A stretch of DNA of 57,512 bases from Candidatus Faecalibacterium gallistercoris (GTDB taxonomy: Bacteria; Bacillota; Clostridia; Oscillospirales; Ruminococcaceae): positions 1-57,512 of the forward strand of contig DXBJ01000024.1 of the NCBI GenBank assembly GCA_019116585.1, in the 5' to 3' direction. The translations under genes were made by a program, and so were the position numbers. Numbering within the stretch: position 1 is the stretch's first letter; each line of letters starts with the position of its first letter. The notes beneath the pieces were generated by a model. It did not search any database, had not been told where the DNA came from, and worked only from the letters and a program-made list of their open reading frames with translations. Below are positions 1 to 57,512 of this stretch, one piece after another.

Positions 1-130
1 GTATCCCCCTGGGGACAAAATTGAGCGCTGAACCGCGCACTCGGCCTTGCGGCCTCGCACACTCTCAGCGCTCAATTTCCCTGTATGTGTCCCGTCCATC
101 CGCACATGTCGGCTGGACGGGACTTTTTTG
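1..130 (+). repeat. Composite hairpin repeat, copy 1 (left part cut by window edge)
   Basis: This is the first of three copies; the others are at 6977-7302 and 55681-55905. It starts inside the element. Hairpin C has outer arms GGGAC (12-16) and GTCCC (89-93) and a 14-bp inner stem AAATTGAGCGCTGA (18-31) with TCAGCGCTCAATTT (65-78). Hairpin D pairs GTCCCGTCCA (89-98) with TGGACGGGAC (114-123) and is followed by six T, so the right end can act as a Rho-independent terminator on the + strand. Homology with copy 3 continues to about 140 and then stops. Hairpins A and B of the other copies would lie left of the window. No coding capacity is seen. Confidence 0.85.
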
Positions 131-194
131 ATAGTCTGACGGCGCGGCCACAACCGGCAGGGGAGCGCCGCTTTTTTGTGGCGCAGGCAGCGCA

Positions 195-222
195 AAGGCG
201 GGGCTCCGAAAAGCCCCGCCTT
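195..222. terminator. Bidirectional hairpin after the PTS IIA gene
   Basis: An 11-bp stem, AAGGCGGGGCT (195-205) with AGCCCCGCCTT (212-222), lies just past the stop of the leftward IIA gene. The T-run on the minus strand is short (CCTTTG), so termination there may be moderate. The rest of 131-256 holds another GC-rich hairpin, with CGGCGC near 139 and GCGCCG followed by a T-run near 170, that faces right. No gene is seen. Confidence 0.55.
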
Positions 223-256
223 CGCAAGTGCAAGATCCCTACACCACAAGGAAACC

Positions 257-772
257 TTATTTGACCAGGATCACGTCCTGACCCTGGGTGACCTTGCCGG
301 TGGCGATGGGCTCGACACTGGTAAAGTCATCGGTATTGGTGACGACCACAGGGGTGGTCAGCTTATAGCCGGCGGCAGAAATGGCGGCCATATCGAACTT
401 GAGCAGCAGCTGGCCTTTCTTGACCCTGTCGCCCACCTTGACCTTGGGCTCGTAGCCCTTGCCCTTCAGCTCGACGGTATCCATGCCCACATGGATCAGG
501 ACTTCCAAGCCATTGTTGCCCATGATGCCCACGGCATGGCTGGTCTCGGCCACCTGTTCGATGGTGCCGTCAAAAGGAGCGACCACTTCGCCCTTGGAAG
601 GCTCGATGGCGCAGCCCTTGCCCAGCGCCTCGCTGGAGAAAACAGGATCGTCGATCTCGCTCAGGATGCGGATCTCGCCTTCCAGCGGAGCGCAGACGAT
701 CTTATCGCCGGTGGGGGCGGCGGCAGGCGCCGGCTCTTCTTTTTTGTGGAACAGGTTGGAAAAGAATCCCAT
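257..772 (-). CDS. PTS glucose-type EIIA component (single domain)
   Basis: A 171-aa EIIA-Glc domain protein that would carry phosphate from HPr to an EIIB/EIIC sugar permease; no permease gene is in the window. Two histidines typical of the family are visible: H94 in the segment VLIHVGMDTVELKG, the phosphorylated residue, and H79 in ETSHAVG. An Ala/Pro/Glu linker (about residues 11-22) precedes the domain. The ATG at 772 is preferred because AAGGAGAG lies upstream; an in-frame ATG at 796 would add eight residues. It is cytoplasmic. Besides transport, such proteins often regulate catabolism, but that is an inference here. Confidence 0.9.
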   Translation of the reverse strand: MGFFSNLFHKKEEPAPAAAPTGDKIVCAPLEGEIRILSEIDDPVFSSEALGKGCAIEPSKGEVVAPFDGTIEQVAETSHAVGIMGNNGLEVLIHVGMDTVELKGKGYEPKVKVGDRVKKGQLLLKFDMAAISAAGYKLTTPVVVTNTDDFTSVEPIATGKVTQGQDVILVK

Positions 773-813
773 AGTATTTTTGTCTCTCCTTATCATGCCA
801 AATTTGCCGTTCT

Positions 814-837
814 CCCCGCAGGGCCAGGCCTGCGGGG
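814..837 (-). promoter_or_regulatory. Leader hairpin upstream of the PTS IIA gene
   Basis: CCCCGCAGG (814-822) pairs with CCTGCGGGG (829-837) about 40 nt upstream of the IIA start. It has no T-run and is not a terminator. A possible minus-strand -10 (TAGAAT) lies upstream near 858-863 without a convincing -35, so the IIA promoter is not firmly placed. I see no cre-like catabolite operator. The rest of 838-973 shows nothing else. Confidence 0.35.
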
Positions 838-973
838 CTGTCAGCGAACAGCTTATTCCTATGCCATTCTACCACATTTTCCACTGATTTACAGCAGAAA
901 AACGCACAACATTTATATTTCGTGAATCAGTATAAAATGACACGCCGTTTCTTGTGCAAATTGACTTCGGACG

Positions 974-1441
974 TCACAGCTCGTAGGCCCTGCGCAGGGC
1001 GTCGTAGGCGGCGTCCTCGTTCTCGCTGCGGACCAGGAGGGAAATATCCAGGTCGCTGGTGGTGATGAGGTGCACTTCGATGCCGGCTGCGGCCAGGGCG
1101 CTGAGGGCGCGGGCGGCCACGCCGCAGCTGGCCACCATCTCCTCGCCGAACAGGTTCAGCTTGGAGTAGCCCACGCTGATGAGGGGGGCGGCCTTGGCGT
1201 CAGGGTCCAGCTTGGCGGCCGAGATGGCCTTCATGACCAGGGGCAGGTCGCCGCTGGAGGCGGTGAAGCTGAAATCCAGCTGGGTGCCGTGGGGGGCGCT
1301 CTGGCTGATCATGTCCACCACGATGCCGGTGTCCGCAAAGATCTGCAAATACCGGGCCAGACTTCCGGCGCTGAACGCCGCGTCCTGCACACTGATCATC
1401 ATGACGCCGGGTTCGACGCTGATTTTCGATACTCCGTACAT
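974..1441 (-). CDS. Stand-alone ACT-domain protein (aspartokinase regulatory-like)
   Basis: A 155-aa protein with two ACT-like stretches: an N-terminal one beginning MYGVSKISVEPGVMMISVQD, and a second containing SKLNLFGEEMV and EVHLITTSDLDISLLV. This layout matches the C-terminal regulatory part of aspartate kinases without the kinase domain. It is the last gene of the leftward asd-dapA-dapB-capA run. The ATG at 1441 is chosen because GGGAG sits 7 nt upstream; the ATG at 1447 would be only 1 nt from that site. It probably binds an amino acid (lysine or threonine are the obvious guesses) and senses pathway output. The partner is unknown, and no kinase domain is encoded nearby. Confidence 0.75.
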   Translation of the reverse strand: MYGVSKISVEPGVMMISVQDAAFSAGSLARYLQIFADTGIVVDMISQSAPHGTQLDFSFTASSGDLPLVMKAISAAKLDPDAKAAPLISVGYSKLNLFGEEMVASCGVAARALSALAAAGIEVHLITTSDLDISLLVRSENEDAAYDALRRAYEL

Positions 1442-1517
1442 AATCATGCTCCCTTCTGCCTTACCGCGAGGTAAGGCTGTGTCCAAGTGCTTTTTCGTTC
1501 CAGTGTCTGAGACCGAC

Positions 1518-2801
1518 TCAGGCAAGCTCCAGAAACGCCGCGTCGATGTACTTTTCCGCCACGGCGCGGATGTAGTCATAGCTGAAATCGCTGTAGTTGG
1601 CCCGCACTCCGTGGGCGGCGGCCAGCTCGGGGGTGTAGTCCCGGTAGAGATAGGCCCGCACATCCGATTTGCCCGCCCCGTAATGGGTGACGGTGGGGTG
1701 GAGGCGGGGGTCCAGCACTTCCAGCTGGACGGCGCCGTCCGGGCTGGTGGTCTTTTGCAGCTGCAGGGTCAGGACCGCGCCGATCAGCTGGTCCTTTTTG
1801 CTCTGGGTGCTGAGGAAGTTGCCCAGCGAATAGGCGACGAACACCTGCCGCCCGTCCGACGCCGTGAGCCACCCGGCGTTTTGCAGCACATGGGGGTGGG
1901 TGCCGACGATCACGTCCGCGCCCCAGTCGGCCAGCTGCTGGGCCAGGGCCCGCTGGGCGTCGGTGACGGTGTGGCTGTCCTCCACCCCCCAATGGGCGCC
2001 CACCACCACAAAGTCGGCCAGCTGCGCCGCCTGCCGGACCTGCTGTTCCATCACATCGGTCTGGCTGGTGTAAATGATGTTGGCCTCCATGGCGTCGCTG
2101 CGGGGGATGCCGTTGGTGTGCTCGGTATAGGACAGGTAGGCGATGGTGATGCCGTTGACGGTGTGGAGGGGGATGGAGCCGTAATCGCTCTCGCCCCGCC
2201 ACAGGCCGGTGGTGACCACGTCGCCGGGCATGGACGCCCAGAAGCGCAGGGTGGCGGCGATCCCTTTGGCCCCCTTGTCATACGTATGGTTGTTGGAAAG
2301 GCTGAACACCCGGAACCCCGCCCGGTAAAGCGCCCGGGCGCAGTCCCCGGGGGTGGAAAAGCAGGGGTAGGTGGAGGGCGCCAGCTCGTCGGTGCAGAGG
2401 GTCTCCTGGTTGATCCAGTTCACATCGAAATCCCGGTAGAAGGGGACCATCTCCGCATAGCAGAAGTCAAAGCTGTAGGGGGCGTCCCCCACGGCCCGGG
2501 CCGCGGCCTGCTGGTAGATCTTGGAGTGGATCAGGTTGTCGCCGGTGGCGGAGAACCGCACGGTGTTCACCTGGGGCTCGGGTTCGGGCTGGGGTTCCGG
2601 CTCGGCGGGGAGGCTGGAAACGGGCGGAGGCTCGGCCGCCCCGGCCGGAGCGGAGGCCGGCTCCCCGGGCCGGAAGCCGCCCAGGCCGATGCAGAGGGCC
2701 AGCGCCGCCGCCAGGGCTGCGCCGGCGCACCAGAGGGGCAGGCCCTTGGGGCCGGGGCCCGCCGCATGCCGGCCGGGAGGTCCGGAAACAGGAAACGTCA
2801 T
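1518..2801 (-). CDS. CapA family protein (PGA_cap metallophosphatase-like), membrane-anchored
   Basis: A 427-aa protein with an N-terminal membrane anchor (about residues 22-42), a Pro/Glu/Ala-rich linker (46-78), then a CapA/PGA_cap domain. Visible motifs are SATGDNLIHSK near residue 85, SLSNNHTYDKG, GAHWGVE and GTHPHVLQ, which are metal-site-like Asp, Asn and His positions of this calcineurin-like fold. The domain should lie outside the membrane. AAGGAGG 8 nt before the ATG supports the start. CapA relatives act in poly-gamma-glutamate or other envelope-polymer metabolism, but the substrate here is unknown. It follows dapB by 33 nt, so it is probably co-transcribed with the DAP genes, which suggests a cell-wall role. 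Confidence 0.85.
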   Translation of the reverse strand: MTFPVSGPPGRHAAGPGPKGLPLWCAGAALAAALALCIGLGGFRPGEPASAPAGAAEPPPVSSLPAEPEPQPEPEPQVNTVRFSATGDNLIHSKIYQQAAARAVGDAPYSFDFCYAEMVPFYRDFDVNWINQETLCTDELAPSTYPCFSTPGDCARALYRAGFRVFSLSNNHTYDKGAKGIAATLRFWASMPGDVVTTGLWRGESDYGSIPLHTVNGITIAYLSYTEHTNGIPRSDAMEANIIYTSQTDVMEQQVRQAAQLADFVVVGAHWGVEDSHTVTDAQRALAQQLADWGADVIVGTHPHVLQNAGWLTASDGRQVFVAYSLGNFLSTQSKKDQLIGAVLTLQLQKTTSPDGAVQLEVLDPRLHPTVTHYGAGKSDVRAYLYRDYTPELAAAHGVRANYSDFSYDYIRAVAEKYIDAAFLELA

Positions 2802-2834
2802 CGTCAGTTCCTCCTTTCACAGGAGGCGGGCGGG

Positions 2835-3593
2835 TCAGCGCTCGGCGATCAGGTCGCTCATGTTGTACAGGCCCGGCTCCTTCTTGGCAAGGTAGAGGGC
2901 GGCGTTGATGGCCCCGTTGGCAAATACGCTGCGGGAATAGGCGGTGTGCTTGAGGGTGACCACCTCGTCGGGCCCGCAGAACAGGACCTCGTGGTCGCCC
3001 ACGATGCTGCCGCCCCGGACCGAGCTGATCCCGATCTCCATGGGATCGCGCTTTTCCCGCACCGAGGCGCGGTCGTAAACGTAGTGGTAAGCGCCGCCGG
3101 CCTGCTCGTTGACGGCGTCGGCCAGCATCAGCGCGGTGCCGCTGGGGGCATCCACCTTGTTGTGGTGGTGCTGCTCCACGATCTCCACGTCGTAGGCGCC
3201 GCCCAGGATGGCCGAGGCCCGCTTGCACAGCTCGATCAGCAGGTTGATGCCGAGGGACATATTGGCGCTTTTGAACACCGGGACGCTGCGGGACAGCTGG
3301 ACGATCTTCAGGTTCAGCTCATCCGACATGCCGGTGGTGCACAGGACGATGGGGGTCTTGTGGGCCTCGCAGTAGGGGAGGATCTTCTCCACCGCCGCCG
3401 GCGAGCTGAAGTCGATGATGACGTCGCCCCGGCCCGCCAGGCTTTCCGGGCTGGCAAAAACGGGGATGCCGTTCTGTTCGCCGGCGTGCAGGTCGATGCC
3501 TGCCACCACCTTGCAGTCGTCCCGCTGGGCAATCATATCGCAGAGCACATGGCCCATCCGGCCCCCGATGCCCTGAATGACAAGTTCCGTCAT
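2835..3593 (-). CDS. dapB: 4-hydroxy-tetrahydrodipicolinate reductase
   Basis: DapB (252 aa) reduces hydroxy-tetrahydrodipicolinate, the product of DapA, with NAD(P)H in the lysine/meso-DAP pathway. The Rossmann motif GIGGRMG is at residues 8-14, and the signature EQHHHNKVDAPSGTA carries the catalytic His and Lys. The length is normal for Firmicutes. The ATG at 3593 is set by the start of homology (MTELVIQGIGGRMG) and an AAAGGAAG site 8 nt away, although the frame stays open to 3845. It lies 89 nt after dapA in the same leftward operon. Confidence 0.96.
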   Translation of the reverse strand: MTELVIQGIGGRMGHVLCDMIAQRDDCKVVAGIDLHAGEQNGIPVFASPESLAGRGDVIIDFSSPAAVEKILPYCEAHKTPIVLCTTGMSDELNLKIVQLSRSVPVFKSANMSLGINLLIELCKRASAILGGAYDVEIVEQHHHNKVDAPSGTALMLADAVNEQAGGAYHYVYDRASVREKRDPMEIGISSVRGGSIVGDHEVLFCGPDEVVTLKHTAYSRSVFANGAINAALYLAKKEPGLYNMSDLIAER

Positions 3594-3682
3594 GGTTTTG
3601 GCTTCCTTTCCTTTTTGAGTGACTGACAGGTGAGGCAAATGCCCGGAAAGAGAGGTCCTTGCCGGGCATTCGCGTTGCTGCA

Positions 3683-4576
3683 TTATTTCAGCAGGCCGCA
3701 GGCGCGCAGGGTCTGCTCGATCTTGGCTTTCTGGGCGTCGCCCGGCTCCACCAGGGGCAGCCGGCACTTGCCGGCGTCCCAGCCCAGCAGGTTCATGGCA
3801 TACTTGACCGGGATGGGGTTGACGTCGCAGAACATGGCGTCGCACAGGGGCAGCATCTCCAGCTGAAGGCGGCGGGCCTCGGCGGTGTCGCCGTCAAACC
3901 AGGCCTTGCAGCAGTTGTGCACCAGGGTGGGGGCGATGTTGGACACCACGCTGATGACCCCCTTGCCCCCCAGGGACAGCAGGGGCAGCACCTGGTCGTC
4001 GTTGCCCGAGTAGAGGTTCAGCGCGTCGCCGCAGAGTGCCGCGATCTGGGCCACCTGGGCGATGTTGCCCGAGGCTTCCTTGATGCCGTTGATCAGCGGG
4101 TGCTCGCTCAGCTTTTGGGCAGTCTCCGGCTTGATGTTGACGCCGGTGCGGGACGGCACATTGTAGAGGATGACCGGGATGCCGCCGGCTTCGGCCATGG
4201 CGGTAAAGTGGGCGATCAGGCCGGCCTGGCTGGTCTTGTTGTAGTAGGGGGTGACCATCAGCAGGGCGTCGGCGCCGCAGTTGGCCGCGCCGGCGGCCAG
4301 GGCGCAGCCGTGGGCCGTGTCGTTGGAGCCGGCCCCCGCCACCACCGGCACCCGGTGGGCCACCGTGTCCACCGCGAACTTGATGGCGGACAGCTGCTCG
4401 GCGTCGGTCATGGTGGAGCACTCGCCGGTGGTGCCGCAGATGATAATGGCGTCGGTGCCGCGGGCGATCTGGTCCTCAAGGATCTGCCCCAGCACATCGA
4501 AATGGATGCTTCCGTTGTCGTGCATCGGGGTGATGACGGCCACGCCTGCACCTGTGAACACAGGCTTTTTCATCAT
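3683..4576 (-). CDS. dapA: 4-hydroxy-tetrahydrodipicolinate synthase
   Basis: DapA (297 aa) condenses pyruvate with aspartate semialdehyde, the first committed step toward lysine and meso-DAP. It is a TIM-barrel aldolase. The Schiff-base lysine is K166 in GIKEASGN, and the catalytic tyrosine is Y138 in LYNVPSRTG. The CGTTGE pyruvate-loop motif is at residues 48-53. It starts at the first of two adjacent ATGs (4576) after AAAGGAGAG. It sits 54 nt after asd, which supplies its substrate. Feedback by lysine cannot be judged from this sequence. Confidence 0.97.
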   Translation of the reverse strand: MMKKPVFTGAGVAVITPMHDNGSIHFDVLGQILEDQIARGTDAIIICGTTGECSTMTDAEQLSAIKFAVDTVAHRVPVVAGAGSNDTAHGCALAAGAANCGADALLMVTPYYNKTSQAGLIAHFTAMAEAGGIPVILYNVPSRTGVNIKPETAQKLSEHPLINGIKEASGNIAQVAQIAALCGDALNLYSGNDDQVLPLLSLGGKGVISVVSNIAPTLVHNCCKAWFDGDTAEARRLQLEMLPLCDAMFCDVNPIPVKYAMNLLGWDAGKCRLPLVEPGDAQKAKIEQTLRACGLLK

Positions 4577-4630
4577 AACTAGGCTCTCCTTTACTGTGAT
4601 ATGGGGTGGGCGCTTCCCAGCGCAGAGGGA

Positions 4631-5716
4631 TCAGTCCAGATAGCCCTTGGCTGCCAGCAGCTCGGCCAGCAGGACGCCGCCGCCGGCCGCACCCCGCAAG
4701 GTGTTGTGGCTCATGCAGGCAAACTTGTAGTCAAAGAGGGTGTCCTCCCGCAGGCGGCCGATGCAGACGGCCATGCCGTGCTCGGTGTCGCGGTCCAGCT
4801 TGGGCTGGGGGCGGTCGTTCTCCTCAAAATAGTGGAGGAACTGCTTGGGCGCGCTGGGCAGCTCCAGCTCCTGGGCGGGGCCGCGGAACTCCTTCCACGC
4901 CGCGAGGATCTGCTCTTTGGTGGGCTTCTTTTCAAAGCTGACAAAGACGGCGGCGGTGTGGCCGTCCGATACGGGGACCCGGAAGCACTGGGCCGTGATG
5001 ACGGGCCCCTCGGCGTTGACGATCCGGTCGCCCTCGATGTGGCCCCACAGCTTGAGGGGCTCCTGCTCGCTCTTCTCCTCCTCGCCGCCGATGTAGGGGA
5101 TCACGTTGTCGACGATCTCGGGCATCCGGTCAAAGGTTTTGCCCGCGCCCGAAATGGCCTGATAGGTGCAGACCAGGGCCTTGGTGACCTTGAAATCCTT
5201 CATCAGGGGGTGGAAGGCGGGCACGTAGCTCTGCAGGCTGCAGTTGGACTTGACGGCGATGAAGCCCCGCCGGGTGCCCAGGCGCCGGCGCTGGGCCGGG
5301 ATGATCTCGATGTGGTCGGCGTTGATCTCGGGCACCACCATGGGCACGTCGGGGGTGCCGCGGTTGGCGCTGTTGTTGGAGACCACCGGGCACTCGGCCT
5401 TGGCATAGGCTTCTTCCAGGGCTTTGATCTCGCTTTTGGGCATGTTCACGGCGCAGAAGATAAAGTCTACCTGGGCGGCGATCTGCTCCACCTGGGCGGC
5501 GTCCTGCACCACCATATCCCGGACGCTTTCGGGCATGGGGGTGGGCATGGCCCAGCGGCTGCCCACCGCCTCCGCATAGGTCTTGCCCGCACTGCGGCTG
5601 GAGGCCGCCAGAACGGTCAGTTTGAACCAGGGGTGATGTTCCAGCAGGGTAACGAACCGCTGCCCGACCATGCCGGTGGCGCCGACGACGCCCACCTTGT
5701 AATACTGCTTTTTCAT
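4631..5716 (-). CDS. asd: Aspartate-semialdehyde dehydrogenase
   Basis: A 361-aa enzyme that reductively dephosphorylates aspartyl phosphate to the semialdehyde used by DapA and for threonine/methionine. The NADP-binding motif GVVGATGMVGQ is at residues 9-19, the catalytic Cys is C159 in KSNCSLQ, and the acid/base His is in VSDGHTAAV. Its length and the insert around IPYIGGEEEKSEQEP resemble the fungal/archaeal-type long form rather than the E. coli form. The ATG at 5716 lies 8 nt after AGGAAAGG; a GTG at 5725 in frame has no usable site. It is the first gene of the operon. No lysC is seen. Confidence 0.95.
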   Translation of the reverse strand: MKKQYYKVGVVGATGMVGQRFVTLLEHHPWFKLTVLAASSRSAGKTYAEAVGSRWAMPTPMPESVRDMVVQDAAQVEQIAAQVDFIFCAVNMPKSEIKALEEAYAKAECPVVSNNSANRGTPDVPMVVPEINADHIEIIPAQRRRLGTRRGFIAVKSNCSLQSYVPAFHPLMKDFKVTKALVCTYQAISGAGKTFDRMPEIVDNVIPYIGGEEEKSEQEPLKLWGHIEGDRIVNAEGPVITAQCFRVPVSDGHTAAVFVSFEKKPTKEQILAAWKEFRGPAQELELPSAPKQFLHYFEENDRPQPKLDRDTEHGMAVCIGRLREDTLFDYKFACMSHNTLRGAAGGGVLLAELLAAKGYLD

Positions 5717-5787
5717 TTCCAGCACCTTTCCTTTCAGCGCCGGGGGCCGGTTTTGGCAGAAAAGCCCTTTGCCGGCAAACCACGGCT

Positions 5788-5816
5788 TGCAAACCGGACT
5801 GTCATGTTCTATAATA
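5788..5816 (+). promoter_or_regulatory. Promoter of queA
   Basis: TTGCAA (5788-5793), a 17-bp spacer and TATAAT (5811-5816) predict a start near 5823. The divergent asd promoter lies just to the right, so the two predicted transcripts start about 7 bp inside each other and run through each other's promoter. Confidence 0.7.
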
Positions 5817-5836
5817 AAGACCAGTTGATAAAATTT

Positions 5837-5866
5837 ATAATATCATTGATACGGCACCCGTGTCAA
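5837..5866 (-). promoter_or_regulatory. Promoter of the asd-dapA-dapB operon
   Basis: On the minus strand, TTGACA (5861-5866) and TATTAT (5837-5842) are separated by 18 bp. The predicted start near 5830 gives a leader of about 115 nt. The leader contains short GC-rich inverted repeats, but I see no lysine riboswitch or T-box sequence signature in it. Confidence 0.7.
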
Positions 5867-5891
5867 CCCACTGGAAAGGCGAATACATCCC

Positions 5892-6920
5892 ATGTTGAAA
5901 AAAGATTTTTGGTACGATCTCCCCAAAGAGCTGATTGCGCAGGAACCGGCCAGCCCCCGCGACGCGGCGCGGCTGATGGTGCTGCACCGCGACAGCGACG
6001 CGATAGAGCACCGCATCTTCCACGATCTCCCGGAGTATCTTATGCCGGGGGACCTGCTGGTGGTGAACAATTCCAAGGTATTGCCGGCCCGGATCGTGGG
6101 CGTCAAGCAGCCCACCGGCGCCGTCTGTGAGCTGCTGCTTCTGCGGCAGGTGAAGGGGGACCAGTGGGAGTGCCTGGCCAAACCCGGCAAGCGGATGCAC
6201 CCGGGCAACGTGGTCACCTTCGGCGACGGCACCCTGACCGCCACGGTGGACCAGACCATGGAGGACGGCAACAAGCTGGTGACCTTCCGCTACGACACCG
6301 AAACGCTGTACGAAAAGCTGGACGCCTTTGGCAAAATGCCGCTGCCCCCCTACATCACCAAGCAGCTGGAGGATCAGAGCCAGTACCAGACCGTCTACGC
6401 CAAAGAGCTGGGCAGCGCCGCCGCCCCCACCGCCGGCCTCCACTTCACCCCCGAGCTGATGGACGCCATCCGGGCCAAAGGGGTGGGCATCGCCGAGGTG
6501 ACCCTCCATGTGGGGCTGGGCACCTTCCGCCCGGTGCAGGAGGACGAGATCACGGACCACAAAATGCACAGCGAGTGGTATTCCATCAGCGAGGAGACCG
6601 CCCGCCAGATCCGGCAGACCAAGGCCGCCGGACGCCGGGTGATCGCGGTGGGCACCACCAGCTGCCGCACCCTGGAGGCGGTGGCCGCCCGGTACGGCGA
6701 GATCCAGGCCTGCAGCGGCAACACCAGCATCTTCCTCTACCCCGGGGTGCCCTTCCGGTGCATCGACGGGCTCATCACCAACTTCCACCTGCCCGAGAGC
6801 ACCCTCATCATGCTGGTGTCGGCGTTCTACGGCTACGACAAGACCATGGCCGCCTACCGCGCCGCCGTGGAAGAGCGGTACCGCTTTTTCTCTTTCGGGG
6901 ACGCGATGTTGATCGTTTGA
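5892..6920 (+). CDS. queA: S-adenosylmethionine:tRNA ribosyltransferase-isomerase
   Basis: QueA (342 aa) transfers and isomerises the ribosyl part of AdoMet onto 7-aminomethyl-7-deazaguanine in tRNA, giving epoxyqueuosine. The family segments DLPKELIAQEPASPRD, LVVNNSKVLPARI, SAAAPTAGLHFTPEL and TSCRTLEA are all present, and the length is normal. It acts after Tgt, which lies at 53212-54357 rather than adjacent. It starts at the ATG at 5892 with GGAAAGG upstream. It is monocistronic, with a strong terminator hairpin at 6942-6976 that is split from its T-run by a repeat element. Confidence 0.97.
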   Translation: MLKKDFWYDLPKELIAQEPASPRDAARLMVLHRDSDAIEHRIFHDLPEYLMPGDLLVVNNSKVLPARIVGVKQPTGAVCELLLLRQVKGDQWECLAKPGKRMHPGNVVTFGDGTLTATVDQTMEDGNKLVTFRYDTETLYEKLDAFGKMPLPPYITKQLEDQSQYQTVYAKELGSAAAPTAGLHFTPELMDAIRAKGVGIAEVTLHVGLGTFRPVQEDEITDHKMHSEWYSISEETARQIRQTKAAGRRVIAVGTTSCRTLEAVAARYGEIQACSGNTSIFLYPGVPFRCIDGLITNFHLPESTLIMLVSAFYGYDKTMAAYRAAVEERYRFFSFGDAMLIV

Positions 6921-6941
6921 CGGCCGGCCCCCGGCCCCAAA

Positions 6942-6976
6942 GCCCTGCCCGGATGCACCTGCCGTCCGGGCAGGGC
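6942..6976 (+). terminator. queA terminator hairpin, separated from its T-run
   Basis: A perfect 11-bp stem, GCCCTGCCCGG (6942-6952) with CCGGGCAGGGC (6966-6976), has no T-run after it. The same loop plus right arm (22 bp, 6955-6976) recurs exactly at 7281-7302, there followed by TTTTT. The simplest reading is one ancestral terminator opened by insertion of the repeat element. Confidence 0.75.
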
Positions 6977-7302
6977 AGCGTGTCGCAAAAGCGCCACGCT
7001 TTAGGGGGAACCCATTTCTGCCCGCATACGCGGGACAGAAATTCCTTCCCCCTGGTGGTTGCGGTTCCCTGCTTTTGCTGCGCCCGTCGCAGCGGGCTTG
7101 CAAAAAGCAGACCGCTGCCCCTGCTCCGCTTCGGCTGTTTCGTCCGCTGGACGCGCCTCAGCTTCGCAGTCCCTGGGGACAAAATTGAGCGCTGAACCAC
7201 GCACTCGGCCTTGCGGCCTCGCACACTCTCAGCGCTCAATTTCCCTGTATGTGTCCCGTCGTATGTGTCCCGTCCATCCCGCACCTGCCGTCCGGGCAGG
7301 GC
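6977..7302 (+). mobile_element. Composite hairpin repeat, copy 2, inside the queA terminator
   Basis: Hairpin A (6977-7000) is 24 nt identical to copy 3. Hairpin B (about 7003-7054) pairs AGGGGGAA with TTCCCCCT and ATTTCTG with CAGAAAT. A copy-specific insert of about 115 bp follows (7056-7170). Hairpin C (7175-7257) has the same 14-bp stem as copy 1. The right side carries a short duplication of GTATGTGTCCCGTC and stops inside hairpin D, where a second exact copy of the 22-bp half-terminator begins (7281-7302) and leads into TTTTT. The element therefore lies between 22-bp direct repeats. There is no transposase, so if mobile it is non-autonomous. It accounts for the gene-free stretch 6977-7310. 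Confidence 0.7.
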
Positions 7303-7339
7303 TTTTTGACACGGTGTGAAAAATTTACAAAATCTTCAC

Positions 7340-7368
7340 TTGCGCTGACGGCGCGTCAGGTTTATATT
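7340..7368 (+). promoter_or_regulatory. Promoter of the DUF1624 gene with a palindrome in the spacer
   Basis: TTGCGC (7340-7345), a 17-bp spacer and TATATT (7363-7368). The spacer holds an inverted repeat, CTGACG-GCG-CGTCAG (7345-7359), exactly where a repressor would block polymerase. The regulator is unknown. Confidence 0.55.
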
Positions 7369-7415
7369 GGAGGTATCCGGAAGGATACAACAGATCCATG
7401 GGGAGGAATGTGAAC

Positions 7416-8183
7416 GTGAACGTGACCGCAAAAGAAGAGACGGCCCCAAAGCCCCGCTACGCGCTTTTGGATGAGCTGCGCGGGCTGGCCCTCATCAGCA
7501 TGATGGGGTACCACGCCATGTGGGACCTGGTGTATATGTTCGGGCTGGACGCGCCGTGGTATGGCGGACTGGCCGGCTTTTTGTGGCAGCAGATCACCTG
7601 CTGCGTGTTCGTCCTGCTGTCCGGCTTCTGCCTGCGGCTGGGGCGCCATCCGATCCGGCGGGGGCTCATCGTGTTCGGGGGCGGGGCGCTGGTCACCCTG
7701 GTGACCCTGGTGGCCATGCCGGCGGATCTGGTGCTGCTGGGGGTGCTGACCTTTCTGGGTTCGGCCATGATCCTCACAGGAGCGCTGCGGCCTTTGCTGG
7801 AAAAGCTGCCGGCCTGGGCCGGGCTTGCCGGCAGCATCCTGCTGTTTGTGGTGACGCGGGAGGTCAACAGCGGCTATCTCGGCTGGGGGGACTGGGTCAT
7901 CGCCTGGCTGCCCGGGACGCTGTACCGAAACCTTCTGACCGCCTTCCTGGGTTTTCCGGGCCCGGGGTTCTATTCCACCGATTACTTTTCCCTGATGCCC
8001 TGGCTGTTCCTGTTCTGGGCCGGGTATTTCCTGCAGAAGATGGTGGGCCGGGAACGGATGGAGCCTCTGCGCGCCTCGGTCTGCCCGCCGCTGGGCTGGA
8101 TAGGCCGCCACTCGCTGCTGCTGTACCTGCTGCATCAGCCGGTGATCTACGGCGTCCTCATGGCCTGGAACGCCCTGCGCTGA
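7416..8183 (+). CDS. DUF1624 / heparan-alpha-glucosaminide N-acetyltransferase-like membrane protein
   Basis: A polytopic membrane protein of about 255 aa with six or seven predicted helices. The N-terminal motif LDELRGLALISMMGYHAMWD and the later segment YSTDYFSLMPWLFLFWAGYF are typical of the DUF1624 (HGSNAT catalytic-like) family, which may acetylate envelope glycans. The substrate is not known. The start is uncertain: GGGGAGGA (7400-7407) lies 8 nt before a GTG at 7416, while an in-frame ATG at 7398 has only a poorly spaced site. I prefer the GTG. No co-transcribed neighbour is seen; the flavodoxin gene has its own promoter. Confidence 0.8.
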   Translation: MNVTAKEETAPKPRYALLDELRGLALISMMGYHAMWDLVYMFGLDAPWYGGLAGFLWQQITCCVFVLLSGFCLRLGRHPIRRGLIVFGGGALVTLVTLVAMPADLVLLGVLTFLGSAMILTGALRPLLEKLPAWAGLAGSILLFVVTREVNSGYLGWGDWVIAWLPGTLYRNLLTAFLGFPGPGFYSTDYFSLMPWLFLFWAGYFLQKMVGRERMEPLRASVCPPLGWIGRHSLLLYLLHQPVIYGVLMAWNALR

Positions 8184-8192
8184 AAATAGGGC

Positions 8193-8311
8193 TTGACAAC
8201 CGGCCCGCCGGATGGTATTCTTTTGGCAACGGTTAAGTTTAGCTAACCGCTCCTGTCTGCGCTGGGACCCCGGCGCTTTTTCAGGGGCGCTGAATTAGTT
8301 ATAGCTAACTA
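8193..8311 (+). promoter_or_regulatory. Flavodoxin promoter with two DtxR/IdeR-like operators
   Basis: TTGACA (8193-8198), 17 bp, TATTCT (8216-8221). At the expected start is GGTTA-AGTTTAGC-TAACC (8231-8248). A second site in the leader, TAGTTA-TAGC-TAACTA (8296-8311), is a perfect 6-4-6 inverted repeat. Both share TAGCTAAC and resemble the DtxR/IdeR iron box (TTAGGTTAG-type halves). Iron-dependent repression would fit, because flavodoxin replaces ferredoxin when iron is scarce. The regulator assignment is an inference. Confidence 0.6.
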
Positions 8312-8349
8312 CATCCCAACATTCCAATACGAAAAGAGGTTCGATCACA

Positions 8350-8772
8350 ATGAGCAAGGTTGCAATCGTTTACTGGAGTTCCACCGGCAACACCGAGACC
8401 ATGGCCAACTGCATTGCCGAGGGCGCAGGGGCCAGCGCCACCGTCCTGGCCTGCGCGGACGTCACCCCCGACGTCCTGGCCGGCTACGATGTGGTGGCGT
8501 TCGGCTGCCCCGCCATGGGCGCCGAACAGCTGGAAGAAGGGGAGTTCGAGCCCATGTTCTCCTCCGTCGAAGGGGCGCTGAACGGCAAGAAGGTCGCGCT
8601 GTTCGGCTCCTACGGCTGGGGCGACGGCCAGTGGATGCGGGACTGGTGCGAGCGCGCCAAGGGCGACGGCGCCGTCCTGTTCAGCGAGGAGGGGCTGATC
8701 TGCAACGAGACCCCCGATGAGGACGCCCAGGAGGCCTGCCGCAAGCTGGGCGCCAGCCTGGCCGCCTGGTAA
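8350..8772 (+). CDS. Flavodoxin (short-chain)
   Basis: A 140-aa flavodoxin that carries FMN and low-potential electrons in the cytoplasm. The phosphate-binding loop WSSTGNTE is at residues 9-16. The flavin-contacting regions GCPAMGAEQLEEGEFEP and FGSYGWGDGQWM are in the expected places, and the lack of the long-chain insertion fits the length. GAGG lies about 10 nt before the ATG. Two iron-box-like operators precede it. The DUF1540 gene follows 74 nt later and may be on the same transcript. Confidence 0.93.
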   Translation: MSKVAIVYWSSTGNTETMANCIAEGAGASATVLACADVTPDVLAGYDVVAFGCPAMGAEQLEEGEFEPMFSSVEGALNGKKVALFGSYGWGDGQWMRDWCERAKGDGAVLFSEEGLICNETPDEDAQEACRKLGASLAAW

Positions 8773-8846
8773 ATCCTGGCAGGGAGCCCCGCCTGTATAA
8801 AAAACCTCCCCTGCGGGCATACTGCCTGCAAAGAGAGGTGATAAGC

Positions 8847-9014
8847 ATGGAGAACAAAGGCGTCATCTGCGATGTCAGCGAGTGCCGCTACAACGTCGAT
8901 TGCTGCAAGTGCAACCTGCCCCAGATCAAAGTGACAGAGCACTGCGCATCCGGCAGCTGCGGCAGCCAGCAGGTGGAGAATCCCCACTTCTGCCAGAGCT
9001 ACGAAAAGAAGTAA
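8847..9014 (+). CDS. DUF1540 cysteine-rich small protein
   Basis: A 55-aa protein, MENKGVICDVSECRYNVDCC onward, with seven cysteines arranged as CxxxxC, CCxC, C, C and C. This matches the DUF1540 pattern common in Clostridia; the cysteines probably bind a metal. AGAGGTG lies 6 nt before the ATG. The function is unknown. Position after the flavodoxin gene hints at a metal- or redox-related role, but this is weak. A terminator follows at once. Confidence 0.85.
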   Translation: MENKGVICDVSECRYNVDCCKCNLPQIKVTEHCASGSCGSQQVENPHFCQSYEKK

Positions 9015-9031
9015 AAGCCCCGCGTAAAAAG

Positions 9032-9077
9032 TTCCCCCGCCGCGCATCCGTTCCAGGATGGGCAGCGGGGGAATTTT
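9032..9077. terminator. Bidirectional terminator between DUF1540 and HAD genes
   Basis: TTCCCCCGC (9032-9040) pairs with GCGGGGGAA (9065-9073), followed by TTTT, with an inner GCATCC/GGATG stem. It can serve both the rightward DUF1540 gene and the leftward HAD gene that ends at 9096. Confidence 0.8.
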
Positions 9078-9095
9078 GGCGTAAGGGGGCGCCCT

Positions 9096-9710
9096 TCAGC
9101 GCAGGGTGACGTTGCAGGTGGCCAGGCTGCGGACCAGGGTGTCCACGCTCTCCCGCATCTGGATGCTGTTCATCCCCAGCTGGAAGGCGGTCTGGACGTT
9201 GGCCCGGCTGTCGTCGATGAAGATGCACTCGCTGGCGGTGAGGCGGTACCGGTCCAGCAGGCACTGGTAGATCCGGGGGTCGGGCTTGTTGATGTGGACG
9301 TCGCAGGAGGCGACGCCGCCGTCAAAGACGCCCTCCAGCCCGCGGCTCATCAGCAGGGGCAGGATGTCCTCCGGGATGTTGCTCAGGTAATAGACGCAGT
9401 ACCCGTGGTTTTTCAGGCGGCGGACCAGCTCCACCATCCGGCGGCGGACACGGAGGATGCTGGTCCAGTTTTCCAGCACTTCCTGCACCTCAAAGGCGCA
9501 GCCTTCCTCCCCGGCGGCGGCCAGCATGGCCTGGTTGCCCTCGTAGCGGGTGCACAGGCCGGCGTCCAGCTTCTGCCAGGTCTCGCTGCCAAAGGTCAGC
9601 CGGTAGACTTTTTCCTCAATGGCGGCGTTGCAGAACCGGTCCAGCAAAAAATCCCTGGGGTCAAAATCCACCATCACCCCGCCAATATCAAAAATCACAT
9701 TTTTATACAT
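9096..9710 (-). CDS. HAD superfamily phosphatase (YihX-like)
   Basis: A 204-aa cytoplasmic HAD-IA hydrolase. Motif I is FDIGGVMVDFDP with D8 as nucleophile; glycine replaces the second Asp, as in the YihX/epoxide-hydrolase-N-like group. Motif III/IV region IFIDDSRANVQTAFQLGM supplies the two metal-binding Asp residues. YihX acts on alpha-glucose-1-phosphate, but the substrate here is unproven. The ATG at 9710 has GGAG 7 nt upstream; the ATG at 9716 would be 1 nt from it. Confidence 0.85.
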   Translation of the reverse strand: MYKNVIFDIGGVMVDFDPRDFLLDRFCNAAIEEKVYRLTFGSETWQKLDAGLCTRYEGNQAMLAAAGEEGCAFEVQEVLENWTSILRVRRRMVELVRRLKNHGYCVYYLSNIPEDILPLLMSRGLEGVFDGGVASCDVHINKPDPRIYQCLLDRYRLTASECIFIDDSRANVQTAFQLGMNSIQMRESVDTLVRSLATCNVTLR

Positions 9711-9817
9711 AGGCATTCTCCATATGGTGCACGTTTTTCGCTTTCCTGCATAGTATAGCACATCGGCACCGGTGATTTCCACTGGTTTTTTCCGCAAAAG
9801 GGAAGGGGGCACGCAGG

Positions 9818-10111
9818 ATGACATTCCGCGAACTGAGCAAAAAGGAAGTTGTGCAGCTGAAAGAAGGGGCCTGCCTGGGCAGGATCGACGATATGGTCAT
9901 CGACCCGGAGACTGCCCGGGTCGAAAAGCTGCTGATGCTGGGCAGGCCCAAACTGTTCGGGCTGCTGGGCCGGGACGAGACGCTGGTCATCGGCTGGGAC
10001 GAGATCCAGAAGATCGGGGCCGACGCCCTGCTGGTGACCACCGAGCTGCCCGGGGACGATGCCCGGGAGGCAAAAAAGCCCGGCCTGCTGGAGCGGCTGC
10101 TGGGCCGGTAA
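9818..10111 (+). CDS. PRC-barrel protein (YlmC/YmxH family)
   Basis: A 97-aa protein with one PRC-barrel domain. Motifs are LSKKEVVQLKEG, CLGRIDDMVIDPETARV and the closing strand VIGWDEIQKIGADALLV. YlmC/YmxH proteins are widespread in spore-forming Firmicutes and are sometimes linked to sporulation gene clusters; the biochemical role is unknown. AAGGGGG lies upstream of the ATG. The gene diverges from the HAD gene with a gap of about 108 nt. Confidence 0.85.
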   Translation: MTFRELSKKEVVQLKEGACLGRIDDMVIDPETARVEKLLMLGRPKLFGLLGRDETLVIGWDEIQKIGADALLVTTELPGDDAREAKKPGLLERLLGR

Positions 10112-10148
10112 GAAGCCCGCCGCTTGTAAGATTTCACAATAAAACAGG

Positions 10149-10176
10149 TAGACTTTATGTCAAATTGCGCTATAAT
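10149..10176 (+). promoter_or_regulatory. Promoter before the LTA-synthase-like gene
   Basis: TATAAT (10171-10176) has a weak -35, TAGACT (10149-10154), at 16 bp. The predicted leader is about 135 nt with GC-rich segments but no recognised riboswitch. Nothing else is seen in 10112-10315. Confidence 0.5.
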
Positions 10177-10315
10177 AGGAGACGGTTTGAGCCAAAACAG
10201 CACATGGACAGGGGACGCCGGGCGGAACCGGCGCCGCCCTGGAGTGTGCCTGAAACGCCTCGGCTCTGCCTTCTCAGATACACCCTGACATAGGAGAGCA
10301 GAAAGTGGAGTTTGC

Positions 10316-12256
10316 ATGAAACATGAGCATACGGCGGCTGCCCTGGGCGTCGGGCTTGTCCGGGGGATCTTTCCGCCCCTGGCGGCGGGGATCTTCCTGG
10401 TCCTGACGGAATGGGTGGCCCGGGGCGAATGGACCCCGGAGATCTGGACGGAATACATCCGCCCGCACTACGAATCCTATATCCTGTCCTGGATGCTGCT
10501 GGCCCTGATCTGGGCGGTGGTGGACACCGTCACCCGTCTGGCCCCGCTGGCGACCTTTGTGTCGGGCTGCGCGGGGCTGGTCCCGGCGGCGGTCAATTTT
10601 TACACGCTGCAGCTGCGGGGCGAGCCGTTCCTCCCCTGGGACCTGACCCAGGTGAAGGAGGCAGCCGGCGTGGCGGCCGCAGCCGGGCTGAAGGTGCAGC
10701 CCAGCATGGTCTGGGCAGGGGGCGCCCTGCTGACCCTGACGGCCCTGTCCCATTTCCTGTACCGGCGGCGGGGCCGGCCGGCGCTGCCGGTGCGGCTGGT
10801 CAGCATCACTGCTTCGCTGGCGGCTCTGCTGGCCCTGGTGTTCGGCGTGTTTCTGCAGCCGGCGGTGACCCAGTCCTTCGGCATCTATCCCGACGCCTGG
10901 ATGCAGGACCGGTACTATAGATGGTATGGGGTCATCACCGGATTTATGACCAACCTGACCAACCTGGAGATCGACGAGCCGGAGGGCTACAGCGAGGAGG
11001 CGGTGAACGCCCTGCTGGACGAGACGGAGGCCGCCGGAGCGATCCGGACGGGGCCCAACTTCCCGGACAGTTATGCGGCCCGCACCGACCCCGCCGCCAT
11101 CGAGAAGGAGCCCACCATCATTTATGTGATGGACGAATCCTACTGGGACGTCAGCGAGCTGGAACAGTACGGCGTCACCTTCGACACCGACGTCTCGCCC
11201 AACCTCCACGCCCTGCAGCAGACCAGCGCGTACGGCAAGGTGTACAGCCCCAGCTTTGGCGGCGGCACCTGCGACGTGGAGTTCGAGGCCCTGACCGGCC
11301 ACTCGGTGGGCTTCCTGCCCTCGGGGTGCAAGCCCTACCAGCAGCATGTCACCCGGCCCATGTTCGCGCTGCCTTCCTATTTAAAAGACAGGGGATACCA
11401 GACCGCGGCGGTCCACTGCTACTACGCCAAATACTGGAGCCGGAACACCGCCTACCCCAACCTGGGCTTTGACGATTTTGTCAGCCTGGAGGATATGCGC
11501 GGAGTGGAAAAGGTCCGGGGCTACTACTGGAAAGGGGGCCTCGTCACCGACGCCTCAATGGGCGAGCAGATCATCGGGGAATACGAGCGGCTCAAGGCCG
11601 CCTCGGATGCGCCGGTCTTTCTCCATGCGGTGACCATGCAGAACCACACCAACTACAACGCCGCCAACTACCCCGACGACCAGCGGGTCCACGTCACCAG
11701 CGCGCCGGCCGGCCTCAAGGCCAGCACGGTGGGCGCGCTGGAGGACTTTGCCACCGGCGTGCGGGACGCCGACGCGCTGCTGGGGCAGCTGGTGAGCTAT
11801 TTTTCCCAGGTGGACGAGCCTGTCATCCTGGTGTTCTGGGGGGACCACTACAACCCCATCGACTCGGGCTACGACGTCTACACCGCCACCGGCTACGCCA
11901 GCGCGGACAGCGCCGACCCCCGGCTGCACCAGACCACCCTGCTGATGTGGTCCAACTACAGCAATTATCAGGTGGATCTCGGGACCATTGCCGCCTACGA
12001 GATCTCGCCGGTCATGATGGACCTGTTCGGGCTGGAGCAGCCCCTCTACTTCCAGTACCTGAACCGGCAGCTGCGCTACGGCTACCGCAGCTGCACCGGC
12101 GGCGTGACGGTGAACTGGGACGGCACAGTGGGCCGGGGCCTGACCGGGCGCCAGACCGCCTGGCGGCAGGACCACTGGCTGCTGCAGTACGACCTGATGT
12201 TCGGCAAGGGGTACGCCCTGGACCGGATGGGCCTTCAGCTGGAAAAAACAGAGTAA
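10316..12256 (+). CDS. LTA synthase family phosphoglycerol transferase (sulfatase fold)
   Basis: A 646-aa membrane enzyme. About five hydrophobic helices fill residues 10-190, followed by an extracellular sulfatase-type domain. T318 in FGGGTCDVEFEALTG fits the catalytic threonine, and D510/H511 in FWGDHYNP fit the metal site. The arrangement matches LtaS-like enzymes that transfer glycerol phosphate from phosphatidylglycerol onto teichoic or other envelope glycans. Whether the product is true lipoteichoic acid is unknown. It has its own promoter; the next gene, rpsB, has another. Confidence 0.88.
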   Translation: MKHEHTAAALGVGLVRGIFPPLAAGIFLVLTEWVARGEWTPEIWTEYIRPHYESYILSWMLLALIWAVVDTVTRLAPLATFVSGCAGLVPAAVNFYTLQLRGEPFLPWDLTQVKEAAGVAAAAGLKVQPSMVWAGGALLTLTALSHFLYRRRGRPALPVRLVSITASLAALLALVFGVFLQPAVTQSFGIYPDAWMQDRYYRWYGVITGFMTNLTNLEIDEPEGYSEEAVNALLDETEAAGAIRTGPNFPDSYAARTDPAAIEKEPTIIYVMDESYWDVSELEQYGVTFDTDVSPNLHALQQTSAYGKVYSPSFGGGTCDVEFEALTGHSVGFLPSGCKPYQQHVTRPMFALPSYLKDRGYQTAAVHCYYAKYWSRNTAYPNLGFDDFVSLEDMRGVEKVRGYYWKGGLVTDASMGEQIIGEYERLKAASDAPVFLHAVTMQNHTNYNAANYPDDQRVHVTSAPAGLKASTVGALEDFATGVRDADALLGQLVSYFSQVDEPVILVFWGDHYNPIDSGYDVYTATGYASADSADPRLHQTTLLMWSNYSNYQVDLGTIAAYEISPVMMDLFGLEQPLYFQYLNRQLRYGYRSCTGGVTVNWDGTVGRGLTGRQTAWRQDHWLLQYDLMFGKGYALDRMGLQLEKTE

Positions 12257-12283
12257 AATCCCCCGCAAATACGAAAATCGGTC

Positions 12284-12483
12284 TTGCAACCGGGCCCGCA
12301 GTGTGGTATCATATTACAGGTGTGTCCGGCCAGACCGGCCGGCCGCCGGAACGCATCACACACGCATCACTATGCCCTTATGTGCCTCCTGCGGGAGGTG
12401 GAGGGCAGTCCGCATCCCCCTGTACCATGCGGGGCGGGCGGATCACGGTGTGCGGAGGTAAAACAATTTGGAGGTAATGTAAC
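12284..12483 (+). promoter_or_regulatory. rpsB promoter and structured leader
   Basis: TTGCAA (12284-12289), 17 bp and TATCAT (12307-12312) predict a start near 12319 and a leader of about 165 nt. It holds several hairpins, including TGCCTCC with GGAGG..GGCA around 12380-12406 and a longer CCGC..CCCC with GGGG..GCGG arm set around 12408-12441, just before the ribosome site TTGGAGG. Ribosomal-protein leaders often bind their own product (here S2), so autoregulation is plausible but unproven. Confidence 0.5.
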
Positions 12484-13206
12484 ATGGCAGTCATTTCTAT
12501 GAAGCAGCTTCTCGAAGCAGGCGTGCACTTCGGTCACCAGACCCGCCGCTGGAACCCCAAGATGGCGAAGTATATCTTCACCGAGCGCAACGGCATCTAT
12601 ATCATCGACCTGCAGAAGACCGTCAAGAAGCTGGATGAGGCTTACAACTACGTCAAGGAAGTCGCAGCCGAGGGCGGCGAGATCCTGTTCGTCGGCACCA
12701 AGAAGCAGGCCCAGGAGTCCATCCGCGACGAGGCCACCCGCTGCGGCATGCACTACGTCAACGCCCGCTGGCTGGGCGGCATGCTGACCAACTTCCGCAC
12801 CATCCGCAAGCGCATCGACCGGATGGAGCAGCTGAAGAAGATGCAGGAGAACGGCACCTTCGAGCTGCTGCCCAAGAAGGAAGTGGCCAAGCTGGAGCTG
12901 GAGATGGAGAAGCTGGACAAGTACCTGGGCGGCGTGAAGAACATGAAGACCCTGCCCAAGGCCCTGTTCATCGTCGATCCCCACAAGGAGCGCATCGCCG
13001 TCTCCGAGGCCCGCAAGCTGCACATCCCCATCATTGCGATCGTCGATACCAACTGCAACCCCGATGAGATCGACTGGGTCATCCCCGGCAACGACGACGC
13101 CATCCGCGCTGTCAAGCTGATCGCCGGCGCCATGGCGGACGCCGTCCTGGAGGGCAAGCAGGGCAACCAGGAGGCCGCCCCCGCTGAGGAAGCCGCCAAC
13201 GCCTGA
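12484..13206 (+). CDS. rpsB: 30S ribosomal protein S2
   Basis: S2 (240 aa) with the family opening [20 protein letters not shown], the segment [20 protein letters not shown], and the signature [20 protein letters not shown] near residues 181-200. The length is typical. The ribosome site is TTGGAGG. S2 binds late on the 30S head and is needed for S1-type initiation. It is co-oriented with tsf 46 nt downstream, the usual rpsB-tsf operon. Confidence 0.98.
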
Positions 13207-13252
13207 TTTCTCCGCCCGGATACCCCAACGTATAGAATAGGAGAGGATTACA

Positions 13253-14173
13253 ATGGCTATTTCTGCAAAGGACGTTATGGAGCTGCGCAAGCAGACCGAC
13301 TGCGGCATGATGGAGTGCAAGAAGGCTCTGACCGACGCCGAGGGCGATTTTGCCAAGGCCATCGAGCTGCTGCGTGAGCGCGGCCTGGCCACCGCCGCCA
13401 AGAAGGCCGGCCGTGTGGCCGCCGAGGGCATGGTCTACGCCGACTACTGCGCCGAGTGCAAGGTGGGCGTGGTCATCGAGGTCAACGCCGAGACCGACTT
13501 CGTCGCCAAGAACGACAAGTTCGTCGAGTTCGTCAAGGAAGTCTCCAAGGTCATCATGCAGCAGAACCCCGCCGACGTCGAGGCTCTGATGGGCTGCAAG
13601 ATGGGCGAGGGCACGGTGGATGACGCGCTCAAGCAGCTGATCCTGGTCATCAAGGAGAACATCAAGGTCCGCCGTTTTGTCCGCTACGAGGGCCCCTGCG
13701 CCGCTTACGTCCACGGCGGCGGCACCCACGCCGTCCTGGTCAACTTCGAGACCTCCGACGAGATCGCCGCCAAGCCCGAGTTCGCGGCTTACGGCAAGGA
13801 CATCGCCATGCAGATCGCTGCCGCCAACCCCAGCTACCTGGACGAGGCCAGCGTCCCCGCTGCCGTTGTTGACAAGGAAAAGGAAATCATGCTGGTCCAG
13901 ATGGCCAACGATCCCAAGAACGCCAACAAGCCCGAGGCCGTCAAGATCAAGATGATCGAGGGCAAGATGAAGAAGTACTACAAGGAGAACTGCCTGGTGG
14001 ACCAGGAGTTCGTCAAGGACAGCGAGCTGTCTGTGGCACAGTACACCGCCAAGGTGGCCAAGGAGCTGGGCGGCGAGATCAAGATCGTCAAGTTTGCCCG
14101 CTTCCAGAAGGGCGAGGGCCTGGAGAAGCGCAGCGACGACTTCGCCGCTGAAGTTGCCAGCATGGTGAAGTAA
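13253..14173 (+). CDS. tsf: Translation elongation factor Ts
   Basis: EF-Ts (306 aa) recycles EF-Tu-GDP to EF-Tu-GTP. The N-terminal UBA-like region has TDCGMMECKKALTDAEGD near residues 16-33. The core contains the EF-Tu-contact segment VIEVNAETDFVAKNDKF. The C-terminal dimerisation-like part is present, giving a normal full length. GGAGAGG lies upstream of the ATG. The operon ends at the strong terminator 14207-14239. Confidence 0.98.
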   Translation: MAISAKDVMELRKQTDCGMMECKKALTDAEGDFAKAIELLRERGLATAAKKAGRVAAEGMVYADYCAECKVGVVIEVNAETDFVAKNDKFVEFVKEVSKVIMQQNPADVEALMGCKMGEGTVDDALKQLILVIKENIKVRRFVRYEGPCAAYVHGGGTHAVLVNFETSDEIAAKPEFAAYGKDIAMQIAAANPSYLDEASVPAAVVDKEKEIMLVQMANDPKNANKPEAVKIKMIEGKMKKYYKENCLVDQEFVKDSELSVAQYTAKVAKELGGEIKIVKFARFQKGEGLEKRSDDFAAEVASMVK

Positions 14174-14206
14174 GCCATCCGGCACAAGTCCCATACAAGC
14201 AGAAGG

Positions 14207-14239
14207 CGCGGTATCGGCAAGGATACCGCGTCCTTTTTT
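14207..14239 (+). terminator. rpsB-tsf terminator
   Basis: CGCGGTATC (14207-14215) pairs with GATACCGCG (14222-14230) and is followed by TCC and six T. Confidence 0.9.
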
Positions 14240-14270
14240 GCTGCCGGGCCCAAAAGTTTGCTCGCAGCCC

Positions 14271-14299
14271 TTGACTTTTGTACTTTCCTGTGCTAAAGT
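14271..14299 (+). promoter_or_regulatory. Promoter of the YerC-like gene
   Basis: TTGACT (14271-14276), 17 bp, TAAAGT (14294-14299). The leader is short, about 30 nt. Confidence 0.7.
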
Positions 14300-14337
14300 G
14301 AATGGGTAACCATCCCCAGCAAGGACAGGAGGCCCTT

Positions 14338-14652
14338 ATGCCCATGCAAGATAAAAACCCCAGACGCAACGCCCTGACCGACGCACTGTTTGACGCCATC
14401 CTCAGCCTGCAGGACCGGGAAGAGTGCTACCAGTTTTTCGACGACCTGTGCACGGTCAAGGAGATCGCCGATATGTCCCAGCGGCTGGAGGCCGCCAAGC
14501 TCCTGCTGGCGGGCAAGACCTATGAGCAGATCGTCAAATCGGCCGAGATCAGCACCGCCACCATCAGCCGGATCAACCGCTGCATCCAGTACGGCAGCGG
14601 GGGCTACCAGATCGTGATCGACCGGATGGCCCAAAAGCAGGGGGACAAGTAA
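14338..14652 (+). CDS. YerC/YecD family TrpR-related DNA-binding protein
   Basis: A 104-aa all-helical protein with a TrpR-like helix-turn-helix: CTVKEIADMSQRLEAAKLLL, then GKTYEQIVKSAEISTATISR. YerC proteins are conserved in Firmicutes and probably bind DNA as dimers; no ligand is established. AGGAGG lies 5 nt before the ATG at 14338; the upstream in-frame ATG at 14302 has no such site. A 106-aa helical protein gene follows 69 nt later on the same strand. Confidence 0.87.
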   Translation: MPMQDKNPRRNALTDALFDAILSLQDREECYQFFDDLCTVKEIADMSQRLEAAKLLLAGKTYEQIVKSAEISTATISRINRCIQYGSGGYQIVIDRMAQKQGDK

Positions 14653-14721
14653 GTCTGGCACCCCGGGCGGTCCGGCGGCATAGACTGGCGTATCCACAAA
14701 GAGAAAGGGAGGATACCCACT

Positions 14722-15042
14722 ATGACCAACGCCCCGTGTTCCGGCATCGAGCCCCGCTCGATGGACCAGACCGTCCTCGATTTGATGGGGGCTGTCGCCC
14801 TGCAGGAAAAAGCCCTGAGCGAAGTCCTCTGTGCCGAAAGCCAGAAGATGCGGGCAGCCCTGGACCTGGAGGACCTCGACCTGGGCAAGCTGCTGGAAAT
14901 GAACGACTCGGCCGTCAGCCTGATCCATGCCGTGGCCAACCTCGGCCTGCTGCTCAAGGATAAGCTGGAGCTGATCGTCAACAACCTGCCCTACGAGGGA
15001 AGCGCCAGCGGCTCGGCCGACGGGGGCGACCCCATCGGCTGA
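14722..15042 (+). CDS. Conserved-looking small helical protein, function unknown
   Basis: A 106-aa protein I do not recognise. Residues 18-85 are predicted helical and rich in Leu/Ala/Glu, with the pattern VALQEKALSEVLCAESQKM then LLEMNDSAVSLIHAVANL. That resembles short helical modules common in Clostridia surface- or spore-associated proteins. The tail is Gly/Ser-rich. There is no signal peptide or membrane helix. GGGAGG sits before the ATG, and composition matches its neighbours, so translation is likely. It may be co-transcribed with the YerC-like gene. Confidence 0.65.
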   Translation: MTNAPCSGIEPRSMDQTVLDLMGAVALQEKALSEVLCAESQKMRAALDLEDLDLGKLLEMNDSAVSLIHAVANLGLLLKDKLELIVNNLPYEGSASGSADGGDPIG

Positions 15043-15101
15043 GGCGGCAGCCCTCCCGGGAAACAAGCCGCCGGAAAAGGCGTCGTTTTTTGGCGCGCGG
15101 A

Positions 15102-15131
15102 GCCCGTCCCACCTTATGGGACGGGCGCTTT
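15102..15131 (+). terminator. Terminator after the 106-aa gene
   Basis: GCCCGTCCC (15102-15110) pairs with GGGACGGGC (15118-15126), followed by GCTTT. The T-run is short. Confidence 0.6.
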
Positions 15132-15185
15132 GCGCTGTCCGCCCGCTGGTTAATATGGAAAATTTATTAAATCCTCGCCTCAGAA

Positions 15186-15214
15186 TTGCCCGCCGGAGCA
15201 ATTTGTGCTATACT
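15186..15214 (+). promoter_or_regulatory. Promoter of the HAD / SGNH genes
   Basis: TTGCCC (15186-15191), 17 bp, TATACT (15209-15214), with a leader of about 35 nt. Confidence 0.65.
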
Positions 15215-15254
15215 ACCTACTGTATATCCATCACGATAAAAGGAGGAGCGCCGT

Positions 15255-15908
15255 TTGCTACCCTACGATGCTGTCCTGTTTGATGTGGACGGAACCCTGC
15301 TGGATTCCGCCCCGGGCATCCTTTCCACCCTGCGCGAGGTCTTTCACACCATGGGGACGGACATCGCCGGGGTGGACCTGATGCGCTATATCGGGCCCCC
15401 TCTGCGGGACACCTTTGCCGAGTATTACCCCGACGAAGCCCGGATCGAACAAGCCACCGAGCTCTACCGGGCCAGCTACGCGGTCCGGGGCTGCCACATC
15501 TGCAAGCCCTATCCCGGCGCGGCCGCGATGCTGCGCCGGCTGCGGGCGGCGGGGCTAACCATCTGCACCGCCACCTGCAAGCCCACCCAGGTGGTGACGC
15601 CCATTTTGGAGGAGCAGGGCCTTGCGCCTCTGATCGACTTCATTGCAGGGGCGTCGATGGACACCAGCCGCGACACCAAGGCCGGGGTGATCCGCTATGT
15701 GCTGGACCAGCCCCTGCTGCAGGGCAAGCGGGCTTTGATGGTAGGGGACAGGCACGACGACATGCGCGGCGCGGCAGCCTGCGGGCTGGACGCGGCGGCG
15801 GTCCTCTATGGCTATGGCAGCCGGGCAGAGCTGGAGCCCTTCGGGCCCAGGCTGTATGCCGCAAGCTGCGAACAACTGGCGGACCTCCTTCTGGAAACGC
15901 CGGTCTAA
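15255..15908 (+). CDS. HAD-IA family hydrolase (phosphoglycolate phosphatase-like)
   Basis: A 217-aa enzyme. Motif I is LFDVDGTLLDSAPG with DxD at residues 9-11, motif II is the Thr in ICTATCKP, and motif IV is VGDRHDDMRGA. The cap (residues 15-85) matches the Gph group. It probably hydrolyses a small phosphate ester; the substrate is not predictable. Translation starts at TTG 15255 with AGGAGGAG 6 nt upstream; no in-frame ATG precedes motif I. The SGNH gene follows 24 nt later, so the two are probably co-transcribed. Confidence 0.88.
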   Translation: MLPYDAVLFDVDGTLLDSAPGILSTLREVFHTMGTDIAGVDLMRYIGPPLRDTFAEYYPDEARIEQATELYRASYAVRGCHICKPYPGAAAMLRRLRAAGLTICTATCKPTQVVTPILEEQGLAPLIDFIAGASMDTSRDTKAGVIRYVLDQPLLQGKRALMVGDRHDDMRGAAACGLDAAAVLYGYGSRAELEPFGPRLYAASCEQLADLLLETPV

Positions 15909-15932
15909 CAGAGAGATGGGGAAGATGATACC

Positions 15933-17927
15933 ATGAGTCGAAATTCACAGTCCATGACGCCGATCCAGAAGCAGGCGGTGCTTGTCTGCGCCGTCTGTGC
16001 CCTGGCGATCCTGATCACGGCCAGCGTCACCTATGTGCTGCTGGCCACCAAGGGCGGCAGCCCTTCGTCCAGCAGCGTGCCCCAGGTGGAAGAGCCGGAT
16101 GACCTGGCCACCCACTACCAGGTGAACACCCAGTCTGCCGCCCTTTTGACCGAGACGGCCGACGCCGGCGAGGCCTACCTCAGCGACACCCTGTTCCTGG
16201 GGGACTCCAACACCGTGCGGCTGTACAACAATGGCCTGATCACCCTGCAGCAGTTCTGCGCCAAGGAGGGCATCGGCATCCAGACGGCCCTTTCGGAGCC
16301 TCTGGTCACCTTCCGGGGGACCGACCAGCGGTACACCATGGCCCAGGCGGTGGCAATGATGAAGCCCCGCCGGGTGGTCATCACCCTGGGCACCAACGAC
16401 AACGGGATGGAGGTCGAGACCTTCATCGGCTATTACACCCAGCTGGTCCAGGAGATCCAGGCCAGCTATCCCTACACCGACATCATTGTCAACACCATCC
16501 CGCCGGTGCCCCAGGATCACTCCAACTACCCCTCCACCTCCCAGGAAAAGATCGACGACTTCAACATGGCCCTGCTGACCATGTGCGAGAATCTGGGGGT
16601 CAAGTTCCTGAACAGCGCCGAGGTCCTCAAGGACCCCGCCACCGGTTTCGGGCTGGATGACTACTATATCGGCGGGGACATCCACCTCAAGAGCAGCGGC
16701 CTCAAGGCGATGCTGAACTATCTCACCACCCACGCCTACGAGACCGAGGACCGCCGCCCCGATACCTCCAACATCCCCACCCGCACCCTGGAATACACCA
16801 GCAACCCCAGCGACCCGGTGGCCCCCAGCTCTTCGTCCGAAGCGGCGGGCGATGCCTTTGAAGCGCGCTACCGCATCGACCAGGCCGGCGGCACCCTGAG
16901 CAGCGGCGACGCTGCAGGGGAGACCTCGCTCCGCTTTGACGTCACCGGCGAACAGTCGGTCACCGTGACGGCGGTGCCGGACGACGGCTACTTCTTCGTC
17001 AACTGGAGCGACGGCGTCACCAGCCGCACCCGCACCGACAGCAACTTCAAGCAGAACCTGGATGTGACGGCCGTGTTCTCCCGCGCCTCGGTGGAAATCT
17101 CGGGCGAAGGCTCGGGCATCCTGGGGATGAACTATACCTTTACCGCCCGGCTCAGCGGCCAGTACGCCAAGGCGGAAAACCTGCACTGGTACGTCAACGG
17201 CGTGGAGTCGGAGGAGGCCGCCGGCCGGACCACCGTCTCCTTCATCGTGGACCCCCTGCTGGCCAACCAGACCTATACGGTCTACGCCGCCGTCACCTAC
17301 AACGACAGCCAGGTGGTCAGCAACACCCTGACCGTCTCGTTTGAAAGCGGCATCGGCACCGGCTCCTCCAGCTCGAGCAGTTCGAGCAGCTCATCTGGCT
17401 CGTCCAGCTCGGCGGACAGCTCTTCTTCCAGTTCTTCCGGCTCCGGCAGCTCGAGCGGCGCGTCCTCCGGCAGCTCTTCCAGTTCCTCGGGCGGCTCCTC
17501 GGGCGCGTCCAGCATCCCGGAAGACTCCTCGGAGGAAGCGTCGGCCTCCTCTTCCAGCTCCGGCAGCAGTTCTTCCGCTTCCGGCGCGGGCAGCAGCAGC
17601 CGGCCTTCTTCCAGCAGCAGCCAGGCTTCCTCGGGCAGTTCGTCCAGTGAGGAGACCGACAGCTCCAGCAACAGCCGGCCTTCGTCGAGCAGCTCCGGCA
17701 ACTCGAGCAGCAGTTCCAGCAGCCGGCCGGCGTCCAGCTCGTCGCATTCGTCCAGCTCCAGCTCCCACGCAAGCTCGGCGGCAGACGGGTCCGATGACGC
17801 TTCGTCGGAGGCGCCCGCCTCTTCCAACAGCCGGCCTTCCAGCTCCAGCAGCAGCGCTTCCCGCGGCGAGGGCGAAGGCACGGTCAACGATCAGTTCGTT
17901 GACGGCCTGTTTGGGATCGTGGATTAA
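15933..17927 (+). CDS. Membrane-anchored SGNH/GDSL hydrolase with Ser-rich tail
   Basis: A 664-aa envelope protein. An N-terminal anchor lies at about residues 14-36. A GDSL/SGNH hydrolase domain (about 75-275) carries the catalytic set D91/S92 in FLGDSN, N155 in GTND, and D249/H251 in GGDIHLK. An InlB-repeat-like segment, DDGYFFVNWSDG, is near residue 350, followed by an Ig-like part (about 385-470). Residues 476-645 are a low-complexity tail of Ser with Gly, Ala and Arg-Pro-Ser punctuation. The hydrolase probably deacylates an extracellular glycan or lipid. The tail looks like a wall-spanning or glycosylated stalk, and no LPXTG sorting signal is present. Confidence 0.85.
   Translation: MSRNSQSMTPIQKQAVLVCAVCALAILITASVTYVLLATKGGSPSSSSVPQVEEPDDLATHYQVNTQSAALLTETADAGEAYLSDTLFLGDSNTVRLYNNGLITLQQFCAKEGIGIQTALSEPLVTFRGTDQRYTMAQAVAMMKPRRVVITLGTNDNGMEVETFIGYYTQLVQEIQASYPYTDIIVNTIPPVPQDHSNYPSTSQEKIDDFNMALLTMCENLGVKFLNSAEVLKDPATGFGLDDYYIGGDIHLKSSGLKAMLNYLTTHAYETEDRRPDTSNIPTRTLEYTSNPSDPVAPSSSSEAAGDAFEARYRIDQAGGTLSSGDAAGETSLRFDVTGEQSVTVTAVPDDGYFFVNWSDGVTSRTRTDSNFKQNLDVTAVFSRASVEISGEGSGILGMNYTFTARLSGQYAKAENLHWYVNGVESEEAAGRTTVSFIVDPLLANQTYTVYAAVTYNDSQVVSNTLTVSFESGIGTGSSSSSSSSSSSGSSSSADSSSSSSSGSGSSSGASSGSSSSSSGGSSGASSIPEDSSEEASASSSSSGSSSSASGAGSSSRPSSSSSQASSGSSSSEETDSSSNSRPSSSSSGNSSSSSSSRPASSSSHSSSSSSHASSAADGSDDASSEAPASSNSRPSSSSSSASRGEGEGTVNDQFVDGLFGIVD
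17360..17870 (+). repeat. Imperfect Ser-codon repeat tract within the SGNH gene
   Basis: About 510 bp built from TCC, AGC, TCG and TCT codons with periodic Gly/Ala codons and four recurrences of an Asn/Ser-Arg-Pro-Ser-Ser unit. It stays in frame throughout. Mixed Ser codons argue for protein-level selection rather than recent slippage. Confidence 0.7.
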
Positions 17928-17981
17928 GACCGGAACTCTCCGCCTTCCGCCCGCATAAGCTGGGAGGAAAGGAGGGATTCG

Positions 17982-18218
17982 ATGCCCGAACAGAGGAATA
18001 TCCCGGTCTTTCGGCCCGGCGCCGGGGATGTGTCCAACGGCAGTGTGGATTACTACCCCATGGACTGGGAGATCGTCGGCCGGGAGGACCAGCCCGCAGC
18101 AGGGCGGGCCCGCAGCGGCTGCGGCTGCGCCCAGGAGGCCGCCGTACCGGAGGCCCCCGCGGCCCCCAGCCAGAACGGCGACGCCGGCGGCTATGACGAT
18201 GAAATGGTAACCGAATGA
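17982..18218 (+). CDS. Hypothetical 78-aa protein
   Basis: I do not recognise this protein. It is acidic and polar, with an N-terminal half MPEQRNIPVFRPGAGD and VDYYPMDWEIVGRED, a CGC motif, and a Pro/Ala-rich end. It has no membrane helix. AAAGGAGG lies 6 nt before the ATG and a terminator follows the stop, which supports a real short gene. It lies 54 nt after the SGNH hydrolase gene and may be on its transcript. Confidence 0.6.
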   Translation: MPEQRNIPVFRPGAGDVSNGSVDYYPMDWEIVGREDQPAAGRARSGCGCAQEAAVPEAPAAPSQNGDAGGYDDEMVTE

Positions 18219-18222
18219 ACAG

Positions 18223-18258
18223 AGCCAGCTCTGCGTGGGCGGGGCTGGCTTTGTCTTG
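18223..18258 (+). terminator. Terminator after the 78-aa gene
   Basis: AGCCAGC (18223-18229) pairs with GCTGGCT (18244-18250), followed by TTGTCTTG. The stem lies just beyond the stop at 18218. Confidence 0.65.
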
Positions 18259-18311
18259 TACAATGGATTGGAACGATTTGGAACTTTTGAAACAGCAGAG
18301 AGGGAAGACCC

Positions 18312-19052
18312 ATGGCAAAATATTACTGCATTCTATTTGACGCAGACAACACCCTGCTTGATTTTGACGCCGCCGAACGCAAGGCCCTGGCCGAGACCCT
18401 GACCCAGTACGGCATCGAGCCTTCTAGCGAGACGATGGAGACCTACCGCACCATCAACGAAGGGCTGTGGCGTCAGCTGGAAAAAGGCCAGATCCGCCGG
18501 GAAAAGCTGATGAACGAACGGTTCACCCGCTTTTTGAAGGAGATCGGGGCCGCGGGCAACGGCGCGGAGATGAACCGCTTCTACCTGAACCAGCTGTCCA
18601 CCCACCCCGACCTGATGGCGGGCAATGTGCTGGACGTGCTCCACGAGCTGGCGGAGGTGGCCACCATGGCCGTCGTCACCAATGGCTTTGACAAGGTGCA
18701 GAGCCGCCGGATCAAGGAGTCGGGGGTGGCCGCCTTTATGGAGGAGGTCTTTGTCTCCGAGCGGTCGGACAGCGAAAAGCCGGCCCGCAAGATCTTCGAC
18801 ACCGCCCTGCGGACCCTGGGTGTGGAAAACCGCAGCCACGTCCTGGTGGTGGGGGACAGCCTGAGCAGCGACATCCAGGGCGGCATCAACGCCGGGCTGG
18901 ACACCTGCTGGCTCAACCGCGATCACGCCGAAAACCCGGGCCCGATCCGCCCGACCTATGAGATCAACGCCCTCGAGCAGCTCTATCCCATCGTAATGGA
19001 ACCGGACGAGCTGGCCCGCGTGGGCATGAAAAACCGCCGCCACCAGGTCTGA
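18312..19052 (+). CDS. YjjG-family noncanonical pyrimidine nucleotidase (HAD)
   Basis: A 246-aa HAD-IA enzyme with motif I FDADNTLLDFDAAE, which is typical of YjjG (DADNT in place of the more common DxDGT). The motif II Thr is in VVTNGFDKVQSRRI, K is in SEKPARKIF, and motif IV is VGDSLSSDIQGG. YjjG-type enzymes remove phosphate from dUMP/dTMP and damaged pyrimidine nucleotides. The length is slightly above E. coli YjjG because of a short C-terminal tail. The ribosome site is AGAGGG. The ABC-F gene follows 41 nt later. Confidence 0.88.
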   Translation: MAKYYCILFDADNTLLDFDAAERKALAETLTQYGIEPSSETMETYRTINEGLWRQLEKGQIRREKLMNERFTRFLKEIGAAGNGAEMNRFYLNQLSTHPDLMAGNVLDVLHELAEVATMAVVTNGFDKVQSRRIKESGVAAFMEEVFVSERSDSEKPARKIFDTALRTLGVENRSHVLVVGDSLSSDIQGGINAGLDTCWLNRDHAENPGPIRPTYEINALEQLYPIVMEPDELARVGMKNRRHQV

Positions 19053-19093
19053 GCCCGGCCGGACCTGGGGACGCAGAGTGTGGGGAAGAAATT

Positions 19094-21007
19094 ATGTTAC
19101 TAAATCTGGAACAGCTCGGCAAGAGCTTTGGGGAAAAGATCGTGCTGGAAAACGTGACGGCCAGCGTCGAGCGGGAGGACCGCATCGGCATCGTGGGCCA
19201 GAACGGCGCCGGCAAGACCACCCTCCTCAAGATCCTGACCGGCGAATACACCGACTATACCGGCGAGTTCAGCCTGACCCACGGCGTCACCCTGGGGTAC
19301 CTGGCCCAGAACGCCAAACTGGACGCCACCCTGGACGTCTATGGGGAGATGCGCGCGACCTTTGCGCCGGTGCTGGACGCCATGGCCCAGATGCAGGTGC
19401 TGGAGCGGAAGATGGCCGCCAGCCCCAGCGACCCGGCTTTGCTGGAGCAGCACGCCGCCCTGCAGGCCGTGGTGGACGCCGCCGACGGCTACAACATGGA
19501 TGTGAACATCAAAAAGGTGCTGGGGGGCATGGGCTTCCCCCAAAGCACCTGGGAGAAGAACGTGGGGGTGCTGTCGGGGGGCGAGCTGACCCGCCTGCGC
19601 ATCGCCAAGCTGCTTTTGGAAAAGCCGGACATCCTGATCCTGGACGAGCCCACCAACCACCTGGACTTTGCCACCATGGAATGGCTGGAGACCTACCTCA
19701 AGGGCTATTCCGGTGCGGTGCTGGTGGTCAGCCACGACCGGTACTTTCTGGACAACGTCTGCACCAAGATCTGGGAGGTGGCGGGCTGCAGCATGACGGT
19801 GTACAAGGGCAACTTCTCGGCCTATCTGCCCCAGAAAGAGGCGGCCGACGCCCTGCGCCAGAAGCAGCACGACGCGGACGTGGCCCTGGCCGAAAAGCTG
19901 CAGGACTACATCGACCGCAACCTGGTCCGGGCCTCCACCACCAAAATGGCCCAGAGCCGCCGCAAGCAGCTGGAAAAGCTGGAGATCACCGAGGCCCCCA
20001 AGGACGAGACCAACCGGCTCAGCTTCCGCTTTGCGTACGACGTCGAGCCCTGGAACGAGCTGGTCATCCTGAAGAATCTGACCATCCGCATCGGGGACCG
20101 CGTCCTGCTGGAGCCCTTCACCTACACCGTCTGCCGGGGCCAGCGGCTGGTCATCGCCGGGCCCAACGGGGCGGGCAAGTCCACCCTGATGCAGGTGCTG
20201 GACGGCAAGCGCCGCCCCTCGGGCGGGATGGTCCGTCTGGGCACCGGCGCCCGGCCCAGCATCTTTGAGCAGCAGCAGCACCGGGCCGGCGCCGGCCGGG
20301 TGATCGACGCCATCTGGGACAAGTACCCCCAGATGACCGAGCTGGAGGTGCGCAGCCACCTGGCCCGGCTGGGCTTCCGGGGGGAGACGGTCTTTAAGGA
20401 CTGCGCCGCGCTTTCGGGCGGCGAGCTGGCCCGGCTCCGCTTTGCCGAGATCGTCCTGGAGCGGCCCAACCTGCTGTTCCTGGACGAGCCCACCAACCAC
20501 CTGGACATCTACACCCGAGAGAACCTGACCGAGGCTCTGATGGCCTACACCGGCACCCTGCTCCTGGTCACCCACGACCGCCATCTAATGAACAGCCTGG
20601 CCTGCCCCATCCTGTATCTGGAAAACGGCAAGGCCACCCTCTACCCCAGCTACGACGCCCTGATGGGCCGCGCGGCCCCGGCCGCCCCCGCCCCCGAAAA
20701 GAGCGACGCCGCGGCCAAAGCCGGCTACGGCAAGGAGCAGCGCCGCCGCCGGGCCGAGCTGCGGGCCAAGATCAAGGCCTGTGAGGAGGAGATGGAGCGG
20801 TGCGGCGCCCGGGAAGTGGAGCTGGACAACGAGATCAACTCCCCCGAGGTCTACAACGACCCCCAGCTGCTGCGCCAGAAGAGCGACGAGCTGGAGGACT
20901 TGCGCTTCCACCAGGAGGAACTGTTTGCCGCCTGGGAAGCCGCCGTCGAAGAGCAGGAGCAGTACGAGCGCTCCCTGTCCGAATCCACCGGGGAAGCCGG
21001 GGCCTGA
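19094..21007 (+). CDS. ABC-F family ATP-binding protein
   Basis: A 637-aa soluble protein with two ABC ATPase domains and no membrane helices. Domain 1 has GQNGAGKTT (about residues 36-44), LSGGELTRL and ILDEPTNHLD; domain 2 has GPNGAGKST, LSGGELARL and FLDEPTNHLD. The linker between them (about 225-320) and a C-terminal coiled coil (about 545-630, rich in E/R/Q) resemble YdiF/Uup-type ABC-F proteins. These bind the ribosomal E site and relieve stalled translation; some confer antibiotic resistance. No resistance leader ORF is visible, so a housekeeping role is more likely. Confidence 0.92.
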   Translation: MLLNLEQLGKSFGEKIVLENVTASVEREDRIGIVGQNGAGKTTLLKILTGEYTDYTGEFSLTHGVTLGYLAQNAKLDATLDVYGEMRATFAPVLDAMAQMQVLERKMAASPSDPALLEQHAALQAVVDAADGYNMDVNIKKVLGGMGFPQSTWEKNVGVLSGGELTRLRIAKLLLEKPDILILDEPTNHLDFATMEWLETYLKGYSGAVLVVSHDRYFLDNVCTKIWEVAGCSMTVYKGNFSAYLPQKEAADALRQKQHDADVALAEKLQDYIDRNLVRASTTKMAQSRRKQLEKLEITEAPKDETNRLSFRFAYDVEPWNELVILKNLTIRIGDRVLLEPFTYTVCRGQRLVIAGPNGAGKSTLMQVLDGKRRPSGGMVRLGTGARPSIFEQQQHRAGAGRVIDAIWDKYPQMTELEVRSHLARLGFRGETVFKDCAALSGGELARLRFAEIVLERPNLLFLDEPTNHLDIYTRENLTEALMAYTGTLLLVTHDRHLMNSLACPILYLENGKATLYPSYDALMGRAAPAAPAPEKSDAAAKAGYGKEQRRRRAELRAKIKACEEEMERCGAREVELDNEINSPEVYNDPQLLRQKSDELEDLRFHQEELFAAWEAAVEEQEQYERSLSESTGEAGA

Positions 21008-21027
21008 CGCCCCAAAGGAGGCCGCCC

Positions 21028-21567
21028 ATGCGCAACCAAAAACCAAGCAAAGCCAAGCAGGTCGCCCTGTCGGGGATGCTGTTTGCCCTGGCCATGGCCC
21101 TCTCCTTTGCGGAGGGCGCGCTGACCATCCCGGGCCTGCTGCCGGGGATGAAGCTGGGGCTGGCCAATGTGGTGGTCATGTACGCCCTGCTGTTCATGGG
21201 GGTGCGGCAGGCCCTTGTGCTGGACGTGCTCAAGGCGCTGTTCGTCTTTCTGGTGTCGGGGGCCACGGGCGGGTTCCTCTCCCTGTGCGGAGGGCTGCTC
21301 TCCCTGCTGGTGATGTGGCTGCTCTACGATGTGCTGCCCTTCCGGCCCACCTGGTTCATCCTGTCGGTGAGCGGGGCCTTTGCCCACAATGTGGGCCAGC
21401 TGATCGGCGCGGGGATCATCATCTCCTCGTCCCTGTCCCTCTACTATGCGCCGGTGATGCTGGTGCTGGGGCTGGTGATGGGCGCGCTGACCTCGCTGGT
21501 GCTGCGGGCTCTGCTGCCGGCGCTGGAAAAGCTGGGCTTCAATATACGGGAGCGGCATCCCTCATAA
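21028..21567 (+). CDS. Gx transporter family / heptaprenyl diphosphate synthase component I-like membrane protein
   Basis: A 179-aa polytopic membrane protein with about five helices. It begins RNQKPSKAKQVALSGML and contains the conserved segment PGLLPGMKLGLANVVVM. This family is often annotated as heptaprenyl diphosphate synthase component I but looks more like an ECF-type substrate-binding subunit; the substrate is unknown. AAAGGAGG 6 nt before the ATG at 21028 fixes the start although the frame is open further upstream. The gene lies 20 nt after the ABC-F gene, so they probably share a transcript. Confidence 0.85.
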   Translation: MRNQKPSKAKQVALSGMLFALAMALSFAEGALTIPGLLPGMKLGLANVVVMYALLFMGVRQALVLDVLKALFVFLVSGATGGFLSLCGGLLSLLVMWLLYDVLPFRPTWFILSVSGAFAHNVGQLIGAGIIISSSLSLYYAPVMLVLGLVMGALTSLVLRALLPALEKLGFNIRERHPS

Positions 21568-21632
21568 AATAACTCTGCGGCGGATGGAAAGCATTCCCGG
21601 GCTGTGCCTGCTGGCAAAAACAGTGGGACCCA

Positions 21633-21661
21633 TTGCAACCGCCGCCGCGACCGGCTATAAT
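21633..21661 (+). promoter_or_regulatory. lon promoter
   Basis: TTGCAA (21633-21638), 17 bp, TATAAT (21656-21661). The 90-nt leader contains GCCGTGCCC (21706-21714) paired with GGGCGCGGC (21726-21734) directly before TTTGGGAGG, the ribosome site. I see no CIRCE or CtsR-type repeat. Confidence 0.75.
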
Positions 21662-21751
21662 ACACAGGAACAGGGCCCTGCGCCCTGCCGCCTGACAGAA
21701 CAAAGGCCGTGCCCGCCGCCAGACTGGGCGCGGCTTTGGGAGGTTCACACA

Positions 21752-24205
<2,454 letters not shown>

Positions 24206-24237
24206 CGGCCGCCCGCTGCCCACTGTAAGGAGAAAAC

Positions 24238-24858
24238 ATGAACTACAACAAAGCGGCTTTTCTGGCAAGCTACGGCATTTCCAGCCAGCTGCCCGACAGC
24301 GGCCGGCCGGAGATCAGCTTCTCGGGCCGGTCCAACGTGGGCAAGTCCAGCCTCATCAACAAGCTGTGCAACCGCAAAAACCTGGCCCGGGTGTCCAGCA
24401 CGCCGGGCAAGACAGCCACCATCAACTTTTACGAGGTGGACAACTGCTATTTTGTGGACCTGCCCGGCTACGGTTACGCCAAGGTCAGCAACGCCGACCG
24501 CCAGCGCTGGGACGATCTGATCAACAGCTATTTTGGGGCCCGCCGCAACCACACCCTGCTGGTCCAGCTGATCGACTGCCGGCACGACATCGGGGCCGAC
24601 GACGTCCAGATGCTGCGCTACCTGCACTACCACAAGATCCCTTATGTGGTGGCCCTGACCAAGGCCGACAAGCTGAAAAAGAGCCAGCTGGAGGAGACGA
24701 GGCAGGCCTTTGAAAAAGCCTGCCTGGCCTTTGGATGCCGGGCGGTGGTCCTGACCAGCGCCGAAAGCGGCTACGGCATCCCCGAGCTGCAGGCTATCCT
24801 GGACCAGGCCGCCGCGCCGGCCCGGCCCCAAGACGGAGAGGCTGCCGATGGCGTATAA
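24238..24858 (+). CDS. engB: Ribosome biogenesis GTPase EngB (YsxC/YihA)
   Basis: A 206-aa TRAFAC GTPase that assists late 50S assembly. G1 is GRSNVGKSS (about residues 30-38), G2 lies around RVSSTPGKT, G3 is DLPGYGYAK, G4 is TKADK and G5 is TSAESGYG. The C-terminal 15 residues are Ala/Pro-rich. AAGGAG lies 7 nt before the ATG. The 3' end overlaps the start of the methyltransferase gene by 11 nt, indicating translational coupling. The lon-engB order is conserved in Firmicutes. Confidence 0.96.
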   Translation: MNYNKAAFLASYGISSQLPDSGRPEISFSGRSNVGKSSLINKLCNRKNLARVSSTPGKTATINFYEVDNCYFVDLPGYGYAKVSNADRQRWDDLINSYFGARRNHTLLVQLIDCRHDIGADDVQMLRYLHYHKIPYVVALTKADKLKKSQLEETRQAFEKACLAFGCRAVVLTSAESGYGIPELQAILDQAAAPARPQDGEAADGV

Positions 24859-25609
24859 CGAGTTTGCCTATTTTTACGATTCCTTCAACGGGGACGCGGA
24901 CTACGATGCCCTGTACCGGCACATCCAGGCCGAGCTGGACGCCCACGGCATCCGGGACGGCATCCTGGCCGACCTGGGCTGCGGCACAGGGGAGCTGACC
25001 CTGATGCTGGCCCAGGCGGGGTACGACATGATCGCCATCGACCAGTCGGAGGAGATGCTCTGCGTGGTGCGGGACAAGGCCGACCAGCTGGAGCTGACCG
25101 GCCGTCTGCTGCTGCTGGAGCAGGACCTGTGCAGCCTTGACCTCTACGGCACCGTCCGGGGGGCGGTGTCCACCTTCGACACCTTCAACCACCTGCCTCA
25201 GCTGGATGCGGCCATTGCCAACGCCGGCTTTTTCATGGAGAAGGGCGGGGTGCTGCTGTTCGACATGAACACCCCCTACAAGCACCGGGAGGTGCTGGGG
25301 AACAACACCTTCACCTTTGCGGACGGGCAGGCCGGCTGCGTCTGGAGCAACCGGCTGGAGGAGGACGGACGCCGGGTCCGCATCACGCTGGAGATCCAGG
25401 ACGGGGAAACCGGCGAGGCGTTCCGCGAGGAATTCTGCGAGTATACATATGAGCTGGCCGAGATCCGCGCCGCACTGGAGCGGCACGGCTTTACCCTCGA
25501 GTCGGTCTGCGACGGCGAGACCTTCGGGCCCCTGGCCGCAGACAGCGAGCGGTACTTTTTCTGTGCGGTCAAGAACTATACACAGCTGGAAGGAGAAGAC
25601 CATGGCTGA
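24848..25609 (+). CDS. Class I SAM-dependent methyltransferase
   Basis: A 253-aa Rossmann-fold methyltransferase. Motif I is LADLGCGTGELTLML near residue 40, followed by IAIDQSEEML (motif II) and STFDTFNHLP (motif IV region). The N-terminus AYNEFAYFYDSFNGDADYD is typical of a Firmicute methyltransferase group of unknown substrate. It overlaps engB at its start and hslO by 8 nt at its end, so the three genes are probably translated in a coupled way. No substrate can be assigned. Confidence 0.85.
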   Translation: MAYNEFAYFYDSFNGDADYDALYRHIQAELDAHGIRDGILADLGCGTGELTLMLAQAGYDMIAIDQSEEMLCVVRDKADQLELTGRLLLLEQDLCSLDLYGTVRGAVSTFDTFNHLPQLDAAIANAGFFMEKGGVLLFDMNTPYKHREVLGNNTFTFADGQAGCVWSNRLEEDGRRVRITLEIQDGETGEAFREEFCEYTYELAEIRAALERHGFTLESVCDGETFGPLAADSERYFFCAVKNYTQLEGEDHG

Positions 25610-26477
25610 ACTGATCCGAGGCCTGTCCGACAACGGAGGCATCGTATTTTGCGGCATAGATTCGACGGATATTGTCTGTAAAGCAGAACAGCTTCACAAG
25701 ACCAGCGCCACCTGCAGCGCGGCGCTGGGCCGGCTTTTGACCGGCGCGGCCCTGATGGGCTCGATGCTGAAGGACGACCGGGACAGCATCACCCTGCGGG
25801 TGAACGGCGGCGGCCCCGCCGGGCTGCTGATCGCCTGCACCGACGGCACCGGCAACGTCAAGGGCTGCATCGACCATCCGCTGGTAGAGCTGCCGCCCCG
25901 GGCCGACGGCCATCTGGACGTGGGCGGCGCCGTGGGCAAGGACGGGGTGCTGACCGTCATCCGGGACAACCGCCTCCAGAAAGAGCCCACCGTGGGCCAG
26001 GTGCCCCTGGTCTCGGGGGAGATCGCGGAGGACCTGACCGCCTACTACGCCTACAGCGAACAGATCCCCACCGTCTGCGCCCTGGGGGTGCTGGTGGACC
26101 CCGACCTGACCATCCACTGCGCGGGAGGCTATCTGGTCCAGCTGCTGCCGGGGGCCACCGACGCCGAGATCACCCAGCTGGAAAACAACATCGCCGCCAT
26201 GCCCTCGGTCACCGAGATGCTGCGCAGCGGCCTGACCCCCCGGGATATGATGGAAAAGGCGCTGGCCGGGTTTGCCCCCTCGGTGCTGGATACCCGCCAG
26301 GTGGCTTACCGCTGCGATTGCAGCGAGGCCCGCACCCGGGAGATGCTGCTCAGCCTGGGCCGCAAAGAGCTGGAAAAGCTCCGGGACGAGGACCCGCATT
26401 GCGAAGTGGTCTGCCACTTCTGCCACGCCAAGTATGAGTTTGACTTGAACAAGCTTTTGGCCAGCCTGTCCGGCTGA
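25602..26477 (+). CDS. hslO: Redox-regulated chaperone Hsp33
   Basis: A 291-aa Hsp33, a holdase switched on by oxidation. The N-terminal domain includes SATCSAALGRLLTGAALMGS and VNGGGPAGLL. The C-terminal zinc site is the CDC pair in RCDCSEART and the CHFC set in CHFCHAKYEF, the usual CxC...CxxC. The ATG at 25602 follows GGAAGGAGAAG and overlaps the previous stop. The gene ends at a strong terminator shared with convergent yqfD. Confidence 0.96.
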   Translation: MAELIRGLSDNGGIVFCGIDSTDIVCKAEQLHKTSATCSAALGRLLTGAALMGSMLKDDRDSITLRVNGGGPAGLLIACTDGTGNVKGCIDHPLVELPPRADGHLDVGGAVGKDGVLTVIRDNRLQKEPTVGQVPLVSGEIAEDLTAYYAYSEQIPTVCALGVLVDPDLTIHCAGGYLVQLLPGATDAEITQLENNIAAMPSVTEMLRSGLTPRDMMEKALAGFAPSVLDTRQVAYRCDCSEARTREMLLSLGRKELEKLRDEDPHCEVVCHFCHAKYEFDLNKLLASLSG

Positions 26478-26509
26478 TTCTGCGCCGGGCAAAAGCAGAC
26501 CGGAAAAAA

Positions 26510-26547
26510 CCTGCCCCTCTGGGTGTCCAGACAGGCAGGATTTTTTT
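26510..26547. terminator. Terminator between hslO and yqfD
   Basis: CCTGCC (26510-26515) pairs with GGCAGG (26534-26539), with inner CTGG/CCAG pairs and seven T after it. It serves hslO on the + strand; AAAAAA on its left side could help termination of convergent yqfD. Confidence 0.85.
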
Positions 26548-26553
26548 CGCGCC

Positions 26554-27702
26554 TTACCCGCCGGCAATATCTCCCAGCAGGGTATAGGTGACCCGATAGT
26601 ACAGGCGGCCCGATCGTGTCTCGATGCTCTCCTGCAGGGCGGCGACCGCCGCCCCCGGCCACTCTGCTTCCAGGGCCCGGAGGGCAGAGAGCCGGGCCAT
26701 GGCCAGGGCCTGCTCCTCGGAGTAGACCACTTCGCCGGCCCGGCGTCCATAATAGGTGGTCTCTTCCACGGCCACCGGCAGAGGCAGGCCGAACGGTTCC
26801 AGAGGGACATGGCGGGTGATCGCCAGGCTGTCCTCCTCCCGCGCCCCGCCCCAGCGCGGCAGCGTCAGATGCAGCCCCCCGCAGGACAGGCGCAGCCGGG
26901 TGCTGCGCGCCTCCTCCAGGAGGGGGACCTGGACGGCCAGGGGCTGCTCGCAGGCGGTGGACCACACAAAACGGGCGGTCACCCGGCCGGCCGCCGAGCT
27001 GAAAATGGGGGTGCCGTCCCGCTCGGTGCGGGCCGTGCCGATCAGGGGTTGGCCCGCCTCCACCTGCTGCCCCGGCTCGACCAGGGCGGTACCGCTTTTG
27101 ATCTCCACCTCGGTGACGGTCCCGCCGGTCCGGGCGCAGATGGTTTGCAGCTTGCCCGAAAACAGGACGGGCGCCGGCTGGACGGCCGCAGCTTCCACCT
27201 CCAGCCGGCCGCCAAAAAAGTTGACGCTGGCCCAGGAGAACTCTCCGCTCTGCAAAAGGGCGTATTCCCCGTCGGCCAGGGCCTGCTGCGTCACCCGGGC
27301 CCCCGGCTCCAGGCCGGAGTTTTCCCGCAGGATGGCGGAGGCCCGGGCCTGCTGGCCGGGGGTCAGCCCGGTATAGGCGACGGTCCAGACCAGGCTCCGG
27401 CTCCCAAGCACCAGAGGCAGGAACAGGGCCAGCCCCACCCACAACCCCCGCCGCCGGAGCAGGGGCCGGAGACGGAAAAACCATCCCCGCCGCCTGCCGA
27501 TCCGCAGCCGCACCCGCTGCCGCCGGGCCAGGGCTGCCAGCTTCCGGTAGCGCCAGGCCGCGCAGCGCCCGTCAAAACCGCCGGGCTGCGGCGTCAGCGC
27601 GGCAAGCTGGAGCCCTGCGGCAGCCGCCTCGTTGAGAAGGGCTTCGGTATTGCCGCCGCGGGCGGAAAAGGCGACCCCCGCCCAGAGCTGTACAGCCTCC
27701 AT
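26554..27702 (-). CDS. yqfD: Sporulation protein YqfD
   Basis: A 382-aa protein with a basic region and a single membrane helix (about residues 86-104, GLWVGLALFLPLVLGSRSLV), followed by an extracytoplasmic part. The segments GLEPGARV, FFGGRLEVE, GTVTEVEIKSGTALVEPGQQV and TYYGRRAGEVVYSEEQAL match the YqfD family. In Bacillus the yqfC-yqfD pair is made in the mother cell under SigE and is needed for forespore engulfment or cortex steps. The order yqfC then yqfD is kept here, 18 nt apart. The C-terminus is complete. Confidence 0.88.
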   Translation of the reverse strand: MEAVQLWAGVAFSARGGNTEALLNEAAAAGLQLAALTPQPGGFDGRCAAWRYRKLAALARRQRVRLRIGRRRGWFFRLRPLLRRRGLWVGLALFLPLVLGSRSLVWTVAYTGLTPGQQARASAILRENSGLEPGARVTQQALADGEYALLQSGEFSWASVNFFGGRLEVEAAAVQPAPVLFSGKLQTICARTGGTVTEVEIKSGTALVEPGQQVEAGQPLIGTARTERDGTPIFSSAAGRVTARFVWSTACEQPLAVQVPLLEEARSTRLRLSCGGLHLTLPRWGGAREEDSLAITRHVPLEPFGLPLPVAVEETTYYGRRAGEVVYSEEQALAMARLSALRALEAEWPGAAVAALQESIETRSGRLYYRVTYTLLGDIAGG

Positions 27703-27720
27703 CCGGACGCCTCCTTCTGC

Positions 27721-28011
27721 TCACACATCGTCGGAAAAATCGGTCCGCACGAACCGCCCCCGCAGGGTGATGCGGTGGGCCGTCAGGGAGAGGATCTGCA
27801 TCCCGTCCCCGTACACGGTGAAAACGCCGCCGTACAGCTCCAGGCAGAGCTTGTTCTCGTCGTAGGTGCGGATGGTTTTGAAGTGCTCGATCTCCATCTG
27901 GGAGCCGGTCATGTAGACGGCCGGCCGCCGGTACATCCCGGCGGGGGGCTGGCCGAACAGCAGCCGCAGCCAGCCGCGCGGCGTCAGCCGCCCTTTGCGT
28001 TGTTTCGACAC
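27721..28011 (-). CDS. yqfC: Sporulation protein YqfC
   Basis: A 96-aa YabP/YqfC-family protein. The conserved core reads GSQMEIEHFKTIRTYDENKL, then GVFTVYGDGMQILSLTAHRI and LRGRF. Translation starts at GTG 28011 behind GGGAGGGG; no ATG fits the family start. It precedes yqfD in a two-gene leftward unit. Its presence implies a sporulation programme or a remnant of one. Confidence 0.85.
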   Translation of the reverse strand: MSKQRKGRLTPRGWLRLLFGQPPAGMYRRPAVYMTGSQMEIEHFKTIRTYDENKLCLELYGGVFTVYGDGMQILSLTAHRITLRGRFVRTDFSDDV

Positions 28012-28075
28012 CTTTTCCCCTCCCGTTGGCGGTGCGGCGGGCCTGTGCTGCCGCCGGCATGGTACGCCGCTTCTG

Positions 28076-28089
28076 TCCATATATATGGA
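28076..28089. promoter_or_regulatory. 14-bp palindrome between divergent yqfC and ylbJ-like genes
   Basis: TCCATATATATGGA is a perfect palindrome and places CATATATAT, a mother-cell-sigma -10-like sequence (compare the SigE/SigK CATA-type -10), on both strands. No convincing -35 is seen for either side. It could be a shared bidirectional -10 or an operator. Confidence 0.3.
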
Positions 28090-28105
28090 AGCAGGGGGGC
28101 TGCTT

Positions 28106-29176
28106 ATGTATCGCCGCTGTGTTTTCGTCCTGCTTGCGCTGCTGACGGCTGCGCTGCCTTTTGCCGCGCCTGCGGCCTGCGCCCGGGCCCTGCGGGAGGG
28201 GCTGGCCCTCTGTGGAGGGCCGCTGCTGCTGTCTTTGTTCCCGTTTTTGATCGTTTCCACCCTGCTGGCCCGCAGCGGCGGCGGGGAACTTCTGGGCGCT
28301 CCGCTGCGCCCGATGGCCCGGCTGGCAGGGGCTCGGGCTCCCTGTGCAGGGGGCGTCCTGCTGATGGGCCTGGTGGGGGGATTTGCCCCGGCGGCCAACG
28401 CGGCGGCCCAGGCCGTCCGTTCGGGCCGGCTTTCCGCCCGGGAGGCGGCGGGTCTGCTGCCCGCCTGCATCTGCTCGGGGCCTTCCTTTGTGATTTTGAC
28501 CGTAGGCGAGGGGATGCTGGGCAGCGCCGGGGCCGGGGTGCGTCTGTTTGCCGCCCAGGTCCTGGCGGGCCTGGCCGCGGCCGCCCTTCTGCGGCGGGTC
28601 CGCCGTCCGGCCGGGCCGGAGCAGCCTCTGCCTGCCGCCGGCACCGACCCGCTGCCGCCTCTGCGGCTGGACGGGGTCATCGCGGACGCCGCCCTGACCT
28701 ACGTCAAACTGTGCGGCTTCATCCTGTATTTCCGGCTGCTGGCGGGAGGGCTGAGCGCCGCGGCGCCGGAACTGGGCCTGCCCGCCGCCCTCCTGCTGGA
28801 GGTCTGCTCGGGATGCGACCTGGCTTCCCGGACGGGGCGGTGGGCCGGGTGGCTCTGCTGTGCCGCGATCAGCCTGCAGGGGCTGTCGGTGCTGCTGCAG
28901 GTGCGGACCATCTGCCCGGCGCAGGTGTCGTTCCGGCCGCTGCTGGCCGCCCGGCTGCTCCATCTGCCCCTGTCCCTGGCCTTTTTCCGGCTGCTGCTGT
29001 GGCTGCCGGGTGGAGCGGCCCCCGCGGCCGCGGCGCTGCATCCGTCGCCGGTCCTTCTGCGGCGGGTCCCGCCCGACTGCGCCCTGCTGGCGTTTCTGGG
29101 CTGCTGCCTGGCGGTGTGCCAGCTGAGCCGCGCCCTGCCCGGGCCCGGAGCAAAAAGAAAAGCCCCGAAGCCGTAA
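28106..29176 (+). CDS. YlbJ-like sporulation membrane protein (nucleoside-recognition/Gate family)
   Basis: A 356-aa protein with about eight hydrophobic helices. The segments ALCGGPLLLSLFPFLIVSTL, GVLLMGLVGGFAPAANAAAQ and SAREAAGLLPACICSGPSFV follow the YlbJ pattern of gated-channel-like repeats. YlbJ helps move dipicolinic acid or otherwise supports heat resistance in Bacillus spores. The ATG at 28106 has AGGGGGG 6 nt upstream; an ATG at 28085 is also in frame. It diverges from yqfC-yqfD, which supports a sporulation link. Leu/Ala content is very high, consistent with the GC bias. Confidence 0.75.
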   Translation: MYRRCVFVLLALLTAALPFAAPAACARALREGLALCGGPLLLSLFPFLIVSTLLARSGGGELLGAPLRPMARLAGARAPCAGGVLLMGLVGGFAPAANAAAQAVRSGRLSAREAAGLLPACICSGPSFVILTVGEGMLGSAGAGVRLFAAQVLAGLAAAALLRRVRRPAGPEQPLPAAGTDPLPPLRLDGVIADAALTYVKLCGFILYFRLLAGGLSAAAPELGLPAALLLEVCSGCDLASRTGRWAGWLCCAAISLQGLSVLLQVRTICPAQVSFRPLLAARLLHLPLSLAFFRLLLWLPGGAAPAAAALHPSPVLLRRVPPDCALLAFLGCCLAVCQLSRALPGPGAKRKAPKP

Positions 29177-29195
29177 AAACGGCCTCGGAGCCTTT
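29157..29195 (-). terminator. tRNA-Thr terminator overlapping the ylbJ-like 3' end
   Basis: Long arms (29160-29174 and 29179-29194) form a 14- to 15-bp stem with two mismatches. On the minus strand it ends in GCTTTTCTTTTT, a good terminator for the leftward tRNA. It overlaps the last codons of the rightward gene. Confidence 0.8.
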
Positions 29196-29197
29196 GC

Positions 29198-29273
29198 TGG
29201 AGCTACTGATCCGATTCGAACGGACGACCTGCTCATTACGAGTGAGCTGCTCTACCGGCTGAGCCACAGTAGC
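29198..29273 (-). tRNA. tRNA-Thr (anticodon CGT)
   Basis: A 76-nt cloverleaf on the minus strand. The acceptor stem GCTACTG/CAGTAGC is followed by T and an encoded CCA. The D-arm is GCTC..GAGC, the anticodon stem GCTCA/TGAGC encloses loop CTCGTAA (anticodon CGT, reading ACG), and the T-loop is TTCGAAT. It has its own promoter and terminator. Confidence 0.95.
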
Positions 29274-29298
29274 ATGCTGCCTGGCTGCAACGCAAACT

Positions 29299-29327
29299 AT
29301 TTTAGCATAAAAGTGCGGCTGTGTCAA
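29299..29327 (-). promoter_or_regulatory. tRNA-Thr promoter
   Basis: Minus strand TTGACA (29322-29327), 17 bp, TAAAAT (29299-29304), placing the start about 20 nt before the mature tRNA. Confidence 0.85.
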
Positions 29328-29412
29328 GCAATTCCGCCGCGGCGGAGCCATGGCCGCTATTACAGGGAAAAGCGCTTCAATGTGAGCGAATAATTTTGTG
29401 TAACCTTCACAG

Positions 29413-29441
29413 TTTCCACTATAAAGTTTTGGTGATATAAT
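29413..29441 (+). promoter_or_regulatory. phoH promoter
   Basis: TTTCCA (29413-29418), 17 bp, TATAAT (29436-29441) in a short AT-rich island before phoH. This is the likely promoter for phoH-ybeY-era. Confidence 0.6.
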
Positions 29442-29495
29442 AAAGAGTAAGAATCATTTTCATGTCGAAAAGCAAACCGTTTCGGGAGGGATCAC

Positions 29496-30458
29496 ATGGC
29501 TGAAAAAAGCATCGAACTGGACAGCGTGGAAGTGGCTGCCGCCGTGTTCGGCAACTGCGACTGCAACATCCGTCTGTTGGAAAAGGAGTTTTCCGTCACG
29601 GCGACCTGCCGGGGCACCATGCTGCGCCTTGCAGGCGAGGCGGACAACGTGGCCGCCGCGGCCCGCGCGGTGGAGGGGATGCTACTGCTGAACGAGAACC
29701 ACACCCCTCTTGAGGACCAGACCGTCCGCTACTGCATGAGCCTGGCCCACGACGGGGAGGAAAAGCGGGTGCGGGAGCTGACCGAGGACTTTGTGGCGGT
29801 GACCGCCAAGGGGCGGCCCATCCGCCCCAAGACCCTGGGCCAGAAGGAATACCTGAACGCCATCCGCACCCACCCCATCACCTTTGGGGTGGGGCCGGCC
29901 GGCACCGGCAAGACCTATCTGGCGGTGGCAATGGCGGTCAAAGCCTTCAAGGCCAAGGATGTGTCCCGGATCGTGCTGACCCGGCCGGCGGTGGAAGCAG
30001 GGGAAAAACTGGGTTTTCTGCCCGGCGACCTGCAGCAGAAGGTGGACCCCTACCTGCGGCCCCTCTACGACGGACTGTTCGATATGCTGGGGGCCGAGAC
30101 CTTCGAGCGCCTGACCGAAAAGCAGATGATCGAGGTGGCCCCCCTGGCCTATATGCGCGGGCGGACGCTGGACGACTCCTTCATCATTTTGGACGAGGCC
30201 CAGAACACCACCCCCGAGCAGATGAAAATGTTCCTGACCCGAATGGGCACCGGCTCGAAAGTGGTGGTGACCGGCGACGTCACCCAGATCGACCTGCCCG
30301 ACCGCACCCGCAGCGGCCTGGTGGACGCTTTGCAGGTGCTGAAAAACATTTCGGGGATCGCCCAGTGTTATTTTAACGAAAAAGACGTGGTGCGCCACCG
30401 GCTGGTGCAGGAGATCATCAAGGCATACGAGGCCGCCGCGCACCCGGCCAAACGCTGA
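29496..30458 (+). CDS. phoH: PhoH family ATPase
   Basis: A 320-aa PhoH-like protein. A KH-like N-terminal region (about residues 1-90) precedes a P-loop ATPase with Walker A GPAGTGKT (about 132-139), LTRPAVEAGEKLGFLPGD, and Walker B FIILDEAQNTTPEQMK. PhoH/YbeZ proteins are RNA-helicase-like and work with YbeY in rRNA and mRNA quality control. ybeY lies 67 nt downstream, as in many bacteria. In Bacillus this gene also follows yqfC-yqfD; here those genes are on the opposite strand nearby. Confidence 0.95.
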   Translation: MAEKSIELDSVEVAAAVFGNCDCNIRLLEKEFSVTATCRGTMLRLAGEADNVAAAARAVEGMLLLNENHTPLEDQTVRYCMSLAHDGEEKRVRELTEDFVAVTAKGRPIRPKTLGQKEYLNAIRTHPITFGVGPAGTGKTYLAVAMAVKAFKAKDVSRIVLTRPAVEAGEKLGFLPGDLQQKVDPYLRPLYDGLFDMLGAETFERLTEKQMIEVAPLAYMRGRTLDDSFIILDEAQNTTPEQMKMFLTRMGTGSKVVVTGDVTQIDLPDRTRSGLVDALQVLKNISGIAQCYFNEKDVVRHRLVQEIIKAYEAAAHPAKR

Positions 30459-30525
30459 CCCTGCCGCGCGAGACGCAGGGATTTATGATAAGAAGAGCGC
30501 CGCAAAAAGAAAGGAGCGGACCCAT

Positions 30526-31017
30526 ATGTCCAACAAAGTACTCATAGCCAACGAACAGAAGGCGGTCAAAGTGCCGTCCGGCCTGCGCATCCTGATCCGC
30601 CGGGCCTGCAACGCCGTGCTGGAATACGAGCATTTCGAGGGTGCCGCGGAGATCAGCGTCACCTTTGTGGACAATGCCGCCATCGCCGAGCTGAACAACC
30701 AGTACCGCAGCAAGCCCATGCCCACCGACGTGCTCAGCTTCCCGCTGGGGGTGGACGGCAAGTACGACATCGACGAGAACAACGGCTGCAAGATGCTGGG
30801 GGACATCGTCATCAGCATGGAGCGCGCCCTGGAGCAGGCCAACCTTTACGGCCACTCCCTGCAGCGGGAGGTGGCGTTCCTGACCGTCCACTCGATGCTG
30901 CACCTGCTGGGCTACGACCATGAGAACGGCGGCCTGGAGGCCGTCCGCATGCGGGAACGGGAAGAAGCCGTCCTGCAGCAGCTGGGCCTGCCCCGCACCG
31001 TCAGCTACACCGAGTAA
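30526..31017 (+). CDS. ybeY: Endoribonuclease YbeY (rRNA maturation factor)
   Basis: A 163-aa metalloprotein with the zinc motif HSMLHLLGYDHE (HxxxHxxGxDH type) near residues 122-133 and the conserved RSKPMPTDVLSFPLG segment near 61-75. YbeY matures 16S rRNA 3' ends and removes defective ribosomes, often with Era and YbeZ/PhoH. The ribosome site is AAGGAG. Era starts 26 nt downstream, so the phoH-ybeY-era operon is intact except for the missing dgkA and cdd often found between them. Confidence 0.96.
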   Translation: MSNKVLIANEQKAVKVPSGLRILIRRACNAVLEYEHFEGAAEISVTFVDNAAIAELNNQYRSKPMPTDVLSFPLGVDGKYDIDENNGCKMLGDIVISMERALEQANLYGHSLQREVAFLTVHSMLHLLGYDHENGGLEAVRMREREEAVLQQLGLPRTVSYTE

Positions 31018-31043
31018 GGAACAAACAGAAAGAGAGCAGACTT

Positions 31044-31973
31044 TTGAATCACAACGACAATTTTGCCGGCGGTACCGCGTCGGTGTTCGTGGCGGTCATC
31101 GGCCGGCCCAACGTGGGCAAATCCAGCCTGACCAACCTCCTGGTGGGGGAAAAGGTGGCCATCGTCACCTCCAAGCCCCAGACCACCCGCACCCGGATCA
31201 CCGGCGTGGTCACCCGCGGGCCGCTGCAGTATGTGCTGCTGGACACCCCCGGCGTCCACAAGGCCAAAAACAAGCTGGGCAAGCGGATGGACAAGACCGC
31301 CAGCGACTCGCTGGGGGACGTGGATGTGTCCATGATGCTGTTCGAGCCTCACCCCGGCCTCAACGAGTCGGAGCAGGCGCTGATCGACGCGCTGCGCCGC
31401 AGCGGCCCGGCCATCGCCGTCATCAACAAGACCGACCTGGTCCGGGACCCGGCGGAGCTGGACGCCCGCCGGGCTGAGCTGGAGGCCCTGGGCGTGTTCG
31501 ACCAGGTGTGCGCCGTCAGTGTCCGGGACCGCAAAAACTGCGAAGAACTGTTCGACGTGCTGGGCCGCTATGCCGTGGAGGGCCCTCACTACTTTGACGA
31601 CGACGCCTACACCGATATGCCCGAAAAAGAGCTGGTGGCCGAACTGATCCGGGAAAAGGCCCTGCTGTTCATGCGGGACGAGATCCCCCACGGGCTGGCG
31701 GTGGTGGTGGAGCGCTTCAAAGAGCGCCCCGGTACCGACCTGGTGGACATCGACGTGAACATCTACTGCGAGCGGGAGAGCCACAAGGGCATGGTCATCG
31801 GCAAAGGCGGCGCCATGCTGAAAAAGATCGCCAGCGCCGCCCGGGCCGACTGTGAGGAGTTCCTGGGCTGCCGGGTCAACCTGCAGTGCTGGGTCAAAGT
31901 CAAGCCCGACTGGCGGGACAACGAGTTCCTTTTGAACAGCTTCGGCTTCCGCCAGGACAACGGCCGCAGGTGA
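31044..31973 (+). CDS. era: GTPase Era
   Basis: A 309-aa GTPase for 30S assembly. The G domain has GRPNVGKSS (about residues 18-26), DTPGVH and NKTDLV. The C-terminal KH domain carries SHKGMVIGKGGAMLKKI, which binds the 16S 3' end. Translation starts at TTG 31044 with AGAGAG upstream; no ATG occurs before the G domain, so the weak start may lower expression relative to ybeY. The length matches the family. Confidence 0.96.
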   Translation: MNHNDNFAGGTASVFVAVIGRPNVGKSSLTNLLVGEKVAIVTSKPQTTRTRITGVVTRGPLQYVLLDTPGVHKAKNKLGKRMDKTASDSLGDVDVSMMLFEPHPGLNESEQALIDALRRSGPAIAVINKTDLVRDPAELDARRAELEALGVFDQVCAVSVRDRKNCEELFDVLGRYAVEGPHYFDDDAYTDMPEKELVAELIREKALLFMRDEIPHGLAVVVERFKERPGTDLVDIDVNIYCERESHKGMVIGKGGAMLKKIASAARADCEEFLGCRVNLQCWVKVKPDWRDNEFLLNSFGFRQDNGRR

Positions 31974-32085
31974 CCGCCTGCCAGAACAGGACAGTTTTCC
32001 CGGGGATACCGCGCTAAGATGGGGTTAATCTAAACGGCAGGGACGCGGCAGGGACCTGACCCCCAGAAAGGCGAGGTGCAGACAG

Positions 32086-32283
32086 ATGGATGCGGAGAGC
32101 TGCTGGAAGGCGTTTGCCTCCACCGGGAAGATCGGCCATTATCTTGACTACAGACGGGCGGCGGCCGGCGGCCCCGCCCCCGGGCAGGGGACGTGCAATG
32201 GACGAATTTGTGATCATGGGCCTGGTGCTGCAGGAGATCGAGTACGGCGAAGCGGACCGGATCCTCAAGATACTGACGGCTGA
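32086..32283 (+). CDS. YqzL-like small protein
   Basis: A 65-aa reading frame with GAGGTG before the ATG at 32086. The first 25 residues, with CWKAFASTGKIGHYLDYRRA, match the YqzL pattern (W.xF..TG...YL.Y), and the place between era and recO is exactly that of Bacillus yqzL. The rest is Gly/Pro/Ala-rich and unlike the family, because the frame runs on past the usual end and overlaps recO by 86 nt in another frame. Function unknown. Confidence 0.6.
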   Translation: MDAESCWKAFASTGKIGHYLDYRRAAAGGPAPGQGTCNGRICDHGPGAAGDRVRRSGPDPQDTDG

Positions 32284-32986
32284 AAAAGGGCTTATCAGCG
32301 CATTCGCCAAAAACAGCATGCGGCTGACAAGCCATCTTTTTGCGGCCTGCGGCCAGCTTTGCTATTCAGAGTTCGTCCTCCGGCCCGGCCGCAACACCGA
32401 GGAACGGATGTACACCGTGGTGGAAGCGGGCTACGAGACCGACTTCCGCAACATCGGCTACAGCTTCGAAGCCCAGGGCGTCGCCATGTACATGGTGGAG
32501 TTCACCCTGGCGCTTTCGCTGGCCGAGCAGCCGGCGGAAAAGGAGCTCAAGCTCCTGATGAACTGCCTGTACAAGATCTGCCAGCAGAGGACCGACCCCA
32601 AACTGGTCAAGGCAGTGTTCGAGCTGCGGATGACCTGCGAGTGCGGCTTCCAGCCCCAGCTGCTCTGCTGCCAGGGCTGCGGCGCCTACGATGGCGACCG
32701 CTTCTGCCTGGACCCGGAGGACGGCCGGCTGCTCTGTGCCGACTGTGCGGCGAAAGAGGGCAGAGACTGCAACCTGGACAAGGGCGCGCTGTTCGCCGTG
32801 CGCTACATCTGCCTTGTGGAGGACAAAAAACTGTTCGGCTTCCGTATCTCGGCCGCCAGCGCCCGGCTGTTGTACGCTGCGGCGGAGCAGTATGCGCTGG
32901 CCCATATGGACAAGCCGCTGAATTCGTTAAAATTCCTGCGGTCCCTCTCTGCGTGGGACCCGGACCAACGACCCAAAAAGGATTGA
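32198..32986 (+). CDS. recO: DNA repair protein RecO
   Basis: A 262-aa RecO, which loads RecA on gapped DNA with RecR. An N-terminal OB fold opens with DEFVIMGLVLQEIEYGEADR. The helical domain follows, and a C4 zinc site is visible in LLCCQGCGAYDGD and RLLCADCA. The ATG at 32198 is set by the start of homology; the frame is open upstream to 32090. It overlaps the yqzL-like gene, which suggests coupled translation. mutS2 starts 4 nt after the stop. Confidence 0.93.
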   Translation: MDEFVIMGLVLQEIEYGEADRILKILTAEKGLISAFAKNSMRLTSHLFAACGQLCYSEFVLRPGRNTEERMYTVVEAGYETDFRNIGYSFEAQGVAMYMVEFTLALSLAEQPAEKELKLLMNCLYKICQQRTDPKLVKAVFELRMTCECGFQPQLLCCQGCGAYDGDRFCLDPEDGRLLCADCAAKEGRDCNLDKGALFAVRYICLVEDKKLFGFRISAASARLLYAAAEQYALAHMDKPLNSLKFLRSLSAWDPDQRPKKD

Positions 32987-32990
32987 ATCA

Positions 32991-35408
32991 ATGGAGACAA
33001 GTTACTTAAAAACCCTTGAACTGAACAAGATCATCGAACGGGCCGCCGCCGGATGCGTCTGCGGGGAGGCCAAGGCCAAAATGCTGGCCCTGGCTCCCCA
33101 GTGCGACCCGGACGAGGTCCGCTTTGCGCTGGAGCAGACCGACGCCATCAACACCCTGCTCATCAAAAACGGCTCGCCCCGGTTCGGCGGGGTGGAGGGG
33201 GTCAGCGCCCTGGCCACCCGGGCCGTCAAAGGCGGCGTCCTCTCCATGGGCGAGCTGCTGTTGGTGGCGGGGGCGCTGCGCAACTTCCAGAATCTGAGCG
33301 CCTGGTACGGTTCCACCGACCACGACGCCCTGCCCACCGACGATCTGTTCTATGCCCTGGCCCCCCAGCCCGGGCTGGAACAGCAGATCACCAGCGCTAT
33401 CCTGGCGCCCGACACCATGGCGGACACCGCCTCCCACACCCTGGCAGACCTGCGCAAAAAGATCCGTGCCACCGAGAACTCCATCCGCGACCGGCTGGAA
33501 GGCCTGGTCCACAACATGGAGTCCTCCAAATACCTGCAGGAAGCGGTGGTCTCGATCCGCAACGGGCGGTACGTGGTGCCGGTCAAAAGCGAGTACCGCG
33601 GCGAGGTCAGCGGCATCATCCACGACGTGTCCTCCACCGGCGCTACCGTCTTTGTGGAGCCGCAGGCCGTGGTGGAGGCCAACGCCCGCATCCTGCAGTA
33701 CCGCGCCCAGGAGGCCCAGGAGATTGAGCGGATCCTGACGGCTTTTACCAGCCAAGTGGCCGCCATCGAACCCCAGTTCCAGTACAGCTACAAGGCCATG
33801 CTGGAGATCGACATCCTGCTGGCCAAGGCCCGGATGGCCCTTGAAATGAAGGCTTTCAAGCCCTCGGTCAGCTACGACGGTTCCTTCTCGCTGGTGCGGG
33901 CCCGGCACCCCCTGATCGACCCGGCCAAATGCGTCCCGGTGGACATCGCCCTGGGGAAGGATTACGACTCCCTCATCATCACCGGCCCCAACACCGGCGG
34001 CAAGACCGTCACCCTCAAGACCGCCGGCCTGCTGTGCGCCATGGCCCAGTGCGGCTTTTTGATCCCGGCGGACGAGCGCAGCGAAGTCTGTGTCTTTCAG
34101 GAATATCTGGTGGACATCGGCGACGAGCAGAGCATCGAGCAGAGCCTGTCCACCTTTTCGGGCCACATGACCAAGATCACCGGCATCCTTCAGCTGGCCG
34201 CTCCCGGCACCCTGGTCCTGCTGGACGAGCTGGGCGCCGGCACCGACCCCGCCGAAGGCGCGGCCCTGGCGGTGGCCATCATCGAGGATCTGCGCCGCCG
34301 CGGCGTCCTGCTGATGGCCACCACCCACTATGCCGAACTGAAAGTCTTTGCCCTCGAGACCCCCGGGGTGGTCAACGCCAGCTGCGAATTCGACCTGGAC
34401 ACCCTGCGGCCCACCTACAAGCTGAGCGTCGGCGTCCCGGGCAAGTCCAACGCCTTCCTCATCAGCGAAAAGCTGGGCATCCCCGAACCGATCATCGAGG
34501 CGGCCCGGCAGCACCTCTCAGCCGACGACAAGCGGCTGGATGCGGTGCTGGGCCAGCTGGACGATTTGAAACTCCAGCTCAAGGCCAGCCAGGATGAGGT
34601 GGAGCGCCTCCGCCACGAGGCCGCCCACCAGCTGGAAGCCGCCCAGCAGAAGAAGGAAGAACTGATCCGCCAGGGCGAAAACGAGCTGGAAGCCGCCCGC
34701 GCCAAGGCCCGCGCCCTGGCCCAGCAGGTGGAAAACGAAGCCTACCGCCTGACCGACGAGCTGCGCCAGATCCAGAAGGACGAAAAGACCAGCGCCCAGC
34801 AGCGGGCCCAGCGCGCCCGGGAGATCGCCAAAAAGGAGTCGGCGAAGCTGTTCGCACACTCCGATGTGGTGCACAATCCGGTGCGGGATTTTGTCCCCCT
34901 GAAAGAGGTGCGGGTGGGGCAGGAAGTCTGCATCGCCGAACTGGGCCAGCTGGCCACCGTCCTGGCCCTGCCCGACCGCAACGGCAACGTCCTGGTCCGG
35001 GCCGGCATCGTCAAGACCAAAGTGCCCCTCAAGGGCCTGAAGCAGCCGGACAAGATGGAAAAAGCCCCCGCGGCCCCCAAGACCAAAGCCCAGATGCGCT
35101 ATACCCGCCAGACCGGCGACAGCACCCGCGGAGACGGCGGGCACTTCGAGCGGGTGCGGCGGGAGGCCAAGATGGAGTGCAACCTGCTGGGCCTGACCGT
35201 GGACGAAGCGATCCAGGAGGCGGATTCCTTCATCGACCACGCCGTCCTGAACGGACAGTCCACCGTCTACCTGATCCACGGCAACGGCACCGGCGCTTTG
35301 CGCGCCGCCATCCAAAAGCATCTGCGGGGCCACCGGAACGTCAAGAGCTTCCGCCTGGGCCGCTACGGCGAAGGGGAGAGCGGCGTCACCGTTGTGGAGC
35401 TGAAGTGA
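32991..35408 (+). CDS. mutS2: Endonuclease MutS2
   Basis: An 805-aa MutS2. After a MutS core and clamp (about residues 1-310) comes the ATPase with Walker A GPNTGGKTVTLKT, followed by LLDELGAGTDPAEGAAL (Walker B). A long coiled coil, rich in E/Q/A/R (about 510-630), leads to the C-terminal Smr nuclease domain (about 730-805) with HGNGTGALR. The usual LDLRG of Smr appears as NLLGLTV. MutS2 suppresses recombination and rescues collided ribosomes. GGA lies 8-9 nt before the ATG. Confidence 0.96.
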   Translation: METSYLKTLELNKIIERAAAGCVCGEAKAKMLALAPQCDPDEVRFALEQTDAINTLLIKNGSPRFGGVEGVSALATRAVKGGVLSMGELLLVAGALRNFQNLSAWYGSTDHDALPTDDLFYALAPQPGLEQQITSAILAPDTMADTASHTLADLRKKIRATENSIRDRLEGLVHNMESSKYLQEAVVSIRNGRYVVPVKSEYRGEVSGIIHDVSSTGATVFVEPQAVVEANARILQYRAQEAQEIERILTAFTSQVAAIEPQFQYSYKAMLEIDILLAKARMALEMKAFKPSVSYDGSFSLVRARHPLIDPAKCVPVDIALGKDYDSLIITGPNTGGKTVTLKTAGLLCAMAQCGFLIPADERSEVCVFQEYLVDIGDEQSIEQSLSTFSGHMTKITGILQLAAPGTLVLLDELGAGTDPAEGAALAVAIIEDLRRRGVLLMATTHYAELKVFALETPGVVNASCEFDLDTLRPTYKLSVGVPGKSNAFLISEKLGIPEPIIEAARQHLSADDKRLDAVLGQLDDLKLQLKASQDEVERLRHEAAHQLEAAQQKKEELIRQGENELEAARAKARALAQQVENEAYRLTDELRQIQKDEKTSAQQRAQRAREIAKKESAKLFAHSDVVHNPVRDFVPLKEVRVGQEVCIAELGQLATVLALPDRNGNVLVRAGIVKTKVPLKGLKQPDKMEKAPAAPKTKAQMRYTRQTGDSTRGDGGHFERVRREAKMECNLLGLTVDEAIQEADSFIDHAVLNGQSTVYLIHGNGTGALRAAIQKHLRGHRNVKSFRLGRYGEGESGVTVVELK

Positions 35409-35455
35409 CCTGCGCCTTTCTCCGCGATCGGATCTGCCGGGCGTTCCCCCGGCGG

Positions 35456-35493
35456 GGCCGCCCGGGTGCAATCTTCGGGCGGCCTGTTTCGTT
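35456..35493 (+). terminator. mutS2 terminator
   Basis: GGCCGCCCG (35456-35464) pairs with CGGGCGGCC (35476-35484), followed by TGTTTCGTT. Confidence 0.8.
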
Positions 35494-35527
35494 GTAATAG
35501 ACAGGAACACACAGGGAAGGGCAGCGG

Positions 35528-36373
35528 ATGAGAAAACAGCGCAGACGTACAAGATCAAAACACGGAAAAGACCGCCGGGTCAACTGGCAGCTGATCGCCC
35601 TGGCCCTCGCGGCGGCGGTAGGGCTGGCACGGCTGGGGGAGACATTCGTCCAGTGGCAGGCCCGTCAGGAGACCTTTCAGGAACAAAGCGCCCTGCAGGA
35701 GCCGGACGAGTTGTTCCGCCCCGAGGTGGGGGACCCGCCCTACACCATTGCGGTGGACGCCGGCCACGGCGGGGATGACCCCGGCGCCACCGGCGTGGTG
35801 GTGGAGCGGGACATGACCGCCGCCACCGCCGAGGCGCTGCTGCGCTGGCTGAACGCCGACCCCCACTACATACCGGTGACCACCCGGGACGGGTACGACG
35901 TCACCGCCAACCCCACCCAGAGGGCGCAGCGGGCCAACAGCCAAAACCCCGACCTGCTGCTGTCCATCCATGGGAATTCGGCGTCCACCGAGGCCGCCGG
36001 GTTTGAGTGTTACCCCATCACCCCGGGGCGGACCTGGCACCGGGAGAGCGTCTATTTTGCCCGTCTGCTGGCCGAAGGGATGGAGGCCGCCGGCAGTACC
36101 CTGCGGGGACAGCGCGGGGTGCGGTACATTTACTACGAAAACGGCCAGAAAGTCCTGGCCGAGGCAAACGACCTCCGGGTCCGGGAAGAAGAGACCTTTA
36201 CCTTGCTGGAGCAGTCCAGCTGCCCGGCGGTGCTGGCCGAGCAGTGCTTTGTGACCAGCGCCGCCGATGTGGAGCGCTTTGGCGACGCCGACGGCTGCGA
36301 GCTGGCGGCCCGGGTCTATTATCAGGCTATCTGCTCTTACTTTGGCACCACCCCGCTGGAGAGCCTTCCATAA
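35528..36373 (+). CDS. N-acetylmuramoyl-L-alanine amidase (Amidase_3), membrane-anchored
   Basis: A 281-aa peptidoglycan amidase. A basic N-terminus (KQRRRTRSKHGKDRR) and one membrane helix (about residues 19-38) place the enzyme outside the membrane. The Amidase_3 zinc site is H in DAGHGGDDPGATG, E in VVERD, H in LLSIHGNSA and the catalytic Glu in VLAEQCFVT. Such enzymes cleave the MurNAc-L-Ala bond in cell separation or spore processes. A bidirectional terminator follows. Confidence 0.93.
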   Translation: MRKQRRRTRSKHGKDRRVNWQLIALALAAAVGLARLGETFVQWQARQETFQEQSALQEPDELFRPEVGDPPYTIAVDAGHGGDDPGATGVVVERDMTAATAEALLRWLNADPHYIPVTTRDGYDVTANPTQRAQRANSQNPDLLLSIHGNSASTEAAGFECYPITPGRTWHRESVYFARLLAEGMEAAGSTLRGQRGVRYIYYENGQKVLAEANDLRVREEETFTLLEQSSCPAVLAEQCFVTSAADVERFGDADGCELAARVYYQAICSYFGTTPLESLP

Positions 36374-36385
36374 CGAGCAAGAACG

Positions 36386-36419
36386 AACAGGGCCGCTGCA
36401 AACGAGCAGCGGCCCTGTT
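36386..36419. terminator. Bidirectional terminator between the amidase gene and the 24-codon gene
   Basis: A perfect 14-bp stem, AACAGGGCCGCTGC (36386-36399) with GCAGCGGCCCTGTT (36406-36419), and a 6-nt loop. It ends the rightward amidase transcript and lies directly after the stop of the leftward short gene. Confidence 0.85.
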
Positions 36420-36421
36420 GC

Positions 36422-36496
36422 TTACAGGAGCTTCTTCTTGATCGGCTCGCAGGGGAGTTCCCGGAACGCCATCTTTTTCTGCTTTTGTCTTGCCAT
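36422..36496 (-). CDS. Putative 24-aa basic peptide
   Basis: A minus-strand frame, MARQKQKKMAFRELPCEPIK then KKLL, with AGGAGGG 10 nt upstream of the ATG and a perfect terminator stem 3 nt after the stop. Nine of 24 residues are Lys/Arg, with one Cys. It has no hydrophobic segment, so it is not a typical type I toxin. No clear promoter is seen between it and 36620. The site-start-stop-terminator order makes it more credible than a random short frame. Confidence 0.5.
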   Translation of the reverse strand: MARQKQKKMAFRELPCEPIKKKLL

Positions 36497-36624
36497 GGGA
36501 TTCGGTCCCTCCTTCCAGAAAATGCCTTTGAATCAAATACGGATGGGCCGGAGGCAGGATTGCAGCCGGTTCGAAATTTTCCGTCAGGTTTCGGTAAAAA
36601 GTGAAACGATTTGCATTGCAATGC

Positions 36625-36652
36625 TTGACAAGTGAAAAAAACATGGTACAAT
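36625..36652 (+). promoter_or_regulatory. Promoter of the polyamine leader RNA / operon
   Basis: TTGACA (36625-36630), 16 bp, TACAAT (36647-36652), in an AT-rich stretch. The predicted start is near 36659. No other good promoter is seen before speA. Confidence 0.8.
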
Positions 36653-36658
36653 AAACTC

Positions 36659-37030
36659 AAAGTGTGCACAAGCCATGTGCACGCAAATAGATTAGGCCGG
36701 GCGCCCCATGGCGCCTAAAGCTCATCGGACAGGGCTGGCCGCTGCCGCGTGTGGCGTAAAGCGTCACAACAATTATTGAACGGGTAAGGTTGCCCGGAAA
36801 TTTTATAAGTTGGTCTCTTTTGATTGCCCTGTGCGGATGCACACCACTTGTGAAACGTCAATAAGAGCAGCAGCAGCCCTCATGATCTATTTGCTGAAGT
36901 ACTCTTCCAAAGGCCAGGCATGGCAGGATGCCCAAGCCCCGCCCTGTGCGCAGCTTTGCAGGCGCAGGCGGCAGGCCGCCCAGAACGGTTTTTCACAGGC
37001 AGTGTGCCCGAAAGGGTGCGCTGCCTTTTT
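36659..37030 (+). ncRNA. Long structured leader RNA of the polyamine operon (candidate riboswitch/attenuator)
   Basis: About 370 nt of unassigned RNA. A 10-bp long-range helix pairs GCAAATAGAT (36683-36692) with ATCTATTTGC (36885-36894). Inside are a hairpin at 36692-36718 (TTAGGC/GCCTAA), TGTGGCG/CGTCACA (36750-36768, one G-U pair), CGGG/CCCG (36781-36795), CTCTT-TTGA with TCAA-T-AAGAG (36814-36866), and GTGC/GCAC (36831-36842). ACAGGGC (36729-36735) can pair with GCCCTGT (36826-36832), which would be a pseudoknot across the CTCTT helix. It ends in a 12-bp terminator stem (36998-37009 with 37014-37025, GAAA loop) and five T, 42 nt before the speA start. It could instead be a stand-alone RNA. 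Confidence 0.7.
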
Positions 37031-37072
37031 GCGTGCAGAAAAAAGAGGCCATGCAGGGAAAGAGGGATCTTA

Positions 37073-38521
37073 TTGAACAGGGAACGTCAAAAACGGGCGC
37101 CCATTTACGAGGCGCTGGAAAAGTTCCGCCGGCAGCGCGTGGTGCCGTTTGATGTGCCGGGCCACAAGCGCGGCCGCGGCAACCCCGAGCTGGTGGAGCT
37201 GCTGGGGGAGCGCTGCGTGGGCATCGACGTCAACTCCATGAAACCGCTGGACAATTTGTGCCACCCGGTTTCGGTCATCAAGGAGGCGGAAGAACTGGCT
37301 GCCGACGCTTTTGGGGCGGCTCACGCCTTTTTGATGGTGGGGGGCACCACCAGCAGCGTCCAGAGCATGGTGCTGACCGCCTGCAAGCCGGGGGATAAGA
37401 TCATCCTGCCCCGCAACGTCCACAAGAGCGCCATCAACGCCCTGGTGCTGTGCGGCGCGGTGCCGGTCTACATTGACCCCAAGGTGGACACCGATCTGGG
37501 CATCCCCCTGGGGATGGAGGCGGCCGACGTCCGCGCCGCCATCGAGGCCAACCCCGACGCCGTGGCCATCTTCATCAACAACCCCACCTACTACGGCATC
37601 TGCTCCGACCTGCGCAGCCTGGTGGAGCTGGCCCACGAGCACCACATGCTGGCCCTGGTGGACGAAGCCCATGGCACCCACCTGTACTTTGGGCCCGGCC
37701 TGCCCCTCAGCGGCATGGCGGCCGGGGCCGACATGGCAGCCGTCTCGATGCACAAATCGGGCGGCAGCCTGACCCAGAGCTCCCTGCTGCTGTGCGGGCC
37801 GGGGGTCAACGCGGGCTATGTGGGCAACATCATCAACCTGACCCAGACCACCAGCGCCTCCTACCTTTTGATGTCCAGCCTGGACATCAGCCGCCGGAAC
37901 CTGGCCATGCGGGGCCGGGAGAGCTTTGCCAAGGTGGTGGACATGGCCGAGTACGCCCGGCGGGAGATCAACGCCATCGGCGACTACTACGCCTTCGGCT
38001 CCGAGCTCATCAACGGGGGCAGCATCTTTGATTTCGACGTCACCAAGCTGGCGGTGAACACCCGCGGCATCGGCCTGACCGGCATCGAGGTCTACGACCT
38101 GCTGCGGGACGAATACGACATCCAGATCGAATTCGGCGACCTGTCCAACATCCTGGCTTATATCTCCATCGGGGACCGCATCCAGGACATCGAGCGGCTG
38201 GTGGGCGCGCTGGCGGACATCCGCCGCCTTTACGCCAAGCCCCGCAGCGACCTGTTCACCGCGGAATACATCACCCCGCAGGTCAAGGCCACCCCGCAGC
38301 AGGCGTTCTATTCTCCCAAGGAGAGCCTGCCCCTGCGCGAGACCGCCGGGCGGATCTGCACCGAGTTCGTGATGTGCTATCCGCCGGGGATCCCCATCCT
38401 GGCGCCGGGGGAGGTCATCACCCCCGAGATCATCGACTACATCGAATTTGCCAAGGCCAAGGGCTGCTCGATGCAGGGCCCGGCCAGCGAAGACATCTCG
38501 GAACTGAACGTACTGGTTTGA
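37073..38521 (+). CDS. speA: Arginine decarboxylase (PLP, Bacillus SpeA / Orn-Lys-Arg decarboxylase family)
   Basis: A 482-aa fold-type I PLP enzyme. The PLP lysine is in VSMHKSGGSLTQ, preceded by VDEAHGTHLYFG. The N-terminal VPFDVPGHKRGRGNPEL is typical of this group. Substrate choice is arginine by context: agmatine-using aguA and aguB are in the same operon. Translation probably starts at TTG 37073 behind AGAGGG; the frame is open upstream to 36920, but that part overlaps the terminator and looks non-coding. It is the first gene after the leader RNA. Confidence 0.9.
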   Translation: MNRERQKRAPIYEALEKFRRQRVVPFDVPGHKRGRGNPELVELLGERCVGIDVNSMKPLDNLCHPVSVIKEAEELAADAFGAAHAFLMVGGTTSSVQSMVLTACKPGDKIILPRNVHKSAINALVLCGAVPVYIDPKVDTDLGIPLGMEAADVRAAIEANPDAVAIFINNPTYYGICSDLRSLVELAHEHHMLALVDEAHGTHLYFGPGLPLSGMAAGADMAAVSMHKSGGSLTQSSLLLCGPGVNAGYVGNIINLTQTTSASYLLMSSLDISRRNLAMRGRESFAKVVDMAEYARREINAIGDYYAFGSELINGGSIFDFDVTKLAVNTRGIGLTGIEVYDLLRDEYDIQIEFGDLSNILAYISIGDRIQDIERLVGALADIRRLYAKPRSDLFTAEYITPQVKATPQQAFYSPKESLPLRETAGRICTEFVMCYPPGIPILAPGEVITPEIIDYIEFAKAKGCSMQGPASEDISELNVLV

Positions 38522-38539
38522 TCGGAAGGAGGATGCCCC

Positions 38540-39403
38540 TTGCAGGAAATGGACTATTGGTTTGGCGAGCTTCACACCGCCAACGTTAAGACCTGTATCC
38601 GGGTGGAGCGGCAGCTCTACAGCGGGACCAGCGATTTCCAGCGGATCGACGTCTTTGATTCGCCGGAGTTCGGCCGGTTCCTGACCTCGGACGGCAGCGT
38701 CATCTTCTCGGAAAAAGACGAGTTCACCTACGACGAAATGATCGTCCATGTGCCCATGGCGGTCCACCCCGACGTCAAGCGGGTGCTGGTCATCGGCGGC
38801 GGGGATGGCGGCGTCGCCCGGGAGCTGTCCCATTACCAGGAGATCGAGGTCATCGACGTGGTGGAACCGGACAAGATGTTTGTGGACGTCTGCCGCAAAT
38901 ATTTCCCGGACAATGCCTGCGGCCTGGACGACATCCGGGTGCGGGTCTACTACGAGGACGGCCTGCGCTTTCTGCGCGGCAAAGAGGACGAATACGACCT
39001 CATCATCAACGACTGCACCGACCCGCTGGGCCATGCGGCCGGGCTGTTCACCAAGGAATTTTACGGCAGCTGCTACAAAGCCCTCCACGAGGACGGCATC
39101 ATGGTCTATCAGCACGGCAGCCCCTTCTTTGACGAGGACGAGGAGACCTGCCGCGCCATGCACAAAAAGGCGTACCGCTCGTTCCCCATCAGCCGGGTAT
39201 ACCAGGCGCACATCCCCACCTGCCCGGCGGGGTACTGGCTGTTCGGCTTTGCCAGCAAAAAATACCACCCCATCAAGGATTTTGACCCCAAGCGCTGGAA
39301 CAAGCGGGGGATCAAGACCTGGTATTACACCACCCATCTGCACCGCGGCGCCTTTATGCTGCCGCGCTATGTGGAGGACCTCCTCAAGGAAGAGGAGGAT
39401 TGA
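38540..39403 (+). CDS. speE: Polyamine aminopropyltransferase (spermidine synthase)
   Basis: A 287-aa enzyme that moves an aminopropyl group from decarboxylated AdoMet to putrescine or a related amine. The segments LVIGGGDGGVARELSHY, VVEPDKMFVDVCRKYFP, YEDGLRFL and IINDCTDPLG are the family binding motifs. Translation starts at TTG 38540 with AGGAGG 7 nt upstream. No AdoMet decarboxylase (speD) is in the window, so its donor must come from elsewhere. It lies 18 nt after speA. Confidence 0.93.
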   Translation: MQEMDYWFGELHTANVKTCIRVERQLYSGTSDFQRIDVFDSPEFGRFLTSDGSVIFSEKDEFTYDEMIVHVPMAVHPDVKRVLVIGGGDGGVARELSHYQEIEVIDVVEPDKMFVDVCRKYFPDNACGLDDIRVRVYYEDGLRFLRGKEDEYDLIINDCTDPLGHAAGLFTKEFYGSCYKALHEDGIMVYQHGSPFFDEDEETCRAMHKKAYRSFPISRVYQAHIPTCPAGYWLFGFASKKYHPIKDFDPKRWNKRGIKTWYYTTHLHRGAFMLPRYVEDLLKEEED

Positions 39404-39489
39404 CCCAAGCGGGCGGTGAAAACATCCGGCTGGATGCCGCCCTTTGTCTGAAAACGAACATTTGTCTGGAACCGAAAGGAGTATACATC

Positions 39490-40752
39490 ATGAGCAAACT
39501 GCTTGTCATTGGCTGCGGCGGCGTCGCCTCGGTCGCCATCCAGAAGTGCTGCCAGAATTTTGAGACCTTCCCCGAGCTGTGCATCGCCAGCCGCACCGTC
39601 GCCAAATGCGACGCCCTGAAGGCCAAGCTGGAAGCCGCCGGCACGCCGGTGAAGATCACTACCATGACCGTCAACGCCGACGATGTGGAGGACCTGAAGC
39701 GGGTCATCCAGGCTTACCAGCCCGACCTGGTCCTGAATGTGGCCCTGCCGTACCAGGATCTTGCCATCATGGACGCCTGCCTGGCCTGCGGCGTCCACTA
39801 CATCGACACCGCCAACTATGAGCCCGAGAACACCGACGACCCCGCCTGGCGCGCCGTCTACGAAAAGCGCTGCAAGGAGGAGGGCTTCACCGCCTACTTT
39901 GACTACAGCTGGCAGTGGGCCTACGCCAAGAAGTTTGAGGACGCCGGCCTGACCGCCATCCTGGGCTCCGGCTTCGATCCGGGCGTCACCAGCGTGTTCA
40001 CCGCCTACGCCCTGAAGCACTACTTTGACGAGATCCACACCATCGACATCCTGGACTGCAACGGCGGCGACCATGGTTACCCCTTCGCCACCAACTTCAA
40101 CCCCGAGATCAACCTGCGGGAGGTCTCGGCCAACGGCAGCTACTGGGAGGACGGCCACTGGGTGGAGACCAAGCCCATGGAGATCAAGCGGGAATACGAC
40201 TTCCCCCAGGTGGGCAAAAAGGATATGTACCTGCTCCACCACGAGGAGATCGAGAGCCTGGCCAAGCATGTGCCCGGCGTCAAACGGATCCGCTTCTTCA
40301 TGACCTTTGGCCAGAGCTACCTGACCCACATGAAGTGTCTGGAAAACGTGGGGATGCTGTCCACCAGCCCCGTCATGTTTGAGGGCCGGGAGATCGTCCC
40401 CATCCAGTTCCTCAAGGCGCTGCTGCCCGATCCCGCATCCCTGGGCCCCCGCACGGTGGGCAAGACCAACATCGGCTGCATCTACACCGGCGTCAAGGAC
40501 GGCAAAGAGCGGACCATCTACATCTACAACGTCTGCGACCACCAGGAGTGCTATAAGGAGCTGGGCAGCCAGGCCATCAGCTACACCACCGGCGTGCCCG
40601 CCATGATCGGCGCCGCTCTGGTGGCCAACGGCCAGTGGCGCAAGCCCGGCGTCTACAACCTGGAGGAGATGGATCCCGATCCCTTCATGGAGATGCTGAA
40701 CCAGTACGGCCTGCCCTGGGTGGTGGACGAGCACCCCGCTACCGTCGAGTGA
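39490..40752 (+). CDS. Carboxynorspermidine/carboxyspermidine dehydrogenase (saccharopine dehydrogenase family)
   Basis: A 420-aa NAD(P)-dependent enzyme. The Rossmann motif VIGCGGVASVAI is at residues 6-17, with further family segments LVLNVALPYQDLAIMDAC and ILGSGFDPGVTSVFTAYA. In the alternative polyamine route it condenses aspartate semialdehyde with putrescine or diaminopropane. The next gene encodes the matching decarboxylase, which supports this over a lysine-catabolic saccharopine role. AAAGGAG lies upstream of the ATG at 39490. An 86-nt gap to speE holds no promoter I can recognise. Confidence 0.9.
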   Translation: MSKLLVIGCGGVASVAIQKCCQNFETFPELCIASRTVAKCDALKAKLEAAGTPVKITTMTVNADDVEDLKRVIQAYQPDLVLNVALPYQDLAIMDACLACGVHYIDTANYEPENTDDPAWRAVYEKRCKEEGFTAYFDYSWQWAYAKKFEDAGLTAILGSGFDPGVTSVFTAYALKHYFDEIHTIDILDCNGGDHGYPFATNFNPEINLREVSANGSYWEDGHWVETKPMEIKREYDFPQVGKKDMYLLHHEEIESLAKHVPGVKRIRFFMTFGQSYLTHMKCLENVGMLSTSPVMFEGREIVPIQFLKALLPDPASLGPRTVGKTNIGCIYTGVKDGKERTIYIYNVCDHQECYKELGSQAISYTTGVPAMIGAALVANGQWRKPGVYNLEEMDPDPFMEMLNQYGLPWVVDEHPATVE

Positions 40753-40758
40753 GCCGGG

Positions 40759-41907
40759 ATGGAAGCACTGTACAGCACCGAGCCGGGGCTGCGCACCCCG
40801 GTCTATGTCGTGGATGAGGCGGCGCTGGTTCGCAATCTGGAGATCCTGCAGGGGGTCCAGCAGAGGACAGGCTGCCATATCCTGCTGGCCCAAAAAGCTT
40901 TTTCCATGTTCCGGGTCTACCCGCTGATCGGGCAATACCTGGCCGGGGCCACGGCCAGCGGCCTTTTTGAGGCCCGGCTGGCCCACGAAGAGATGCCCGG
41001 CAGGGAAAACCATGTTTTCAGCCCGGCCTACACCCCGGAGGAAATGCAGGAGCTGGTCCGGATCTGCGACCATATCAGCTTCAATTCGCTGGCCCAGCTG
41101 GAGGCCCACCGCCCGGTCTGGCAGGCCGCCGGCGTCAGCGTGGGGCTGCGGGTCAATCCCGAGCACTCCACCCAGGAGGGGCATGCCATCTATGACCCCT
41201 GCGCGCCGGGCAGCCGGCTGGGCATCCGCCGCTGCGGCCTGCCCGACGTTCTGCCCAGCGGGGTGGAGGGGCTCCACTTCCACACACTCTGCGAGCAGGA
41301 CGCCGCCCCGCTGGTGGAGACCTTTGCAGCCTTTGAGCAGGCTTTCGGCTCGTATCTGCCCGCCATCCAATGGCTGAATCTGGGCGGCGGCCATCACATC
41401 ACCCGCCCGGGATACGACCTCGAAGCACTGGAGCGCCTGATTTTGTACGTCCGGCAGACTTACGGCGTCGAGGTCTACCTGGAGCCGGGGGAGGCCATTG
41501 CCCTCAACGCCGGCACCCTCATTACAACGGTGCTGGACGTGGTGCAGGCCTCCGATATGCCGGTCCTGATCCTGGACACTTCGGCCGCCTGCCATATGCC
41601 CGACGTCCTGGAGATGCCTTACCGGCCTCCGCTGCACGGCGCGGGCCTGCCGGGCGAAAAAGCCTGCACCTGCCGCCTGGCCTCCCGCACCTGCCTGGCG
41701 GGGGACGTCATTGGCGAATACAGCTTTGACGCCTGCCCGCAGGTGGGGGACCGCCTTGTCTTTGGCGATATGGCGATCTATTCCATGGTCAAAAACAACA
41801 CCTTCAACGGGATGCCGCTGCCGGACATCGCTCTGCGTCATGCCGGCGGCAGCTGCGAAGTGGTCCGCCGGTTCGGCTATCAGGACTTCAAGACGCGGCT
41901 TTCCTGA
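40759..41907 (+). CDS. nspC: Carboxynorspermidine decarboxylase
   Basis: A 382-aa fold-type III PLP decarboxylase (alanine-racemase-like barrel). It begins with TPVYVVDEAALVRNLEIL; the PLP lysine is in HILLAQKAFSMF. The glycine-rich LNLGGGHHITRPGYD and C-terminal region GDVIGEYSF match NspC. It decarboxylates carboxyspermidine or carboxynorspermidine from the previous gene. Only 6 nt separate the two genes. Confidence 0.93.
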   Translation: MEALYSTEPGLRTPVYVVDEAALVRNLEILQGVQQRTGCHILLAQKAFSMFRVYPLIGQYLAGATASGLFEARLAHEEMPGRENHVFSPAYTPEEMQELVRICDHISFNSLAQLEAHRPVWQAAGVSVGLRVNPEHSTQEGHAIYDPCAPGSRLGIRRCGLPDVLPSGVEGLHFHTLCEQDAAPLVETFAAFEQAFGSYLPAIQWLNLGGGHHITRPGYDLEALERLILYVRQTYGVEVYLEPGEAIALNAGTLITTVLDVVQASDMPVLILDTSAACHMPDVLEMPYRPPLHGAGLPGEKACTCRLASRTCLAGDVIGEYSFDACPQVGDRLVFGDMAIYSMVKNNTFNGMPLPDIALRHAGGSCEVVRRFGYQDFKTRLS

Positions 41908-41929
41908 AAGGATACGAAAGGGTTTGCCT

Positions 41930-43012
41930 ATGTACAAAATGCCCGCTGAATACCAGCCGCACCGCGCTACCCTGATGATCTGGCCCGTCCGTCCCGGCAG
42001 CTGGGGCAAAGACCCCCGCCCGGCACAGGCCGCCTTTGTGCGGGTGTTCGAGGCCATCACGCAGGGAGAGGACCTCTACCTGCTGGCCGGCCCCGGTCAC
42101 CTGGAGGAAGCCCGCGCCGCCACGGCCCATCTGGACCCGGCGCGGGTGCACCTGCTCTGCATCGACTCGGACGACGCATGGGCCCGTGATGTGGGGCCCA
42201 CCTTCGTCCAGGATGAGGCGGGCCGGCTGAAAGGGATCAGCTGGCGGTTCAACGCCTGGGGCGGGGAAGTGGACGGCCTCTACGCCGACTGGCAAAAGGA
42301 CGACGCCGTGGCTTCGGCCTTTTGCGACGCTGCGGGATACCCCTGGGAGGACGCCGCACCCTTTGTTTTGGAGGGGGGCAGCATCCACACCGACGGGGAA
42401 GGGACGGCGCTGGTCACCGAGAGCTGCCTGCTCTCGGCCGGGCGCAATCCGTCCCTGTCCCGGCAGGAGATCGAGGCAGAGCTCTGCCGCCGTCTGGGCG
42501 TCTGCAAAGTGCTGTGGCTGCCGCGCGGCATCTACAACGACGAGACCAACGAACACGTGGACAACGTCTGTGCCTTTGTGGGGCCCGCCGAAGTGGTGCT
42601 GGCCTGGACCGACGACCCGTCTGACCCGCAGTACCCGCTTTCGGCGGCGGACCTTGCCTACCTGCAAAGCGTCACCGACGCCCAGGGCCGGCGGCTGAAG
42701 ATCCACAAGCTGCCCATCCCGGACCATCCCATCCTGTGCAGCGAGGCCGATTGCGACGCCTACGAGTTTGCCCCGGGCGAAGACACCCGGGAGCCGGGGG
42801 AGCGGCTGGCTGCCAGCTACGTCAATTTCTATTTTGTCAACGGCGCCGTCCTGGTGCCTCAGTTTGGCGGCGAGAATGCTGCCAGCGACGCCCGCGCCTG
42901 CGCCATCCTGCAGGCGCTGTGCCCGGACCGCCGTGTGATCGGCCTGCCTGCGCGGGATATTTTGCAGGGCGGGGGAAACATCCACTGCATCACACAGCAG
43001 ATCCCGCTGTAA
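41930..43012 (+). CDS. aguA: Agmatine deiminase
   Basis: A 360-aa guanidino-modifying hydrolase that turns agmatine into N-carbamoylputrescine and ammonia. The family segments MPAEYQPHRATLMIWPVRPG, DDAWARDVGPTFV, WGGEVDG, LEGGSIHTDGEGT and the catalytic Cys in QGGGNIHCITQQIP are present. The ATG at 41930 follows AAAGGG; the frame is open upstream, but the homology starts here. It works between SpeA and AguB. Confidence 0.96.
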   Translation: MYKMPAEYQPHRATLMIWPVRPGSWGKDPRPAQAAFVRVFEAITQGEDLYLLAGPGHLEEARAATAHLDPARVHLLCIDSDDAWARDVGPTFVQDEAGRLKGISWRFNAWGGEVDGLYADWQKDDAVASAFCDAAGYPWEDAAPFVLEGGSIHTDGEGTALVTESCLLSAGRNPSLSRQEIEAELCRRLGVCKVLWLPRGIYNDETNEHVDNVCAFVGPAEVVLAWTDDPSDPQYPLSAADLAYLQSVTDAQGRRLKIHKLPIPDHPILCSEADCDAYEFAPGEDTREPGERLAASYVNFYFVNGAVLVPQFGGENAASDARACAILQALCPDRRVIGLPARDILQGGGNIHCITQQIPL

Positions 43013-43030
43013 GAGAAGGAGGGGAACGCT

Positions 43031-43915
43031 ATGCCTCAAACGACCGTTGCGGCCATCCAGATGACCTGTGTGGCCGACCCGGCCCAGAACCTGGCCCACG
43101 CCGAAGAGCTGGTCCGGCAGGCTGCGGCCAAGGGCGCGCAGATCGTCCTGCTGCCCGAGCTGTTCGAACGCCCGTATTTCTGCCAGGAACGCCGGTACGA
43201 ATACTACGATTACGCGCTGCCGCTGGAAGAAAATCCCGCAGTGCGCCGCTTTGCCGAGGTCTGCCGCGAGCTGGAGCTGGTCATGCCGGTCAGCTTTTAT
43301 GAAAAAGACGGCACTCGTCTGTTCAACAGCGCTGCCATGCTGGACGCTGACGGCAGCATCCTGGGTGTCTACCGCAAGACCCATATCCCGGACGACCATT
43401 ATTATCAGGAAAAGTTCTATTTCACCCCCGGCAACACCGGTTTCAAAGTGTTTGATACCCAGTACGGCCGGGTCGGGGTGGGCATCTGCTGGGACCAGTG
43501 GTTCCCGGAGACGGCCCGCTGCCTGGCGCTGGCCGGGGCGGATCTGATCTTGTATCCAACTGCCATCGGCAGCGAGCCCATCCTGGATGTGGACAGCGCC
43601 GGCCACTGGCAGCGGACCATGCAGGGCCATGCGGCCGCCAATGTGCTCCCTGTAGTTGCGGCTAACCGCTACGGCACCGAAGTGGTCACGCCGTGCAGGG
43701 AAAACGGGGGCCAGCAGAGCGCGCTGCGGTTTTACGGCACCAGCTTTTTGACCGACGAGACCGGGGCAGTCCTGGTCCAGGCCGGCCGGGATGAGGACGC
43801 CGTCCTGACTGCAAGCTATGACTTTGCAGCCATCCGCCAGGCTCGTATGGAATGGGGCTTGTTCCGCGACCGTCGGCCCAAGTGCTATGGCGCGATCTGC
43901 GACTTGAACGGATAA
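43031..43915 (+). CDS. aguB: N-carbamoylputrescine amidase
   Basis: A 294-aa nitrilase-superfamily enzyme that cleaves N-carbamoylputrescine to putrescine. The catalytic triad is E in LLPELFERPYFCQ, K in YRKTHIPDDHYYQEKFYF and C in GVGICWDQWFPE. The length and the YQEKFYFTPGNTGF stretch are typical of AguB. It is the last gene of the operon, 18 nt after aguA, and is followed by a terminator. Confidence 0.96.
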   Translation: MPQTTVAAIQMTCVADPAQNLAHAEELVRQAAAKGAQIVLLPELFERPYFCQERRYEYYDYALPLEENPAVRRFAEVCRELELVMPVSFYEKDGTRLFNSAAMLDADGSILGVYRKTHIPDDHYYQEKFYFTPGNTGFKVFDTQYGRVGVGICWDQWFPETARCLALAGADLILYPTAIGSEPILDVDSAGHWQRTMQGHAAANVLPVVAANRYGTEVVTPCRENGGQQSALRFYGTSFLTDETGAVLVQAGRDEDAVLTASYDFAAIRQARMEWGLFRDRRPKCYGAICDLNG

Positions 43916-43953
43916 ACTTCCGCCGCACGATCGTCCTGTAATTTAATATTATG

Positions 43954-44003
43954 AAAAGCGCACCCCGCATCTGTGCACGGCACAGGGAAGGGTGCGCTTT
44001 TTT
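43954..44003 (+). terminator. Polyamine operon terminator
   Basis: AAAAGCGCACCC (43954-43965) pairs with GGGTGCGC (43990-43997) plus TTTTTT; the A-run on the left makes it usable on both strands. Confidence 0.85.
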
Positions 44004-44092
44004 GATGCCGGACGTGCAGCGTGGAGCCAGCCGGCGCGCTTGATTTTGCGGACAGGACCAGAAGAGAGGAGGGCTATTTTTGCATAATATAA

Positions 44093-44120
44093 ATTTCGTA
44101 TAATGTAGGTTATACGAAAA
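44093..44120. other. Putative dif site (Xer recombination site)
   Basis: A 28-bp site with 11-bp arms ATTTCGTATAA (44093-44103) and TTATACGAAAA (44110-44120) around a 6-bp centre TGTAGG. The arms form a 10-bp inverted repeat. The ATAA-TGTAxx-TTAT core matches the XerCD dif layout (E. coli core CGCATAA-TGTATA-TTATG). The inner arms TTCGTATA and TATACGAA also equal those of loxP. Gene orientation switches here from mostly + to mostly -, as expected at a replication terminus. The rest of 43916-44354 holds the two flanking terminators and AT-rich sequence without a gene. Confidence 0.7.
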
Positions 44121-44305
44121 ATAGGGAAGCGAAAAAGCCCTTTTGAGGCGCTTTTGGGTCTCTCGGCCGGTCTGAGCTGATTTTGGCTCCATCCGGGCCT
44201 TCCAAACGGCTTATATCGTATCATTCCGATTTGTGCGTTTTTCATGGTGTGTTACACGATTTCAATCCATCAAAAGTTTTTGTGCAACCATTTCGGCGGT
44301 CAACA

Positions 44306-44333
44306 AAACCCTCCGGAAAATCCCGGAGGGTTT
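44306..44333. terminator. Terminator after the SRPBCC gene
   Basis: AAACCCTCCGG (44306-44316) pairs with CCGGAGGGTTT (44323-44333). It is a bidirectional stem serving the leftward gene that ends at 44355. Confidence 0.85.
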
Positions 44334-44354
44334 CAATCTGTAGCTTACTTTAGC

Positions 44355-44765
44355 TTATAGGAGCCTTTGTGCTTGCAGCGCTGCCCGCAAGTCCGCCGCA
44401 AACTGTGCCTGCTGGCGTTTCAGATACCATTTGACGAAAGGCCGCATCCAGAACTTTTTTGCGGTGACGTACTCGGTAAAATCCACTACGGTGGCGGCGC
44501 CTCTCTGCCGGAATGCGCCCACCCAGCGGCCGGTCATGTTGTCGTTGTCCATGGTGAACTCCCAGCGGCGGCAAGGTTCCTCCCCTATGATTGTGAAATT
44601 TGTAACGCATCCGCCCTTGGTGTACTCCCGGAACGTCCGGGCATCGGGCGTCTCGACCCGTTCCACATCGCTGCGCCAGCCCGGATAGCGCTGGACGTCC
44701 CTGACGATGGCCCAGACGGTTTGGACCGGGCCAGGCAGCACGGTTTTCAGATGGGATGTCGTCAT
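44355..44765 (-). CDS. SRPBCC (START/Bet v1-like) family protein
   Basis: A 136-aa ligand-binding-fold protein. The segments TVLPGPVQTVWAIVRDVQRY and GWRSDVERVE, the central TNFTIIGEEPCRRWEFTMD and the amphipathic C-terminal helix fit the polyketide-cyclase-like SRPBCC group. The ligand is unknown. The ATG at 44765 has GGGAGG 5 nt away. The zinc-ribbon gene lies 17 nt upstream on the same strand, so they are probably co-transcribed. Confidence 0.8.
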   Translation of the reverse strand: MTTSHLKTVLPGPVQTVWAIVRDVQRYPGWRSDVERVETPDARTFREYTKGGCVTNFTIIGEEPCRRWEFTMDNDNMTGRWVGAFRQRGAATVVDFTEYVTAKKFWMRPFVKWYLKRQQAQFAADLRAALQAQRLL

Positions 44766-44782
44766 ATTTCCTCCCGCTGCAT

Positions 44783-44998
44783 TCAGCCGAATTTTTCTTT
44801 CAGGCGTTCCAGGTCGGCGGCGTCGATCCATTCTTCCGAATAACCGCAGCCGCAGCAGACATACCGGTGGACCAGCACGGCGGAAAAATAAGTAAAGCCC
44901 ATCTGGATGTTGTTGCCCGCGCCGTAGGCGCCGGACTTGCCCGGCACCCGCAGGATGTCGCGGCCGCCGCATTTGGGACAGATATGGGATCGTTTCAT
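44783..44998 (-). CDS. Small zinc-ribbon-like protein
   Basis: A 71-aa protein with two cysteine pairs, CPKCGG near residue 7 and CCGCGY near 49, the usual zinc-ribbon spacing. Between them lies a Gly/Asn-rich stretch and FTYFSAVLVHRYV. No known partner. AAGGAGG lies 9 nt before the ATG. It is probably the first gene of a pair with the SRPBCC gene. Confidence 0.75.
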   Translation of the reverse strand: MKRSHICPKCGGRDILRVPGKSGAYGAGNNIQMGFTYFSAVLVHRYVCCGCGYSEEWIDAADLERLKEKFG

Positions 44999-45031
44999 GA
45001 CGAATGCCTCCTTTTTATCTCCTCCTGAACG

Positions 45032-45466
45032 TTACCTTGTATACTTCATGGGTGTGTAGCGGATGCCGTCCTCCACACGCTCTGCATCGGTATCCACAAA
45101 CCCCAGCTTGTGATAGACCGGGACCGCATAGGGCGAAGAATGGACGGTGAACAGATCGTTTTTGCTGTTGGCCAGCAGGTGCTCCCACAGCTTGCGGCCG
45201 ATACCCCGCCTTTGATGGGCGGCTGCTACAAAAAAGCAGCAGATGTGCTTCCGGCGCTCGCTGGTGGCCAGGACGCCCAGCAGCTCCCCTTCCTGAAACG
45301 CGCCGAAAAATTCCAGCGCGTCGATCTGCTCGGGAGCGTCGATAAAGGCCCGGAAGGCACGCACCCCTTCCGGGACGTAGTCGGGGGCTTCAAAGCGCAA
45401 AAAAGTCTCCCAAATCAGGGCCAGCGCGGCCTCCCGCTCGTCGACATGCAGGCTTCGAATTTCCAT
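45032..45466 (-). CDS. GNAT family N-acetyltransferase
   Basis: A 144-aa acetyltransferase. The acetyl-CoA loop is QRRGIGRKLWEHLL (about residues 90-103), following the beta-4 strand KHICCFFVAAAH, and the C-terminal VPVYHKLGFVDTD is the usual beta-5 to beta-7 part. The substrate is unknown. It lies 9 nt after the kinase-like gene on the minus strand, so the two are likely co-transcribed. Confidence 0.88.
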   Translation of the reverse strand: MEIRSLHVDEREAALALIWETFLRFEAPDYVPEGVRAFRAFIDAPEQIDALEFFGAFQEGELLGVLATSERRKHICCFFVAAAHQRRGIGRKLWEHLLANSKNDLFTVHSSPYAVPVYHKLGFVDTDAERVEDGIRYTPMKYTR

Positions 45467-45475
45467 CGTGTCACC

Positions 45476-46018
45476 TCACAGGGGATGTTCTGCGGCGTAC
45501 TGAAGGAATGCCGGCGTTTTGGACCAGTATTGGACGCCCCAGTTTTCAAAGTTCCATTCGTCCATGTAGTTGTTGCATTCGTAGTCCACATAATAGAGGA
45601 CGCCGTTCTGCAGGATGAAGTTGGTGGGGAAATAGTCGATGTTGGTGTGGGCCGGGTACAGCAGGCGGCACATGGCCCGGATCTGTTCCAGGCAGGTCTC
45701 GGGCAGACGGTCCTGCAGGACCATTTCGTAGACCGTCTCCCCTTCAATGTACTCTTTCACGATGCGCTCGTTTTCCCGGTCCACATCCAGCATTTCCGGC
45801 ATGGGGATGCCGATCTCCGACAGCCGGCGGTAGTCGGCCAGCTCGGCCGCTAGCTTGTCCCCAAACTGGTAGTAATCGCAGGGCTCGTGGTGGATCTGCT
45901 TGAGGGTGACAGCTCTGCCGTCATCTGCCTCCGCCAGCCAGGAATAACCGCCCTTGCCTTTGCCCAGCAGTTTGAGAAGGGCGTATTCTTTTCCGTTGAC
46001 CATCATGGTTTCTTTCAT
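45476..46018 (-). CDS. Small kinase-like protein (APH/protein-kinase fold)
   Basis: A 180-aa protein that looks like a minimal kinase. The Gly-rich loop is LLGKGKGGYSWLAEAD, the ATP-binding Lys is in AVTLKQIHH, a Glu follows in AAELADYRRL, and a catalytic-loop-like HTNIDYFPTNFIL leads to the DFG-equivalent YYVDYECN. It is shorter than usual because the C-lobe is reduced. The substrate is unknown. The ATG at 46018 follows GGGAGGTG; an in-frame GTG at 46027 overlaps that site. Confidence 0.75.
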   Translation of the reverse strand: MKETMMVNGKEYALLKLLGKGKGGYSWLAEADDGRAVTLKQIHHEPCDYYQFGDKLAAELADYRRLSEIGIPMPEMLDVDRENERIVKEYIEGETVYEMVLQDRLPETCLEQIRAMCRLLYPAHTNIDYFPTNFILQNGVLYYVDYECNNYMDEWNFENWGVQYWSKTPAFLQYAAEHPL

Positions 46019-46040
46019 CCAAGGCACCTCCCTTGTGGAT

Positions 46041-46835
46041 TCACTCGGCGGCGGCTTCCCGGTAGGCCCGGACGGCGTACCAGGCGACGGCCGCAGTCAT
46101 CAGAGCGAACAGCGCTTCGGTCAGGAGGATGGAGTAATTGGGCATGATGACGGCGGCAAAATCCACCGCAAAGTGCCCGCCGAAGGCCGCCCAGTACCAG
46201 CTGGCTTTCCGGTCCCTGACCGCGCGCCAGACCAGCACCGACAGGGCGATGTGCAGGCAAATGGCGACGGCGCGCTCGAAACCGGCCACAAAAAAGATGT
46301 AAGCCGGGGCCGTCCACAGCTGGGACACCCCGCCCAGGACGGATTCCAGGGTGGCTTCGTCCAGGCCGGACAGGACGTCGGGCAGCGAGCCGCTGTTGAT
46401 CAGGGCTGTGTTGACCAGGTTGTTGATCGAGGTCAGCCCCAGCAGGATCATGGCTTCGGCGCCGCCGTGGCCTGCGCCGTACATCAAAGCGTTTTTGCCG
46501 TCAAAGCGGTGACGCAGGACAAACCGCATGGCCAGATACCGGCCGGTCTCTTCAAAAGCGGCGGCCATCAGGGCGGCATACACCGCATACAGGAACAGAT
46601 TGCCGGTGAGGGCCGTGCCGGCCAGGCTGAACACCAGGGAATGGACCGCGGTCTCCAGCACCATGGCAAACAGGATGAACACCAGCATACCGGTCACAAA
46701 ACTGGATGTACGGGCGTATTTTTTGTGCTTTAAGTAGAGATACAGCCCGATGGGCAGCCCAAAAGCCACCAGCAGCGAAACGATCATGCCGGCTACATTG
46801 CCGGCGGGTACCGTAGGGAGCGATTGCAGTTCCAT
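46041..46835 (-). CDS. YhfC-type intramembrane glutamic/metalloprotease family protein
   Basis: A 264-aa membrane protein with about seven helices. The family signature is seen as AAFEETGRYLAMRFVL, then LMYGAGHGGAEAMIL and GGHFAVDFAAVI, giving the paired Glu and the two His-containing motifs of CPBP/PrsW-like proteases. Such proteins cut or bind membrane peptides, and some give bacteriocin immunity. The function here is unknown. A strong promoter with a palindromic operator lies upstream, so the gene is probably repressed under some condition. It lies 22 nt before the kinase-like gene. Confidence 0.8.
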   Translation of the reverse strand: MELQSLPTVPAGNVAGMIVSLLVAFGLPIGLYLYLKHKKYARTSSFVTGMLVFILFAMVLETAVHSLVFSLAGTALTGNLFLYAVYAALMAAAFEETGRYLAMRFVLRHRFDGKNALMYGAGHGGAEAMILLGLTSINNLVNTALINSGSLPDVLSGLDEATLESVLGGVSQLWTAPAYIFFVAGFERAVAICLHIALSVLVWRAVRDRKASWYWAAFGGHFAVDFAAVIMPNYSILLTEALFALMTAAVAWYAVRAYREAAAE

Positions 46836-46882
46836 CTCAGGGGACCTCCTTTTGATCTGGACATCTGTTTAACATTTAATCT

Positions 46883-46931
46883 AACGGTTAACCGTTGCCT
46901 GCATTATAACAGAACCCTCCCTCTTTGTCAA
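46883..46931 (-). promoter_or_regulatory. Promoter with palindromic operator upstream of the YhfC-type gene
   Basis: Minus strand TTGACA (46926-46931), 17 bp, TATAAT (46903-46908), an unusually good promoter. A perfect 14-bp palindrome AACGGTTAACCGTT (46883-46896) covers the expected start, so a repressor is likely. The cognate regulator is not evident in the window. Confidence 0.7.
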
Positions 46932-46953
46932 CCAGCAAAAGCGGCTGCCGTTT

Positions 46954-48108
46954 TCATTCCGGGCCCAGCTCCGGAAGGGTGGGCAGAATATCGGGCAGCG
47001 GCTCCCCTGCCCCCTCCCCTTCCGGGTCTGCCGGCTCTTCCGGGGCCAGGCCGGCGGACGCCGGCGTTTCGGGCAGAGGCTGCGGGGCAGGCTTTTTTCT
47101 GTGGGCAGAGCCCAGAGGGTTGGCCTCCACGGCCGCCCGCACCTGCGCGTCCTTGAGGTGGGTATAGATCTGGGTGGTGCTCACGTTGCTGTGGCCCAGC
47201 ACCTCCTTCAGGGTCAGGACGTCCACCGTCCCGGTCTGGTACATCAGGGTCGCGGCGGTGTGCCGGAGCTTGTGGGTGGAATACCCCTGCAGGCCCGCCG
47301 CCTTCATGGCCCCGGTGACGATCTGCTCCACCCTCCGGTTGGAGATGCGGTCTTTCCGCCGCCGGGTGATGAACACCGCCGTCTCTTTGGGCGAAAGCCC
47401 TTCCACTGTTCCCCTCTTTTGGAGGTAGCGGTCCAGCGCCTCGATGCAGGCGTCGTTCAGGTAGACCATCCGTTCCTTGTGTCCCTTGCCGAACAGGCGG
47501 ATCTGCCTGGCGTTCAGGTCGATGTCCTCCAAGTTCATCCCCACCAGCTCAGCCAGGCGCATCCCGCAGTTGAGGAACAGGGTCACCATGCAGTAATCCC
47601 GCTCGGGGAAGTCGCCCTGGGTCAGGGATGTTTCCAGCAGGTCTACGGCCTGCTCCGCCGTCAGATATTTGGGCAGGACCTTGTCCAGCTTGGGCGGGTT
47701 GACCGCCGCGGTGGGGTCGTTTTCCAGCCGGCTGGCATGGTTGACCATGTAGTCGTAAAAGCCGTGCAGGCTGGCCAGCCGCCGGGCGGTGGAAGATTTT
47801 TTGTTGCCGCGGCTCTGGTTCAGAAAATAGAGGTACTCATAGATGTCTTCGCGGGTGACGCTGCCCCAAAAGGCGGTGTCCAGCCCTTTGGGGTCGATGT
47901 CTTTCATCTCGGCGTCCTCGGGCACAAGGCCCCGCCGCCGCTTCATGAATTTGCTGAAATTGCGCAGGTCGCAGTAATAATTGAAAGCCGTATTGGGGCT
48001 TTTGCCTGCAATGACTTCCAGATAGCGCACATAGTCCACAATATCCTGGGATGCGTCCTGAAAGGGCTTGTGCTTGCCCGGATTTTTCTCGTCCAGATAA
48101 ATCGACAT
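46954..48108 (-). CDS. Xer-type tyrosine recombinase with C-terminal extension
   Basis: A 384-aa recombinase. The SAM-like N-terminal domain (about residues 20-125) and catalytic domain carry R in CGMRLAELVG, K in FGKGHKERMVYL, HxxR in STHKLRHTAATLMY, H in GHSNVSTTQ and the nucleophile Y in IYTHLKDAQV. These are the XerC/XerD features. XerC/D are about 300 aa; here a Pro/Glu/Ala-rich tail of about 65 residues follows the Tyr region. It lies about 3 kb from the dif-like site. It could be the chromosome-dimer resolvase or a relative. The ATG at 48108 is set by homology. Confidence 0.88.
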   Translation of the reverse strand: MSIYLDEKNPGKHKPFQDASQDIVDYVRYLEVIAGKSPNTAFNYYCDLRNFSKFMKRRRGLVPEDAEMKDIDPKGLDTAFWGSVTREDIYEYLYFLNQSRGNKKSSTARRLASLHGFYDYMVNHASRLENDPTAAVNPPKLDKVLPKYLTAEQAVDLLETSLTQGDFPERDYCMVTLFLNCGMRLAELVGMNLEDIDLNARQIRLFGKGHKERMVYLNDACIEALDRYLQKRGTVEGLSPKETAVFITRRRKDRISNRRVEQIVTGAMKAAGLQGYSTHKLRHTAATLMYQTGTVDVLTLKEVLGHSNVSTTQIYTHLKDAQVRAAVEANPLGSAHRKKPAPQPLPETPASAGLAPEEPADPEGEGAGEPLPDILPTLPELGPE

Positions 48109-48220
48109 GGATGTCCTCTTATGTTGATGGATTTGTTTTTCAGCGCAGGGCAGAAATAAGATATGCCGCAAAACTATACCGGCGCGATCAAATGGTGCGC
48201 AAAAGCGGTGCGGCCGGCTT

Positions 48221-49007
48221 TCAGCGCTTTTGCAGCTGGGCCAGCGCGGCGTAGTGCAAAACCTCGAACTGCTCCGGCGCAATGCGGGCCAGAAGCGCCT
48301 TGTGTTCCTGTTCCCACCGGGTGATCTCTTCCGGGGCGAGGGACGCCCCGATCCCGCGGCAGGCTTTCATCCGGCCGTGCCAACTCTCGCGGGTGAAGGG
48401 CACCGCCAGCTTGTATTCTTCATGGGACACCAGCGTAAAGGTCTCCCGGCAGCAGTCTGGTATCTCGATGGGATGGACCGTCTCCCCTGCTCCGCTCCAC
48501 CCGGGGTTATACTTGAGCACCAGTTTTTCGCTGGCCTCGGCAATGGGGTCCTCCCAGGACAGCCAGGCCATATAGAGGATCAGAAGGCTGCCGCCGGGTT
48601 TCAGCATACGGTGGAGGCGGGGCATAAGCCGCGCGTGGTCAAAGTACCAAAAGCACTGGCAGGCGGTGATCACGTCAAAGGTCTCATCGGGGAAACAGAC
48701 CTCCTCCGCCGGGACGGCCTGGTAGTCGATGTCCATCCCGCGGGACAGGGTCCGGGCCTGTTCGATCTGTTCCGGGGCGAGATCGGTCCCCGTCCAGCGG
48801 GCCCCGAAACGATAGAGGATTTCTGGGCAGGACCCCTGTGCCGGTGCCCAGATCCAAAACCCGCTGGCCTGCAAGGCACAGCCCGCGGCCGGTGATCTTC
48901 TCGTAAAACAGCGGAGGATAAATGTCCCGGTATCTGGCGTAGTCGGCTGCGGCGCGCCCCCAGTCGAAGGGCTTGCCTCCGTCGATCTTCGGGTCGGTCA
49001 TCACCAT
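48221..49007 (-). pseudogene. Class I SAM methyltransferase, frameshifted
   Basis: The reading frame from ATG 49007 (AAGGAGGG upstream) runs through DWGRAAADYARYRDIYPP and motif I RVLDLGTGTGVLPRN, then loses homology. The following frame continues with LYRFGARWTGTDLAPEQIEQ to a normal end at 48221. One extra base in the CC near 48817-48818 explains the break: removing it joins VLPRN to LYRFGA. Intact, it would be about 261 aa. It is either a recent pseudogene or a sequencing error. The substrate is unknown. Confidence 0.8.
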
Positions 49008-49021
49008 GGGAAACCCTCCTT

Positions 49022-50428
49022 TCAGCGGTTCAGGACGGCCAGGGCGTCCGACACATAGGCCGCGCCGATGAGCTGGAGGCCGGGGTAATCCGCCGGGTCC
49101 AGATGACGCAGGCTGGGGCGCGGGATGACCGCCTGTTCAAAGCCGATGCGCTCGGCCTCCCGCAGGCGCTGTTCCAGGTTGGGGACGCTGCGCACTTCCC
49201 CGCCCAGGCCCACCTCCCCGATGGCGATGAGCTTGTCGCTGACCGGCTTGTCCAGCAGCGAGGAGATCATGCTCATGCAGACGGCCAGGTCGCAGGAAGT
49301 GTCCCGCAGGGCGATGCCGCCCACGATGTTGACGTAAACGTCCAGGTTCCCGAAGAAATACCCGGCCCGCCGCTCCAGAACGGCGAGCAGAAGGTTGACC
49401 CGGTTGGAATCGTAGCCCGAGCAGGCCCGCCGGGGCGACGGGAAGGTAGTCTTGGCGGCCAGGGCCTGGATCTCGCTGAGGATGGGGCGGGTGCCCTCCA
49501 TGGTGCAGGCTACGCAGTTCCCCGAGACGCCCAGGGGCCGGCCCTCCAGCAGCATCTGGGAGGGGTTGGCGATCTCGGTCAGGCCGCGTCCGGTCATATC
49601 AAACATCCCCAGCTCATTGGTGGAGCCATAGCGGTTCTTGGCCGCACGGAGGATGCGGTAGGGCAGCATCTTGTCCCCTTCAAAATACAGGACAGTGTCC
49701 ACGATGTGTTCCATGACCTTGGGCCCGGCAATGGCCCCGTCCTTGTTGACGTGGCCCACCAGGAACATGGGGATCTCCTGCTTCTTGGCCACCGCCAGCA
49801 GGCGGGCCGTACTCTCCTTGACCTGGCTGACGGTGCCGGAAGAGGACGAAATATCGGCGCAGCGCATGGTCTGGATCGAGTCGATGACCACAAGGTCCGG
49901 CTTCTCCTTCTCGATCAGGCCGCAGATCTCGTCCACGTCGTTCTCGGCGGCAAGGTAGATGTTGTCCTGGGGCAGGTCAAGGCGGGCGGCCCGCAGTTTG
50001 ACCTGCCGCACCGACTCTTCGCCGGTGATGTAGAGGACGGTGTAGCGGTCCGAGATGGCGCCGCACAGCTGCAGCAGCATGGTGGACTTGCCCACGCCCG
50101 GCTCGCCGCTGAGCAGGACGACGCCGCCCAGCACAATGCCGCCCCCCAGCACCCGGTCCAGCTCGGCGATGCCGGTGACGATCCGGCTCTTTTCCTCGGT
50201 GGTGCTGATGTCGGCCAGCCGCCGGGCGCTCAGGCTGGTGACCCCCTCCTGCCGGGGGGCGGAGCGGGCCGCCGGGCTGCCTGGCTTGGGGGCTTCGGCC
50301 ACCACATCCTCGTGCATGGTATTCCAGCTGCCGCAGCTGGGGCAGCGCCCCATCCAGCGGGGGCTGGTCTCGCCGCACTGCGAGCATACATAGATCGTTT
50401 TCAGTTTTGGTTCTTTCATACTAGGCAT
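49022..50428 (-). CDS. radA: DNA repair protein RadA
   Basis: RadA/Sms (468 aa) helps branch migration in recombination. The N-terminal C4 zinc finger is CSQCGETSPRWMGRCPSCG, Walker A is GEPGVGKST, the RadA motif is KNRYGSTNELG, and the C-terminal Lon-protease-like domain lacks the dyad, as usual. The ATG at 50428 follows GGGGA; an ATG three codons later is a possible alternative. It has its own promoter and ends 14 nt before the methyltransferase pseudogene. Confidence 0.96.
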   Translation of the reverse strand: MPSMKEPKLKTIYVCSQCGETSPRWMGRCPSCGSWNTMHEDVVAEAPKPGSPAARSAPRQEGVTSLSARRLADISTTEEKSRIVTGIAELDRVLGGGIVLGGVVLLSGEPGVGKSTMLLQLCGAISDRYTVLYITGEESVRQVKLRAARLDLPQDNIYLAAENDVDEICGLIEKEKPDLVVIDSIQTMRCADISSSSGTVSQVKESTARLLAVAKKQEIPMFLVGHVNKDGAIAGPKVMEHIVDTVLYFEGDKMLPYRILRAAKNRYGSTNELGMFDMTGRGLTEIANPSQMLLEGRPLGVSGNCVACTMEGTRPILSEIQALAAKTTFPSPRRACSGYDSNRVNLLLAVLERRAGYFFGNLDVYVNIVGGIALRDTSCDLAVCMSMISSLLDKPVSDKLIAIGEVGLGGEVRSVPNLEQRLREAERIGFEQAVIPRPSLRHLDPADYPGLQLIGAAYVSDALAVLNR

Positions 50429-50465
50429 AGCGGGTCCCCTTGTTGTTTTGCATGGATTTGTTTTT

Positions 50466-50494
50466 ATGATACCACGGTGCGGCCCGGGGCGCAA
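50466..50494 (-). promoter_or_regulatory. radA promoter
   Basis: Minus strand TTGCGC (50489-50494), 17 bp, TATCAT (50466-50471), start about 30 nt before the gene. Confidence 0.7.
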
Positions 50495-50555
50495 GGCAGG
50501 GCTTTTCTTCCGGGGAGCGGTGCGGTATACTGGGAGCAAAAAGGAGGTATATCCC

Positions 50556-51437
50556 ATGTTCCACCTGAACATCGCATTGCTGCAGATCGCTCCCGGCCCC
50601 ACGTTGGAAGCAAACCTGCAAAAGGGCCTGTCCGCCTGCCGGCAGGCCCGCCAAAAAGGGGCGGACATCGCCCTTTTCCCCGAGATGTGGAGCAATGGCT
50701 ACCGCATATACGGCCGACCCGTCGAGGAGTGGACTGCCGAGGCCATCCCGGCGGACGGCCCCTTTGTGGAAGCCTTCGGCCAGCTGGCGCGGGAGCTGGG
50801 CATGGCCATCGGGATCACTCTGCTGGAGCGTTTTCCCGGCGGCCCCCGCAACACCCTGGTCCTGTTCGACCGTTTCGGCCGCAGGGCGCTGACCTATGCC
50901 AAGGTACACACCTGCGACTTTGACGCCGAGCGGGCCCTGACCCCCGGCGAAGGGTTCCGGGTCGCCGATCTGGACACACCGGCCGGCGTGGTCAAGGTGG
51001 GGGGCATGATCTGCTTCGACCGGGAATTTCCCGAGAGCGCCCGCATCCTGATGCTGAAAGGCGCCGAATTGATCCTGACCCCCAATGCCTGCCCCATGGA
51101 GATCAACCGGCTTGCCCAGCTGCGGGGCCGGGCCTACGAAAATATGCTGGCCATCGCCACCTGCAATTATCCCGCCGGTGTCCCCGACTGCAACGGCGGG
51201 TCCACCGTCTTTGACGGGGTGGCCTATCTGCCGGAGCTGGAAGGTTCCCGGGACACCTGTATTTTGCAGGCGGGCGAAGAAGAAGGCATCTGCCTTGCGT
51301 CGCTGGATCTGGATCAGCTGCGGCAGTACCGGGCCAGTGAGGCGCACGGCAATGCCTACCGCCGCCCCGAACTCTACACGGCCCTGACCGAACGGACAGT
51401 CCGGCCGCCCTTCCTCCGGCCGGACCGGCGGGGGTAA
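50556..51437 (+). CDS. Carbon-nitrogen hydrolase (nitrilase superfamily)
   Basis: A 293-aa amidase-type enzyme. The triad is E in ALFPEMWSNGY, K in LTYAKVHTCDF and C in GGMICFDREFPES. It differs from the AguB at 43031 and lacks the AguB YQEKFYF stretch; the nearest type would be an omega-amidase or N-carbamoyl hydrolase, but the substrate is unknown. AAGGAGG lies 9 nt before the ATG at 50556; the open frame extends further upstream without homology. It is divergent from radA and convergent with the next gene, leaving 3 nt between stops. Confidence 0.88.
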   Translation: MFHLNIALLQIAPGPTLEANLQKGLSACRQARQKGADIALFPEMWSNGYRIYGRPVEEWTAEAIPADGPFVEAFGQLARELGMAIGITLLERFPGGPRNTLVLFDRFGRRALTYAKVHTCDFDAERALTPGEGFRVADLDTPAGVVKVGGMICFDREFPESARILMLKGAELILTPNACPMEINRLAQLRGRAYENMLAIATCNYPAGVPDCNGGSTVFDGVAYLPELEGSRDTCILQAGEEEGICLASLDLDQLRQYRASEAHGNAYRRPELYTALTERTVRPPFLRPDRRG

Positions 51438-51440
51438 TCC

Positions 51441-52217
51441 CTACAGCAGCTGCCCGGCCAGACAGGCCAGCGCCGTGGACACCCCGCAGACGGGCAGGAA
51501 TAAGACGTTCAGCACCAGGTACTGCGCCAGCAGCCCCCGGGCCCCGGCCAGGGACGGGAGCTCCTGCCGGCCAAACGCAGCCCGCTGCAGCCGGCCGCTG
51601 ACCTGAAGGGCCGACGCCCCAAACAGGCAAAGCCCGGCCACCGCCGCCGCAGTGGGCGCCCCGGACAGGACCAACCCCAGCAGGGCATGACGCCAGCCCG
51701 ACGTCAAAAACAGCTGCAGGCTGACCACCCCGACCCCCATGCCGAACAGCATTGCAAAGAGGTGGATCATCACGGGGCCGAAGGCCGACAGCCCCAACAG
51801 GAGCAGAAGGGTGGCGCTGCCGGCGGCAGTCAGATATTCCGCGCCGAACAGAGTCCAGACAGCGCCCGGCTCGTCCAGGGTGAAAAGGCGGGACCAGTTG
51901 TCCAGATAAGCGGACAGGAACGCCTGCTCGTCCCCGGAGCCCAGGGCCAGCGCAACGCCCGAGAGCAGGGCCCCGAACAGATACGAAGCCGCCAGGATGG
52001 CGCATTCCCTGGCAAGGTCCTGTCTGCGCCCACGGGCCCGGCGCAAAGCGGCCCTGCGGGCAGGCGCCGGCGGGGCAGAAACAGAAGAAGCCTCGGCCTT
52101 TTCTTTGACAAAAGGGACAAAAGGCGCAGGGTCCGGCCGGGCTGCGTCTGCCGGAGCGGGCGCAGCCTGCGGCACGGCAAGGGTTTTGGATGAGACGGAC
52201 TCCTGATAGACCCACAT
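51441..52217 (-). CDS. Polytopic membrane protein (SpoIIM/DUF95-like, tentative)
   Basis: A 258-aa protein. The N-terminal 70 residues are Ala/Pro-rich and charged (cytoplasmic), and then about five helices follow from residue 70. The helix pattern and a Phe-Gly-Met motif (MLFGMGVGVVSLQLF) recall stage II sporulation M-like membrane proteins, but the match is weak. AGGAGG lies 7 nt before the ATG at 52217. It is probably the last gene of the tgt-yajC-TIGR04086 run. Confidence 0.6.
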   Translation of the reverse strand: MWVYQESVSSKTLAVPQAAPAPADAARPDPAPFVPFVKEKAEASSVSAPPAPARRAALRRARGRRQDLARECAILAASYLFGALLSGVALALGSGDEQAFLSAYLDNWSRLFTLDEPGAVWTLFGAEYLTAAGSATLLLLLGLSAFGPVMIHLFAMLFGMGVGVVSLQLFLTSGWRHALLGLVLSGAPTAAAVAGLCLFGASALQVSGRLQRAAFGRQELPSLAGARGLLAQYLVLNVLFLPVCGVSTALACLAGQLL

Positions 52218-52328
52218 AACTTGTCCTCCTGATGGGGTCGCATCCGAAAAGGCTCTGCTGGAGCTTTTCGGATGCGGCCTGGGGGCCGGCACATCGCACG
52301 ACCCCGGTTCCGTTCGGGCGTCGTCCGG

Positions 52329-52724
52329 TCAGCGGCGGCGGCGCTTTTCGGTGCGGCGGGTCCCGGCGGAGCCGCCTGCAGCGCCGGACAGGACCACCAG
52401 AGCCAGCCGTGCCAGCTGCGCGCCGTCCGGGACGCCGCCCCCCGCAAGCTGGAACCCCAGCAGGGCCAGCGCATAGGCAAGGCCCAGCCCGCCGCCCCAG
52501 AGCAGCCCCCGGCTTTTTTGCAGCAGGGCCAGCACCCAGCCCCCCAGCAGGCTGCCCACGCAGACCGACGCGGTGGCAAAGGGCCAGGCCGTCCCTGGGC
52601 TCATGCCGCGGGACGCCATCAGGGCCGCCAGAGCCGCCCCACAGCCGGCCGCGGCCGCCGCCCCCAGTGCGAAGGCGGCCAGAACAGATACGGGTGCAGA
52701 TCGCCAAATGGTATTTGCAGACAT
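52329..52724 (-). CDS. TIGR04086 family membrane protein
   Basis: A 131-aa protein with four hydrophobic helices and a basic tail (TRRTEKRRRR). The length, the topology and the place directly after tgt-yajC are those of the TIGR04086 (YrzE-like) family in Clostridia. Function unknown. In many Clostridia, genes for the six-cysteine peptide SCIFF and its radical-SAM maturase follow; they are not seen here. GGAGG lies 9 nt before the ATG at 52724. Confidence 0.75.
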   Translation of the reverse strand: MSANTIWRSAPVSVLAAFALGAAAAAGCGAALAALMASRGMSPGTAWPFATASVCVGSLLGGWVLALLQKSRGLLWGGGLGLAYALALLGFQLAGGGVPDGAQLARLALVVLSGAAGGSAGTRRTEKRRRR

Positions 52725-52785
52725 AAAAACGCGCCTCCCTGCACTATCTCTATGCGGGGAGGCGCGCTGTGTATGCCGGATGGAT

Positions 52786-53112
52786 TTACTTTTTGCTGTT
52801 GGAAGCCTTGGAGGAAGCTGCGGGCGCATTGTCCATGTTCAGCTTTTCCACCGAGCCGATGGCGGTCTTGGTGAAGCGGATCTTGACGCGGTCACTGCCG
52901 GTCTCCAGAACGAAGGTATCGTCCTTGATGGCGACCACGCGGCCGATGACGCCGCCGATGGTGGTCACCTGATCCCCGATCTCCAGGCTGTTGCGCATTG
53001 CTGCGTCCTTTTTCTCCTGCTTTTTCTGGGGACGGTAGATCATGAAGTACAGCAGGACCACCATCAGGGCAAGGGTAAAAAACAAGCTGACCATGCTTTC
53101 AGTGCCAGTCAT
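52786..53112 (-). CDS. yajC: Preprotein translocase subunit YajC
   Basis: A 108-aa inner-membrane protein with one N-terminal helix (about residues 5-25), then YRPQKKQEKKDAAMRNSLEI and GDQVTTIGGVIGRVV, the YajC hallmark. It associates with SecDF-YidC. The ATG at 53112 has GAGGAG 9 nt away; a TTG two codons earlier is also in frame. The tail is Ser/Ala/Lys-rich. It lies downstream of tgt, the usual order. Confidence 0.95.
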   Translation of the reverse strand: MTGTESMVSLFFTLALMVVLLYFMIYRPQKKQEKKDAAMRNSLEIGDQVTTIGGVIGRVVAIKDDTFVLETGSDRVKIRFTKTAIGSVEKLNMDNAPAASSKASNSKK

Positions 53113-53145
53113 TTTCAAATTCTCCTCTCAAAATTGTTTATCGTT

Positions 53146-53174
53146 ATTATACCGGTTTATACGTCCGGATGCAA
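53146..53174 (-). promoter_or_regulatory. yajC promoter
   Basis: Minus strand TTGCAT (53169-53174), 17 bp, TATAAT (53146-53151), between tgt and yajC. A small GTCCG/CGGAC hairpin with a T-rich loop (about 53191-53207) lies just after the tgt stop and may weaken read-through. Confidence 0.65.
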
Positions 53175-53211
53175 GGCCAAAAGCGCAAATCGTCCGAAAA
53201 AAGCGGACTTT

Positions 53212-55391
<2,180 letters not shown>

Positions 55392-55466
55392 AAGCCGCCT
55401 CCGCAAATGTGAAAGATTCTGCTAGTAATATGGATGATTGCGATAGATTCAAGCGTTTATCTGAAA

Positions 55467-55499
55467 TATAATCATAGCAGAGAAGCAAACACCTGTCAA
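55467..55499. promoter_or_regulatory. Overlapping divergent promoters of araC-type gene and 42-codon gene
   Basis: Leftward (araC-like): TTGACA (55494-55499), 17 bp, TATGAT (55471-55476). Rightward: TATAAT (55467-55472) with a poor -35, which suits activator dependence. The two -10 boxes overlap by two bases, so the promoters should exclude one another. Confidence 0.6.
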
Positions 55500-55518
55500 C
55501 CAAAGAACGGAGGAAACC

Positions 55519-55647
55519 ATGAAAGAGAAGATGCTCCAGTGGATGATGACCAATCTCTGCGCATGGGCCTGCATCGAGCAGAACGCCCTCTTCCGGCGGG
55601 CCTATCTGGATCTGTTCGACGATCTGAGCAGACAGGCCCAGCATTGA
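55519..55647 (+). CDS. Putative 42-aa protein divergent from the AraC regulator
   Basis: A short reading frame with GGAGGAAACC directly before the ATG, coding MKEKMLQWMMTNLCAWACIE then QNALFRRAYLDLFDDLSRQA and QH. It has two Cys, is amphipathic, and shows no clear membrane span. A terminator stem follows after 7 nt. I do not recognise the family. The strong ribosome site, the terminator and the divergent regulator make it credible. Confidence 0.6.
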   Translation: MKEKMLQWMMTNLCAWACIEQNALFRRAYLDLFDDLSRQAQH

Positions 55648-55654
55648 CCCCCGG

Positions 55655-55680
55655 ACGCCGGCCTCAAAAGCCGGCGTTTT
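55655..55680 (+). terminator. Terminator of the 42-codon gene, at the left edge of repeat copy 3
   Basis: ACGCCGGC (55655-55662) pairs with GCCGGCGT (55670-55677), followed by TTT. Its loop plus right arm (55661-55680) recurs with one change at 55906-55925 on the other side of the repeat. Confidence 0.75.
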
Positions 55681-55905
55681 AGCGTGTCGCAAAAGCGCCA
55701 CGCTCCAGGGGGAACCCATTTCTGCCTGCAGTCGCGGGACAGAAATTCTTTCCCCCTGGTATCCCCCTGGGGACAAAATTTGGCGCTGAACCGCGCACTC
55801 GCCGCAAGGCGACTCGTACACTCTCAGTGCCAAATTTCCCTGTATGTGTCCCGACCGTACGCACATGTCGTCCGGTCGGGACTCTTTTGACAATCTGGCA
55901 TACCA
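55681..55905 (+). mobile_element. Composite hairpin repeat, copy 3 (complete)
   Basis: The most complete copy, about 225 bp, with four hairpins in order. A (55681-55704): AGCGTG..CACGCT, AAAA loop. B (55705-55759): CCAGGGGGAA with TTCCCCCTGG arms. C: GGGAC and AAATTTGGCGCTGA (55776-55789) with TCAGTGCCAAATTT (55824-55837) and GTCCC. D: GTCCCGACCG (55848-55857) with CGGTCGGGAC (55873-55882) and TCTTTT. Direct repeats of 20 bp with one mismatch, each a half-terminator, flank it (55661-55680 and 55906-55925). The left boundary (AGCGTGTCGC) is identical to copy 2 although the flanks differ. No protein is encoded. Confidence 0.75.
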
Positions 55906-56025
55906 GCCTCAGAAGCCGGCGTTTTTCTCTGCGGTCCAAAACCCTCTGGAAAAAACGGCTGTTCTACCTTATAATAGAACCATCACCGCCCGGCGGCCGC
56001 GCCGGCATTTCAGGAGGATAGGACC

Positions 56026-56646
56026 ATGACCGAAAAAGAAAAGATGCACAGCGGGGACCTGTATCTCCCGGACGATCCCGACATCGTCCGGGAACAGACC
56101 GCCTGCCTGGAAAAACTCTACGACTTCAACCAGACCCGCCCCAGCGAGCTGGCCCGGCGTGCCGCCCTGCTGCAGGAAATGTTTGCCGAGATCGGCGAGG
56201 GCTGCTACATCGAGCCGCCTCTGCACGCCAACTTTGGGGGCCGTCACGTCCACTTCGGCAGCCACGTCTACGCCAACTTCAACCTGACCTTGGTGGACGA
56301 CACCCACATCTATGTGGGGGACCACACCATGTTTGCACCCAACGTGATCCTTGCCACGGCAGGGCATCCCTTGCTCGGCGCGCTGCGGGAGCGGAATTAT
56401 CAGTACAACATGCCGGTCCGCATTGGCCGCAACTGCTGGCTGGGCGCCGGCGTCATCGTGCTGCCGGGGGTCACCATCGGCGACAACACAGTGGTAGGCG
56501 CCGGCAGCGTCGTCACCAAAGACCTGCCCTCCCATGTGCTGGCCGTAGGCTCCCCTGCCCGGGTGGTGCGGGAGCTTGGCAGTCACGAGCGGGAATTCTA
56601 CTTCAAGGACCGCCGGATCGACCCCGCGCTTCTGGAGGGGGTCTGA
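56026..56646 (+). CDS. Sugar O-acetyltransferase (maltose/galactoside acetyltransferase type)
   Basis: A 206-aa left-handed beta-helix enzyme. The N-terminal Mac domain begins EKEKMHSGDLYLPDDPDIVR. The hexapeptide repeats follow, with the active-site His in ILATAGHPL, and VRIGRNCWLGAGVIVLPGVT then TIGDNTVVGAGSVVTKDLPS. It transfers acetyl from acetyl-CoA to a sugar hydroxyl; the exact sugar is unknown. AGGAGG lies 7-8 nt before the ATG. Confidence 0.93.
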   Translation: MTEKEKMHSGDLYLPDDPDIVREQTACLEKLYDFNQTRPSELARRAALLQEMFAEIGEGCYIEPPLHANFGGRHVHFGSHVYANFNLTLVDDTHIYVGDHTMFAPNVILATAGHPLLGALRERNYQYNMPVRIGRNCWLGAGVIVLPGVTIGDNTVVGAGSVVTKDLPSHVLAVGSPARVVRELGSHEREFYFKDRRIDPALLEGV

Positions 56647-56677
56647 CTCTCTCCTTGGGCCTCGCCGCAAATCCCTG

Positions 56678-56706
56678 TTGACGTCCTCCCCATTTGACGC
56701 TATAAT
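56678..56706 (+). promoter_or_regulatory. tRNA-Arg promoter
   Basis: TTGACG (56678-56683), 17 bp, TATAAT (56701-56706). It should transcribe both the decayed and the intact tRNA-Arg. Confidence 0.8.
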
Positions 56707-56777
56707 AGTAGGGTAGCCCGGGGCGTGGGGGTGAACATCCCCGCAGCCCCGCAGGCGGGCGCTTTTGCTTCCGCCAT

Positions 56778-56848
56778 GTCTTCGTAGCTCAGCTGGATAG
56801 AGCACTCGCCTCCTAAGCGGCAGTTCGTTCGAATCCGGCTGGACCCGA
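56778..56848 (+). pseudogene. Decayed tRNA-Arg (CCT) copy
   Basis: The D-arm and anticodon loop (GCCTCCTAAGCG) match the intact tRNA at 56871. The anticodon stem has a mismatch, the T-stem pairs poorly (GTTCG against CCGGC), the acceptor ends do not pair, and no CCA follows. The 5' half is kept while the 3' half is scrambled, as expected for an old duplicate or a scar of integration and excision. Confidence 0.75.
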
Positions 56849-56870
56849 AAATTGAATATTTTTTGTATAC

Positions 56871-56947
56871 GCCCCCGTAGCTCAGTTGGATAGAGCGGTC
56901 GCCTCCTAAGCGACAGGCCACTGGTTCGAACCCAGCCGGGGGTGCCA
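56871..56947 (+). tRNA. tRNA-Arg (anticodon CCT)
   Basis: A 77-nt tRNA. The acceptor stem GCCCCCG/CGGGGGT has one G-U pair and an encoded CCA. The D-arm is GCTC..GAGC, anticodon stem GTCGC/GCGAC encloses CTCCTAA (anticodon CCT, reading AGG), and the T-loop is TTCGAAC. The outermost T-stem pair is A-C, a small flaw. An integrase gene lies just downstream, so its 3' end is a likely attachment site. Confidence 0.92.
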
Positions 56948-56954
56948 AAAGTAC

Positions 56955-56992
56955 CGCTGCAAGCCATTTTTTGCTGGTTTGCAGCGTTTTTT
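56955..56992 (+). terminator. tRNA-Arg terminator
   Basis: CGCTGCAA (56955-56962) pairs with TTTGCAGCG (56978-56986), followed by six T. Confidence 0.85.
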
Positions 56993-57000
56993 GTTTTGCT

Positions 57001-57039
57001 TCTCCCGGTCTCTTGCTCGTTTGGGACCGGGAGAATTTT
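57001..57039. terminator. Second hairpin between tRNA-Arg and integrase
   Basis: TCTCCCGGTC (57001-57010) pairs with GACCGGGAGA (57025-57034), then ATTTT. It could end the leftward integrase transcript as well as rightward read-through. Confidence 0.7.
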
Positions 57040-57056
57040 ATGCGCTGCAATGTATA

Positions 57057-57100
57057 TCCTGCTAAGAAGAAACGAACGATTTCCATGTTCCTGCTAAGAA
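57057..57100 (+). repeat. Two 12-bp direct repeats next to the integrase gene
   Basis: TCCTGCTAAGAA at 57057-57068 and again at 57089-57100, 32 bp apart, between the tRNA and the 3' end of the integrase gene. Short direct repeats here resemble arm-type integrase-binding sites. Confidence 0.45.
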
Positions 57101-57133
57101 AAATCCCATCTTTGCTAATTGGAGTTTTCGGAC

Positions 57134-57512
57134 TTACCTGCCGCCTGGTGCCGCCGAGAGCAGCGCAGCCAGGGTATTTGCCAGTTCCGGCGACTGCCGG
57201 AGCTGTTCCACCAGGGCCTCCAGGTCAAGCGTCGCCGGTGCCGGTTCCTTCGGCTCCTCTGGGGGACGGACCGCGCGCAGGTTGGGATTTGCGTAGAAGG
57301 CGCTCTCAAACTTCTGGGCGTTGATCTTGCGGTCCTCGTCCAGGATATGGGCATACACGCTGGTAATCATGTCAATCTCCGCATGGCCCGTGTCGCCTTG
57401 GGTGGCCTTCAGGTCGCCGTGGTTCAGTTTCAGCTTGTAGGTGGTGCTGGAATGACGGAGGGAATGAAAGACCACCCTGGGCAGCCCTGCCTTCTCCCGC
57501 AGCTTCTCAAAC
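57134..57512 (-). CDS. Tyrosine integrase, C-terminal part (cut by window edge)
   Basis: The last 125 residues of a phage/ICE-type integrase; the 5' end lies beyond the window. The catalytic HxxR is in VVFHSLRHSSTTYKL, the second His in GDTGHAEIDMI, and the nucleophile Tyr in SVYAHILDEDRK. A Pro/Glu-rich C-terminal tail follows. It points toward the tRNA-Arg gene 187 bp away, the usual layout of an element integrated at a tRNA 3' end, so an integrated element probably extends beyond the right edge. It differs from the Xer protein at 46954. Confidence 0.9.
   Translation of the reverse strand, partial: FEKLREKAGLPRVVFHSLRHSSTTYKLKLNHGDLKATQGDTGHAEIDMITSVYAHILDEDRKINAQKFESAFYANPNLRAVRPPEEPKEPAPATLDLEALVEQLRQSPELANTLAALLSAAPGGR

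Follow-up and report, generated by a model that had tools for sequence, protein, structure and literature searches.

The RNA leader of the speA operon in the 57,512-nucleotide stretch of DNA analysed here (the window) is very probably a cis-acting attenuator of polyamine genes, and the reading preferred for it (probability about 0.7) is that of a polyamine-binding riboswitch, most likely one that would answer to spermidine or a close triamine by switching transcription off and that would be unlike the spermidine riboswitch derived from SAM-I. A covarying structure was found in the same-strand 5' leader of genes for polyamine synthesis and uptake, and the riboswitch or attenuator architecture proposed in the initial annotation was supported by the polyamine context, the covariation, the position of promoters before the RNA, the terminators and an antiterminator complementarity. 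We infer that the polyamine is bound directly by the RNA, and we likewise infer its identity and the direction of the response. At little better than even odds, the RNA would belong to another class of polyamine riboswitch, a second one with an original structure and a wider distribution: a single-copy aptamer of about 210 nt with an optional 5' domain, which would shut off the SpeD, SpeA, CASDH-NspC or PotABCD route of spermidine supply by transcription termination; the window would carry a rearranged subtype in which P2 and P3 have changed together. If this is true, Rfam holds only the optional 5' domain of that class, and its 'streptococcal small RNA' entry becomes one part of a regulatory RNA of greater size. 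The gene set of the class is that of polyamine synthesis and uptake, in the gut commensals Faecalibacterium and Blautia and also in Bacillus and Paenibacillus, and the leader provides a defined construct for testing.

All features described below lie on the plus strand of the window unless stated otherwise. A promoter of the sigma-70 type (TTGACA-N16-TACAAT, the -10 element being preceded by TG; 11 of 12 consensus matches) occupies positions 36625-36652 and was the sole promoter-like site between 36300 and 37200, where shuffled sequences average 0.3. It is followed by about 370 nt without a credible gene, by an intrinsic terminator (36997-37030, a 13-bp stem at 36997-37026 and then a T run) and, after 42 nt in which the same scan gave no promoter-like site, by the TTG start codon of speA at 37073. 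The folding energy of 36659-37030 was calculated as -159 kcal/mol (z -4.18), a value equalled by 0 of 100 shuffles. A strong promoter, a highly structured leader, a terminator shortly ahead of speA and a gap without a visible promoter had all been reported in the initial annotation, and each was found again. A 5' hairpin (GUGCAC...GUGCAC, 36664-36682) stands ahead of the main domain; it was taken from the fold, and in relatives it was recognised by eye only. On the minus strand, a 14-bp terminator-like hairpin (36386-36419) lies directly behind an amidase gene and before the promoter of the RNA.

The first gene of the operon (37073-38521) encodes a SpeA-like Orn/Lys/Arg decarboxylase, which the corresponding NCBIfam models match far under their curated cut-offs. 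It is followed by speE (polyamine aminopropyltransferase, 38540-39403), by a gene for a carboxy(nor)spermidine synthase-like dehydrogenase (CASDH, 39484-40752), by nspC (carboxynorspermidine decarboxylase, 40759-41907), by aguA (agmatine deiminase, 41924-43012) and by aguB (N-carbamoylputrescine amidase, 43031-43915). The curated NCBIfam cut-offs were reached by speE, nspC, aguA and aguB; the sole NCBIfam match of CASDH was carboxynorspermidine synthase, with 412 bits against a curated cut-off of 800. The SpeA-like proteins behind related leaders are 60-94% identical to that of the window, some of them over short stretches only. The window SpeA is 93% identical over 481 residues to the SpeA of a Gemmiger MAG (among loci L093, L095 and L089), and SpeA fragments were matched in a MAG labelled Lachnospiraceae (33 residues, 94%) and in Mediterraneibacter (90 residues, 88%). 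The last two matches hint at a movement of the operon between families and are too short to serve as proof.

The conserved RNA domain (36683-36894), a divergent ldcC-type RNA, was delimited by pair counts in relatives and by the covariance model R2, which was built from 27 relatives with the window and its subtype left out, though these relatives had been found through the window. Over the 57.5-kb window R2 gave a single match up to E 10, at 36683-36894 (60 bits, E 1.2e-14, covariance-model E-values being rough because of a short calibration), and six other members of the subtype scored 70 to 120 bits. A second model, R1 (32 sequences, window included), gave the window 97 bits, a score that it has by construction. 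The ends of the R2 match are those of the closing helix P1 (36683-36692 with 36885-36894), which is also present in the fold; the outer ends of the long-range helix of the initial annotation were recovered exactly by a model built without the window.

Inside P1 lie a 5' domain that is equivalent to Rfam RF02440 by homology (36695-36740), the P4 hairpin UGUGGCG...CGUCACA (36750-36768; fold, and pair changes on both sides in relatives) and a core domain, P5-P9 (36773-36864; fold, R2 match and many invariant columns among 32 aligned sequences). The 5' domain comprises P2 (GGCC 36695-36698 with GGCC 36737-36740), the hairpin P2a (36700-36715, from the minimum-energy fold) and P3 (AGCUC 36719-36723 with GGGCU 36732-36736, around AUCGGACA), P2 and P3 being assigned by homology with the subtype members L003, L005, L093, L095, L150 and L246. 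The core comprises P5 (UUAUUGA 36773-36779 with UCAAUAA 36858-36864), the P6 hairpin (36781-36796), P7 (AAGUUGGU 36807-36814 with ACCACUU 36843-36849) and the P9 hairpin (36831-36842); P8 of the relatives is lost in the window, where non-standard pairs stand in the R2 alignment. The inner helices of the initial annotation stood in the case of P2a, P4, P5, P6, P7 and P9, which are present together with P1 in the minimum-energy fold of the window, whereas P2 and P3 are absent from that fold, their strands being paired otherwise, and are placed by homology. The pseudoknot that had been suggested (36729-36735 with 36826-36832) was rejected: the 7-nt match exists and is equalled in 3% of shuffled loops, and it occurs at full length in 0 of the 6 other subtype members, the best of which has 5 nt (L150). 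A second candidate pseudoknot would join AGAGU after P5 to ACUCU after P1, across the 3' strand of P1 (36863-36908 in the window). Both strands are conserved, AGAGU being nearly invariant and ACUCU being found in 119 of 132 loci, and pairing is possible in 120 of the 129 loci with an AGAGU core; among 11 variants a clean double change was found in L081 only, and the mean over these variants (11.0, against 10.8 with swapped partners) gives no clear excess.

When 148 genomes of the family were searched at the DNA level, matches came from 30, the window's own genome included, and the RNA core was present in 24 of the 30 loci. Six short DNA matches without the core pattern (L019, L025, L027, L028, L030 and L031) were dropped; L002 and L151 are repeats of the window. 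A degenerate core pattern led to at least 119 loci in named genomes, which among the matches listed belong to Gemmiger, Faecalibacterium, Blautia, Flavonifractor, Acetobacterium, Acidaminococcus, Phascolarctobacterium, Bacillus, Neobacillus, Paenibacillus, Heyndrickxia, Kurthia and others. RNA-bearing genomes numbered at least 54 of 197 in the family, at least 36 of 245 in the class (E 1e-6) and at least 24 of 398 in the phylum, the own genome being included each time; these are lower bounds, since the large genome searches were run with strict filters and few candidates. R1 gave one match per genome in 31 of the 31 genomes reached through loci.

The class structure was drawn by reading the sequences and consists of P1, the 5' domain (P2, P2a and P3), P4, P5-P9 and invariant single strands between them, with UUAUUGA/UCAAUAA as P5 and AAGUUG/CAACUU as P7. 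The initial annotation had proposed a covariation test on homologous leaders; once such leaders had been collected and aligned, covarying structure was found in both alignments. In a plain MAFFT alignment of 32 sequences (A1), changes on both sides are seen in 21 of 50 pairs, and the share of paired cells is 85.9%, against 82.3% after shuffling and 29-46% after sliding; for further pair types, one of five measures, 92 of 500 shuffles reach the value. In a model-fitted alignment of 98 sequences (A2), the counts of which lean towards the model structure, changes on both sides are seen in 35 of 49 pairs, the share of paired cells is 90.2% (81.5% shuffled, 28-44% slid) and no shuffle reaches any of the five measures. 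Orthologous leaders are, moreover, not independent of one another. P5 and P7 are nearly invariant, and their support comes from conservation more than from covariation. The 5' domain is optional: L047, L048, L067, L071, L089, L110 and L111 match R1 over only 140-154 nt. The subtype of the window has seven members, namely the window (L001) and the six loci named above for P2 and P3; it carries AGCUC-AUCGGACA-GGGCU where others have GGC-CAUACGGACA-GCC, L005 with two loop changes, and speA follows in 7 of 7 cases.

Among the matches listed, with the window counted once, the first same-strand matched gene downstream of the core-pattern loci was a polyamine gene in 135 of 142 cases ('first matched' refers to BLAST with polyamine and neighbour proteins, and open reading frames may intervene at some loci); it was speA in 49, speD in 48, CASDH in 22 and a potA-like gene in 16. 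The remaining 7 loci end within 178 nt, and a polyamine gene is present in 135 of the 135 pattern-found loci listed that have enough sequence, at distances of 136-508 nt (median 211). Model-found loci, which overlap with the pattern-found ones in part, had polyamine genes at 66 of 67 distinct testable places: 27 of 27 in one set (23 phylum matches outside the own genome plus 4 from the family), 12 of 13 that could be tested in another (11 of 12 new ones, as L256 and L203 coincide; at L254 the sequence stops with the RNA) and 28 of 28 in a third (L265, L268 and L286 being recognised via potB, as a contig end had shifted the coordinates). The exception is L252, a weak match (38 bits with R2) without a polyamine gene downstream. 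Its sequence (436-594) has no UCAAUAA strand, the next open reading frame is lipoprotein-like, and the locus looks like a degenerate copy, a decaying leader.

SpeD of L004 and the query PotA (L051, spermidine/putrescine transport) reach curated NCBIfam cut-offs, and PotD of L119 has PotD as its best match, below the cut-off. In L113 a P-II-like open reading frame (71 bits, below the curated cut-off) precedes a gene for an ABC ATPase that is 54% identical to the query PotA; the other 15 potA-like proteins, query included, share 77-100% identity with the query in alignments of 88 to 375 residues. The P-II-like frame of L113 (1557-1952, minus strand) lies between the RNA and the ABC ATPase gene, and a link to nitrogen control is possible. 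In the 16 genomes with a pot-linked RNA, the best SpeA homologue is 25-35% identical in 12 and absent at E 1e-10 in 4, in contrast to the 60-94% of RNA-linked SpeA proteins relative to that of the window, which suggests that the RNA tends to stand at a route of polyamine supply used by the cell. Not every such route carries it: in the genome of the window (93% complete), nothing was found with one SpeD query, and no copy of the RNA stands ahead of the potABCD-like operon on another contig.

The arrangement seen in the window recurs in the related leaders. Among the matches listed, a promoter-like site was found upstream of the RNA in 105 of 127 leaders (24% in shuffles); of the terminator-to-gene gaps at least 30 nt long, 4 of 104 contain one, which is the chance level (4.4% in shuffles). 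Terminators were detected by either of two scans in 125 of the 135 leaders listed, window included (1.2% of shuffled regions), 97 of them being strong hairpin-plus-T terminators of the first scan (0.4% of shuffled regions); by first gene they are present in 46 of 49 leaders of speA, 42 of 48 of speD, 21 of 22 of CASDH and 16 of 16 of potA, and 10 of the 135 leaders have none. Because of these promoter positions and terminators, transcription of the operons most probably starts before the RNA and must pass the terminator, as had been assumed for the speA operon in the initial annotation.

In the window, a helix of 9 pairs is possible between CUUGUGAAA (36847-36855), which overlaps the 3' strand of P7, and UUUCACAGG (36991-36999), which reaches 3 nt into the 5' arm of the terminator; these are the proposed 5' and 3' strands of an antiterminator. 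The corresponding complementarity was scored in 122 of the leaders among the matches listed (the 125 with a terminator minus 3 without upstream sequence). The best helix between the terminator 5' arm and the RNA as a whole falls on the conserved CUUGUGAA strand in 51 of these (speA 20 of 44, speD 17 of 42, potA 5 of 16, CASDH 9 of 20), against 5.7% for shuffled arms, and the local score at this strand is above the shuffled mean in 119; in 71 of the 122, another stretch of the RNA outpairs CUUGUGAA with the terminator arm. The partner of CUUGUG was scorable in 84 of the 90 strong first-scan terminators taken from the matches listed. With A in place of the G of CUUGUG, U stands opposite in 7 of 13 cases; with G itself, the opposite position holds C in 47 of 71 cases and U in 7 (Fisher p 8e-4 for U opposite A versus G, matches listed, kinship not corrected). 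The complementarity and the covarying base favour a terminator/antiterminator switch on P7 and fall short of proof. The window antiterminator overlaps the terminator by 3 nt only; in the finished transcript the terminator fold is favoured over the antiterminator by 15 kcal/mol, and before the 3' arm of the terminator has been made the antiterminator is 3 kcal/mol worse.

According to the mechanism proposed, RNA 36683-36894 would control whether RNA polymerase reads through the terminator at 36997-37030 and on into the polyamine operon. When polyamine is plentiful, the domain would fold and P7 would be closed, the terminator would form and the operon would be off; when polyamine is scarce, CUUGUGAAA would be available for antiterminator pairing with UUUCACAGG, at the base of the terminator, and the operon would be on. 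From the pathways, spermidine-type polyamines are suggested as the products common to the operons led by SpeD, SpeA, CASDH-NspC and PotABCD, and end-product repression would be expected for synthesis and import alike.

The same context and the same layout would fit an attenuator that is set by a polyamine-responsive RNA-binding protein, the RNA having no polyamine binding of its own, and protein-bound leaders can be well conserved too. This alternative is considered unlikely: a conserved domain of about 200 nt in which long internal stretches are invariant exceeds what most protein sites need, a general argument that weighs lightly. A shade less probable again is the sensing of a different pathway metabolite (agmatine, putrescine, decarboxylated SAM, methylthioadenosine or arginine). 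The agmatine and putrescine steps are encoded in the window operon, and decarboxylated SAM is made by the speD-led operons; among the matches listed, however, spermidine-type polyamines alone would, by their pathways, be common to the four contexts. Putrescine would be possible for the speA and pot copies and is a poorer fit to the CASDH-led operons. Arginine and agmatine, which the initial annotation had put forward as ligands, are unlikely because copies of the RNA also precede pot uptake operons and CASDH-nspC.

A stand-alone small RNA with its own terminator, merely located ahead of polyamine genes, is improbable. RF02440 (SpF59_sRNA, ldcC RNA) presumably takes its origin from pneumococcal F59, to judge by its Rfam name. 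It is typed 'Gene; sRNA' in Rfam and not as a switch, and F59 appears among the small RNAs of a review table, with 'Lung' beside it, in the available part of that source (PMC4387999); the product of a terminated attenuator would, moreover, resemble a small RNA. Against this stand, among the matches listed, the near-exclusive polyamine context with four different first genes and the lack of promoters beyond chance between terminator and gene. The initial annotation had kept a 6S- or raiA-type RNA in view; no match to such a family was obtained on the leader, and no well-preserved homologue was found away from the one set of polyamine genes, the degenerate L252 excepted. Least probable is a translated leader peptide by which the ribosome sets the attenuator, as in speF; it was rejected, as no supporting evidence was found and, among the matches listed, a short open reading frame with a good Shine-Dalgarno site occurs in only 10 of 129 leaders, the conserved stretch of 141 loci is open in frame 0 in 58, in frame 1 in 0 and in frame 2 in 27, and landmark intervals vary modulo 3 (56, 50, 35).

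At curated cut-offs, Rfam gave two tRNAs in the whole window and nothing on the leader; at E 10, four matches on 36560-37100 were obtained (E 3.9 to 9.6), all far below the cut-offs. No match to T-box, lysine, SAM or guanidine families was present on the leader, the signatures of which had been reported as lacking, and membership of these, of the SAM-type spermidine riboswitch and of the 6S and raiA families was rejected. RF02440 itself had no match in the window at the gathering threshold (curated, 37.2 bits), nor on 36560-37100 even at E 10, nor in the window's own genome. Its model is 54 positions long and extends over the optional 5' domain alone, the window domain being 36683-36894. The cut-off was reached by 17 of 20 relatives scanned (L003, L005 and L010 being missed), in which the RF02440 matches align with the 5' domain of the window. 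R2, which includes the RF02440-positive loci L004, L006, L013, L015, L016, L023 and L143, matches the window and thereby links the leader to the family by homology. Of 15 further loci, picked as divergent or as lacking the 5' domain, 14 were without an RF02440 match, namely the seven loci with short R1 matches given above and seven others; the control L143 matched. The motif GGCCAUACGGACAGCCGGGUC...UGCCGA was not found in the window, which keeps CGGACAG and UGCCG and has AGCUC/GGGCU in place of GGC/GCC, and GGCC/GGCC in place of UGACC/GGUCA. Lactococcus lactis was the only one of 14 control genomes with an RF02440 match, and of 299 genomes searched in the phylum 11 gave a match at E 0.01, 10 of them over the cut-off; L215, with an RF02440 match below the cut-off, was unmatched by R1, gave 13.7 bits (E 0.038) with R2 and was not accepted. 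Among the matches listed, the pattern-found loci that have enough sequence are followed by SpeA-like decarboxylases, directly or after speD, or by pot genes. Sequence comparison places the RNA, as a divergent member, in a class of Bacillota RNAs overlapping RF02440, and the leader is a divergent relative within this larger class, not filed as a member of RF02440. The statement of the initial annotation that no known class is recognisable holds insofar as no Rfam family matches the leader; as a divergent relative of RF02440, the RNA is not wholly unknown.

Attenuation of a polyamine gene is likewise found with speF of the gammaproteobacteria, which is controlled by a leader peptide; the present leaders are without a conserved leader reading frame. 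The published spermidine riboswitch is a variant of SAM-I (Salvail et al. 2023, PMC10853860). According to the available part of that paper, it stands likewise ahead of polyamine genes (ldcC, speE and speB) and acts as an off switch through transcription termination, as is proposed for the present RNA; it has the four-stem architecture of SAM-I, in contrast to the present leader, on which no SAM-family match was found and on whose region (36560-37100) no SAM-clan match was obtained at E 10, so that a SAM-I aptamer fold was not detected. Unlike the SAM-I-derived switch as described in the same part of that source, the present class is also found, among the matches listed, ahead of speD, CASDH and pot genes. 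Further classes of polyamine riboswitch seem certain to await discovery, according to the same text (PMC10853860). The ABC-leader before potABCD of two Pasteurellaceae is also a terminator-bearing leader of a polyamine uptake operon, as far as the available part of the source describes it (PMC2965389); it is gammaproteobacterial and is likened here by description, not by sequence. In the available parts of PMC10853860, PMC2965389, PMC8040213, PMC4448216, PMC4387999, PMC8546594 and PMC6064168, a selection that takes in few subscription papers, neither RF02440 nor the present RNA was found described as a polyamine switch. An earlier description as an orphan candidate RNA is possible, for example as an ldcC motif in a 2017 survey of candidate RNAs.

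Two further observations concern individual loci. In L150, the strand opposite to the polyamine leader carries an FMN riboswitch (5447-5583) and a SAM riboswitch (4487-4588), both of them upstream of the leader by at most 2 kb. Within one genus the RNA was encountered in three settings, namely a canonical form before potA (L245, genome G081), a canonical form before speA (L199, genome G567) and, in the window, the divergent subtype before speA.
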